From the NCBI GenBank assembly GCA_944320135.1, contig CALUGI010000025.1:1-46598 (forward strand): a stretch of DNA of 46,598 bases, given 5' to 3'. Shown piece by piece: positions 1-46,598 of this stretch. The translations under genes were made by a program, and so were the position numbers. Origin of the DNA: an uncultured Phocaeicola sp. GTDB lineage: Bacteria > Bacteroidota > Bacteroidia > Bacteroidales > Bacteroidaceae. The notes under the pieces are model-generated. The model saw nothing but the letters and a program-made list of their open reading frames with translations, ran no database searches and was not told the origin of the DNA. Each line of letters starts with the position of its first letter. Position 1 is the stretch's first letter.

Positions 1-171
1 ACAAACTTCCGCCGAACAAGCAAGAAAAGGCCGACGGTTTTTTTCAACAAAAAACGAAAAAAACAAAGAAACTACTGGAAACCAAACCTATATACATGCA
101 AGAAAACGGAACGGGGGAAAAACGCAATGAAAAGTATACACCTTTATATATAGAAAGAATCCTCATCAAAG
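1..171. other. Gene-free left edge with two repeat units
   Basis: No coding region is visible. Bases 2-45 hold two units of the 22-bp-period intergenic repeat family, one starting at 2 (CAAACTTCCGCC) and one at 24 (GAAAAGGCCGACGG). The rest is A-rich and lies downstream of the minus-strand CBS-domain gene. Confidence 0.6.
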
Positions 172-1473
172 TCAAGCATCCTCACCGCCTTCGTCTTCAC
201 CAGCAGGAATAGTCACCAACACCTTGTCAATCCGCGCCCCATCCATATCTACAACTTCAAGCACGAATCCTTTCCATTCGAGCGACTCCCCGCTTTGAGG
301 AATATGCTGAAGCTGCTGCAATATCAGTCCGCCCAAAGTATGATAATCGGCGTTCTCAAACAAATCCCTCCGCTTGAAATACGACAAAAAGTCGTACAGC
401 GGACACTGACCGTCCACCAGCCATCCTTCTTTATTCACACGCTTGATAATATCCGGTTCTTCTTCAGGATCATCCATCGAACCAACCAGACCCTCCAGAA
501 TATCCCGTAAAGTTATGATTCCGACGCACGAACCAAATTCGTCGCAAACCAACGCCCGGCTGATTTTCTTCTGCTTCATCTGCTCCAGCGTCTTGTAGAC
601 GTTCATGTTTTCGTGGAAATATACAGGCTCATGAGTAAGCGCATCCATATTAAAGTCCGGTTCCGACAAATGCAACACCAAATCTTTCAGATTTACCACA
701 CCTTTCACATGGTCCAAGTCGCCTTCTTCCACCACCGGATAAAACTCGTAAAGATGCCCGCTCAACACCTCACGAACCTCATCGGCCGTCATAGCCGACT
801 CCAGACACACAATGTCGCCCTTGTGGGTCATAATCGACCCCACCTTCAAGTCGCCCAGCAAAAACACCCGCTGCACAATGTCTTGCTCCACAGGCTGCAC
901 CTCGCCGTCTTCGGTTCCTTCCTGAATAATCGACTTGATTTCTTCTTCTGTCACCTTGCTGCCCGATTCCTGTATCCCCAACAAGTTGAACATCACTTCG
1001 GTGCTTTTCGAGAGCAGCCACACGAAGGGCAAAGCGATTTTTGCCAAAACATTCATCGGACGTGCCACCAATTTGGCAGCCTTTTCCGCCACTCCCAAAC
1101 CGATCCGCTTAGGAACAAGCTCGCCGAAGATAATCGTAAGATAAGTCACTATCACCACAATCACCACCTGAGCCAGCACAGGGGCATAAGCAGAAGGAAT
1201 CCCCCACGAAGCCAACACTCCGGCCAGCTCCGCCGCAATTTTGTTGCCCGAATAGATACCGGTCAGAATGCCTATCAACGTTATGCCGATTTGAACAGTA
1301 GAAAGGAAACGGTCGGGGTCTTCTGCCAGCCTCAATGCCACGCGGGCCGACTTGTTTCCGTTTTTTGCATCTGTAGAGAGCCGAGACTTACGGGCTGATA
1401 TTAATGCCACCTCGGACATGGCGAAAATGCCGTTAAGCACTATCAACCCGACAATAATGATTATTTCATCCAT
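172..1473 (-). CDS. Hemolysin-family CNNM/CBS/CorC_HlyC domain membrane protein
   Basis: A 433-residue inner-membrane protein of the HlyC/CorC (TlyC) family, whose members are linked to magnesium or other cation efflux or homeostasis. The order is standard: an N-terminal DUF21/CNNM membrane domain with about four hydrophobic segments (residues 1-160, starting MDEIIIIVGLIVLNGIFAMS), two CBS domains (about 205-330; KVGSIMTHK marks the first), and a C-terminal CorC_HlyC domain (about 345-425, with the YHTLGGLIL motif). The length is normal and no part is missing. It is transcribed leftward as a single gene. A TAnnTTTG element lies 26 bases upstream of the start codon. The family is clear, but the transported ion cannot be read from sequence. 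The name 'hemolysin' is historical and should not be taken as a function. Confidence 0.9.
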   Translation of the reverse strand: MDEIIIIVGLIVLNGIFAMSEVALISARKSRLSTDAKNGNKSARVALRLAEDPDRFLSTVQIGITLIGILTGIYSGNKIAAELAGVLASWGIPSAYAPVLAQVVIVVIVTYLTIIFGELVPKRIGLGVAEKAAKLVARPMNVLAKIALPFVWLLSKSTEVMFNLLGIQESGSKVTEEEIKSIIQEGTEDGEVQPVEQDIVQRVFLLGDLKVGSIMTHKGDIVCLESAMTADEVREVLSGHLYEFYPVVEEGDLDHVKGVVNLKDLVLHLSEPDFNMDALTHEPVYFHENMNVYKTLEQMKQKKISRALVCDEFGSCVGIITLRDILEGLVGSMDDPEEEPDIIKRVNKEGWLVDGQCPLYDFLSYFKRRDLFENADYHTLGGLILQQLQHIPQSGESLEWKGFVLEVVDMDGARIDKVLVTIPAGEDEGGEDA

Positions 1474-1498
1474 AAAAATTAAAAAAGTGTTCGGGCAA

Positions 1499-1506
1499 CA
1501 AAAATA
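1499..1506 (-). promoter_or_regulatory. -7 promoter element of the CBS-domain gene
   Basis: Reads TATTTTTG on the minus strand, matching the Bacteroidetes -7 consensus TAnnTTTG, 26 bases upstream of the ATG at 1473. No good TTTG -33 element is seen at the usual distance. Confidence 0.5.
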
Positions 1507-1583
1507 CGAGATTGTTCACATCAACAGGCATACGCACATGACAATTAAATTGTTTTAACAAAGGCTTCCTTGCGCAAAAACAG

Positions 1584-2489
1584 TCAAACAGCCGCGCAAC
1601 GCTCGAACCCTTCCTTCATCAAGCGCTTCAGGGCCAATACCTCGTCCGTAAGCAACCCTGTTTTCCTGAATCCGATATAAAACATGCTCTCCAAAGGGCG
1701 GCAACCGTCCCACAATTTAACTATCTCATGCCGGGAAATAGCATCGCGGCACAAAGATTCAGGTAAGACAGCCAATCCACGCTTGTTCGACAGGCAGCGC
1801 ATGACGGAACACTCGTCAGGCAGAATGTAATTCGGAGAGAAATCGGGCTCTTTCCCGAAATTCAATTTCCAGAAAAGATTGAATTGTTCGCTGTCTGCCG
1901 CGTTATACCACAACTGGGACTGCAGCCAGCCGGCAAGCCGCTTTTCGCACCCCGCCAAATCAGCAAAACCGGACACGTCCGTACATGCGCCGGCCACCAG
2001 CACAAAGCGAATCGCTCCCAGTTCTTCGTAACAGACATTGCGCAAAGGGACTTCCTGACTAAAAACAGCTACATCAACCGTTCCGTGCGCCAAAAGCGGA
2101 ATCAGATTTTCGGCGCTCTCTATATGCAGCACCATATTGAAATCCAAATCCGGCAAACGGCTCTCTAAAAACTGATAATACAAGTAAGGATACATCCCCA
2201 CGCTCAACGTACTTCTTCCCGCTTTCTTTTTTTTGCGAAAGTTTCCCTCCACTTCTTCCAGCTTCTCCAACGAATTGCACACTTGCCGATAAAGCATCTT
2301 CGCCCGCTCGTTCGGAACCATCCTGCGGGTGTTGCGCTTGAACAGCGGGTATCCCACATAAGATTCCAGCGCGTTCAGATGCAGGCTCACCCCCGGCTGG
2401 GAGATGTTCAATTCTTTAGCGGCATCGCTCATTGTTCCCGTCTCAAACACGGCCTTGAAGGTTCTGAACCATTCCAAATCTGTTTTCAT
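1584..2489 (-). CDS. LysR-family transcriptional regulator
   Basis: A 301-residue LysR-type regulator. Residues 1-60 form the winged helix-turn-helix (LEWFRTFKAVFETGTMSDAA, then ISQPGVSLHLNALE). Residues 90-295 form the periplasmic-binding-protein-like effector domain. Members of this family bind DNA as tetramers and often control a divergently transcribed neighbour. The neighbour here is the xusABC-like operon, whose start lies 255 bp away. That control by this protein is an inference from gene arrangement only. The effector is unknown. Length and domain content are normal. The array of 22-bp-period repeats sits between this gene and the receptor gene. A role unrelated to iron uptake is equally possible, because no operator for this regulator could be recognised. 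Confidence 0.9.
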   Translation of the reverse strand: MKTDLEWFRTFKAVFETGTMSDAAKELNISQPGVSLHLNALESYVGYPLFKRNTRRMVPNERAKMLYRQVCNSLEKLEEVEGNFRKKKKAGRSTLSVGMYPYLYYQFLESRLPDLDFNMVLHIESAENLIPLLAHGTVDVAVFSQEVPLRNVCYEELGAIRFVLVAGACTDVSGFADLAGCEKRLAGWLQSQLWYNAADSEQFNLFWKLNFGKEPDFSPNYILPDECSVMRCLSNKRGLAVLPESLCRDAISRHEIVKLWDGCRPLESMFYIGFRKTGLLTDEVLALKRLMKEGFERCAAV

Positions 2490-2518
2490 ATCTTTCTCAT
2501 TCTAAAAATCCGTTCTGA

Positions 2519-2649
2519 AAAACGCCCGCGCATTTTAACCGAAACGCGCGGAACTTTCAACCAAAGCGCGAAGGCATACATCTGAAACGCGGGCGCATCT
2601 TTCATGCAAAGCCAAACAATTTTTATAGAAACCTCAAAGTTTTCTTATT
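2519..2649. repeat. Array of six degenerate 22-bp repeats between lysR and xusA
   Basis: Successive units begin at about 2519, 2541, 2562, 2584, 2606 and 2628, so the step is 21-22 bp throughout. The best units start GAAACGCGCGG (2541) and GAAACGCGGGCGC (2584), and each carries a TTT tract about 14 bases later. The later units lose the GC core. The array ends at the putative -33 position of the xusA promoter. Confidence 0.75.
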
Positions 2650-2679
2650 TCCGCAATCCGGCTTTATCACTTATCTTTG
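2648..2679 (+). promoter_or_regulatory. Promoter of the xusABC-like operon
   Basis: TATCTTTG at 2672-2679 is a perfect Bacteroidetes -7 element. TTTC at 2648-2651, 20 bases upstream, is a three-of-four match to the -33 TTTG. Transcription would start near 2686, giving a leader of about 60 bases. No Fur box could be recognised with confidence. Confidence 0.6.
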
Positions 2680-2744
2680 CGGCACAAAAATAATTCTTAT
2701 TTAGAACAAATAAAAACATTAACAATTAAAAAACCACAAACGCC

Positions 2745-5168
2745 TTGAAAACAACATTCAGCACATTCTTCTTTTTGACGCTTTTAACATTAAGCGCTCC
2801 GGCTGACGCGCAACACAGACATGCGAGGGGACGCGGAGGAAAACCGGCGCTCCCGCTATCCGGAAAGGTGGTATCCGACGACAACACCCCTATAGACTTC
2901 GCCACCGTCTACCTGAAGGGAACAACTTTCGGATGCACGACCGACAGCAAAGGCATATACCGCCTGCACATCCCGCCCGGAACCTATACCCTGGCCGTAT
3001 CTATGCTCGGATTCGAAGCATACGAAAAGGAAATCGAAATAAGCTACGGGAAAGAGACCCGCCACGATGTAACCCTCCGTCCGGATGCGGAGGAACTGGA
3101 AGAAGTAGTGGTGGTGTCCAACGGAGTGGGCAGAGTGAAACGTTCGGCATTCAATGCTGTGGCCTTGGATGCGACCGAACTCCAAAACACGACCAAAACT
3201 TTGAGCGAAGCCCTCCAGAAACTTCCGGGCATGAAGTTGAGAGAATCGGGCGGCGTAGGCTCAGACATGCAGCTGATGCTGGACGGATTCAGCGGCAAAC
3301 ACGTAAAAGTATTCATCGACGGAATGCCGCAAGAAGGGGCGGGCACTGCATTCGACCTGAACAACATTCCGGTGAATTTCGCCGAAAGAATCGAAGTATA
3401 CAAAGGCGTGGTGCCTGTAGGGTTCGGAACGGACGCATTGGGAGGCATCGTCAACATCGTCACCAACAAGAAGAAGCGCAACTGGTTTCTGGACGCATCC
3501 TATTCATACGGTTCGTTCAACACCCACAAATCATACGTCAACTTCGGGCAAAGCCTCAAAAACGGATTCACTTACGAAGTCAACGCGTTTCAGAACTACT
3601 CGGACAACGACTACCACATCGACAATTGGGTAGAACAGTTCAACCACGAAAACAACACGTCCGTCAGCGACGAGAATACCATTTACCGGGTAAAGCGTTT
3701 CAACGACACGTTCCATAACGAAGCGGTCATCGGAAAGATAGGCGTAACCGACAAGCCTTGGGCCGACCGCCTGATGTTCGGCTTTGCCTATTCGCACTTC
3801 TACAAAGAAATACAGAACGGAGTGTATCAAGAGATAGTATTCGGCGAAAAGCACCGCCACGGGCATTCCTTCGTGCCTTCCGCAGAATACCGCAAAAAAG
3901 ACCTGTTCATAAAGGGACTGGACGTAACGGCCACAGCCAACTACAACCACAATCTCACGACCAACGTAGACACTGTCATGTATAAATACAACTGGTTTGG
4001 AGAACGTATGCCCAAAAAGACGGCAGGAGAACAGGCCAACCAATACAGCGAGCAAAAGAATACCAACTGGAACGCCACGTTCACGCTCAACTATCGGATA
4101 AGCAATGCGCACACGCTCACGCTCAGCCACGTGTTCAGCGCGTTCAAACGTACCGGAAGAAGCCTGATACCCACCAACTCGAAATTGGAAAATTATGACG
4201 TGCCGACTCAGACACGAAAAAACATCACCGGACTGTCATACCGCCTGATGCCTTCGGAAAAGTGGAACCTGTCCGTATTCGGGAAATACTACGGTTCGAC
4301 AAGCAAAGGAACAGTGCAGCTGACTGACAACAACGCAGGAAGCGATGTCATGGTGACACAAGACGTGAGTTCCTTCGGCTACGGAGCGGCCGGCACCTAT
4401 TTCCTGCACGATTTGCAGATAAAGCTCTCATACGAAAAGGCACTCCGTATGCCAAGCACCCAAGAACTGTTCGGCGACGGAGACTTGGAAGCCGGGAAAG
4501 CCGACCTGAAACCGGAACGGAGCGACAACGTAAACCTCAACCTCAGCTACCAAAGACAGTTCGGAAAGCACGGAGTGTATGCGGAAGGTGCGCTCATTTA
4601 CCGAAACACGCACGATTACATCAAGCGCGACCTCTCCACCGTGGGCGGCACAAGCTACGGAAGCTACACCAACCACGGGAGGGTAGAGACGAAAGGCTTC
4701 AACATATCGCTGCGATACAGCTACGACAAATGGTTCAATGCGGGAGGCACATTCAACAGCCTGGACACGAAGGACAAAGAAAAGAAGCGAGCGGCAAGCA
4801 GCGGACAGCAAGCGCTGACATACGGCCAGCGCATCCCCAACGTTCCTTACATGTTTGCCAATTTCGATGCAAACTTGTCTTGGCGCGACCTGTTTGCCCA
4901 AGGGAACATGCTGACCGTCGGATGGGACTGCTTCTACCAACATGAGTTTCCGCTCTATTGGGAGAGTTTCGGCGACGCTTCCACCAAGCTCAAGGTGCCG
5001 GAACAGATTTCGCACAACCTCACGTTGAGCTACAGCATCGGAAACGGGAAATACAACTTCTCGGTAGAATGCAGAAACCTTGCCGACGCCAAGCTGTACG
5101 ACAACTTCAGCCTGCAAAAAGCTGGAAGGGCTTTCTACGGGAAAGTGCGCGTTTATTTCGGAAATTAA
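2745..5168 (+). CDS. xusA: TonB-dependent outer-membrane receptor, XusA-like
   Basis: An 807-residue outer-membrane active transporter. A signal peptide (residues 1-22, ending ADAQ) is followed by a His/Arg-rich stretch (HRHARGRGG), a carboxypeptidase-regulatory-like beta domain (about 38-115), a plug domain (about 120-240, with VKVFIDGMPQEG and GVVPVGFGTDALGGIVNIV), and a 22-stranded-barrel-like remainder ending in an aromatic residue region (VRVYFGN). The start is TTG at 2745: an in-frame TAA at 2727 rules out any upstream ATG, and TTG sits exactly before the signal peptide. It is followed by a DUF4374 lipoprotein and a PepSY protein, the order known for XusABC of Bacteroides thetaiotaomicron, which imports enterobactin-type and salmochelin-type siderophores made by other bacteria. 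The substrate here is inferred from that synteny and could be a different iron chelate. Confidence 0.85.
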   Translation: MKTTFSTFFFLTLLTLSAPADAQHRHARGRGGKPALPLSGKVVSDDNTPIDFATVYLKGTTFGCTTDSKGIYRLHIPPGTYTLAVSMLGFEAYEKEIEISYGKETRHDVTLRPDAEELEEVVVVSNGVGRVKRSAFNAVALDATELQNTTKTLSEALQKLPGMKLRESGGVGSDMQLMLDGFSGKHVKVFIDGMPQEGAGTAFDLNNIPVNFAERIEVYKGVVPVGFGTDALGGIVNIVTNKKKRNWFLDASYSYGSFNTHKSYVNFGQSLKNGFTYEVNAFQNYSDNDYHIDNWVEQFNHENNTSVSDENTIYRVKRFNDTFHNEAVIGKIGVTDKPWADRLMFGFAYSHFYKEIQNGVYQEIVFGEKHRHGHSFVPSAEYRKKDLFIKGLDVTATANYNHNLTTNVDTVMYKYNWFGERMPKKTAGEQANQYSEQKNTNWNATFTLNYRISNAHTLTLSHVFSAFKRTGRSLIPTNSKLENYDVPTQTRKNITGLSYRLMPSEKWNLSVFGKYYGSTSKGTVQLTDNNAGSDVMVTQDVSSFGYGAAGTYFLHDLQIKLSYEKALRMPSTQELFGDGDLEAGKADLKPERSDNVNLNLSYQRQFGKHGVYAEGALIYRNTHDYIKRDLSTVGGTSYGSYTNHGRVETKGFNISLRYSYDKWFNAGGTFNSLDTKDKEKKRAASSGQQALTYGQRIPNVPYMFANFDANLSWRDLFAQGNMLTVGWDCFYQHEFPLYWESFGDASTKLKVPEQISHNLTLSYSIGNGKYNFSVECRNLADAKLYDNFSLQKAGRAFYGKVRVYFGN

Positions 5169-5192
5169 GGACACAACTAAAATACAAAAGCT

Positions 5193-6608
5193 ATGAACAG
5201 AAAAAAGTTAATCTCAGGTTTAGCGACCGCCCTGATTGCCGGGGGAACGTTTACGGCATGCAACAGTGAAGACGGACCTTCGTTCGAAAGCCACAACAGC
5301 TTCAAAGGGAACTACATCATTCCGGCCACCGCAGGAGAAACCACCTATCTGCTGACATCGGAAACGCTGGATGAAGGAGAAATATCGGTGTACGGAAGCG
5401 GAAAGGAGTTTCAAGACAACATCTCCTACTGGATTTTCTATGACGAGAACTACTTCTTCGGAATCACCTACAACGACGGGGACAACGGAACCGGAGGATG
5501 CTACTATCTGGACGCGAACAACGTGCCGCAGAAGAAGCACTCTTACAACTTCAACCGCTTCACCACATACGGGAAGTGGGGAGAAAACGTCATCACCGTC
5601 TCTACAGGAGACACGGACAACGCCGACGCGCAAGGCAACAAAGAGCAGGGATTCCTCATCAACTACTTGAACGCCAAAGACGGCACCAACAGCACCAACA
5701 GCAAACACATCTCCGCCGAGAACTTCCTCGGCAACGGAGAGAAGGTGACGATGGCGGGAATGGTGGAAGCCAACGGAAAACTCTACACTTCCATCATACC
5801 GATGGGCATGAGCCATTACGGAGTAAACACCTGGCCCGACAAGGTAGTCAGCCAAGACTATATCGCCACCGGCGAGGGAGGAAGCGGAAGCGGCAAATAC
5901 ACGGCCGGACAAATCCCGTCTACACAACATCCCGACCAGGCGCATATCGCCATCTACAGCGGAAGCTCATTTGAGGAAAAGCCGGTTATCGCCACGACCG
6001 ACAAAATCGGTTTTGCCTGCGGACGAATGAGATCGCAGTACTACCAAACTATATGGTGCGACGACGACGGGAACCTTTACGTGTTCTCCGGAGGATACGG
6101 GCGCACCACCGACCCGAACGGAGGCACGAACCTGAAGGCAAGGGCACAAGGGAAACTCCAGTCAGGCGTAGTGCGCATTCCGGCCGGAGCGACAGACTTC
6201 GACGATTATTATTGCAACCTCGAAACGATGGAGGGGGCGAGCGGACATCCGCTGTTCAGATGCTGGCACGTAGGCGGCGACTATTTCCTGCTCAACAACT
6301 ACAGCTGCTCGATCGATGAGGTGAAAACGCTCGGCACAAAAGCGCCGAAAGCGGAGATGGTCATTTTCAAAGCCACCGAGAAACGCCTCATCCCCATCAC
6401 GGGCCTGCCGGAAGCGGAAACAATTTCTTCGTTCGGCAACACTCCTTATCTGGAGAACAAGCATTTCTACATTCCCGTGCTGACCACGGAAAACGGGGCG
6501 AAACCTACATTCTACAAAGTCAACCCGGAAACAGGGGAAGCCGTAAAAGGCTTGACAGTGGAAGCGGACGAAGTGGCGCTCGCCGGGAAAGTGGCGTTGG
6601 TGAAATAA
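5193..6608 (+). CDS. xusB: DUF4374 surface lipoprotein, XusB-like siderophore-binding protein
   Basis: A 471-residue lipoprotein. The lipobox ends at Cys23 (TFTAC) and is followed by NSEDG, an acidic stretch resembling the Bacteroidetes lipoprotein export signal for surface display. The rest is repetitive beta-strand sequence of the DUF4374 type (for example [18 protein letters not shown] near residues 288-305), consistent with a beta-propeller. In Bacteroides thetaiotaomicron the homologous XusB is an extracellular siderophore-binding protein that works with the XusA receptor. The gene starts 24 bases after xusA, so they are almost surely co-transcribed. The role is assigned from family and synteny. 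I could not identify siderophore-contacting residues. Confidence 0.8.
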
Positions 6609-6619
6609 CTGTCCGGCCC

Positions 6620-6706
6620 GAAGCGTCCCGGCGTTTTGCGGAAATGCCGGGACGCTTCAACCGGAATGTCGGGACGTTTTTCAAAAACGCCGGCACGAAC
6701 ATTTAC
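6620..6706. repeat. Four-unit degenerate ~22-bp repeat between xusB and xusC
   Basis: Units start at about 6620 (GAAGCGTCCCGGCG), 6641 (GAAATGCCGGGACG), 6664 (GAATGTCGGGACG) and 6685 (AAACGCCGGCACG), giving steps of 21-23 bp. CGGGACG occurs at the same place in units two and three. The array fills almost the whole gap between the two genes. Confidence 0.75.
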
Positions 6707-6718
6707 AATCAAAGAACG

Positions 6719-7831
6719 ATGAGAAAAATTTTCCACAAAATCCATTTATGGCTGTCCCTCCCGGCGGGCATTCTGATTTCCGTCATTTGCTTGTCCGGAG
6801 CGGCGTTAGTGTTTGAAACGGACATCACGCAGGCGCTCTCCCCGCACCTTTACCGCACGGAAACGCCCGAAAACGGAACTTTTCTGAAGCCCTCCGAACT
6901 GGCAGCACGCATACACGAACAGACAAACGAACCGCTTACGCTCGTATCTTTGCAAATGCCCGGCACTCCGGACGGAGCGTGTATGGCAAGTTTCAAGGAA
7001 TCGGGAAAGAAGAAACTGAGCGTCAATCCCTATACAGGGGAGGTGAACGGGTGGACAAAAAGCTATCCGTTTTTCCAAACCATGCGGAAACTCCACCGGT
7101 GGTTCATGGACTCTCCGGCCCGAAAAGGAGAAAAGTCTGCAGGAAAAGTCGCGGTAGGAATTTCCACCTTCCTGATGGCATTTATCCTTGTCACAGGGAT
7201 TGCCGTCTGGATACCGAAAAATGCCAGAGCGTTGAGGAACAGGCTGAAAGTGTCATGCAACAAAGGATGGAAGCGCTTCTTTTACGACACCCATGTGAGT
7301 TTGGGATTTTACGCCGCCATTCCGCTGCTTGTCATGGCGCTGACGGGGCTTACCTGGTCATTCGGATGGTACCGAAACGCAGCTTATTCCCTCTTCGGCG
7401 GAAACCTCCAAACCGATTCTTCCCGCGCAAAGGGCATAAAGGAAAAAGAAGTCCGCGAACTTTCAGGAAATGCCTTGACGACCGATTATAGGGCATGGGA
7501 CCGCGCATACGGCCAACTCCTGACACGCTATCCCGAACACAAGTCAGTCACGCTGTCCGACGGACAAGCCCAAATAGTCCCAGACCGAACATCCCTTCTG
7601 CCCAAAAGCGACCGGGTGCGGTTCGACATGCAAAACGGAGAAATCAAAGAAATTATCCCCTACAGCAACATTCCCCGTTCGCAAACGCTGAAAGGATGGT
7701 TTTATGCGTTCCATACCGGAAGCTGGGGCGGAACGGCAACCAAGATACTCTACTTCGCAGCCGCACTGGTTGGAGGCATCCTCCCCCTGAGCGGCTATTG
7801 GATATGGCTGAAGCGGAAACGGCTCATCTGA
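6719..7831 (+). CDS. xusC: PepSY-domain membrane protein, XusC-like (putative ferric-siderophore reductase)
   Basis: A 370-residue inner-membrane protein of the PepSY_TM family with about four membrane segments: residues 12-35, about 145-165 (FLMAFILVTGIAVWIP), about 195-215 (GFYAAIPLLVMALTGLTWSF), and about 345-365 just before a basic C-terminus. Conserved histidines sit at segment ends (FHKIHLW at the N-terminus, MRKLHRWF, YDTHVSLG, FHTGSWGG). Proteins of this type such as FoxB release iron from siderophores by reduction. The ATG at 6719 is chosen because the longer frame starting at 6644 would translate through the repeat array and delay the first helix. It is the last gene of the xusABC-like operon. 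The reductase role is inferred from family and context. Confidence 0.8.
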   Translation: MRKIFHKIHLWLSLPAGILISVICLSGAALVFETDITQALSPHLYRTETPENGTFLKPSELAARIHEQTNEPLTLVSLQMPGTPDGACMASFKESGKKKLSVNPYTGEVNGWTKSYPFFQTMRKLHRWFMDSPARKGEKSAGKVAVGISTFLMAFILVTGIAVWIPKNARALRNRLKVSCNKGWKRFFYDTHVSLGFYAAIPLLVMALTGLTWSFGWYRNAAYSLFGGNLQTDSSRAKGIKEKEVRELSGNALTTDYRAWDRAYGQLLTRYPEHKSVTLSDGQAQIVPDRTSLLPKSDRVRFDMQNGEIKEIIPYSNIPRSQTLKGWFYAFHTGSWGGTATKILYFAAALVGGILPLSGYWIWLKRKRLI

Positions 7832-7871
7832 CGGAAGAAAGCCAGCAACCCGCCTGTCTGCCGCGCAAAAC

Positions 7872-7920
7872 AGACCGCTCACTATCCGCACAAATACCGT
7901 TTGGCAGTCTCGTTTTTTTT
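7872..7920 (+). terminator. Possible terminator of the xusABC-like operon
   Basis: An imperfect stem (AGACCGC at 7872-7878 with GGCAGTCT at 7903-7910, one mismatch and a long loop) is followed by eight T at 7913-7920. The stem is weak, but the T tract and position after xusC support termination. Confidence 0.35.
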
Positions 7921-7931
7921 CCATATATTCG
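7900..7931 (+). promoter_or_regulatory. Promoter of the hybrid two-component regulator gene
   Basis: TTTG at 7900-7903 and TATATTCG at 7924-7931, separated by 20 bases, match the Bacteroidetes -33/-7 arrangement with one mismatch. The start codon is 36 bases further on, so the gene probably has its own promoter. Confidence 0.5.
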
Positions 7932-7966
7932 CATCATCGTAAAAACGTTTTTGAGAACCTTTTTGA

Positions 7967-10900
7967 ATGAGCAATATATTTCGCGGCATATTAGCTTTCT
8001 TCTGCATGGCGCTGCTCTGTGCAGCGGCCCCGGCACACGATGTCACGTTCAACCATCTTTCCACCGGGAACGGCCTGTCGCAAATCTCGGTCAACGATGT
8101 GTATGTGGACGAGAACGGGCTGGTGTGGATAGGCACGCGAGAAGGCTTGAACCGCTATGACGGAAACGGCATCAAAGTCTATCGCATGGAAAAAGGAAAT
8201 CCGAACAGCCTGTTTTCCAACCAGGTGCTGAAAGTGACGGGCGACAAAAGCGGGCATCTCTACCTGCTCTGCGTAGACGGGATTGCCCGCTTCAACATGC
8301 GGACAGGACACTTCGACACCATATTCCGAGGAAACGTTTCGGCAATGCACTGGCACGAAGGTCTCTACGCGGCACGCGGCAACGAAATCTTTCTCTATGA
8401 CACGGAGAAGGAGGCTTTGGAATCGTTTTACCGCCTTCCTGCAGGAGCAATGCTGTCAACCATCTTCTTCGATTCCGAAAAGAACTTATGGATAGGAACG
8501 GAAAACGACGGGCTGTTCCGCCTTTCTCCCGAAGGCTCGCTCACGCATGAAATAAAGGAAGAACATATTTCCGATGTGTTTGAAGACTCAGCCCGCAACA
8601 TTTGGGCCGGCACATGGAAAACTGGCATACACCGCCGCCAAACCGATGGAAAATGGACAAACATAAGGGCGGGGAACGGCTCAATATTGTCGGATTTTGT
8701 AAGATGTTTTTGTGAAGACAACCGTGGCAATCTGTGGATAGGCACTGCCGAAGGTCTGGACTGCATGGACCGCACGACAGGCACCTTCACGCATTATGGA
8801 GCCGGGAACGGCCCATACAGTCTGTCGCACAAATCAGTATGGTGCATGAAGAAAGACGCTCAAGGCACTATCTGGGCAGGCACCTATTTCGGAGGTCTCA
8901 ACTATTTCAATCCCGAATATGCCATCTATACCGTGTTCAGCCAGTCGGAAAAGGAATCCGAGGGGCTGAGCAGCCCGATTGTAGGCAATATGCTGGAAGA
9001 CAAGCGCGGCAACATCTGGATATGCACGGAAGGCGGAGGCTTGAACGTGTTCAACCGAAAAACGGGGAAATTCCGCTGGTATGTACACAATCCATCGGCC
9101 AACAGCATCTCGCACGACAACGTAAAAGCAATATGGTACGACGAAGAAGCGGACGCCGTCTGGCTGGGACTCCACCTGGGAGGTCTGAACAAGCTCGACA
9201 TCCGAAGCGGACGGTTCACCTGTTACCGCCACGAAAGCGGAAACGAGCATTCAATTCCTTCAGACATCGTAAGAGACATACTTCCCTACAAGGACAGTCT
9301 CATCATAGCTACTCAAAACGGGGTGTGCATGTTCTCGAAAGCCACCGGAGCGTGCAGGCAAATGTTCCGCGAAAAAGAAGAAGGAAGGAGGATTCGTATG
9401 GTGGCCGACCTCGAATTCGACCGGGACGGAGTGCTCTGGATGGCAGTAACGGGCGAAGGGGCTTTTTCTTACAACCTCAACACAGACGAACTGACGCATT
9501 ATCCCTATCGGAAAGACGGAAAAGGCATCAGCAACAGCAACGTGAACAGCATCTTCTGCGACCATGAAAACCGGATGTGGTTCGCCACGTCGGGAAGCGG
9601 ACTGGACTGCATGGACAGAAATACCGGAGAATTCCGCAACTACGACGCTAAGCGCAACGGCCTGTCAGGAGACTGCATCTACAAGATATGCGAAAACGAC
9701 AATCGGGAACTGCTCCTTACCACCAACCAAGGCTTCTCCCGTCTCGACCTTCAGTCAGGAACCGTGCGGAACTACGTGTCGGCGAACGGTTTTCCCCTGA
9801 CTGCAGTCAACGAAAACGCGCTTTTCGTATCCGCAGACAAAGAGGTGTTTTTAGGCGGAATGTCAGGTATGGTCATGTTCTCCCTGAAAAGTTTGGACTA
9901 CCACCCGCTCCCCTTTCCCATCGTTTGGTCGAAACTGATAGTAAACGGAAAGGAGGTGCTCCCGGAAGACGAAACCGCCATCTTGACCAACACGCTCAAT
10001 TACACCTCCAAGATTGCCCTGAAAGCGAACCAAAACATGTTCAGCCTATATTTCTCCACGTCCAACTACATCCCGGAAAACCGGGAAACGATGGAATACA
10101 TGCTGGAAGGCTTCTCCGACAAATGGACAAGGGTGCGGGAACAGCCTGTCATCACCTATACGAACCTGAACCCTGGCACATACACTTTGCACGTCCGTTC
10201 GTCCAATCCTGCCAGCTTAAGCAATCCCATTCGGATGACAATCGAAATAGAACCGCCTTTCTACGCCACATGGTGGGCTTATACATGTTATGCGACTCTG
10301 CTTGCAGGCATTATTATCTACTTGATGCGCACTTACCGGACGCGAGTGAAACTCCAAACGTCGCTGGCCTACGAACAACGCCACCTCCAAGACATTGAAA
10401 ACCTGAATCAGGCGAAGCTCCGTTTCTTCACCAGCATATCCCATGAGTTCCGCACTCCGCTTACATTGATAATCGGCCAGCTGGAACGCCTGATGCAAAA
10501 TTCTCAAATTGCACCTTCCGTCTACTCCAAAATATTGCTGGCCTATCAAAGCAGCGTGCAGCTGAAAGAACTCATCAGCGAACTTCTTGACTTCCGCAAG
10601 CAGGAACAAGGCAAGATGAAGCTGAAGGTAAGCCGGATGAATATCGTTGAATTTCTGAACGAAACCTATCTCCTTTTCCAGCCTTATGCGGAAAGCCGGA
10701 AAATCACTCTCGAATTCTCATCCGAACAAAACGACATTGAAGTGTGGTTCGACTGGCAACAAATGCGCAAAGTAATCAACAATCTGTTGTCGAATGCGCT
10801 CAAACATGTATCCGCAGAAGGAAATGTTACACTAAAAGTGTGGGAAACCGACGGGAAAGCATGGTTTTCTGTAGAAGACAACGGCTCAGGCATTTCAGCC

Positions 10901-11977
10901 AAAGACATCGACAAAATATTCATCCGCTTCTATCAAGGTTCAGAAGAAAATGCAGGCACGGGAATCGGGCTGGCACTCACAAAAGGCATCGTGGAGCTGC
11001 ATCATGGAAGCATAAGCGTAGAAAGCGAAGAAGGCCGGGGAACAAAATTCTCCGTATGGCTTCCTTTGGGCAATGACATGTATGAAAAAGACGAAATTAT
11101 CGAAACGCCTGAACATGCCGTGCTCAGCCAACTTACGGTAGACGCCCCCAAATATAGCCTGATGTCCGGACAAGCGGAAGGCATACAAGCTGAAATCATG
11201 CCCAACAGCGACGGTTCCAGGCCGCACATCCTGATTGTAGAAGACAACGAATCCATCGGAAAGATGCTTGCCGGGCTGTTCTCCCCCCTCTACGACGTGA
11301 CATTGGCCTCCGACGGGATGGAAGCCTTAGAAAAAATAAAAGACAATCCGCCACAGATAGTGCTCAGCGACGTGCTGATGCCGCGCATGTCAGGCATCGA
11401 GTTGGTCAAAGAACTGAAGGGAAACCTCGACACTTGCCACATTCCGGTAGTGCTGCTTACAGCACGGACAGAGGTGGAACAGAATCTGGAAAGCCTGAAA
11501 ATCGGAGCGGACGACTACATCACGAAGCCTTTCGACTCGCGCCTGCTGATATTCCGGTGCAACAATCTGGTCAACAACCGGCGAAAACTTCAGGAGTATT
11601 TCACGAAACAGCCTGCCGCAGACACCCCGGTATTGGCAACGAACCCCTTAGACAAAGAATTTTTAGACGAAGTGATCGGCATTTTCGAGCAGCACCTCGA
11701 CGATTCGGCCTTCACTATCGACATGCTGGCCCAGAAGATGCTCGTATCACGCACCAGAATGTACGCGAAAATCAAGGCCATCACCGGGCAGACCCCGAAC
11801 GACTTCTTCATCACGCTGCGCCTGAAGAAAGCTGCCGTTCTTTTAAGGAACAACCCGGAGCTGAACGTCACGCAAATATCCGACCAAACCGGCTTCAGCT
11901 CACCGCGCTACTTCAGCAAAGTTTTCAAGAAAGCCTATCAGATGACCCCTATGGCATATAGGAACGGAGGAGAATAA
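7967..11977 (+). CDS. Hybrid two-component system: sensor, kinase, receiver and AraC regulator in one protein (HTCS)
   Basis: A 1336-residue inner-membrane sensor-regulator. After a signal peptide (residues 1-24) come about twelve to fourteen regulator-propeller repeats (GLVWIGTREGLNRYDG, NLWIGTENDGLFRL and similar), then a Y_Y_Y domain (about 690-755), one membrane helix (about 765-790), a HisKA domain with phospho-acceptor His826 (SISHEFRTPL), an ATPase domain (N-box Asn943; GTGIGLALTK), a receiver with Asp1135 (LSDVLMPRMSG) and a C-terminal AraC-type helix-turn-helix (about 1240-1336). All catalytic residues are present. In Bacteroides these proteins sense oligosaccharides in the periplasm and activate the adjacent glycan-use genes. 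The only downstream gene here that fits is the sulfatase 26 bp away, which suggests a sulfated glycan signal. That is inference. Confidence 0.92.
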   Translation: MSNIFRGILAFFCMALLCAAAPAHDVTFNHLSTGNGLSQISVNDVYVDENGLVWIGTREGLNRYDGNGIKVYRMEKGNPNSLFSNQVLKVTGDKSGHLYLLCVDGIARFNMRTGHFDTIFRGNVSAMHWHEGLYAARGNEIFLYDTEKEALESFYRLPAGAMLSTIFFDSEKNLWIGTENDGLFRLSPEGSLTHEIKEEHISDVFEDSARNIWAGTWKTGIHRRQTDGKWTNIRAGNGSILSDFVRCFCEDNRGNLWIGTAEGLDCMDRTTGTFTHYGAGNGPYSLSHKSVWCMKKDAQGTIWAGTYFGGLNYFNPEYAIYTVFSQSEKESEGLSSPIVGNMLEDKRGNIWICTEGGGLNVFNRKTGKFRWYVHNPSANSISHDNVKAIWYDEEADAVWLGLHLGGLNKLDIRSGRFTCYRHESGNEHSIPSDIVRDILPYKDSLIIATQNGVCMFSKATGACRQMFREKEEGRRIRMVADLEFDRDGVLWMAVTGEGAFSYNLNTDELTHYPYRKDGKGISNSNVNSIFCDHENRMWFATSGSGLDCMDRNTGEFRNYDAKRNGLSGDCIYKICENDNRELLLTTNQGFSRLDLQSGTVRNYVSANGFPLTAVNENALFVSADKEVFLGGMSGMVMFSLKSLDYHPLPFPIVWSKLIVNGKEVLPEDETAILTNTLNYTSKIALKANQNMFSLYFSTSNYIPENRETMEYMLEGFSDKWTRVREQPVITYTNLNPGTYTLHVRSSNPASLSNPIRMTIEIEPPFYATWWAYTCYATLLAGIIIYLMRTYRTRVKLQTSLAYEQRHLQDIENLNQAKLRFFTSISHEFRTPLTLIIGQLERLMQNSQIAPSVYSKILLAYQSSVQLKELISELLDFRKQEQGKMKLKVSRMNIVEFLNETYLLFQPYAESRKITLEFSSEQNDIEVWFDWQQMRKVINNLLSNALKHVSAEGNVTLKVWETDGKAWFSVEDNGSGISAKDIDKIFIRFYQGSEENAGTGIGLALTKGIVELHHGSISVESEEGRGTKFSVWLPLGNDMYEKDEIIETPEHAVLSQLTVDAPKYSLMSGQAEGIQAEIMPNSDGSRPHILIVEDNESIGKMLAGLFSPLYDVTLASDGMEALEKIKDNPPQIVLSDVLMPRMSGIELVKELKGNLDTCHIPVVLLTARTEVEQNLESLKIGADDYITKPFDSRLLIFRCNNLVNNRRKLQEYFTKQPAADTPVLATNPLDKEFLDEVIGIFEQHLDDSAFTIDMLAQKMLVSRTRMYAKIKAITGQTPNDFFITLRLKKAAVLLRNNPELNVTQISDQTGFSSPRYFSKVFKKAYQMTPMAYRNGGE

Positions 11978-12003
11978 TATTGTTGTTTTTAAACATACAT
12001 CCT

Positions 12004-13542
12004 ATGAAGAAAGACTTATTGTTGGGCATTTCCGCAATGTCCGGGCTGGCCGCCATCACCGGATGCAGCCCCGCCCAGAAAGAAGAAACCGTCGATTTGA
12101 AACGGCCTAACGTGATTTTCATCTATTCCGACGACTTGGGCATCGGAGACTTGAGCTGCTATGGGGCTACGAAAATTTCAACTCCCAACATTGACAGCTT
12201 AGCGAGCCAAGGGCTTCAGTTCACGAACGCATACGCCACTTCTGCCACCAGCACGCCGTCACGCTACGGAATGCTGACCGGAACTTATCCGTGGAGAAAG
12301 GAGAATACAGGCATCGCTCCGGGGAACTCGGAACTGATTATCGACACCACGTGCGTTACGCTGGCCGACGTATTCCATGACGCAGGCTACCGCACAGCTG
12401 CGGTCGGCAAATGGCATTTGGGACTTGGCCCTGCGGGAGGAACGAATTTCAACGGACTCATCAAGCCGAACACGCAAAGCATCGGCTTCGACTATGAGTT
12501 CATCATCCCTGCCACCGTAGACCGCGTGCCGTGCGTGTTCGTTGAGAACGGACGTGTGGCAGGGCTTGATCCTTCCGACCCGATTACAGTGAGCTATGAC
12601 CACAAGGTGGGCGACTGGCCTACCGGAGAAGAAAATCCGGAACTCGTGAAACTCAAGCCAAGCCAGGGGCATAACAATACCATCATCAACGGCATTCCCC
12701 GTATCGGATGGATGACGGGCGGGAAATCAGCTCTTTGGAACGATGAGGAAATTGCTGACGTGATTACCGACAAAGCAAAGAAATTCATCTGCGAATCGGC
12801 AGACACCACCTTCTTCCTTTACATGGGAACGCAAGACATCCATGTGCCCCGCATCCCGCATCCGCGTTTTGCCGGAAAGAGCGGATTGGGCACGCGCGGC
12901 GACGTGATTCTCCAGCTCGACTGGACCATCGGCGAAATCATGCACACGCTCGACAGTTTGGGAATTGCCGACAACACCCTGTTCATTTTCACGAGCGACA
13001 ACGGTCCGGTGATAGACGACGGCTATCAAGACCAAGCTGCCGAGATGCTGAACGGACACACCCCGATGGGCATCTATCGCGGAGGGAAATACAGCCTTTA
13101 CGAAGCCGGAACACGCATCCCGTTCATCGTCCGCTGGCCGGCGCGCATCAAGAATCATGGCAAGCAGGAAGGACTTTTCTCTCAAATCGACGTATTCGCT
13201 TCAATGGCGGAAATTCTCGGAGTGCAGTTGCAGGAAGGGGTGGCGTTCGACAGCCGTCCGCGCGCCAAAGCGTTGCTGGGCGACGAACAGACCGACCGCG
13301 AATATGTGGTGGAACAGAACCTGAACAATACGCTGGCCATCATCAAAGGCGAATGGAAGTATCTGGAGCCGAGCGACAAGCCCGCAATAGAGGGATGGAC
13401 AAAAACGGAATTGGGCAATGCTCCGAAACCTCAATTGTATAACTTGAAAGAAGACCCGTCGGAAAAGAACAATGTAGCCGGACAAAACCCTGAAAAGGTG
13501 AAAGAACTTTCTGCATTGCTCAAGGAAGTTTCCGGAAAATAG
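12004..13542 (+). CDS. Serine-type sulfatase lipoprotein (family S1)
   Basis: A 512-residue sulfatase, predicted to remove sulfate esters from a glycan. ATG at 12004 is chosen over the upstream TTG because it starts the signal peptide directly; the lipobox ends at Cys21 (AITGC). The metal-binding pair Asp43-Asp44 (YSDDLG) and the catalytic motif S83-T-P-S-R87 are intact. This is the serine form, which needs an anaerobic sulfatase-maturating enzyme to become formylglycine; no such enzyme gene is in this window. GKWHLG and FTSDNGP are further conserved sulfatase motifs. It lies 26 bp behind the HTCS gene and is followed by a hairpin, so the two may form an operon. The sulfated substrate and S1 subfamily cannot be determined here. 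Confidence 0.9.
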   Translation: MKKDLLLGISAMSGLAAITGCSPAQKEETVDLKRPNVIFIYSDDLGIGDLSCYGATKISTPNIDSLASQGLQFTNAYATSATSTPSRYGMLTGTYPWRKENTGIAPGNSELIIDTTCVTLADVFHDAGYRTAAVGKWHLGLGPAGGTNFNGLIKPNTQSIGFDYEFIIPATVDRVPCVFVENGRVAGLDPSDPITVSYDHKVGDWPTGEENPELVKLKPSQGHNNTIINGIPRIGWMTGGKSALWNDEEIADVITDKAKKFICESADTTFFLYMGTQDIHVPRIPHPRFAGKSGLGTRGDVILQLDWTIGEIMHTLDSLGIADNTLFIFTSDNGPVIDDGYQDQAAEMLNGHTPMGIYRGGKYSLYEAGTRIPFIVRWPARIKNHGKQEGLFSQIDVFASMAEILGVQLQEGVAFDSRPRAKALLGDEQTDREYVVEQNLNNTLAIIKGEWKYLEPSDKPAIEGWTKTELGNAPKPQLYNLKEDPSEKNNVAGQNPEKVKELSALLKEVSGK

Positions 13543-13572
13543 CGCATCTGAATTTTCTTTCTTTTGCACACG

Positions 13573-13600
13573 AAGCCCCGGCCTCCCCAGACCGGGGCTT
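13573..13600 (+). terminator. Hairpin terminator after the sulfatase gene
   Basis: A perfect 9-bp GC-rich stem (AAGCCCCGG with CCGGGGCTT) and 10-base loop, 30 bases after the sulfatase stop. The following T run is short (TTT). Confidence 0.7.
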
Positions 13601-13644
13601 TGCATTATGCGGAAACAAGCCGCAAGAAAAGAAAAGATGCTGAG

Positions 13645-13710
13645 AAAAACTTCAAGTTCCGCCGGAAAAACATCTGAACGCCGCCGGAAAAACTTCGCGG
13701 CACGCCGAGC
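13645..13710. repeat. Degenerate 21-22-bp repeat array before the dcw cluster
   Basis: GCCGGAAAAAC occurs at 13661 and again at 13683, exactly 22 bp apart, and a third AAAAAC at 13645 is 21 bp before that of the first. Seen on the minus strand the units read TTTTTCCGGC, the TTT-rich end of the unit found elsewhere, so this array may be in the opposite orientation. Confidence 0.65.
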
Positions 13711-13855
13711 TTTTTCCGCCCCGGCTTCATCCAAGAAAGGCTGTTGATAACTCATGAAAAATTTCTTGCAAAAAGATAGTGTCCGATTGTATAGAAATGC
13801 CTAATTTTACGGCTTGATTATATACTAAGGTAAAGACCTGCAAAATACGACCACG

Positions 13856-14770
13856 ATGAACGACGAGAAACAGATTTACCACATACCTGTCCTGCTCCAC
13901 GAAAGCATCCAAGGAATGAACCTCCATCCCGGAGGCATCTACGTAGACGTGACGTTTGGAGGCGGAGGACACTCTAAAGAAATCCTCAAGAACATGGGCG
14001 AAGGAAGCCGCCTGTTCGGTTTTGACCAAGACGCCGATGCGGAAAAGAACATCATAGACGACCCGCGATTCACATTCGTGCGAAGCAATTTCCGATACCT
14101 GCACAACTTTCTCCGCTATTACGGAGTGGAGAAAGCAGATGCGATATTGGCCGACCTGGGGGTTTCTTCACACCACTTCGACGACAAAGAGCGAGGCTTC
14201 TCGTTCCGGTTCGACGGGAATCTGGACATGCGGATGAACAAGCGGGCAGGCATCACTGCCGCCGACGTGGCAAACACCTACGACGAAGAACGCTTAGCAG
14301 ACATCTTCTACCTTTACGGAGAGTTGCGGAACAGCCGGAAGCTGGCTTCCGCAATCGTCAAAGCGCGTTCGAAAAAGGCAATTGCAAGCATCAGCGACTT
14401 TCTGGAAGCCGTCAAGCCCCTGTTCCCTCATGAAAGGGAAAAAAAGGAACTGGCCAAGGCATTCCAAGCCCTGCGGATTGAAGTGAACCAAGAAATGGAA
14501 GCGCTGAAAGAAATGCTCGCCGCCGCCACTCAAGTCCTCAAACCCGGCGGAAGGCTGGCGGTCATCACTTACCACTCGTTAGAAGACCGGATAGTGAAAA
14601 ACGTCATGAAAACGGGAAACGCAGACGGGAAAACGGAACAAGACTTCTTCGGAAACCGGGAAACTCCGTTCCGCATGGTCAGCAACAAGGTGATTGTCCC
14701 CACAGCAGAAGAAATGGCGCGCAACCCTCGATCGAGAAGCGCAAAACTCAGAATTGCAGAAAAAATATGA
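13856..14770 (+). CDS. rsmH: 16S rRNA (cytosine-1402 N4) methyltransferase RsmH (MraW)
   Basis: A 304-residue methyltransferase that uses S-adenosylmethionine to methylate N4 of C1402 in 16S rRNA, in the ribosomal P site. The start HIPVLLHESIQGM and the cofactor loop VDVTFGGGGHS (about residues 31-41) are typical, as are the helical insert (about 105-205) and ITYHSLEDRIVK near the C-terminus. Length is normal. It is the first gene of the dcw cluster here because mraZ is missing. Its TGA overlaps the ATG of the ftsL-like gene (ATGA), so translation is likely coupled. Confidence 0.95.
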   Translation: MNDEKQIYHIPVLLHESIQGMNLHPGGIYVDVTFGGGGHSKEILKNMGEGSRLFGFDQDADAEKNIIDDPRFTFVRSNFRYLHNFLRYYGVEKADAILADLGVSSHHFDDKERGFSFRFDGNLDMRMNKRAGITAADVANTYDEERLADIFYLYGELRNSRKLASAIVKARSKKAIASISDFLEAVKPLFPHEREKKELAKAFQALRIEVNQEMEALKEMLAAATQVLKPGGRLAVITYHSLEDRIVKNVMKTGNADGKTEQDFFGNRETPFRMVSNKVIVPTAEEMARNPRSRSAKLRIAEKI

Positions 14771-15132
14771 ACGCAACAAACCCGTCACAAGAAAAGACGC
14801 AGCCGCAAGAAGCGATCCGCGTCAGCTGGAAAAGCGTATTGGGAGGCGAACTGCTTGTCCGACTCATGCGCCGTCAAACGGGCATGATTATTCTGGTTGT
14901 GCTGTTTATCATCCTATACATCGACAACCGTTACTCCAGCCAGCAGGAAATGATTGAAATCGACAGACTGAAAAAAGAACTGACCGACATAAAGTATGAT
15001 GCGCTGACCGTATCTTCCGAACTGACCGAACGGAGCAGGCAGTCGCGCATCGAAGAATACATTTCGGCAGAAGGAACGCCCCTCGAAACGGCCACCACTC
15101 CCCCTTACCTGATTAAAGACACCGACAAATGA
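14767..15132 (+). CDS. ftsL: FtsL-like cell division protein
   Basis: A 121-residue bitopic membrane protein. An N-terminal cytoplasmic part (1-36) precedes one membrane helix (about 37-56, MIILVVLFIILYI) and a periplasmic heptad-rich segment (about 60-95, EMIEIDRLKKELTDIKYDAL). FtsL is poorly conserved, and the assignment rests on topology, size and position between rsmH and ftsI. In other bacteria FtsL forms a complex with FtsB and FtsQ that activates septal wall synthesis. The gene overlaps both neighbours by four bases (ATGA at each end). Confidence 0.85.
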   Translation: MNATNPSQEKTQPQEAIRVSWKSVLGGELLVRLMRRQTGMIILVVLFIILYIDNRYSSQQEMIEIDRLKKELTDIKYDALTVSSELTERSRQSRIEEYISAEGTPLETATTPPYLIKDTDK

Positions 15133-17240
15133 CGACTCCGGGACAGAAACATATCATCCGACGCTACACGGGCATCGTCTTCCTCATGGCGGTTCTGGTC
15201 GTTGCAATCATCGCAAAGGCCGCAGTCATCATGTTTGCCGAACGGCAGTATTGGGAAGACGTGGCGAAGCGTTATGTCAAAGAAAACGTGGAGATTCCCC
15301 CCACGCGAGGAAACATCATCTCTGCCGACGGGAAGCTGATGGCCAGCAGCCTGCCGGAATACAAAATCTATATGGACTTCGTGGCGTGCAAAAACGCAGG
15401 AAACGACTCCACTCTGATGAACCATCTGTCGGAAATATGCGAAGGGCTGCACCAGATATTCCCCGACAAAAGCGCGCGGGAGTTCCGGCGCCATATCCTG
15501 AACGGCAGGAAGAAGAAAAGCCAAAACTACCAGCTCTACCCGAAACGGATTTCCTACATAGAATACAAGGAAGTGAAAAAACTGCCTGTGTTCAACTTGA
15601 ACAAATTCAAAGGCGGATTCCACGAACTGGCGTTCAACCAGCGCAAGAAACCGTTCGGCTCGCTTGCGGCCCGCACGCTGGGCGACATGTATCCCGACAT
15701 GTCCCTCGGAGCGAAAAACGGCATCGAGCTTACATACGACTCCGTGCTGCGGGGACGCAACGGAATCGTCCACCGCAAGAAAGTGCGCGACAAATACTTG
15801 GACATCACCGACGTGCCGCCGATAAACGGATGCGACGTCATTACCACTCTCGACGTAGACATGCAGGACATCGCAGAAAAAGCATTGGTAGACCAGCTGA
15901 AGACACTGAATGCCGTTTCCGGAGTGGCAGTAGTGATGGAGGTAGCCACAGGCGACGTAAAGGCCAATGTCAACATGACCAGAGCTGCCGACGGCAACTA
16001 CTACGAGATGCGCAACGCTTCTGTCAGCAACCTGATGGAGCCCGGCTCCACTTTCAAGACAGCTTCTATCATGGTTGCCTTGGAAGACGGATACATCACG
16101 CCCGACTACGTGGTAGACACGGGCAACGGCGTGGTCAACATGCACGGAAGCAATATGAAAGATTGGAACTGGTACAAAGGCGGATACGGCAAGATAGACG
16201 TAACCCGCATCTTGGAAGTGTCATCAAACGTGGGAGTGTCTACCATCATCGACAAATTCTATGGCAACAACCCCCAAAAGTTCGTAGACGGACTGAAACG
16301 CATGAGCATCGACAAGCCACTGAATCTGGGATTCGTGGGCGAAGCCAGCCCGCGCATTCTCGGCCCGAAAGAGCGCTACTTCTCTAAAATCACATTGCCG
16401 TGGATGAGCATCGGATACGAAACGATGATACCTCCCATCTATATTCTGAATTTCTATAACGCCATAGCCAACAACGGGGTCATGGTAAAGCCAAAGTTCG
16501 TCAAAGCTATAGCCAGAGACGGGGAAATCATACAGGAATTTCCTACGGAAGTGGTCAATCCCAAGATTTGTTCTGACACTACCTTGGCGCAAATACGCAC
16601 AATCTTGAGGAAGGTCGTGTCGGAAGGTCTTGCCAAACCTGCCGGAAGCAAGCAGTTCAGCGTTTCCGGAAAAACGGGAACCGCACAGGTGGCCCTCGCC
16701 AAAGAAGGATATTTAGTAAGTTTTTGCGGCTACTTCCCTTCCGAAGCGCCCCAATACAGCTGCATCGTCTCCATACACATACCGCACGGGCCGGCTTCCG
16801 GCGGACTGCAGGCAGGAAGCGTGTTCAGCCGCATTGCGGAACGCATCTACGCCAAACATCTGTATAGAGACCTCGCTCACGCAAAGGATTCGACAGCCGT
16901 GCTGATTCCTGACGTCAAGAACGGAGATATCAGCGAAGCGGCATTGGTATTGAATGCGCTCGGAGTGAACAGCAACAGCGAATCGGTTCGCGCCGGACAC
17001 TCGCCAATATGGGGAAAAGCCGTCAACACAACGAACCATGCGGAGCTGAGACAAACGAAATACAGCAGCCAATTCGTCCCGAACGTTAAGGGAATGGGAG
17101 CAAAAGATGCCGTCTACTTGCTTGAAAGCCAAGGTCTGCACGTCAGAATTTCAGGCATAGGGAAAGTAACCGCCCAAAGTATCGCACCCGGTTCGTACCT
17201 CCGCAAAGGACAAACCATCACACTGACACTTAAAAATTGA
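15129..17240 (+). CDS. ftsI: Septal peptidoglycan transpeptidase FtsI (class B penicillin-binding protein) with PASTA domain
   Basis: A 703-residue class B penicillin-binding protein that cross-links septal peptidoglycan. One N-terminal membrane helix (about 13-35) is followed by a dimerisation domain (about 55-240) and a transpeptidase domain with all three motifs: S307-T-F-K310 (nucleophile Ser307), S365-S-N367 and K515-T-G517. The C-terminus carries one clear PASTA domain (about 640-703, [20 protein letters not shown]), with a weaker related stretch before it (about 590-615). The PASTA tail is usual in Bacteroidetes FtsI but absent from the Escherichia coli protein. It overlaps ftsL by four bases, and its partner polymerase FtsW is encoded downstream. 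Confidence 0.95.
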
Positions 17241-17245
17241 ATAAA

Positions 17246-18703
17246 ATGGAACTGAAAGAAATCCTGAAATCAATCAGCATACGCCGCATCACGGGAAAAG
17301 AAAGCGGCGACATCACGGGAATATGCATCGACTCGCGCCAAGCCACGCCCGGAAGCATGTTTGTGGCGGTGAAAGGCACGCAGACAGACGGCCACGCCTA
17401 CATAGCCAAGGCCATCGAAAACGGAGCGACAGCCATCGTATGCGAGAAGCAGCCCGAAACGATTGACGAAAAAGCGACTTACGTACAGGTAAACGACACG
17501 GAAGATGCAGTCGGGAAACTGGCTACAACCTTCTATGGCGACCCGACCTCCAAACTCGATTTGATTGGAGTGACCGGCACCAACGGAAAAACGACCGTTG
17601 CCACCTTATTATATAATATGTTCAGAAAGTTCGGATACAAAGCGGGACTGATATCGACCGTATGCAACTATATCGACGGAGAGCCGATACCTACAGACCA
17701 TACCACGCCCGACCCGATTACATTGAACAAACTCCTGGGACGCATGGCAGACGAAGGATGCAAGTATGCGTTTATGGAGGTAAGCTCTCATTCAATCGCT
17801 CAGAAAAGAATCGGAGGACTCAAATTCGCCGGAGGCGTCTTCACAAACATCACGCGCGACCATTTAGACTATCACAAAACTTTCGAGAACTATCTGAAAG
17901 CCAAAAAAGCGTTCTTCGACGCATTGCCTAAAACGTCTTTCGCCCTTACAAACGCCGACGACAAGAACGGGATGGTCATGGTGCAGAACACGAAAGCCAA
18001 GGTGTCCGCCTACTCGCTGCGCACCTTGTGCGAATTTAAGGGGAAAGTGCTGGAAGACGGGTTCGACGGAATGCTGATGGACATCAACAACAAGGAAGTC
18101 AACGTGCAATTCATCGGACGCTTCAACGCATCCAACCTGCTGGCCGTCTACGGCACCGCCTGCTTGCTCGGCAAATCGCCGGAAGACATACTGCTGATAC
18201 TTAGCACGCTGCGTCCCGTATCCGGCCGGTTCGACGCACTGCGCTCCCCCAAAGGATACACGGCAATCGTAGATTATGCACACACGCCCGACGCGCTTGT
18301 CAACGTGCTCGACACCATCCACGAAGTGCTCAAAGGCAAGGGAAAAGTCATCACCGTGGTAGGTGCCGGAGGAAACCGCGACAAAGGCAAACGCCCGCTG
18401 ATGGCAAAAGAATCGGCAAAACGAAGCGACAGGGTAATCATTACGTCCGACAATCCCCGGTTTGAAGAACCGCAAGACATCATCAACGACATGCTGGCCG
18501 GATTGGACAAAGAAAACGCGGCGAAGGTTATCTGCAACCCCGACCGCAAAGAGGCCATCCGCTCGGCGTGTTTGATGGCAAATCCCGGCGACGTTATTCT
18601 GGTAGCCGGGAAAGGACACGAAAACTATCAGGAGATAAAAGGAGTGAAACACCACTTCGACGACAAGGAAGTGCTGGAAAGTGTTTTTGAGAACGAACGA
18701 TAA
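17246..18703 (+). CDS. murE: UDP-N-acetylmuramoyl-tripeptide synthetase MurE
   Basis: A 485-residue cytoplasmic ligase that adds the third amino acid to UDP-MurNAc-L-Ala-D-Glu. The ATP loop [15 protein letters not shown] (about residues 109-123) and the central and C-terminal Mur ligase domains are complete. DNPR (in [11 protein letters not shown], about residue 404) is the motif by which MurE selects meso-diaminopimelate rather than lysine, so a meso-DAP cell wall is expected. ATG at 17246 is preferred; a TTG at 17237 in the same frame would overlap the ftsI stop and add only three residues. Confidence 0.95.
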
Positions 18704-18724
18704 GCAACAAGAGAACAGAAAGTT

Positions 18725-19993
18725 ATGCTATACTACCTATTTCAATATCTGGAACAGTCCAACTTTCCGGGAGCGCGCATGTTCGGTTACGTGTCGTTCC
18801 GCTCGCTGATGGCCATCATTCTGGCTCTGCTGATTTCGGCCATCTTCGGAGAATTCTTCATCAACCTGCTGAAGAAAAAACAAATCACCGAAACGCAACG
18901 CGACGCTTCCATCGATCCGTTCAACGTCAAAAAAACAGGCGTCCCCACAATGGGAGGCATCATCATCATCGTGGCGATACTGATTCCGTGCCTGCTGCTC
19001 GGCAAGTTGCACAACATCTACATGATTCTGATGCTGATTACCACCGTCTGGCTCGGCACATTGGGCTTTCTGGACGACTACATCAAAGTGTTCAGAAAAG
19101 ACAAGGAAGGTCTGCACGGCAAATTCAAGATTATCGGACAAGTGGGGCTTGGACTGATTGTCGGCCTCACCCTCTATTTGAGCCCCGATGTCGTCATCCG
19201 GGAAAACATAGAAATCCAGCAAAACGGAAGAGTGGTAGACGTGGTTCACAAAAGCCAGAACGAAAAGTCGACCAAGACCACCATTCCGTTCTTCAAAAAC
19301 AACAACTTGGATTACGCCGATTTTGTCGGCTTCATGGGCGAACACGCCCAGGCCGCCGGATGGATTGTCTTCGTGCTGATTACCATATTCGTAGTGACGG
19401 CAGTGTCGAACGGAGCAAACCTGAACGACGGAATGGACGGGATGGCAGCGGGAAACTCGGCCATCATGGGCGTGACGCTGGGAATACTGGCCTACGTGTC
19501 CAGCCATATCGAATATGCGCAATACCTGAACATCATGTACATTCCGGGCAGCGAAGAACTGGTCATCTTCATCTGCGCGTTCATCGGAGCGCTGATCGGT
19601 TTCTTATGGTACAACGCGTTTCCCGCACAAGTGTTCATGGGCGACACGGGAAGCCTCACCATCGGCGGCATCATCGCCGTATTTGCCATCATCATCCACA
19701 AAGAACTGCTGATTCCGATTCTCTGCGGGGTGTTCCTGGTGGAGAACTTGTCGGTAATCCTTCAAGTGAAATACTTCCAGTCCGGGAAAAAGAAAGGAAT
19801 CAAACGGCGCATCTTCAAGCGCACGCCGATTCACGACCATTTCCGCACGACCGCAGCGCAGCTCGACCCGAACTGCTCATATATATTCACGCGCCCGCAG
19901 AGCGTATTCCATGAATCGAAGATTACTGTCCGCTTCTGGATTGTAACCATCGTCTTGGCTGCGATAACAATCATAACTCTAAAGATAAGATAA
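18725..19993 (+). CDS. mraY: Phospho-N-acetylmuramoyl-pentapeptide transferase MraY
   Basis: A 422-residue integral membrane enzyme that transfers phospho-MurNAc-pentapeptide to undecaprenyl phosphate, making lipid I. About ten membrane helices are visible. Active-site motifs are GVPTMGGIIII (about residue 75), LGFLDDYIKV (about 117), NLNDGMDGMAAG (about 238) and FMGDTGSLTIGG (about 303), all with their aspartates. A polar insert of about 50 residues (about 158-205, rich in Lys, Asn and Gln) separates two helices and makes the protein longer than the roughly 360-residue Escherichia coli enzyme; this is common in the phylum. It sits 21 bases after murE. Confidence 0.95.
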   Translation: MLYYLFQYLEQSNFPGARMFGYVSFRSLMAIILALLISAIFGEFFINLLKKKQITETQRDASIDPFNVKKTGVPTMGGIIIIVAILIPCLLLGKLHNIYMILMLITTVWLGTLGFLDDYIKVFRKDKEGLHGKFKIIGQVGLGLIVGLTLYLSPDVVIRENIEIQQNGRVVDVVHKSQNEKSTKTTIPFFKNNNLDYADFVGFMGEHAQAAGWIVFVLITIFVVTAVSNGANLNDGMDGMAAGNSAIMGVTLGILAYVSSHIEYAQYLNIMYIPGSEELVIFICAFIGALIGFLWYNAFPAQVFMGDTGSLTIGGIIAVFAIIIHKELLIPILCGVFLVENLSVILQVKYFQSGKKKGIKRRIFKRTPIHDHFRTTAAQLDPNCSYIFTRPQSVFHESKITVRFWIVTIVLAAITIITLKIR

Positions 19994-20014
19994 CTAAAGA
20001 TAAGGTAAAAAGTC

Positions 20015-21349
20015 ATGGCAAAAAGGATTGTCATATTAGGAGCCGGAGAAAGCGGCGCAGGTGCCGCAGTTCTGGCAAAAAAGCAAGGATTCGACACGTT
20101 CGTATCGGACATGTCAACAATCAAGGACAAATACAAACGGATGCTGGACGAAAGAGACATCGCATGGGAAGAAGGCCGTCACACTGAAGAACTGATTTTG
20201 AATGCAAACGAGGTCATAAAAAGTCCGGGAATCCCCAACGATGCGCCAATGATTCTGAAACTCAAAGCGAAAGGTACGCCCATCATATCGGAAATCGAGT
20301 TCGCAGGAAGATACACCGACGCCAAAATGATTTGCATCACGGGGAGCAACGGGAAAACGACAACCACTTCCCTGATTTATCACATCTTCAAAAAAGCGGG
20401 ACTGAACGTGGGGCTTGCCGGAAACATCGGGCAAAGCCTGGCTTACCAGGTGGCCGAATGCGATTTCGACTACTACATCATCGAATTGAGCAGCTTCCAG
20501 CTCGACAACATGTACAAGTTTCATGCAAACATTGCCGTGCTGATGAACATCACTCCCGACCACTTGGACCGATACGACCACCAAATGCAAAACTACGTGG
20601 ACGCGAAATTCCGGATTATCCAGAACCAGACGGACGACGATGCTTTCGTGTTCTGGAACGACGACCCCATCATCCAGCGCGAACTGCACAAATACGGCAT
20701 CCACGGACGCTACTTCCCCTTCGCCGAAAAGAAGGAGGACGGTCTGGCCGCCTTCACTGAAAAGAACAAAGTATATTTCACCCGCCCGATGGCATTCAAC
20801 ATGGAACAAGAAGAACTGGCTCTGACCGGCACGCACAACCTGTTCAACTCTATGGCGGCAGGAATCTCGGCCAACATCGCCGGCATCCGCAACGAATGCA
20901 TCCGCGAAGCGCTGAAAGACTTCAAGGGAGTGGAGCACCGCTTGGAGAAGGCGGGCCGCGTCAGAGGGGTGGACTATATCAACGACTCCAAAGCGACGAA
21001 CGTCAACTCGTGCTGGTATGCCCTGCAAAGCATGACCACGAAAACGATTCTGATTCTCGGAGGAAAAGACAAAGGCAACGACTACAACGAGATTGCAGAC
21101 TTAGTGAAGCTGAAATGCGCCGGACTGATTTACTTGGGGCTGCACAACGAGAAGCTGCACGACTTCTTCGACGGATTCGGACTTCCCGTGGCTGACGTGC
21201 AGAGCATGAAAGATGCGGTGGAAACGGCCTACAAAATGGCCAAACCCGGAGAAACCGTATTGCTCAGCCCGTGCTGCGCAAGTTTCGACCTTTTCAAAAG
21301 TTACGAAGACCGGGGCGACCAGTTCAAGGAGTGCGTAAGAAACCTCTAA
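20015..21349 (+). CDS. murD: UDP-N-acetylmuramoylalanine-D-glutamate ligase MurD
   Basis: A 444-residue cytoplasmic ligase that adds D-glutamate to UDP-MurNAc-L-alanine. The N-terminal nucleotide-binding start is KRIVILGAGESGAGAAVLA, the ATP loop is ITGSNGKTTTTSL (about residues 109-121), and the C-terminal domain contains GVEHRLEKAGRVRGVDYIND and the ILILGGKDKG segment. The length is normal. It follows mraY by 21 bases and precedes ftsW by 12. Confidence 0.95.
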   Translation: MAKRIVILGAGESGAGAAVLAKKQGFDTFVSDMSTIKDKYKRMLDERDIAWEEGRHTEELILNANEVIKSPGIPNDAPMILKLKAKGTPIISEIEFAGRYTDAKMICITGSNGKTTTTSLIYHIFKKAGLNVGLAGNIGQSLAYQVAECDFDYYIIELSSFQLDNMYKFHANIAVLMNITPDHLDRYDHQMQNYVDAKFRIIQNQTDDDAFVFWNDDPIIQRELHKYGIHGRYFPFAEKKEDGLAAFTEKNKVYFTRPMAFNMEQEELALTGTHNLFNSMAAGISANIAGIRNECIREALKDFKGVEHRLEKAGRVRGVDYINDSKATNVNSCWYALQSMTTKTILILGGKDKGNDYNEIADLVKLKCAGLIYLGLHNEKLHDFFDGFGLPVADVQSMKDAVETAYKMAKPGETVLLSPCCASFDLFKSYEDRGDQFKECVRNL

Positions 21350-21361
21350 CATTATTTTGAA

Positions 21362-22633
21362 ATGGACCTGCTAAAAAACTTTTTCAAGGGCGACAAGGCT
21401 ATCTGGATTATTTTCCTATTTCTGTGCCTGATTTCGGTCATCGAAGTGTTCAGCGCGTCAAGCAGTCTGTCCTTCAAGAGCGGAGACCATTGGGCGCCGA
21501 TAACCAACCACCTGACCATGCTGCTGGTAGGAGCGTGCGTGGTATGGATTGTGCATAACATCCCTTGCAGATGGTTCAAGACGTTCATCGTGCTGCTTCC
21601 CATCTCGTGGATACTGCTCGTCGTCGTGCTGATAATGGGGATTGCCGCCGGGGGAGCGAAGCGATGGATTGATTTAGGATTCGTCCAGTTCCAGCCCTCC
21701 GAGGTGGGAAAGATGGCCACCATCATCACCGTTGCGTTCATTCTGAGCAAAATGTATTCGGAAGAAGGGACAGACAAGCGGGCGTTCAAGTTCATTCTCG
21801 GAGTGACCGGAGCCACATGCCTGCTGATATTCTCGGAAAACCTGTCTACTGCCGTCCTGCTGGCCGTGGCAGTCTATCTGATGATGATTATAGGCCGCAT
21901 CCCGTTCAAGCAGATGGCAAAGCTGACCGCCACGGGAGTTGTCGCCGTATCGCTGATTGTCGGCGCAATATGGTTCATTCCGGCAAACGTATGGAAAGAA
22001 ATCAAAATAAAACGCGCTGTCACGTGGAAAGAACGCATTGCAGACTTTAGCAACAAAGAGAAAGTGCCGGCCGCACAGTTCGACATGGAAAACAACGCGC
22101 AGGTGGCTCATGCGAACATCGCCATCGCCACGAGCAACGTGTTCGGGAAAGGTCCCGGAAACAGCGTGCAGCGCGACTTCCTGTCGCTGGCGTTTTCCGA
22201 CTTCATCTACGCCATCATCATTGAAGAAATGGGATTAGTGGGAGGCGCGTTCGTGGCCCTGCTCTACATCCTCCTGCTGATGCGCATCGGACGGATAGCC
22301 AACAAATGCGACAAGCCTTACTACATATTCCTGATTATGGGCATCGGCTTCCTCTTGGTGACGCAGGCATTGTTCAACATGCTCGTCGCCGTAGGAATCA
22401 TGCCCGTCACCGGCCAGCCTCTTCCGCTCATCAGCAAAGGAGGAACGTCTACGCTAATCAACTGCGTATATATCGGTATCATACTGAGCGTGAGCAGGTA
22501 TGTGAAAGAGCAGGAAGCGCTCAAAGCACAAGAGGCCCTCGCCGCGCAGGAAGAAAGCCCCGGCAAGACGCAAGAAGAAGCGGCCCTGCCTGAAAGCCCG
22601 AACGCCCCCGACGCAAACGCCCCGGCACTTTAA
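21362..22633 (+). CDS. ftsW: Septal peptidoglycan polymerase FtsW (SEDS family)
   Basis: A 423-residue membrane protein with about ten helices that polymerises lipid II at the division site together with FtsI. SEDS features include GGAKRWIDLGFVQFQPSEVGK (about residues 98-118) and the C-terminal MPVTGQPLPLISKGGTS segment (about 343-359). The large periplasmic loop lies at about 220-290. After the last helix the protein has a polar tail of about 45 residues (379-423) rich in Ala, Gln, Glu and Pro, with EALKAQEALAAQEE repeated-looking sequence, longer than usual. The stop codon abuts a repeat array. Confidence 0.93.
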   Translation: MDLLKNFFKGDKAIWIIFLFLCLISVIEVFSASSSLSFKSGDHWAPITNHLTMLLVGACVVWIVHNIPCRWFKTFIVLLPISWILLVVVLIMGIAAGGAKRWIDLGFVQFQPSEVGKMATIITVAFILSKMYSEEGTDKRAFKFILGVTGATCLLIFSENLSTAVLLAVAVYLMMIIGRIPFKQMAKLTATGVVAVSLIVGAIWFIPANVWKEIKIKRAVTWKERIADFSNKEKVPAAQFDMENNAQVAHANIAIATSNVFGKGPGNSVQRDFLSLAFSDFIYAIIIEEMGLVGGAFVALLYILLLMRIGRIANKCDKPYYIFLIMGIGFLLVTQALFNMLVAVGIMPVTGQPLPLISKGGTSTLINCVYIGIILSVSRYVKEQEALKAQEALAAQEESPGKTQEEAALPESPNAPDANAPAL

Positions 22634-22635
22634 GG

Positions 22636-22735
22636 GAAACGCGGGCAACTTCAAGAAAAAGGCGGCGGCATTCCGAAACAAAGCGCAAGCGTCTGAAGAA
22701 AGGGCAAAAACCCGAAACAAAACGCTGACGTTCAA
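22636..22735. repeat. Five-unit degenerate repeat array between ftsW and murG (period 19-20 bp)
   Basis: Units start with GAAA or GAAG at 22636, 22655, 22675, 22695 and 22714, a step of 19-20 bp rather than 22. They share a GC-rich core (GCGGGC, GGCGGCGGC, GCGCAAGCG). The array starts three bases after the ftsW stop and ends just before the murG promoter element. Confidence 0.65.
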
Positions 22736-22746
22736 AGTTCTTTTTA

Positions 22747-22754
22747 TAACTTTG
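22747..22754 (+). promoter_or_regulatory. Internal dcw promoter element upstream of murG
   Basis: TAACTTTG is a perfect Bacteroidetes -7 element 20 bases before the murG ATG. The -33 region is poor. With the 141-bp gap it suggests that murG-murC-ftsQ-ftsA can be transcribed separately from the first half of the cluster. Confidence 0.5.
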
Positions 22755-22774
22755 TAACCCAAAAGACAACAATC

Positions 22775-23908
22775 ATGGGAAATGACAACTTACGCATCAT
22801 AGTCAGCGGAGGAGGCACGGGGGGACACATCTTCCCGGCTGTCTCTATCGCCAACGCTATCAAAGAGTTACACCCCGACACGGAAATCCTGTTTGTCGGA
22901 GCATTGGGAAAGATGGAGATGCAGCGCGTCCCTGCGGCAGGCTACGACATCGTGGGACTGCCGGTGGCGGGATTCGACCGCAAGCACCTTCTGAAAAATA
23001 TCGGCGTGCTCGTCAAACTTTTCCGCAGCCAGCGGATGGCAAGAAAAATCATCAAAGACTTCAAGCCTCATGCCGCAGTGGGCGTAGGAGGATATGCAAG
23101 CGGCCCTACCCTGAAGATGGCGGAAGCGATGGGCATCCCTACCCTGATTCAGGAACAGAACTCGTATGCGGGAGTGACCAACAAGCTGCTCGCCAAGAAA
23201 GCAGACAAAATCTGCGTGGCATACGAAGGCATGGAACGCTTTTTCGACAAGGACAAAATCCTCCTGACGGGGAATCCCGTCCGCCAAAGCCTGCTGAACG
23301 GGAAAACTGGCCGCGACCAAGCCATACGCTCTTTCGGGCTCGACCCGACCAAGAAGACCGTACTGGTTGTAGGAGGGAGCCTGGGGGCACGCACCATCAA
23401 CAACTGCATGATGCAGAACTTGGACAAAATCAAACGGTCGGGAGTGCAGTTCATCTGGCAAACGGGAAAGATATACATTGAAGAAGCCAAGCAAGCGGTC
23501 GGAAACGCGGGCGAGATGCCCATGCTGCACACCGCCGACTTCATCTCCGACATGGCAGCCGCCTACAGCGCGGCCGACATCGTAATCAGCCGTGCGGGTG
23601 CAGGTTCGATTTCCGAGCTCTGCCTATTGGCCAAGCCGGTAATTCTGGTGCCTTCGCCCAACGTGGCGGAAGACCACCAGACCAAGAACGCGCTGGCTCT
23701 GGTCGACAAAAACGCAGCTCTGTACGTAAAAGACAGCGAAGCGGAAGATACGCTGATTGATACGGCCATAAAGACCGTGCAGGAACCGGACACGCTCGAA
23801 ACACTCAGCAAGAACATAAGCAAACTGGCTCGCAAAGACTCGGCAGACGTCATCGCGCGCGAAGTCTGCAAACTGGCATTAAAATACAAGAACGAACATG
23901 AACGCTAA
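22775..23908 (+). CDS. murG: Lipid II synthase MurG (UDP-GlcNAc transferase)
   Basis: A 377-residue GT28 glycosyltransferase that adds GlcNAc to lipid I on the inner face of the membrane. The N-terminal glycine loop is SGGGTGGHIFPAVSIA (about residues 10-25). The C-terminal donor-binding half holds VVGGSLGARTINN (about 192-204) and the ISRAGAGSISELCLLAKP segment (about 270-287). Length is normal. It is the first gene after the only large gap in the cluster, and its 3' end overlaps murC by 11 bases. Confidence 0.95.
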   Translation: MGNDNLRIIVSGGGTGGHIFPAVSIANAIKELHPDTEILFVGALGKMEMQRVPAAGYDIVGLPVAGFDRKHLLKNIGVLVKLFRSQRMARKIIKDFKPHAAVGVGGYASGPTLKMAEAMGIPTLIQEQNSYAGVTNKLLAKKADKICVAYEGMERFFDKDKILLTGNPVRQSLLNGKTGRDQAIRSFGLDPTKKTVLVVGGSLGARTINNCMMQNLDKIKRSGVQFIWQTGKIYIEEAKQAVGNAGEMPMLHTADFISDMAAAYSAADIVISRAGAGSISELCLLAKPVILVPSPNVAEDHQTKNALALVDKNAALYVKDSEAEDTLIDTAIKTVQEPDTLETLSKNISKLARKDSADVIAREVCKLALKYKNEHER

Positions 23909-25274
23909 TACGATACAAGCAATCTATTTCATCGGCGCAGGAGGCATCGGCATGAGCGCGCTCGTCCGGTATTTCCTGTCGAAAGGGAAAAAGGTGGGAG
24001 GATACGACAAGACTCCCAGCGAACTGACCCGCAAACTTCAGGAGGAAGGAGCGGACATCCATTATGAAGAAAGCGCAGAGGCTATTCCGGAAGACTTCAG
24101 ACATCCGGACACTACCCTTGTGGTGTACACGCCCGCCATTCCGGAAAGCCACAAGGAACTGCGCTATTTCCGTGAAAACGGCTTCGAAATCCACAAGCGC
24201 GCGCAAGTGCTGGGGATGCTTACCCGCACGGAAAAAGGCATCTGCGTGGCGGGCACGCACGGAAAGACTACCACCTCTACGATGGCCGCCTACCTGCTCG
24301 ACCATTCGCACGCAGGATGCAACGCCTTTCTGGGAGGCATCTCAAAGAACTATGGCACGAACCTCCTTCTGAGCGACAAGAGCGAAAACGTGGTAATCGA
24401 AGCCGACGAGTTCGACCGTTCTTTCCACTGGCTCACTCCGTATGCCACAGTGATTACCTCAACCGACTCTGACCATCTGGACATCTACGGCACGCGCGAG
24501 GCTTATCTGGAAAGTTTCCGCAAATATACCTCGCTGATTCGTCCCGACGGCTTTTTAATCGTCAAGAAAGGACTTGAACTTGCGCCCGACGTGCAGCCCG
24601 GCGTGAAAGTCTATACGTATTCGGCCACGGAAGGCGACTTCCATGCCGAGGATATCCGAATCGGCAACGGAGAAATCACGTTCGACTATCTGTCGCCATT
24701 CGGAAACATCAAAGACATCCGTCTCGGAGTGCCCGTCTACGTAAACGTCGAAAACGGAGTGGCTGCTATGGCTTTGGCGCAAATCGGAGGGGCCACAAAC
24801 GAAGAAATCAAAACCGCCATGCCCGGCTTCCGAGGCGTGGACAGGCGTTTCGACTTCAAGATAAAGAACGACCGGACCGTCTTCCTCAGCGATTACGCGC
24901 ATCATCCGGCGGAAATCAGGCAAAGCGTCACCTCCGTCCGTATGCTCTATCCTGACAAAAAGATTACGGCAGTCTTCCAGCCCCACCTCTACACCCGCAC
25001 GCGCGACTTCTACAAGGACTTTGCCGACAGCCTCTCCTTGCTTGACGAAGTGATATTGCTGGATATCTATCCGGCACGGGAAGAAGCGATTCCGGGCGTC
25101 AGCAGCAAACTGATTTACGACAACCTCCGCCCCGACATGGAGAAATGTATGTGCAGCAAAAAAGAGCTGCTCGACGTGCTGAGCGCGAAAAAGATAGAAG
25201 TGCTCATCACGCTGGGGGCCGGCGACATCGACAATTATGTACCACAAATCTACGAATTGCTGAACAACAGATGA
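23898..25274 (+). CDS. murC: UDP-N-acetylmuramate-L-alanine ligase MurC
   Basis: A 458-residue cytoplasmic ligase that attaches L-alanine to UDP-MurNAc, the first peptide-forming step. The nucleotide-binding start is IYFIGAGGIGMSALVRYFL, the ATP loop is CVAGTHGKTTTSTMAAY (about residues 116-132), and a conserved FLSDYAHHPAEIRQ motif marks the C-terminal part (about 330). The length is normal. It overlaps murG (11 bases) and ftsQ (ATGA, 4 bases). Confidence 0.95.
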   Translation: MNANTIQAIYFIGAGGIGMSALVRYFLSKGKKVGGYDKTPSELTRKLQEEGADIHYEESAEAIPEDFRHPDTTLVVYTPAIPESHKELRYFRENGFEIHKRAQVLGMLTRTEKGICVAGTHGKTTTSTMAAYLLDHSHAGCNAFLGGISKNYGTNLLLSDKSENVVIEADEFDRSFHWLTPYATVITSTDSDHLDIYGTREAYLESFRKYTSLIRPDGFLIVKKGLELAPDVQPGVKVYTYSATEGDFHAEDIRIGNGEITFDYLSPFGNIKDIRLGVPVYVNVENGVAAMALAQIGGATNEEIKTAMPGFRGVDRRFDFKIKNDRTVFLSDYAHHPAEIRQSVTSVRMLYPDKKITAVFQPHLYTRTRDFYKDFADSLSLLDEVILLDIYPAREEAIPGVSSKLIYDNLRPDMEKCMCSKKELLDVLSAKKIEVLITLGAGDIDNYVPQIYELLNNR

Positions 25275-26008
25275 TCAAACGGATTCTTATATGCTGCTTG
25301 CTGGTTCTGGTTTCCTGCTATATCGTAGTGGCAGTCACTGTTTTCAACCGAAAGCCCGCCGAAGAAAAATGCCAAAGCATGGAACTGACCATACAAGACA
25401 GCGTCGATTTCAATTTCGTCACGGCAAAAGACATTGAAACATTGCTGAAAACGAAACGGATTCTTCCGACAGGAAAACCTATGGGCGCAATCAACGTCCG
25501 CCTGCTGGAAGAAACGATTGCGCAACACCCCTTCGTGAGCGAAGCCGAATGCTACCTGACTTCCGGAAACAAAGTCAGCGTAAACGTCTGGCAGCGAATC
25601 CCGCTCCTGCGGATAATGAGCGACAACGGAGACAACTACTACATCGACAACAAAGGGCAGATTATGCCTAAAGTGAACCGTCCGGTACATGTGACCGTAG
25701 CTACCGGAACAATCGACCGGAAGTTCGCGCAAAAAGAGCTGTTTGCATTAGGGAAATACCTGCAATCCAATCCGTTCTGGAACGCGCAAGTAGAACAAAT
25801 CCATGTGAACTCCCAAAAAGAACTTGAAATCGCGCCCAGGGTGGGCAATCATATTCTTTTTTTAGGGAAAGCGGAAGATTATGACGAAAAATTCAGTAAA
25901 TTGCAAACGTTTTACAAAGAAGCACTGAACCATGTAGGATGGAACAAATACCAGCGCATCAGCATAGAATTTAAGAATCAGATTATCGGAACAAAAAAAG
26001 AGAAATAA
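25271..26008 (+). CDS. ftsQ: FtsQ-like cell division protein
   Basis: A 245-residue bitopic membrane protein. A short N-terminal part and one membrane helix (about 4-24) are followed by a periplasmic POTRA-like and beta domain (about 45-235; IAQHPFVSEAECYLTSGNKV and IDNKGQIMP are typical). ATG at 25271 is chosen because it overlaps the murC stop as ATGA and begins the membrane helix; the longer frame from 25145 would run through murC. FtsQ acts as the scaffold for FtsB and FtsL in other bacteria. FtsQ sequences are weakly conserved, and position between murC and ftsA supports the call. Confidence 0.9.
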   Translation: MIKRILICCLLVLVSCYIVVAVTVFNRKPAEEKCQSMELTIQDSVDFNFVTAKDIETLLKTKRILPTGKPMGAINVRLLEETIAQHPFVSEAECYLTSGNKVSVNVWQRIPLLRIMSDNGDNYYIDNKGQIMPKVNRPVHVTVATGTIDRKFAQKELFALGKYLQSNPFWNAQVEQIHVNSQKELEIAPRVGNHILFLGKAEDYDEKFSKLQTFYKEALNHVGWNKYQRISIEFKNQIIGTKKEK

Positions 26009-26011
26009 GAT

Positions 26012-27535
26012 ATGACCGTTACAGAGTTTATAGTGGCAATAGAATTAGGTTCGACCGAAATCAGGGGCGTGGCAGGACGAAAGAACAGCGATGGAAGCAT
26101 CCAGATTCTCGCCCACGCAAGCGAACGCTCGTCTGACTGGATAAAAAAGGGAGTTATCTATAACTCAGACAAAACGCAGCAGTGTCTCGTATCGGTTCTC
26201 CGCAAACTGGAGGAGCAATTGGGCGCAAGCATCAAAAAAGCCTACGTAGGCGTAGGGGGACAGTCTGTGCGCAGCATAGAGAACCGCGTATCCAGACAAT
26301 TCAACGAAGAAACGAAAATCTCGCAAGCGCTTGTCGACTCATTGATGAAAGCCAACCGTGAAATGGCGCTGTCTGACATGGAAATATTGGCTGTCGTGCC
26401 GCAAGAGTACAAGATAGGCAAAGACTCCCGCATCGAGCCGGTAGGCATCTCGGCAGAAAGCATCGAAGGACACTATCTGAACGTCATCGCACGCCGCTCG
26501 CTGAAAGACAAAATCAAACAATGTTTCAGACAAGCCAGATGCGAAGTGGCCGATTATCTCCTGTCGCCGCTCGCCACTGCCGATGCCGTACTGACCGACA
26601 ACGAAAAGCGTTCAGGATGCGCACTCGTCGACATGGGAGCAGAAACGACAACGGTTTCTATCTACAAGAACAACATTCTGCGCCACCTTGCGGTCATCCC
26701 GTTGGGAGGCAACAGCATTACCAAGGATATATGCAGCGAACAAATTGAAGAAGAAGATGCCGAACAATTGAAAATCCGCTTCGCCAGCGCCTATACGGAA
26801 CCGACTGAAGAAGATGAAGACGCCAACAAGGAATACAATCTTGAGGGAAAGGTTGCCGCCATCAAAGCGCAGCAACTGGAAATCATCGTAGAAGCGCGCA
26901 TCAAAGAAATCATCGCCAATGTATGGAACCAGATTTCATTCTCTAAATACAACGACAAGCTGCTGGCAGGAATCGTCATCACAGGAGGCGCTGCAAACAT
27001 GCCCAATATGGCCGAAGCGTTCAGACATGTCACCAACGTTGACAAAATCCGAATTGCCAGAGGATGCGAAATTGCACAAAACAGCATGGCCAATCTGCCT
27101 AAAGACGGAACATGCAATACGTTGGTCGGACTCCTTATCGAAGGCCGGGACAATTGTTGCCGAACAGAAGCGCGTAAAGGAACTCAACTCAACCTGGACT
27201 TGAATCCGCAACAAGAGACAAACCAGCCCCAACCCGCAGAAGAGACGAAAAGCGAAACGGAAGCCGAACTGAAACGCGCCCAGGAGCAGCAAAAGGAAGA
27301 ACTGAGAAAGAAACGTTTGGCCGAATGCGACGCTTACCTTGCAGAGGCAGAAAGCCTGTTGAGCAGAAACAAGTTCAAAGCAGCCTTAAAAGAAATTGAA
27401 AATGCCAGACAAATGAATCTTGAAGAAAAGAGAGAAGAAATCAATCAACTGGAAGAAAAAATAAACAAGCGGAAAAAGGAGGACAGCTGGTTCGGAAGAT
27501 TTACCAAAGGCCTTGACGACATCATGAAAGAATAA
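26012..27535 (+). CDS. ftsA: Cell division protein FtsA with long C-terminal extension
   Basis: A 507-residue actin-like protein that anchors FtsZ to the membrane. The ATPase core (about 1-380) shows VAIELGSTEIRGVAG at the N-terminus, VDMGAETTTVSIY (about 211-223), and VITGGAANMPNMAEAF. After the core comes an unusual tail of about 125 residues: a Gln/Pro/Glu linker (about 390-420), a charged helical or coiled-coil part with a TPR-like helix pair (about 422-490, LAEAESLLSRNKFKAALKEI), and a terminal amphipathic helix (about 492-507, SWFGRFTKGLDDIM), the expected membrane-targeting element. Escherichia coli FtsA is about 420 residues. The gene starts three bases after ftsQ. Confidence 0.95.
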   Translation: MTVTEFIVAIELGSTEIRGVAGRKNSDGSIQILAHASERSSDWIKKGVIYNSDKTQQCLVSVLRKLEEQLGASIKKAYVGVGGQSVRSIENRVSRQFNEETKISQALVDSLMKANREMALSDMEILAVVPQEYKIGKDSRIEPVGISAESIEGHYLNVIARRSLKDKIKQCFRQARCEVADYLLSPLATADAVLTDNEKRSGCALVDMGAETTTVSIYKNNILRHLAVIPLGGNSITKDICSEQIEEEDAEQLKIRFASAYTEPTEEDEDANKEYNLEGKVAAIKAQQLEIIVEARIKEIIANVWNQISFSKYNDKLLAGIVITGGAANMPNMAEAFRHVTNVDKIRIARGCEIAQNSMANLPKDGTCNTLVGLLIEGRDNCCRTEARKGTQLNLDLNPQQETNQPQPAEETKSETEAELKRAQEQQKEELRKKRLAECDAYLAEAESLLSRNKFKAALKEIENARQMNLEEKREEINQLEEKINKRKKEDSWFGRFTKGLDDIMKE

Positions 27536-27599
27536 CATGAAACTTTTCCGGAGATCATAAGCATCAAAATAAACTACACACTCTTAAAAACATCAAAGT

Positions 27600-28913
27600 A
27601 TGGAAGATGAAACTGTTGTTCCTTTCGATTTTGAAAAGGACTTTCCACATATAATCAAAGTAATCGGAGTAGGAGGCGGAGGCGGAAACGCCGTCAACCA
27701 CATGTACCGTGAAGGCATTCACGACGTAACTTTCGTGGTTTGCAACACAGACAAGCAAATCCTGTTGAAGTCGCCGGTTCCTATCAAGCTCCAATTGGGC
27801 AAAGAAGGATTGGGAGCGGGCAACATCCCTGAGAAAGGACGCGCTGCAGCCGAAGAAAGCCTGAACGAAATCAAAGATATGCTGACAGACGGATGCAGGA
27901 TGGCCTTCATCACAGCTGGGATGGGCGGTGGAACCGGAACGGGAGCCGCTCCGATTGTGGCCAGAACCGCGAAGGAAATGGGTATCCTTACGGTAGGAAT
28001 CGTCACTATCCCCTTCGTCTTTGAGGGATACAAGAAGATAGACCAAGCGCTTGACGGGGTAGAAGAAATGAGCAAGAACGTAGATGCTTTGTTAGTCATC
28101 AACAATGAACGCCTGCGTGAGGTCTACGCCGACTACAGCGTGATGAACGCTTTCGGGAAGGCGGACGATACATTGTCGGTAGCCGCCAAGAGCATCGCTG
28201 AAATCATCACGAAAGAAGGAAAAATGAACCTCGACTTCAACGACGTGAAAACCGTATTGAAAGACGGAGGGGTGGCCATCATGAGTACGGGATACGGACA
28301 GGGAGAGAACCGCGTCAACCAGGCAATCACCGATGCGCTCAACTCGCCTTTGCTGAACAACAACGACATATTCAACTCAAAAAAGGTGCTGTTTGTCATC
28401 ACGTTCAGCTCGCAGAACGAACTGATGATGACCGAAATGGATGAAATCCACGAGTTCATGACCAAATTCGGGAAAGACTTCGAGACCAAATGGGGGCTTT
28501 ATATCGACGACTCGCTGGAGGATAAAGTGAAGTTCACCATCCTTGCCACCGGATTCGGCATCAAGGATATACCGGAGATGGAAACCGTTATCCAAAAACA
28601 CAGCATTGAAGAACAGAAACGCTTGGAAGAACAGGAAGAGGAAGAACGGAAGAAAGAGAAACGCAGACGCGACTTCTACAACGAGAAGATGCTGAAAAGA
28701 GGCGGAGAACGGAAAAAGAACAACATCTACATCTTCACGCAAGAGGATTTGGACAACGATGACATCATCAGCATGGTTGAGACTACTCCTACTTACAAAC
28801 GCACGCAGGCGGAACTGAAGAGCATCCAATCGAAGGCGTACATGGAAGAAAAGGACATCCCTGCGGAAAATACGGCCGGAGAAAGCTCCGACCCGCGAGT
28901 TATTGATTTCTAA
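27600..28913 (+). CDS. ftsZ: Cell division GTPase FtsZ
   Basis: A 437-residue tubulin homologue that forms the division ring. The GTP-binding N-terminus includes IGVGGGGGNAVNHMY (about residues 21-35) and the tubulin signature MGGGTGTGAAP (about 108-118). The C-terminal globular half ends at about 330. It is followed by a very charged stretch (about 334-374, runs of Glu, Lys and Arg) and a conserved-looking block IYIFTQEDLDNDDIISMVE (about 377-395). The final residues (DPRVIDF) do not match the usual FtsZ tail closely, so the FtsA-binding peptide may be the inner block. A 64-base gap separates it from ftsA. Confidence 0.97.
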   Translation: MEDETVVPFDFEKDFPHIIKVIGVGGGGGNAVNHMYREGIHDVTFVVCNTDKQILLKSPVPIKLQLGKEGLGAGNIPEKGRAAAEESLNEIKDMLTDGCRMAFITAGMGGGTGTGAAPIVARTAKEMGILTVGIVTIPFVFEGYKKIDQALDGVEEMSKNVDALLVINNERLREVYADYSVMNAFGKADDTLSVAAKSIAEIITKEGKMNLDFNDVKTVLKDGGVAIMSTGYGQGENRVNQAITDALNSPLLNNNDIFNSKKVLFVITFSSQNELMMTEMDEIHEFMTKFGKDFETKWGLYIDDSLEDKVKFTILATGFGIKDIPEMETVIQKHSIEEQKRLEEQEEEERKKEKRRRDFYNEKMLKRGGERKKNNIYIFTQEDLDNDDIISMVETTPTYKRTQAELKSIQSKAYMEEKDIPAENTAGESSDPRVIDF

Positions 28914-28925
28914 AGACAAAAAGAT

Positions 28926-29375
28926 ATGGACTTATTCGAACAAATCAGCAACGACATCAAGGAGGCTATGAAGGCCAAAGACAAGGTGAAACTGGAAACC
29001 TTGCGAAACGTGAAGAAAGTATTTTTAGAAGCAAAGACTGCACCGGGAGCGAACGACACGCTCACTGACGACACGGCTCTGAAGCTGATGCAGAAATTGG
29101 TGAAGCAGGGAAAGGACTCGGCGGAAAGCTATATGCAAGCTGGACGGCCCGAACTGGCGGAAGACGAACTCGCCCAAGTGCGCGTCATCGAAGCGTATCT
29201 TCCGAAACAGCTCTCGCCCGAAGAATTGGAGGCCCGACTGAAAGACATCATCGCCCGCGTGGGAGCGACAAGCGGAAAGGATATGGGGAAGGTGATGGGC
29301 ACAGCCACCAAGGAGCTTGCCGGACTGGCGGAAGGACGCGCCATATCTGCCAAAGTGAAGGAACTGTTAGGATAA
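28926..29375 (+). CDS. GatB/YqeY domain protein
   Basis: A 149-residue soluble protein made of one GatB/YqeY domain (DIKEAMKAKDKVKLETLRNV at the start; AYLPKQLSPEELEARL at about 89-104; GKDMGKVMGTATKEL near residue 117). The domain resembles the tRNA-binding tail of the GatB amidotransferase subunit, but the role of stand-alone forms is not established. It follows ftsZ by 12 bases and is followed by a strong hairpin, so it is probably the last gene of the dcw transcript. Confidence 0.9.
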   Translation: MDLFEQISNDIKEAMKAKDKVKLETLRNVKKVFLEAKTAPGANDTLTDDTALKLMQKLVKQGKDSAESYMQAGRPELAEDELAQVRVIEAYLPKQLSPEELEARLKDIIARVGATSGKDMGKVMGTATKELAGLAEGRAISAKVKELLG

Positions 29376-29394
29376 CTCTCCTGACACACAACAA

Positions 29395-29439
29395 CGGCGA
29401 AGGCCACGGAGTTTACATGACGCTCCGTGGCCTTCGCCG
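29395..29439. terminator. Bidirectional hairpin between the YqeY-domain gene and the fimbrillin-like gene
   Basis: A perfect 17-bp stem (29395-29411 with 29423-29439) around an 11-base loop lies in the short gap between convergent genes. No long T tract follows on either strand. Confidence 0.75.
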
Positions 29440-29465
29440 TATATAAGGACTTCAAAATCTTTGTG

Positions 29466-30533
29466 TCAGTCCATTTCTTCAAATGTCACTCTGCGCAATT
29501 GGAGCTTTACCGGGCCGGATGCGCGAGATGCCTTTTGCGCCGCAGAGCCGCCGAAGGACGCTCTTGTACGCACATTGCGCTTGATTGGCAAATCATATTC
29601 GTCCGTTTCCGGAGCGTATTCGCCTCCAACCAGTTCCGTTCCGTCCGCATCTTTCAAAGAAATGGAGAATGCGGCAACATTGGCCGTAGGCAGGCAGGGC
29701 ACTTCCAATGAAATCTTTCCGTCAACCACTTCGAGATAAGAAGTGCCTCCCGATGCTTTATTATCTGTCGTATAAGTTTTTTCATACTTCACGATGCCGG
29801 TTGTGGTCACTCCGTCGAAATAGGAGGCTCCTTCAGGAGTTTCATTTTCGCCCAACTCTGCAAAATACATCTTTTCAGGGCCGGTTACGGAAACCACGGC
29901 AGTCGTTATCGATTCAAATTCACTTTGGTCTTCAAACGCATCAGGATAGATTTCCATTACCAATGCGCCGTTCTGACGCTGCAAAATGATAGGAGCTGTA
30001 TCCTCTGCGCCAACCGTTGTATTCACCTCCAGCACTTTGCGATAGAGTCCGTTCTGCAAATCCCTGTCATCATGCGTCTGAGAAGAATAGAAAGGGCCTG
30101 TCATTGCCGTCGTATAGCTCCACCCGTTATTCGCCACTTCGCTAATAGTAGGAAGCGTTCTTTCCGTAGCGGATACTGCCCCATTGCCAAAATCCTTCGG
30201 CACGGACAGCATCACCACTTTATAATCCGTATTCGGCTTCAAACCATTGCTGCCTTCTTCCGATGACACAGGAACAGTTATTTTAGACCCTGCCGGCTTG
30301 TCGGGGTTTTCCATTTCTGCCTGCACGAACTTGCCGTCGGCAGTGAAAAAATAAAGCCTCGTAAAATAATCGCCGGGCAAGCCATGATAAGGGTCATCAT
30401 CGTTACTTGCACGCGTAACGTTCAACACCAAATAATTATCCGACAACACTTCCTCGATATGCTCGTCATTGCCGCAAGAAGCGAACGCCAGCAGCATACT
30501 TGCCGCTGCACTGAACAATATTGTCTTTTTCAT
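29466..30533 (-). CDS. Fimbrillin/FimB-Mfa2-like lipoprotein
   Basis: A 355-residue predicted lipoprotein. The signal peptide ends at Cys20 (LAFASC), followed by acidic GNDEH. The body has the mixed beta pattern of Bacteroidales fimbrillin-type proteins: LVLNVTRASND near the N-terminus, where an Arg-Ala bond resembles the maturation site of FimA-type pilins, paired beta-rich domains, and LPIKRNVRTRASF near the C-terminus, similar to the conserved RN segment of this superfamily. These proteins form or anchor cell-surface fimbriae. No other fimbrial gene is next to it, so it could be an accessory subunit or an orphan surface lipoprotein. A 74-residue peptide gene lies 15 bases upstream on the same strand. 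The superfamily is likely; the exact subfamily is not certain. Confidence 0.65.
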   Translation of the reverse strand: MKKTILFSAAASMLLAFASCGNDEHIEEVLSDNYLVLNVTRASNDDDPYHGLPGDYFTRLYFFTADGKFVQAEMENPDKPAGSKITVPVSSEEGSNGLKPNTDYKVVMLSVPKDFGNGAVSATERTLPTISEVANNGWSYTTAMTGPFYSSQTHDDRDLQNGLYRKVLEVNTTVGAEDTAPIILQRQNGALVMEIYPDAFEDQSEFESITTAVVSVTGPEKMYFAELGENETPEGASYFDGVTTTGIVKYEKTYTTDNKASGGTSYLEVVDGKISLEVPCLPTANVAAFSISLKDADGTELVGGEYAPETDEYDLPIKRNVRTRASFGGSAAQKASRASGPVKLQLRRVTFEEMD

Positions 30534-30548
30534 TTTTCTCTAACCTGC

Positions 30549-30773
30549 TTAACGTTTGAAACCAAATCCGCCATTACCCGTATTCAAGAATCCATCTTCG
30601 TCGATATCATCCCCCTCCGTTCTCCAATTACGGTCCAACGATGAATTAAAGAAATGCGTACCGTCCTCCCTTGTTTCCCATCCTGAATTACATATTACCC
30701 CGTTAATGCCCATTTCAACCACCTCCAGCCGAGGCGATTCATACCTTTCTTTTACCATACCTGATTTTTCCAT
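30549..30773 (-). CDS. Small conserved-type peptide (YESP...EVVE...GVICNSG)
   Basis: A 74-residue hypothetical protein with no membrane segment or signal peptide. It begins with a charged part containing RYESPRLEVVEMGINGVICN, and continues with a Gly/Asn/Asp-rich tail ending GNGGFGFKR. Short peptides with the same layout (Y-x-x-P, then E-V-x-E, then a V-I-C-x-S-G core and a variable polar tail) are familiar in Bacteroidales and usually annotated as hypothetical. The single cysteine is at about residue 28. Its position 15 bases before the fimbrillin-like gene on the same strand suggests a shared transcript. A second ATG at codon six is possible. Function is unknown. Confidence 0.6.
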   Translation of the reverse strand: MEKSGMVKERYESPRLEVVEMGINGVICNSGWETREDGTHFFNSSLDRNWRTEGDDIDEDGFLNTGNGGFGFKR

Positions 30774-30939
30774 TTTTTATATTCATTGCTTTTCTTTTCC
30801 TGAAACATTACCTTTAAATACCTTTCCCTCAACGTTCTGTCCAATCCCCTCAAAAAAGCGGTGCAAAATCACACGGATTATTTTATAATTCCGGCATACA
30901 AAATGTTATAGTTCGTTAAGCGACGCTAACAATCCGCTG

Positions 30940-31668
30940 TCAAATAAACAGTTCCTGCAACACGGACAGAGACTTCAATTCAGGGAATGCAGGCAAATGG
31001 AGCCGATAATATTCCATAACCACCTCTACACAGCGGTTGCGCTCTGCACGGCTCATGGCAAACAGGCGCATCGTTTCATAATTCATCCGCATCAGCTTGA
31101 GAATCCGCGACGATTCTTCCCGCGAAAGGAAGCGGCCGTGCGACGGTTCACGCTCCACAAAACACGCATTCAGCATGTCGAAAAAAAAGCCGGGGGAATA
31201 GCCGTCCAGATTGGGGTAAAAGCCGAGGAAGCGGGACAGGCGGATCAGAAACACCAGATGGAAATTAGAGAAGTCGCGCGTGCAGGCATCCAGCCAACGG
31301 ATGGAATAGACAAGATAGGCGAAAAGCGGCGCATTGCCTCCCTCTTCCGGCAAAGCGCGATAGAGGAACTCGGCAAGAAACATGGAGATGCCCATCTTGT
31401 AAGGGTGGCAGGGAAGGCTGTCGAGCGAATACCACACCCTCGACTCTCGGACGGGGTGCAGCCCGGACTTCGGACGGACGTCCGCCTCGAACTCTACCAG
31501 CGAGAAGGGACGGAACAACGCCGCCCCAGCCGCCGTTTTGCGCGAACGGCGCACGGCGGGTATCAGGAAAGAGGCATGTCCGCCCTGTTCCGTATAGACA
31601 TGCGCGATATTCGACTTGTCGCTGTATTTCACCACATACAACACGACGCCATGAAACTTCTGTAGCAT
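30940..31668 (-). CDS. recO: DNA repair protein RecO
   Basis: A 242-residue recombination mediator that helps load RecA with RecF and RecR. The N-terminal OB-fold (about 1-80) starts MLQKFHGVVLYVVKYSDKS, and GGHASFLIP and FSLVEFEADVRP belong to it. The helical C-terminal domain includes FAYLVYSIRWLD and FYPNLDGYSPGFFFDM. The zinc-binding CxxC pairs of some RecO proteins are absent. The ATG at 31668 is chosen because the frame extending to 31815 would translate a 22-bp repeat array into an Arg-rich leader and cross the promoter. It is followed downstream, across a gap, by the peptide and fimbrillin-like genes on the same strand. Confidence 0.88.
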   Translation of the reverse strand: MLQKFHGVVLYVVKYSDKSNIAHVYTEQGGHASFLIPAVRRSRKTAAGAALFRPFSLVEFEADVRPKSGLHPVRESRVWYSLDSLPCHPYKMGISMFLAEFLYRALPEEGGNAPLFAYLVYSIRWLDACTRDFSNFHLVFLIRLSRFLGFYPNLDGYSPGFFFDMLNACFVEREPSHGRFLSREESSRILKLMRMNYETMRLFAMSRAERNRCVEVVMEYYRLHLPAFPELKSLSVLQELFI

Positions 31669-31676
31669 AACCAGAG

Positions 31677-31708
31677 CAAAGTTACGCAAATCCGCCGGAA
31701 CCGCCAAA
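31677..31708 (-). promoter_or_regulatory. recO promoter
   Basis: On the minus strand TTTG (31705-31708), 20 bases, then TAACTTTG (31677-31684): a full match to the Bacteroidetes consensus. The -7 element ends only eight bases before the ATG at 31668, so the message would have a leader of a few bases or none. Confidence 0.65.
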
Positions 31709-31751
31709 CCGAACCGCCTCCGCCGAAAAGACGGGCGGAAAAACCCGCCAT

Positions 31752-31817
31752 GACGAGCGGTCGGCTTTCTCCGGACGAGCGGTCGCGTTTTCGGGGAAAA
31801 GCGGTCGCGTTTCATCC
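31752..31817. repeat. Three clear 22-bp repeat units upstream of recO
   Basis: Three adjacent units of exactly 22 bp at 31752, 31774 and 31796. AGCGGTCG recurs at 31756, 31778 and 31800, and a TTT tract follows at the same place in each. Units one and two both begin GACGAGCGGTCG; unit three begins GAAAAGCGGTCG. Looser GC-rich copies extend on both sides (about 31690-31840). Confidence 0.85.
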
Positions 31818-31919
31818 TGTCCGCGCCCGCGAAACGATACCTTTACATACGAGAAATCCGGACGGGCGCAGAACAGGAGGCCGCTTCCGCATTCTCTTTC
31901 AAAAAAATCTTCCAAATAT

Positions 31920-31950
31920 TTTGGAGATAACGAAAAACTTCATACCTTTG
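31920..31950 (+). promoter_or_regulatory. Promoter of tRNA-Glu and rpsT
   Basis: TTTG at 31920-31923, 19 bases, then TACCTTTG at 31943-31950: a full match to the Bacteroidetes consensus, about 65 bases before the tRNA. Confidence 0.75.
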
Positions 31951-32014
31951 CATCCGCAAACGAAAGGCATGTACCTTCGTAGCTTCCGGCGATATATACC
32001 GGAATGCAAAGGCC

Positions 32015-32086
32015 GGCCCGTTCGTCTATCGGTTAGGACGCAAGATTTTCATTCTTGAAAGGGGGGTTCGATTCCCCCACGGGCTA
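32015..32086 (+). tRNA. tRNA-Glu (anticodon UUC)
   Basis: A 72-base cloverleaf. The acceptor stem GGCCCGT pairs with ACGGGCT (first pair G-U), the anticodon stem CAAGA/TCTTG encloses loop TTTTCAT with anticodon TTC, and the T arm GGGGG-TTCGATT-CCCCC is perfect. The discriminator base is A86 and CCA is not encoded. It lies 44 bases before rpsT and seems to share its promoter. Confidence 0.95.
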
Positions 32087-32130
32087 CATAAAACAAACGA
32101 AATCAAGAACATATTTAAAGATTAGTCGAG

Positions 32131-32385
32131 ATGGCAAATCACAAATCATCTATCAAAAGAATCAGACAAGCTGAAAAAAGAAGACTTCACAACAGATATT
32201 ATGCGAAAACGATGCGTACAGCTGTGAAGAAACTTCGCGCGACTACAGACAAGACGGAAGCTGTAGCAATGTATCCGAGCGTACAGAAATTGCTGGACAA
32301 GCTGGCAAGCCGCCACATCATCCACAAGAACAAAGCAAGAAACTTGAAGTCGAAGTTGTCAAAGCACATCAGCAAGTTGAGCTGA
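32131..32385 (+). CDS. rpsT: 30S ribosomal protein S20
   Basis: An 84-residue, strongly basic, helical protein that binds 16S rRNA in the small subunit. It starts [20 protein letters not shown], the usual S20 opening, and ends with the [18 protein letters not shown] segment. The length is normal. No separate promoter is visible between tRNA-Glu and this gene, and a terminator follows, so it is probably made from the tRNA transcript after processing. Confidence 0.96.
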
Positions 32386-32412
32386 CGCTTTGCGCAGACA
32401 AAAGAATATAGG

Positions 32413-32440
32413 AGGCTGGATTTTTCAATCCGGCCTTTTT
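32413..32440 (+). terminator. Rho-independent terminator after rpsT
   Basis: A 10-bp stem (AGGCTGGATT at 32413-32422 with AATCCGGCCT at 32427-32436, one G-U pair) with a four-base loop, followed by a T run to 32440. Confidence 0.85.
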
Positions 32441-32566
32441 GTGTTTGCAGGATGCCGCCCGCGCGCATCCGCCCGCAATGCGCCGGCTCTGCATTCGGAC
32501 ACCGCATTCGGGCCGACATATCAATTTTTTACACGCTCACCAAGCAGTTTTGTCCGGGATTTTTCG

Positions 32567-32574
32567 TATCTTTG
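32567..32574 (+). promoter_or_regulatory. -7 promoter element of gyrB
   Basis: TATCTTTG matches the Bacteroidetes -7 consensus, 32 bases before the gyrB ATG. A TTTG at 32549-32552 is only 14 bases upstream, shorter than the usual 19-20. Confidence 0.6.
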
Positions 32575-32600
32575 AACGCTAAAAAACAACATAGAACTAA

Positions 32601-34571
<1,971 letters not shown>

Positions 34572-34631
34572 GGCGGTTTTCAATATTCACTAATCATTTA
34601 CGTATGCCTCTCGCATCTTGCAGCAGAGAGT

Positions 34632-34661
34632 GAAAATCCGGAAGCATGCTTCCGGATTTTC
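34632..34661. terminator. Palindromic terminator after gyrB
   Basis: A perfect 13-bp stem (34632-34644 with 34649-34661) around CATG. The arm ends give TTTTC on both strands. Confidence 0.8.
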
Positions 34662-34804
34662 TTCATGCAGACGCCTCCATCCGTCTGTTCTTCCTTTACT
34701 TTTTCAAATTCCCTAAAGCGGGCTGCAACGGTCTGAAAAACGGATTTGTCTGATTTCAACTTTATATTTTAAGCTCTGGAAAAAGATTTGTCAACTAAAA
34801 TCAT

Positions 34805-34812
34805 TACTTTTG
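34805..34812 (+). promoter_or_regulatory. -7 promoter element of the 4-alpha-glucanotransferase gene
   Basis: TACTTTTG fits TAnnTTTG, 37 bases before the ATG. As at gyrB, a TTTG (34787-34790) lies 14 bases upstream rather than 19-20. Confidence 0.5.
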
Positions 34813-34849
34813 AGAACTGCAATTTAAACAAACCAATACCTCGAAAGAT

Positions 34850-37531
34850 ATGAAACTGACTTTCCGCATCCAATATCGGACCGTATGGGGAGAAAGTCTC
34901 TGCGTCATTCTGAACGAAGACCAACGCAATATCGTAGAACTGTCAACACGCGACGGAATAGAATGGCGGGGAGAATGCTACCACACAAGCCCGACAAATG
35001 GCCGGCTTATCACGTATCGCTATTGCGTGATGCGCAACGGCGAAATCATACGCAAAGAGTTCGGCATGATTCCTCATTCGTTCTATCCGGGAAACGCGCA
35101 ACAAGCGCTCTACACAATAGAAGACTGCTGGAGAGACATTCCCGAAGAAGCGTTCCGTTACAGTTCGGCATTCAACAAAGCCTTTCCTCTTGCCTCCCGT
35201 CCCAATGCGTTGCCCGACAAAGTAGGCAACTGCATCACGTTTCGTGCCCTGTGTCCCGGTTTGAGTTCGGAAGGGCAAGCGCTCGGTCTCATCGGAAGCT
35301 GTCCGGCATTAGGCAACTGGGAGTACTGCCGCCCGCTCCGAATGCACGAAACGCAACCGAACGTGTGGCAAATCACGCTCGATGCCTCTTCGCTCGACAC
35401 CCCGTTCGAATATAAGTTCGTTGCAATCAGCGCAAAGACCGGTGCCGTAATGGAATGGGAAGCCCGGCCGAACCGCGTGTTCCATACCCTGCCCCTCCAA
35501 AGGGGGGAAACCTATATCGCAATGGAAAGCGAAGTGTGCTTTGCCCTGCCTGCCCCACGCATTGCCGGCTGCGCCATCCCCGTATTCTCCCTCCGCTCGG
35601 AAGGGAGCTTCGGAGTAGGCGACTTCGGCGACCTCAAGACAATTATAGAATGGGCGGCAAGCACCGGACAAAAAGCCCTGCAGACTCTGCCCATCAACGA
35701 TACGACCATGACGAATACATGGCTCGATTCTTACCCGTACAAAAGCATTTCCATTTACGCCTTCCACCCGATGTATGTCGACTTGCGCCAACTTAACCCG
35801 ATTCAAGACAAAGAAACGGCTGCGCGTCTCGAAGAAGCGCGCAAACGGGTCAACGCGCTCCCCCAAGTGGATTACGAAAAAGTGAACAAACTGAAACGCG
35901 AGTATCTGGAGACCGTATACGAACAGGACAAAGAAGAAACGTTCGCATCAGACAGCTTCAAAGATTTCTTTTCCCGCAACGAGGAATGGCTCACTCCCTA
36001 CGCAGCATTCTGCTACTTGCGCGACTTGTATGGCACGGCCGAGTTCACGCAATGGCCGGAGCACCGCAGTTACAGAAAAGAAGAAATAGCCAAACTATGT
36101 TCTCCGGAAAGCGAAGCCTACCCGCAAATTGCATTCCATTATTACGTGCAATATCATCTGCACAAACAACTGCTTGCAGCAGGGGAATATGCCCGCAGCA
36201 AAGGAGTAATTCTGAAAGGGGACATTCCTATCGGCATCAGCCGCACAAGTGTGGAGGCATGGACAGAGCCGCACTACTTCAACATGAACGGACAAGCCGG
36301 AGCGCCGCCCGACGCTTTCTCCACAAACGGGCAGAACTGGGGGCTTCCCACCTACAATTGGGACGACATGGAAAAGGACAATTACCTGTGGTGGAGGAAA
36401 CGTTTCTCGAAGATGGCGGAATATTTCACGGCCTACCGCATCGACCATATTCTGGGTTTCTTCCGCATTTGGGAAATACCTGTTCACTCCGTACACGGGC
36501 TGTTAGGACAATTCTCCCCTGCCCTTCCGATAAGTGCGGATGAAATCAGAAGTTTCGGGCTGAACTTCGACAAGGAACTCATGACGCAGCCGTTCATCAA
36601 CGACTACATACTGAATACAGTATTCGGCGAACAGAGCGACACGGTACGCAATACATTCGTGCAGCACACCCACCATGACTATTACGCCATGCGTCCGAAG
36701 TTTGACACACAACGGAAAGTGGAATCCTACTTCAAAGAAAAGAACGATGAGGAAAGCCTCCAGCTGAAAGAAAAACTCTACGCACTCATCAGTGACGTAT
36801 TGTTCGTTCCCGACCGGAAAAAAACAGACATGTATCATCCGAGAATCGCGGCGCAACATGACTTCGCCTTCAAAGCATTGAGCGAGAAAGAGCAGGAAGC
36901 CTTCAACCACCTCTACAACCACTACTACTACCAGAGGCACAATGAATTCTGGTATAGCGAGGCAATGAAGAAGCTCCCCATCCTCACCCAATCGACTCCG
37001 ATGCTGACATGCGGAGAAGATTTAGGAATGGTTCCAGACTGCGTGCCTTGGGTAATGAAACAGCTTCAGATACTTTCATTGGAAATCCAGCGGATGCCGA
37101 AGAATCCGCAACATGAGTTCGGACATGTTGACGAGTATCCTTATTGCTCCGTATGCACAATCGGCACACACGACATGTCAACCTTACGCGGTTGGTGGGA
37201 AGAATCACCGGAAATAACCGAACGCTTCTACCACAACGAAATGCGCAGACACGGAGAAGTGCCGGAACATGCTCCGGGATGGCTCTGCAAAGACATCGTT
37301 TACGAACACCTCTACAGCCCGTCAATGCTGTGCATACTCACTTGGCAGGACTGGACAAGCATCGATGAAGAGCTGCGCAACCCGAATGTAGAAGCCGAAC
37401 GCATCAACGTCCCCGCCAATCCCCGCCACTACTGGAGATGGCGGATGCACATCACGCTGGAAGAACTGATGAAAAGAGACGACTTCAACAAGAGAATCAA
37501 GGAAATGATTCTCGAAAGCCATCGCGGATAA
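34850..37531 (+). CDS. malQ: 4-alpha-glucanotransferase (GH77, amylomaltase/DPE2-like) with starch-binding modules
   Basis: An 893-residue cytoplasmic enzyme (no signal peptide) that transfers alpha-1,4-glucan segments between maltodextrins. Two N-terminal CBM20-type starch-binding modules (about 1-110 and 125-235; PALGNWEYCRPLRMHE is typical) precede a large GH77 barrel with an insertion, the layout of plant DPE2 and of Bacteroidetes MalQ. Catalytic residues are visible: nucleophile Asp532 (YRIDHILGFFR), acid/base Glu723 (CGEDLGMVP) and Asp775 (GTHDMSTLRGWW). It is a single gene with its own promoter and terminator. Starch or glycogen breakdown products are the likely substrate. Confidence 0.93.
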   Translation: MKLTFRIQYRTVWGESLCVILNEDQRNIVELSTRDGIEWRGECYHTSPTNGRLITYRYCVMRNGEIIRKEFGMIPHSFYPGNAQQALYTIEDCWRDIPEEAFRYSSAFNKAFPLASRPNALPDKVGNCITFRALCPGLSSEGQALGLIGSCPALGNWEYCRPLRMHETQPNVWQITLDASSLDTPFEYKFVAISAKTGAVMEWEARPNRVFHTLPLQRGETYIAMESEVCFALPAPRIAGCAIPVFSLRSEGSFGVGDFGDLKTIIEWAASTGQKALQTLPINDTTMTNTWLDSYPYKSISIYAFHPMYVDLRQLNPIQDKETAARLEEARKRVNALPQVDYEKVNKLKREYLETVYEQDKEETFASDSFKDFFSRNEEWLTPYAAFCYLRDLYGTAEFTQWPEHRSYRKEEIAKLCSPESEAYPQIAFHYYVQYHLHKQLLAAGEYARSKGVILKGDIPIGISRTSVEAWTEPHYFNMNGQAGAPPDAFSTNGQNWGLPTYNWDDMEKDNYLWWRKRFSKMAEYFTAYRIDHILGFFRIWEIPVHSVHGLLGQFSPALPISADEIRSFGLNFDKELMTQPFINDYILNTVFGEQSDTVRNTFVQHTHHDYYAMRPKFDTQRKVESYFKEKNDEESLQLKEKLYALISDVLFVPDRKKTDMYHPRIAAQHDFAFKALSEKEQEAFNHLYNHYYYQRHNEFWYSEAMKKLPILTQSTPMLTCGEDLGMVPDCVPWVMKQLQILSLEIQRMPKNPQHEFGHVDEYPYCSVCTIGTHDMSTLRGWWEESPEITERFYHNEMRRHGEVPEHAPGWLCKDIVYEHLYSPSMLCILTWQDWTSIDEELRNPNVEAERINVPANPRHYWRWRMHITLEELMKRDDFNKRIKEMILESHRG

Positions 37532-37552
37532 CCATCCGGCAGCACACAAGGG

Positions 37553-37599
37553 AAAGCCGCAAAGACACAAGAAACAAAACATTGTGTCTTTGCGGCTTT
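37553..37599. terminator. Bidirectional terminator between the glucanotransferase and MBL-like genes
   Basis: An 18-bp perfect stem (37553-37570 with 37582-37599) and an 11-base loop between convergent genes. Confidence 0.8.
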
Positions 37600-37621
37600 G
37601 ACGTTATCAGCCCTTGTTTCC

Positions 37622-37690
37622 GCAAGCCGCCGCTTTTACCTCCATCTTTGCCGGCCTTTTTGCAAAAAGCCGCCGTCCCTAAAATTTCAT
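37622..37690. repeat. Weak copy of the ~22-bp intergenic repeat
   Basis: GCCGCCG at 37626, GCCGGCC at 37650 and GCCGCCG at 37669, each followed by a T-rich part or next to an A-rich part. Steps are 24 and 19 bp, so membership in the family is tentative. Confidence 0.4.
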
Positions 37691-37700
37691 GGGCGAAATC

Positions 37701-38534
37701 CTATTTATAAAGCGCTTTGCCCAGGTCTTCCAATCCCGCTTCTCCGGGCAGGCCGGGATAAACTTTCTTCATGGCATCCACAAAATCCTGTGCAGTCCGG
37801 TTTGCAGCAAGCAGTTCTTTCACCTTCTTCAAATAAGCAATCTTGAATTCCACCGCATCGCGCCTCGCTGCACCGCCATGCCCTCCGACGAACAATTCGG
37901 CACCTGAAGCCAACGAACTTTCAGCCTCAGCAATTTCCGCGTCAACGGCAGCCGGAGAAGATATTTGCAAGTGGCTGACATGCGCCTTTGCCGGAGTCCA
38001 ATGCGTGTAATACGCCTTTCCGCCTATCAGGATGCTCGCGCCGGGAAAATCCGATGCCGCGCCGTGGCGAAACTCGAAAGTCACCCCGGCCCAAGTCTGA
38101 ATCGTGCCGAAAGCCACCTCTGAAACCTTTCCTGTAGGCATCTCGGTCAGCGCATCGCCAAATGCCTGCGCAAAGCCTTTCATCATTCCGCCATACACTT
38201 CGCCTTTAGCAAACTCAGCCATGCCTTCCGCCATTGTCACGTCATGGCTTCCGGTTCCTCCCACGTGATAGTCCGTCACGCGCTTCTCCACGGGCTTGCC
38301 CAATCGGGAAAGATAAACGTCAAATTCAGCCACATTGTCCTTGAACAACGGCTGCTCCATCGTCACTAAAGCATCTTTGCCTTCGATAATGTAGCTTGTA
38401 TCGCCCAACGCATCGTTGGTGTAATACACGTGCAGTTTGAAACTGCCGAGGTCGTGAACCTCGAAACGTCCCTTAGTCTGTGCCATCGCTGTAACTGTTA
38501 AAAGATTGAACAAAATAAACAATACCTTTTTCAT
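37701..38534 (-). CDS. Exported metallo-beta-lactamase-like protein lacking the usual metal motif
   Basis: A 277-residue protein with a signal peptide (residues 1-18, ending TAMAQ). The pattern YIIEGKDALVTMEQPLFKDN followed by GGKAYYTHWTPAKAHVSH and ELFVGGHGG resembles the metallo-beta-lactamase fold, but the HxHxDH metal ligands are absent: the expected place reads TDYHVGGTGSHD. If the fold call is right it is probably not a standard zinc hydrolase, and may bind a ligand or use a different centre. It is a single minus-strand gene between two hairpin terminators. A role cannot be assigned. Confidence 0.55.
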   Translation of the reverse strand: MKKVLFILFNLLTVTAMAQTKGRFEVHDLGSFKLHVYYTNDALGDTSYIIEGKDALVTMEQPLFKDNVAEFDVYLSRLGKPVEKRVTDYHVGGTGSHDVTMAEGMAEFAKGEVYGGMMKGFAQAFGDALTEMPTGKVSEVAFGTIQTWAGVTFEFRHGAASDFPGASILIGGKAYYTHWTPAKAHVSHLQISSPAAVDAEIAEAESSLASGAELFVGGHGGAARRDAVEFKIAYLKKVKELLAANRTAQDFVDAMKKVYPGLPGEAGLEDLGKALYK

Positions 38535-38588
38535 CGCTTCTAAAATTATTGTCGGTTACTAAAAGATTTTTTATTCCTTATTATGCCG

Positions 38589-38596
38589 CAAAATTA
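38589..38596 (-). promoter_or_regulatory. -7 promoter element of the MBL-like gene
   Basis: Reads TAATTTTG on the minus strand, matching TAnnTTTG, 54 bases upstream of the start codon. No clear -33 element. Confidence 0.45.
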
Positions 38597-38692
38597 GCGA
38601 GGGAATTTCAATCTTACAAGTATATACCTGAATATCACCTGCTTACGTAAAAGTAACCTTTGTTGGATTTAAGCAATTCACAGACAAAATAT

Positions 38693-38975
38693 TTTTGAAA
38701 AAAGTTTCCTGCCAATTGAAAGACATTGCCAAAAACAGTTGACAGAGGCCATAAAACTGAAAAAAAACGGACTGAACGAAGCATTGGCAGAACAATACCA
38801 GAATGCCTATCCGGACGAGAGTTATATAAGAAAGGCAATCTCTGCCTATATACGCATGACTGCGGAAATAACCGGAAGCGGAATGGAAAACTCCACGCCC
38901 AACGTCATCAAACTGGAACAGGTGAAACTGGCAGAAGTGAATATCACGCTTGAACCGCCTGCCGAAATTACCTGA
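38693..38975 (+). pseudogene. Possible remnant of an unrecognised gene
   Basis: A 78-residue frame (TTG at 38739) encodes a polar helical sequence (LTEAIKLKKNGLNEALAEQY, then YIRKAISAYIRMTAEI). A second short frame starts at 38693 (TTGAAAAAAGTT, giving KKVSCQLKDIAKN) and would join it by a single frameshift near 38738. Neither part has a recognised domain, and no promoter or normal start is visible. It could be a small real gene, but a frameshifted fragment is more likely. Confidence 0.3.
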
Positions 38976-39069
38976 CCGGTTCGTCTATTGGCAAGGAATA
39001 AGGAGGATGGAAGAAATGACAGAAGATTAGTGTCCGTCACGCAGACGGCCGGAGAATTCCGGCCGATGA

Positions 39070-39354
39070 AATTGGGGATGCTTGGATGTCCGGAAGTTCA
39101 CCGTTCCGACGAACAAAAACGGCAGTTTCGAGTCGCCCGCATTTGAAGATGCAGGAGAAGTCCGTATGGGCGTCAAAGCAGAAACCGATTGGTGGAGGTT
39201 GGATTTCACCCTAAAAGAAGAAAAGATTTTCTACAGGGGAGACAACAACGTGTACAATGCAGGACTGATATGGGGTCGGAAATGCTCCATCAACGGAACC
39301 ATCGGACAGAAAATCAGTCTGAACTCCACCGAAGGAGCCGGCGAAGCGAAGTAA
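39070..39354 (+). pseudogene. Fragment resembling the C-terminus of a surface glycan-binding lipoprotein
   Basis: An open frame directly after an in-frame TGA (39067) encodes about 94 residues with KFTVPTNKNGSFESPAF, GVKAETDWWRLDFTL and ending QKISLNSTEGAGEAK. The Trp pair, the beta pattern and the ending resemble the last domain of SusE/SusF-like or similar outer-membrane lipoproteins. There is no signal peptide and no plausible start, so it looks like a truncated leftover. The family match is from memory of sequence style only and is weak. Confidence 0.35.
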
Positions 39355-39388
39355 AACCTCATCCGAACGTGCCTTAAAACTGCATAAA

Positions 39389-39442
39389 AGAAAGGGCTGC
39401 CCTGAAACGAAAACCAGCTTTCATCTTGAGGCAGCCCTTTCT
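39389..39442. terminator. Long-loop hairpin downstream of the thioredoxin gene
   Basis: A perfect 13-bp stem (39389-39401 with 39430-39442) with a 28-base loop; it lies 10 bases after the thioredoxin stop and could terminate both strands. Confidence 0.7.
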
Positions 39443-39452
39443 ATATTAAAAC

Positions 39453-39932
39453 TCACTTCTTCCCCAGCAGCACCTCGTTAACCGCACGTTTCAGCTCGGC
39501 TTTCGGCATCGCTCCCTGAGCCATCTGCGGAGTGCCCTCCTTCGGAATGAAAAGCAGCGTCGGGATGCTGCGGATGCCGAATGCAGCCGACAGCTCCTGC
39601 TCTTTGTCGGTATCAATTTTGTAAACCACAATCTGACCGGCATACTCGCTTGCCAATTCTTCCAGAATGGGCGCAATCATCTTGCAGGGGCCGCACCAGT
39701 CGGCATAAAAGTCCACGATGGCAGGCTTGTCGCCCTCATACTTCCATGCGTCAGGGTTCTTCTCGAAATCATATACTTTTGCCAGAAATTCTGTTTTGGT
39801 CAGGTGAACCACCTGTCCGCCTTGAGTCGTTTCCATATTTTCCTCCTTTTCAAAATTATTATTCTTCGCATCGCTTCCACATGCCGTATTGACAGCCAGC
39901 ATACAAAGCGCAAGGGTTATAAACTTTTTCAT
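39453..39932 (-). CDS. Exported thioredoxin-fold protein
   Basis: A 159-residue protein with a hydrophobic leader (MKKFITLALCMLAVNTAC) and a thioredoxin domain (about 45-157). The active site is WCGPC (DFYADWCGPCKMIAPIL) and the cis-proline is in RSIPTLLFI. The leader may end in a lipidated cysteine (NTAC, followed by GSDAKNNN), but the lipobox is imperfect, so a periplasmic or lipid-anchored form is equally possible. It would reduce disulfides outside the cytoplasm. ATG at 39932 is chosen; the longer frame starts with TTG at 39938. A strong consensus promoter precedes it. Confidence 0.88.
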   Translation of the reverse strand: MKKFITLALCMLAVNTACGSDAKNNNFEKEENMETTQGGQVVHLTKTEFLAKVYDFEKNPDAWKYEGDKPAIVDFYADWCGPCKMIAPILEELASEYAGQIVVYKIDTDKEQELSAAFGIRSIPTLLFIPKEGTPQMAQGAMPKAELKRAVNEVLLGKK

Positions 39933-39976
39933 AATCAATCAGGAATAATCAGTTCTTGCCATTATCATTCACGGCA

Positions 39977-40008
39977 CAAATATAAGCCAACTTCTTCTTA
40001 TAAACAAA
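39977..40008 (-). promoter_or_regulatory. Promoter of the thioredoxin gene
   Basis: On the minus strand TTTG (40005-40008), 20 bases, then TATATTTG (39977-39984): a full consensus match, 45 bases upstream of the ATG. Confidence 0.7.
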
Positions 40009-40067
40009 TTTTCCACAGGAAATATTTACATCGATGCAACTTTTATTGGGAAGGCCGCCGTCTGAAA

Positions 40068-40133
40068 GAAACGACCGCCCGCACAAACGCAAACGGGCGG
40101 CCGCTTTTCAGAGAACGACCGCCCGCTTTTTCA
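40068..40133. repeat. Three 22-bp repeat units downstream of the beta-galactosidase gene
   Basis: AACGACCGCCCGC occurs at 40070 and 40114, and the related AACGGGCGGCCGC at 40092: all three are spaced exactly 22 bp. The outer two are identical over 13 bases. T runs follow the second and third. Confidence 0.85.
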
Positions 40134-40165
40134 ATCTCGATAGCAAGGGCACCGAATATCAACGC

Positions 40166-43306
<3,141 letters not shown>

Positions 43307-43336
43307 CTATGCGCCAAAAAAAGAAGCGACTCCGCT

Positions 43337-44302
43337 TCACTCTACCACCCAATTGCGATTGTATGGCACCACCACCCTCGGATTGTAATACATTTCTTCC
43401 TTGTCGGGAATGCGGATGATATATTCCTTCTTGCCGTGGTTAGGCAGAGAAAAGTCTCTCAACCAAGGATTCATGCTTCTCAACAAGCCGAAAGTGATGC
43501 CTTGGCTTCTGGCAAATCTGGGCAAATCTTCGATATGCTCCGTCACCTTGACGGTATGATAAGGTATAGGAGGATACAAATCGCTTGCACGCAGCCGGAA
43601 GCCGAACTTCTTCGGGTCGGAAAGCATCATCTTCACCGCCAGAATGCGGTAGACATAACGCGCCGTTTCTTCCACTAAATACAGGTCGAGGGCGTTCTCC
43701 GCATACTGCCTGTCTTGCTGGCGGGCTATCCGCGCCTGCCCCGCATTGTAGGAGGCCGCCACCGTCTCCCAATTGCCGAACTTCACGTATGCCTGCTTCA
43801 GATACTTGCAGGCGGCCCGCGTGGACTTCTCTACATCATAACGCTCGTCCACGTGTCCGTTCACTTCAAGACCGAATTCCTTGGCCGTGCCCGGCATGAA
43901 CTGCCACAGTCCTGCCGCACCTGCAACCGAACGCGCCAGCGGGTTGACATTGCTCTCGATGGCCATCAGATACTTGAAATCTTCAGGCACTCCATATTCT
44001 TTCAAGATTGGAATAACGATAGGGAAATAACGGTTGGCCCGCTTGATAATCTGCAACGACGTGCTGTGCATATAGGTGAACGCCATCAGTTCGCGATCCA
44101 TCCGCTCGCGACGGTCGTATCGGGTCAGGTCGATTGTTGTTCCGCAAAAAGTCATACTTTCAGGAACTTCCATGCAACTGTACGGGAGAGAGGAAGGTTC
44201 GTCTTCTTCCTTTGTCCCGGTAAATCCTGTCAGCAATGAGACCACCAGCAGGCACGCTGCCAGTGCCATGCCGGTATGAAAATAATACATCCGTTTCATC
44301 AT
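43337..44302 (-). CDS. MltD-like membrane-bound lytic transglycosylase
   Basis: A 321-residue peptidoglycan-cleaving enzyme. A hydrophobic N-terminal segment (about 12-28) acts as signal or anchor; LAAC at 14-17 looks like a lipobox but the hydrophobic run continues after it. The SLT domain (about 95-215) has catalytic Glu116 (LMAIESNVNP), AGAAGLWQFMPGTAKEFGL, and ASYNAGQARIARQQ. The C-terminal part (about 245-300, VTEHIEDLPRFARSQGITF) resembles a LysM module for peptidoglycan binding. Two ATG codons stand together at 44302 and 44299. Beta-galactosidase follows 54 bases downstream on the same strand. Confidence 0.9.
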   Translation of the reverse strand: MMKRMYYFHTGMALAACLLVVSLLTGFTGTKEEDEPSSLPYSCMEVPESMTFCGTTIDLTRYDRRERMDRELMAFTYMHSTSLQIIKRANRYFPIVIPILKEYGVPEDFKYLMAIESNVNPLARSVAGAAGLWQFMPGTAKEFGLEVNGHVDERYDVEKSTRAACKYLKQAYVKFGNWETVAASYNAGQARIARQQDRQYAENALDLYLVEETARYVYRILAVKMMLSDPKKFGFRLRASDLYPPIPYHTVKVTEHIEDLPRFARSQGITFGLLRSMNPWLRDFSLPNHGKKEYIIRIPDKEEMYYNPRVVVPYNRNWVVE

Positions 44303-44346
44303 TTGTTAGCTTTTTGCAAACTAAAATACGAAACATCGGATGAATC

Positions 44347-44365
44347 TACGCTATTATTTAGCGTA
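44347..44365. promoter_or_regulatory. 7-bp inverted repeat upstream of the lytic transglycosylase gene
   Basis: TACGCTA, five bases, TAGCGTA: a perfect small palindrome 45 bases before the start codon. It could be an operator or a weak end signal for the DUF2007 gene. Confidence 0.3.
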
Positions 44366-44414
44366 TTTTATCAAATCCCTTTCCGAAGCGGAAAAAGGTT
44401 TCGGACTTCCGGAT

Positions 44415-44479
44415 GAAACGCCCGCACGTTACGCTGAAAAGCGAGGGCATTCCTATCGAAACGCCCCGACGTTTTTCCG
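44415..44479. repeat. Three 21-22-bp repeat units between the lytic transglycosylase and DUF2007 genes
   Basis: Adjacent units at 44415 (GAAACGCCCGCACGTT), 44436 (GAAAAGCGAGGGCATT) and 44458 (GAAACGCCCCGACGTTTTTC). The third shows the GAAACG...CGTTTTTC dyad typical of the family. Confidence 0.85.
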
Positions 44480-44496
44480 CCCGGATACGCCCTTAT

Positions 44497-44727
44497 TCAC
44501 GGCTTCCTTTCAGCGACAACTTTTTTGGCATACACTTCTTCTTCCTTGTTCACCATCACCAGCACGTTGCCTGCCGTCCCGGAATAAGGAGAAGCGACCA
44601 CCGATGCCGTTTCGTCTTTCAAGATAGCGTCTACACCTGCCGATGCCAGCAGTCCTTTCACCAGTTCAGCTTCCCAAAGGTCACCTCTGAACACTTCCAC
44701 CAAAGCGTCATAATCATTCGTTTTCAT
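44497..44727 (-). CDS. DUF2007 protein (putative signal-transducing protein)
   Basis: A 76-residue soluble protein. DALVEVFRGDLWEAELVKGL, followed by ASAGVDAILKDE and the strand NVLVMVNKEEEVYAKKVV, fits the DUF2007 alpha-beta fold, which is related to the ferredoxin-like PII signalling fold. Function is not established. A consensus -7 element lies 48 bases upstream, so the gene may be transcribed alone. Confidence 0.75.
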   Translation of the reverse strand: MKTNDYDALVEVFRGDLWEAELVKGLLASAGVDAILKDETASVVASPYSGTAGNVLVMVNKEEEVYAKKVVAERKP

Positions 44728-44774
44728 GGCTTGTCTTTTTTAAAGGGTTAACGAATCTGCATTTATTGTATGTC

Positions 44775-44782
44775 CAAAGATA
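44775..44782 (-). promoter_or_regulatory. -7 promoter element of the DUF2007 gene
   Basis: Reads TATCTTTG on the minus strand, a perfect match to TAnnTTTG; no clear -33. Confidence 0.5.
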
Positions 44783-44860
44783 AAAAACTTTTCAATATAG
44801 TCGCACTTTACGCACGAGTTTTTTCAACCGGCCGTCACTGCAAACGACAATAGCATCGGC

Positions 44861-45799
44861 TCAGCTCAGCAAAACCGCGAGCAAAGATTCGGCTTTCCCC
44901 TCCAAGACATTTTTTCTTGCCAAACCCTCAATGAAACGCACAGGAATGCCCTCATAGCCGAACCTGGCTCCCAAAAGGCTTCCGGCCACTGCTCCGTTCG
45001 TATCCGCATCGCCTCCGGCATTGACCACGGCCAGCAATCCTTCTTCAAAACTGCTGCAATGATACAGGCTCCACAATCCGGCCGCCATCGTTTTCAACGT
45101 ATATCCCATCGTGCTTTCATCGTCTAATTCCAGAGCGTCTAACGAATCCTCCTGCACCATCCGCAAATAAGGCTCTATCCGTTTGTCATACCGGTTACCG
45201 ACCTCCACCAACGTTTCTATCGGCAAGATTTCATCCTTATAAACCAACGAATGCACCATCAGAGAGACGATTGCGCATGAGCCCACACAACGCGGATCGA
45301 CATGTGTAAGCCGGCAAATGTCCGCCGCATGTCTCTCCACGTCCTCACCCAGCAGCCCGACAACCGAAGTGCGCATCACGCCGCCATTTGCCGCGCACCT
45401 TTTGCCTGAAAGCTCCCAGACTTTTTCGGCAACCGCCGCCGGCTTTTCCAAAAACTCCGCGACGCTCAACACGTTGCAAGTATGCCTGCCGATTCCCATA
45501 GGGCCGCGCCGGAACCATTGCTTGAAATTGCGTGCCACCGACAACGGGCGCAACTCCCCGTCATCGATTATAGCCTGAACGATACACATCATCATGTCCG
45601 TATCGTCCGTCCAGTCGCCCTTCCGCCAACGTCCACGATGGCAATCCTGCACGATTTGGGAATAGTCCGCCAATCCGTCAGGATAATACTTTTCTACCTC
45701 CGCTTTAGTCATAAACTCCGTTCCTAATCCCAAAGCGTCGCCTATGGCCTGGCCGAACAGAGTACCTTTGAATTTGTCTTTCAATGAATCTTCCATCAT
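44861..45799 (-). CDS. ADP-ribosylglycohydrolase family protein
   Basis: A 312-residue all-helical hydrolase of the DraG/ARH family, which removes ADP-ribose from proteins or small molecules. Metal-binding motifs are present: KGDWTDDTDMMM (about residues 60-71) and NAGGDADTNGAVAGSLLGA (about 267-285). The ATG at 45799 (or the adjacent one at 45796) is chosen because FKGTLFGQAIGDALGLG then lies at the usual N-terminal position; the frame running to 46090 would overlap the small membrane protein gene. The substrate is unknown and no ADP-ribosyltransferase is visible nearby. Confidence 0.9.
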   Translation of the reverse strand: MMEDSLKDKFKGTLFGQAIGDALGLGTEFMTKAEVEKYYPDGLADYSQIVQDCHRGRWRKGDWTDDTDMMMCIVQAIIDDGELRPLSVARNFKQWFRRGPMGIGRHTCNVLSVAEFLEKPAAVAEKVWELSGKRCAANGGVMRTSVVGLLGEDVERHAADICRLTHVDPRCVGSCAIVSLMVHSLVYKDEILPIETLVEVGNRYDKRIEPYLRMVQEDSLDALELDDESTMGYTLKTMAAGLWSLYHCSSFEEGLLAVVNAGGDADTNGAVAGSLLGARFGYEGIPVRFIEGLARKNVLEGKAESLLAVLLS

Positions 45800-45818
45800 A
45801 AGTTGTATTATGCAACTG

Positions 45819-45826
45819 CAAAAATA
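45819..45826 (-). promoter_or_regulatory. -7 promoter element of the ADP-ribosylglycohydrolase gene
   Basis: Reads TATTTTTG on the minus strand, 20 bases upstream of the ATG. It is in the gap after the DUF6804-like gene, so the hydrolase may be expressed separately. Confidence 0.45.
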
Positions 45827-45843
45827 ACATTTCAAATGGCAAA

Positions 45844-46131
45844 CTATCGCCTGTTTCCTTTCAAAAGCAGAACTATCAGCCCTATCGCTACCGCCACATC
45901 TACCACATTCCAGACCGCACGCCCCAACGGAATCTTTATTATCGGCTGGAACAACACGGCCAACGCCCCGAAAGTTATCATCAGATTTTCTTTCTTTTCC
46001 TGATAATATTGGTATGCCATAAGGCCGAACATTACCGTCGCAAAGAAACGGACCAGCATGTAGAAACCGTAAGGCATGGGAGCCAAACACAGCAATAATG
46101 CGATGATTAAAATCAGTTTGAGGTGTTTCAT
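45844..46131 (-). CDS. Small membrane protein, DUF6804-like
   Basis: A 95-residue protein with about four hydrophobic segments (KLILIIALLLCLAPMPYGFY; VRFFATVMFGLMAYQYY; LMITFGALAVLFQPIIKIPL; VVDVAVAIGLIVLLL). The pattern fits small DUF6804 proteins of Bacteroidetes, a family of unknown function. ATG at 46131 overlaps the protease stop codon as ATGA, so the two are translationally coupled, which also argues against the longer frame starting at 46149. Confidence 0.7.
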   Translation of the reverse strand: MKHLKLILIIALLLCLAPMPYGFYMLVRFFATVMFGLMAYQYYQEKKENLMITFGALAVLFQPIIKIPLGRAVWNVVDVAVAIGLIVLLLKGNRR

Positions 46132-46598
46132 TGATAAGGTACTACACAAATATTTTTTGCAAAATTAAGATTCGCACCAGAATCATCACGCCCACCCGTT
46201 GTGATTCCAATCGCTTCTCCATATCTGTTTATTAAGGCTCCACCACTACTTCCATGATCTATCGGACAACTTATCTGAATGAAATTGTCGTTTCTTATTT
46301 GGGAAATTTCACCTGAAGAAAACGTATTTTCCAATCCTTTGGGACTACCTATCGTATAAACCCTTTCTCCTACTTCACACTTGCGACGAGATACCGGTAT
46401 GTAATTGAACTGTCCTCTCACTTTAAATAAAATATAATCATCTGCTTCACTTTTCGCCAATACCTTATCTATCTTATATTGCCGTCCGTCCGACAGCTTG
46501 ATGATTTCATATCCTATCCCCGTCCCTTTGAATACATGATAATTGCTGACCGCCAATCCATCCGCACTGATAAAGAAACCGGAACCTTGATAAGCATT
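46128..46598 (-). CDS. Trypsin-like serine protease, partial at the right edge
   Basis: The frame is open to the window end (157 residues visible), so the N-terminus is missing. The visible part starts QGSGFFISADGLAVSNYHVF, with the catalytic His in NYHV. The catalytic Asp is probably in SEADDYILFKV, and the Ser is in DHGSSGGALIN. This is the chymotrypsin fold of DegP/HtrA-like proteases without a PDZ domain at its C-terminus, since it ends soon after the protease fold. The TTG at 46556 is internal, not a start. The stop overlaps the next gene by four bases. Confidence 0.85.
   Translation of the reverse strand, partial: NAYQGSGFFISADGLAVSNYHVFKGTGIGYEIIKLSDGRQYKIDKVLAKSEADDYILFKVRGQFNYIPVSRRKCEVGERVYTIGSPKGLENTFSSGEISQIRNDNFIQISCPIDHGSSGGALINRYGEAIGITTGGRDDSGANLNFAKNICVVPYQ

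Follow-up and report, generated by a model that had tools for sequence, protein, structure and literature searches.

Phased ~22-bp repeat arrays between the genes of a Phocaeicola genome and arrays of the same pitch in other Bacteroidales

Repeat arrays in the window

The window (the whole 46,598-nucleotide stretch analysed here) represents contig 25 in the draft genome (2.92 Mb) of an uncultured Phocaeicola sp., and its genes include a cluster for cell wall and division to which rsmH, ftsW, and murG belong. The first-pass annotation had reported tandem degenerate units of about 22 bp in at least eight intergenic gaps. The eight sites listed there were each compared with 200 dinucleotide shuffles, using a unit profile from whose training the window had been left out. 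The features, all given without strand, are as follows.

1..72 (extent by eye): weak array at the window start; chain score 15.1 for 1-120, p ≤ 0.015 with 200 shuffles
2516..2602: four-unit array in a divergent gap, steps of 22, 22, and 21 bp; chain score 46 bits, p ≤ 0.005 for 2490-2680
6620..6658: single stem-loop, its arms with the unit layout, not an array; GAAGCGTCCCGGC...GCCGGGACGCTTC read directly, profile p ≤ 0.005
13640..13707: array of ~2.5-3 units that diverge from the genome-wide unit, upstream of rsmH; Tandem Repeats Finder period 22, 2.5 copies, score 64; profile p ≤ 0.114
22634..22743 (by eye): array lying between the ftsW stop and a promoter-like box before murG; p ≤ 0.005 for 22630-22760; chain from the initial scoring, 22654-22696
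31684..31814: main array of six units, the last three containing AGCGGTCG at exact 22-bp steps; chain score 47.6 bits, p ≤ 0.005 for 31690-31860
32453..32495: possible two-unit array; chain score 17.8 bits, p ≤ 0.045 for 32440-32560
37620..37663: possible two-unit array; chain score 18.0 bits
40063..40132: three-unit array, the second unit inverted (cores X, X', X); p ≤ 0.005 for 40040-40150
44390..44500: five-unit array, steps of 22, 21, 22, and 24 bp; chain score 43 bits, p ≤ 0.005 for 44380-44500

Five of the eight proposed sites (2519, 22636, 31752, 40068, and 44415) thus reached p ≤ 0.005 as arrays and the site at 2 was weak, whereas that at 6620 proved to be a stem-loop and that at 13645 was recognised by Tandem Repeats Finder only. 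Among four stretches outside the listed sites and scored alike, three gave p values of 0.56–0.73 and one (32440-32560) p ≤ 0.045; further two-unit chains lie at 29397, 32453, and 37620. The main array is situated between recO and tRNA-Glu/rpsT. Its three copies of AGCGGTCG at 31756, 31778, and 31800 follow one another at exactly 22 bp, as had been noted, and the array is longer than the extent first given (31752-31817). That no array lies inside a gene holds here with a qualification: a longer version of the recO frame (30940-31815) overlaps the main array with its 5' end, and in this frame the match to RecO begins only at residue 53, at about base 31659.

Two further observations concern these sites. 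The ribosomal protein S20 gene near the main array is better assigned to 32131-32385: the family is matched more closely by the 84-residue frame beginning at 32131 than by a 57-residue call from 32212, whose match starts only at profile position 27. In the array at 40063-40132, the inverted middle unit could in principle pair with the unit on one side or the other, in the way of mutually exclusive hairpins; complementary outer units with one unit between them were also seen by eye at C2:5527, C1:20837, and C2:44709 of the same genome.

Pitch, composition, and placement of the arrays in the genome

The pitch was measured in the window plus 400 kb of the same genome (447 kb), comprising 176 gaps with 43,043 bp of intergenic DNA as delimited by a home-made gene caller. 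By autocorrelation, the intergenic identity at lag 22 was 0.2898 versus 0.2602 in 50 dinucleotide shuffles (z = 13.3), with z values of 9.4, 5.1, and 6.5 at lags 21, 43, and 44, respectively; a peak at 21–22 bp over shuffled controls had been anticipated from the window. Coding DNA gave an identity of 0.2472 at lag 22 with no peak, showing 3-bp periodicity alone. Ungapped tandem segments (score, at least 11) numbered 21 at lag 22 versus 0.2 in shuffles, together with 5 at lag 21, 12 at lags 43–44, and 0–2 at each remaining lag of 15–60. Over the whole genome, a strict two-unit pattern found 84 matches (some overlapping at one place), one match when read backwards, and 12 when the spacing was lengthened by 5 bp.

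The unit of this genome, AAAnGCssssGCnTT, is degenerate and carries ~11 bits of information as judged by motif learning. Its positions 8–14 are G or C in 81–92% of units, and the four central positions (10–13) stay G or C, the choice between the two being nearly free. Chaining of units in the 447-kb sample, with a profile whose training DNA was the DNA it was applied to (the shuffle test of the window excepted), yielded 74 arrays with 291 units. Their steps measured 22 bp in 106, 21 bp in 41, and 23 bp in 22 of 217 cases, under a chain score that favours 22 bp; the autocorrelation and the tandem-segment counts have no such preference. The gaps held 130 chains versus 21 in reversed gaps, and 157 chains were found in 404,640 bp of coding DNA versus the 130 in 43,043 bp of gaps, i.e., chains are ~8 times denser between genes than within them, in line with the enrichment suggested at the outset. 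Arrays were present in 73 of the 176 gaps and accounted for ~15% of the sampled intergenic bases (6418 of 43,043); extrapolation gives ~480 arrays for the whole genome.

Cores of one array resemble each other only a little more than cores of different arrays do: a direct match of at least 8 of 9 positions was found in 4.7% of adjacent and 1.3% of between-array pairs, and an inverted match of the same quality in 6.5% and 1.2%, respectively. Among the core differences between adjacent units, exchanges of G and C formed the commonest class (419 of 892; transitions, 258 of 892). This lead is unlike the expected outcome of mutating copies, and it is supportive rather than a proof, as the profile itself selects G+C cores.

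With respect to genes, arrays occupied 17.7%, 13.5%, and 14.5% of the bases of divergent, tandem, and convergent gaps, respectively, and their orientation relative to the genes was evenly divided (18:19 among 37 tandem-gap arrays). In tandem gaps they began at a median of 20 bp past the stop and kept at least 20 bp (median, 119 bp) from the next start; in divergent gaps the distance to the nearest start was 11–176 bp. The ftsW–murG gap of this genome is ~100 bp longer than those of relatives, and the extra length is filled by the array. No array was seen by eye in the ftsW–murG gaps of four relatives (L029–L032), of which the last three have short gaps, whereas in L029 the stop is immediately followed by the promoter-like box.

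Arrays of the same pitch in relatives and before viral genes

As far as searched, the unit type described above is confined to this genome, whereas the pitch is not. The own-type pattern gave 0–6 matches in 60 other genomes of the genus (reversed control, 0–4), and in a phylum-wide sample of 147 others the count did not exceed 15 (control, 11); a stricter version had five matches here, one in another genome (G021), and none in the other 58. When the gaps of 77 further Bacteroidales loci (locus length mostly ~20 kb) were pooled, peaks nevertheless appeared at lags 21–22 and 44, and the ungapped tandem segments of relatives (score, at least 11) numbered 32 at lag 22 versus 1.2 in shuffles. Lags 14 and 24 were raised as well in the pooled data (z = 6.2 and 9.7), but fell to 0 and 2 segments once low-complexity repeats had been dropped, when 27, 5, and 3 segments remained at lags 22, 21, and 23, and 0.57 per other lag. 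Same-pitch arrays occurred in 25 of the 77 loci. The 17 Phocaeicola loci showed a weak peak (z = 3.5 at lag 22), and 18 loci sampled from the same class peaked at lag 21 (z = 5.0; −0.8 at lag 22), a peak that may be due to codon periodicity; one of these (L123, from another family) has a 22-bp array at 10571, which reads as palindromic with units such as AAACCTGCTCAGGTTT. No peak was found in 17 pooled loci of other classes or in two 50-kb pieces of E. coli; one other-class locus taken alone (L149) gave z = 3.6 with its best lag at 21. Within the genus, another genome (G009) has near-identical 22-bp units starting GAAAACGGCGGTTT at several loci, e.g., C73:17195-17249, and these constitute a second array type in the genus.

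A motif-free set of 53 arrays from relatives was used to characterise period and symmetry; 18 of them came from genomes picked because they showed arrays, and the 32 from unselected murG loci were counted apart. With lags 20–24 allowed, the period was 22 in 42 arrays, 21 in six, 23 in three, and 20 and 24 in one each, and 27 arrays were palindromic at p ≤ 0.05, with ~3 expected. The 26 others, including long ones (L062 and L037), were not significantly palindromic. Among the 32 arrays from unselected loci, 17 were palindromic and 26 had a period of 22.

Several genomes have strict sites of their own. In G212, ACGATTACTAATCGT occurs 112 times on the two strands (control, 0), the site being ACGATTA-S-TAATCGT with 14 palindrome bases and a C/G centre; allowing up to two mismatches and any centre gave 128 matches, versus four in a backwards control. 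The 39 fetched loci (21 + 18), with 103 copies, carry three copies at 25 loci, four at three, two at five, and one at six. The 64 within-cluster intervals are uniformly 23 bp long; two centres are T and the others C or G, and a single site lies inside a short predicted ORF. The spacers are variable (33 of 41 distinct; mean identity, 42%), some of their words recur, and the flanks, both sides pooled, are weakly conserved. The 41 genes beside 21 clusters belong to varied families, as seen in the 25 commonest of 76 families. Near-invariant palindromes beside variable spacers tip the balance toward selection on the site; recent spread with exchange of units, which the recurring spacer words would fit, is conceivable as well.

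In G210, GATATC pairs at steps of 21–23 bp were found 297 times (control, 0), the step being 22 bp in all matches listed. In the fetched part of this genome, 38 of 42 intergenic GATATC sites have a partner at exactly 22 bp, and the density of GATATC is 2.44 per kb between genes versus 0.18 in genes. These arrays directly adjoin polypurine/polypyrimidine repeats such as AGAGAGGAGAAAG at three places (L183, 3457; L185, 16414; L187, 1762), and one GATATC stretch is shared between G215:C95 and G210:C4/C12, MAGs of different origin, possibly through a mis-binned contig. In B. cellulosilyticus, several unit types coexist in one genome, among them GTTTCA-N5-TGAAAC at 22 bp (16 and 17 matches on the strands; control, 0).

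Units are gained and lost as wholes. Between two loci that are 92% identical (L037 and L039), ~6 units in the one correspond to one in the other, whole units being present or absent, and a 21-bp tandem duplication (L037, 1260-1583; L039, 7020-7212) occurs twice in one and once in the other, which is possibly the birth of an array. Two further loci (L052 and L065; 86%) have a unit type in common and differ in unit number, and the arrays of some relatives (L062 and L184) consist of near-identical copies. From the whole-unit differences between close relatives it follows that units come and go, a behaviour compatible with a bound array and with a selfish repeat alike. In another pair of genomes (G011 and G041; 95% identical), 63 of 88 gaps could be mapped and contained just three indels longer than 6 bp; no synteny was found among the 20-kb starts of 20 genus genomes.

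When viral contigs were scanned with the B. cellulosilyticus pair, a single contig (L247) was found, in which the pair occupies the stretch from 99 to 61 bp upstream of a gene for a 117-residue protein with a Cro/CI-type HTH. A further scan returned this contig together with eight further loci that encode relatives. With L256 (25% identity) omitted and the identical regions of L254 and L255 taken as one, seven distinct upstream regions of 200 bp each were examined. Self-match over lags 15–30 was best at 22 in six of the seven, with half-sites specific to each member, and the lag-22 score of these six was reached by 0–3 of 1000 shuffles each; the seventh (L250) showed no lag-22 signal (reached by 492 of 1000 shuffles) and a stronger match at lag 15. 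The chromosomal rule of a fixed 22-bp pitch with a free half-site therefore also holds before these viral genes. By analogy, the viral pairs may be operators on which dimers two turns apart touch, and their position before Cro/CI-type genes suggests the class of protein that would bind the chromosomal arrays. The ACGATTA and GATATC array patterns had no match in the viral contigs. The viral HTH protein was sought in six genomes with at least some arrays, and the search, run without a positive control, returned an empty answer; either the chromosomal binder of these genomes is something other than a direct homologue, or the homologue was missed. No 22-bp sites were found upstream of the sole HTH gene beside a G212 site (L259, XRE-type) or of a G210 HTH gene in L187. 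The former (L259, 2544-2700) is preceded by repeated ATGCA/TTTGCA words without a 22-bp step.

Interpretation and comparison with known systems

We consider it somewhat probable that the arrays are operator-like strips to which dimeric HTH proteins of lineage-specific specificity bind cooperatively. The arrays would be double-stranded DNA elements, strips of 2–8 operator-like sites, each of them a 15–17-bp palindromic or near-palindromic stretch fit for one HTH-protein dimer. The step of 21–23 bp, two turns of DNA, would place every dimer on the same face of the helix, where adjacent dimers could touch and bind cooperatively, and half-sites would change from genome to genome at a constant pitch because the binder differs between lineages. 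The most likely class of binder would be the Cro/CI-type (XRE) proteins, repressors whose dimers are known to touch and bind cooperatively on neighbouring sites. Since there may be a few hundred strips per genome, the role would probably be global, namely nucleoid packing, or silencing and insulating between genes.

The idea of a protein-binding array on one helix face, already raised from the window, thus draws some support from the layout, the pitch, the indifference to strand, and the near-invariant palindromes of G212; the two-turn spacing of a Cro/CI-type operator is present, and palindromy at p ≤ 0.05 in 27 of 53 arrays. It is weakened by the 26 arrays that are not significantly palindromic and by the failure of the searches described above to find a cognate chromosomal protein. 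The degenerate, ~11-bit units of the present genome, the stem-loop pairing of some of them, and the deviating viral member L250 also speak against it, and the several unit types in the single B. cellulosilyticus genome cannot be explained by one protein.

A possible, though rather unlikely, alternative is that the arrays are selfish or neutral repeats, either minisatellites or MITE-like elements in the manner of BrickBuilt, propagated by slippage or transposition with a ~22-bp mutational step; the copying machinery would then set the pitch, and nothing would bind. The variable copy number of L037 and L039, with a duplication present once or twice, and the near-identical copies in L062 and L184 are consistent with such an origin, as are the common spacer words and weakly conserved flanks of G212 and the distance that arrays keep from the next start (at least 20 bp in tandem and 11 bp in divergent gaps). 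Set against these are the cores, scarcely more alike within than between arrays and differing most often by G–C exchange, the almost invariant G212 palindromes between spacers at 42% identity, and the recurrence of a single pitch across unrelated sequences. A match to a transposable element was looked for by two features, the RAYT gene and terminal inverted repeats, and neither was found. Matching the flanks of 74 arrays for terminal inverted repeats gave a mean of 5.99 versus 6.30 with shuffled partners, and scores of at least 10 in none of the 74; RAYT (Y1 transposase, PF01797) had no match in the present genome (G000; 92.8% complete), in a search whose control was positive in five of 14 named genomes.

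An element acting at the RNA level, as tandem hairpins or terminators in transcripts, appears improbable. Some neighbouring units are complementary and form terminator-like stem-loops (e.g., 6620-6658 and C2:60822), inverted core matches are enriched among adjacent units, and tandem-gap arrays begin shortly after the stop; over all 50 arrays of relatives, compensatory pairs are slightly raised (53 versus 41.4), a value reached by 41 of 500 shuffles. The 27 palindromic arrays, however, show no excess of such pairs (19 versus 21.1 in shuffles), and no excess complementarity was found along the palindrome in 290 own units and none that was clear along adjacent own units. The even orientation and the density in divergent gaps, as high as in others, likewise disagree with transcript elements, and Rfam at its gathering score matched just a tRNA in the window. 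Still a little less probable is sequence-independent mechanics, in which alternating AT- and GC-rich blocks would bend or melt the DNA (as curvature or a supercoil sink) and histone-like proteins would bind by shape: the own genome does keep mainly the strong/weak pattern of the core, with W/S signals peaking at 21–22 and 42–44, but the 11-bp W/S peak expected of phased A-tracts was not seen (detrending makes short lags hard to read), and exact letters are kept in the GATATC and ACGATTA arrays.

Several other candidates fitted poorly. CRISPR repeats and spacers measure ~25–40 bp each and are accompanied by cas genes, whereas here repeat plus spacer totals just 21–23 bp, at dozens of loci. A simple minisatellite, with units as mutual copies, is disfavoured by the core matches given above (4.7% versus 1.3%), although L062-type relatives look copied. 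An intrinsic terminator, which would sit 3' of genes with strand polarity, is disfavoured by the similar density in divergent gaps and the 18:19 orientation, despite the median start 20 bp after the stop in tandem gaps.

Returning to operator-like strips, a bolder and as yet doubtful extension is a chromosome-wide Bacteroidales system, in which phage-type Cro/CI-like dimeric repressors, adopted and then replaced lineage by lineage, would coat hundreds of intergenic operator strips while the two-turn pitch is kept and the letters turn over completely between species. If so, a code for DNA packing or gene insulation would reside in the spacing and not in the sequence. Sequence is the usual means of recognising intergenic elements; in these arrays a spacing is what is conserved, so that they are missed when sequences are compared between species. 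Bacteroidales is an order abundant in the human gut, and if a protein binds the arrays it would concern a large, as yet unassigned part of the chromosome biology of this order; the G212 and G210 sites are ready baits for it. Were the arrays unbound, one would have to explain how a mutational process comes to have a step of 22 bp.

In the open-access literature covered, BrickBuilt of P. gingivalis, also a Bacteroidales, was the sole near match recognised, and no report of the pitch was found. As far as described in the part of the source consulted, BrickBuilt is made up of 23-nt direct repeats that are imperfect, some of their positions being conserved and others variable; it occurs at 19 loci, always between genes, and includes a leader, a tail, and terminal inverted repeats besides matches related to transposases (PMC4596501). 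The present arrays resemble it in being intergenic repeats of 21–23 bp (mode, 22; 23 in G212), and differ in the 22-bp step, the absence of inverted flanks, and ~480 extrapolated loci, a distinction drawn from the description and not from the repeat sequence. A check for leader- or tail-like segments in 91 own flanks gave 13 cross-array matches at E ≤ 0.01, the eight matches listed being 14–25 bp long. REP/BIME elements with RAYT are, in the part of the account consulted, short intergenic palindromes of 20–40 bp in high copy (PMC3733652), and the arrays share with them short intergenic palindromes in high copy, whereas the present genome lacks PF01797, its units lack hairpin covariation, and the pitch is constant at 22 bp. 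A survey of human microbiomes, seen in part, lists 250 palindromic candidate RNAs, 230 of them predicted terminators, with four example candidates found mostly or only in Bacteroidetes (PMC8040213).

On the operator side, the lambda comparison differs in scale: two control regions on one phage stand against dozens to hundreds of chromosomal gaps that are not tied to promoters. In lambdoid phages, tandem operators such as lambda OR and OL comprise two or three 14–17-bp palindromes about two turns apart, bound by cooperative Cro/CI-type dimers, with a sequence specific to the phage. The viral L247-type pairs are likewise limited to one pair upstream of a gene, with no homologue of the encoded protein found in the six genomes searched, and in six of seven members they resemble the arrays in their 22-bp pitch with free half-sites; GTTTCA-N5-TGAAAC is common to L247 and the arrays of B. 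cellulosilyticus.
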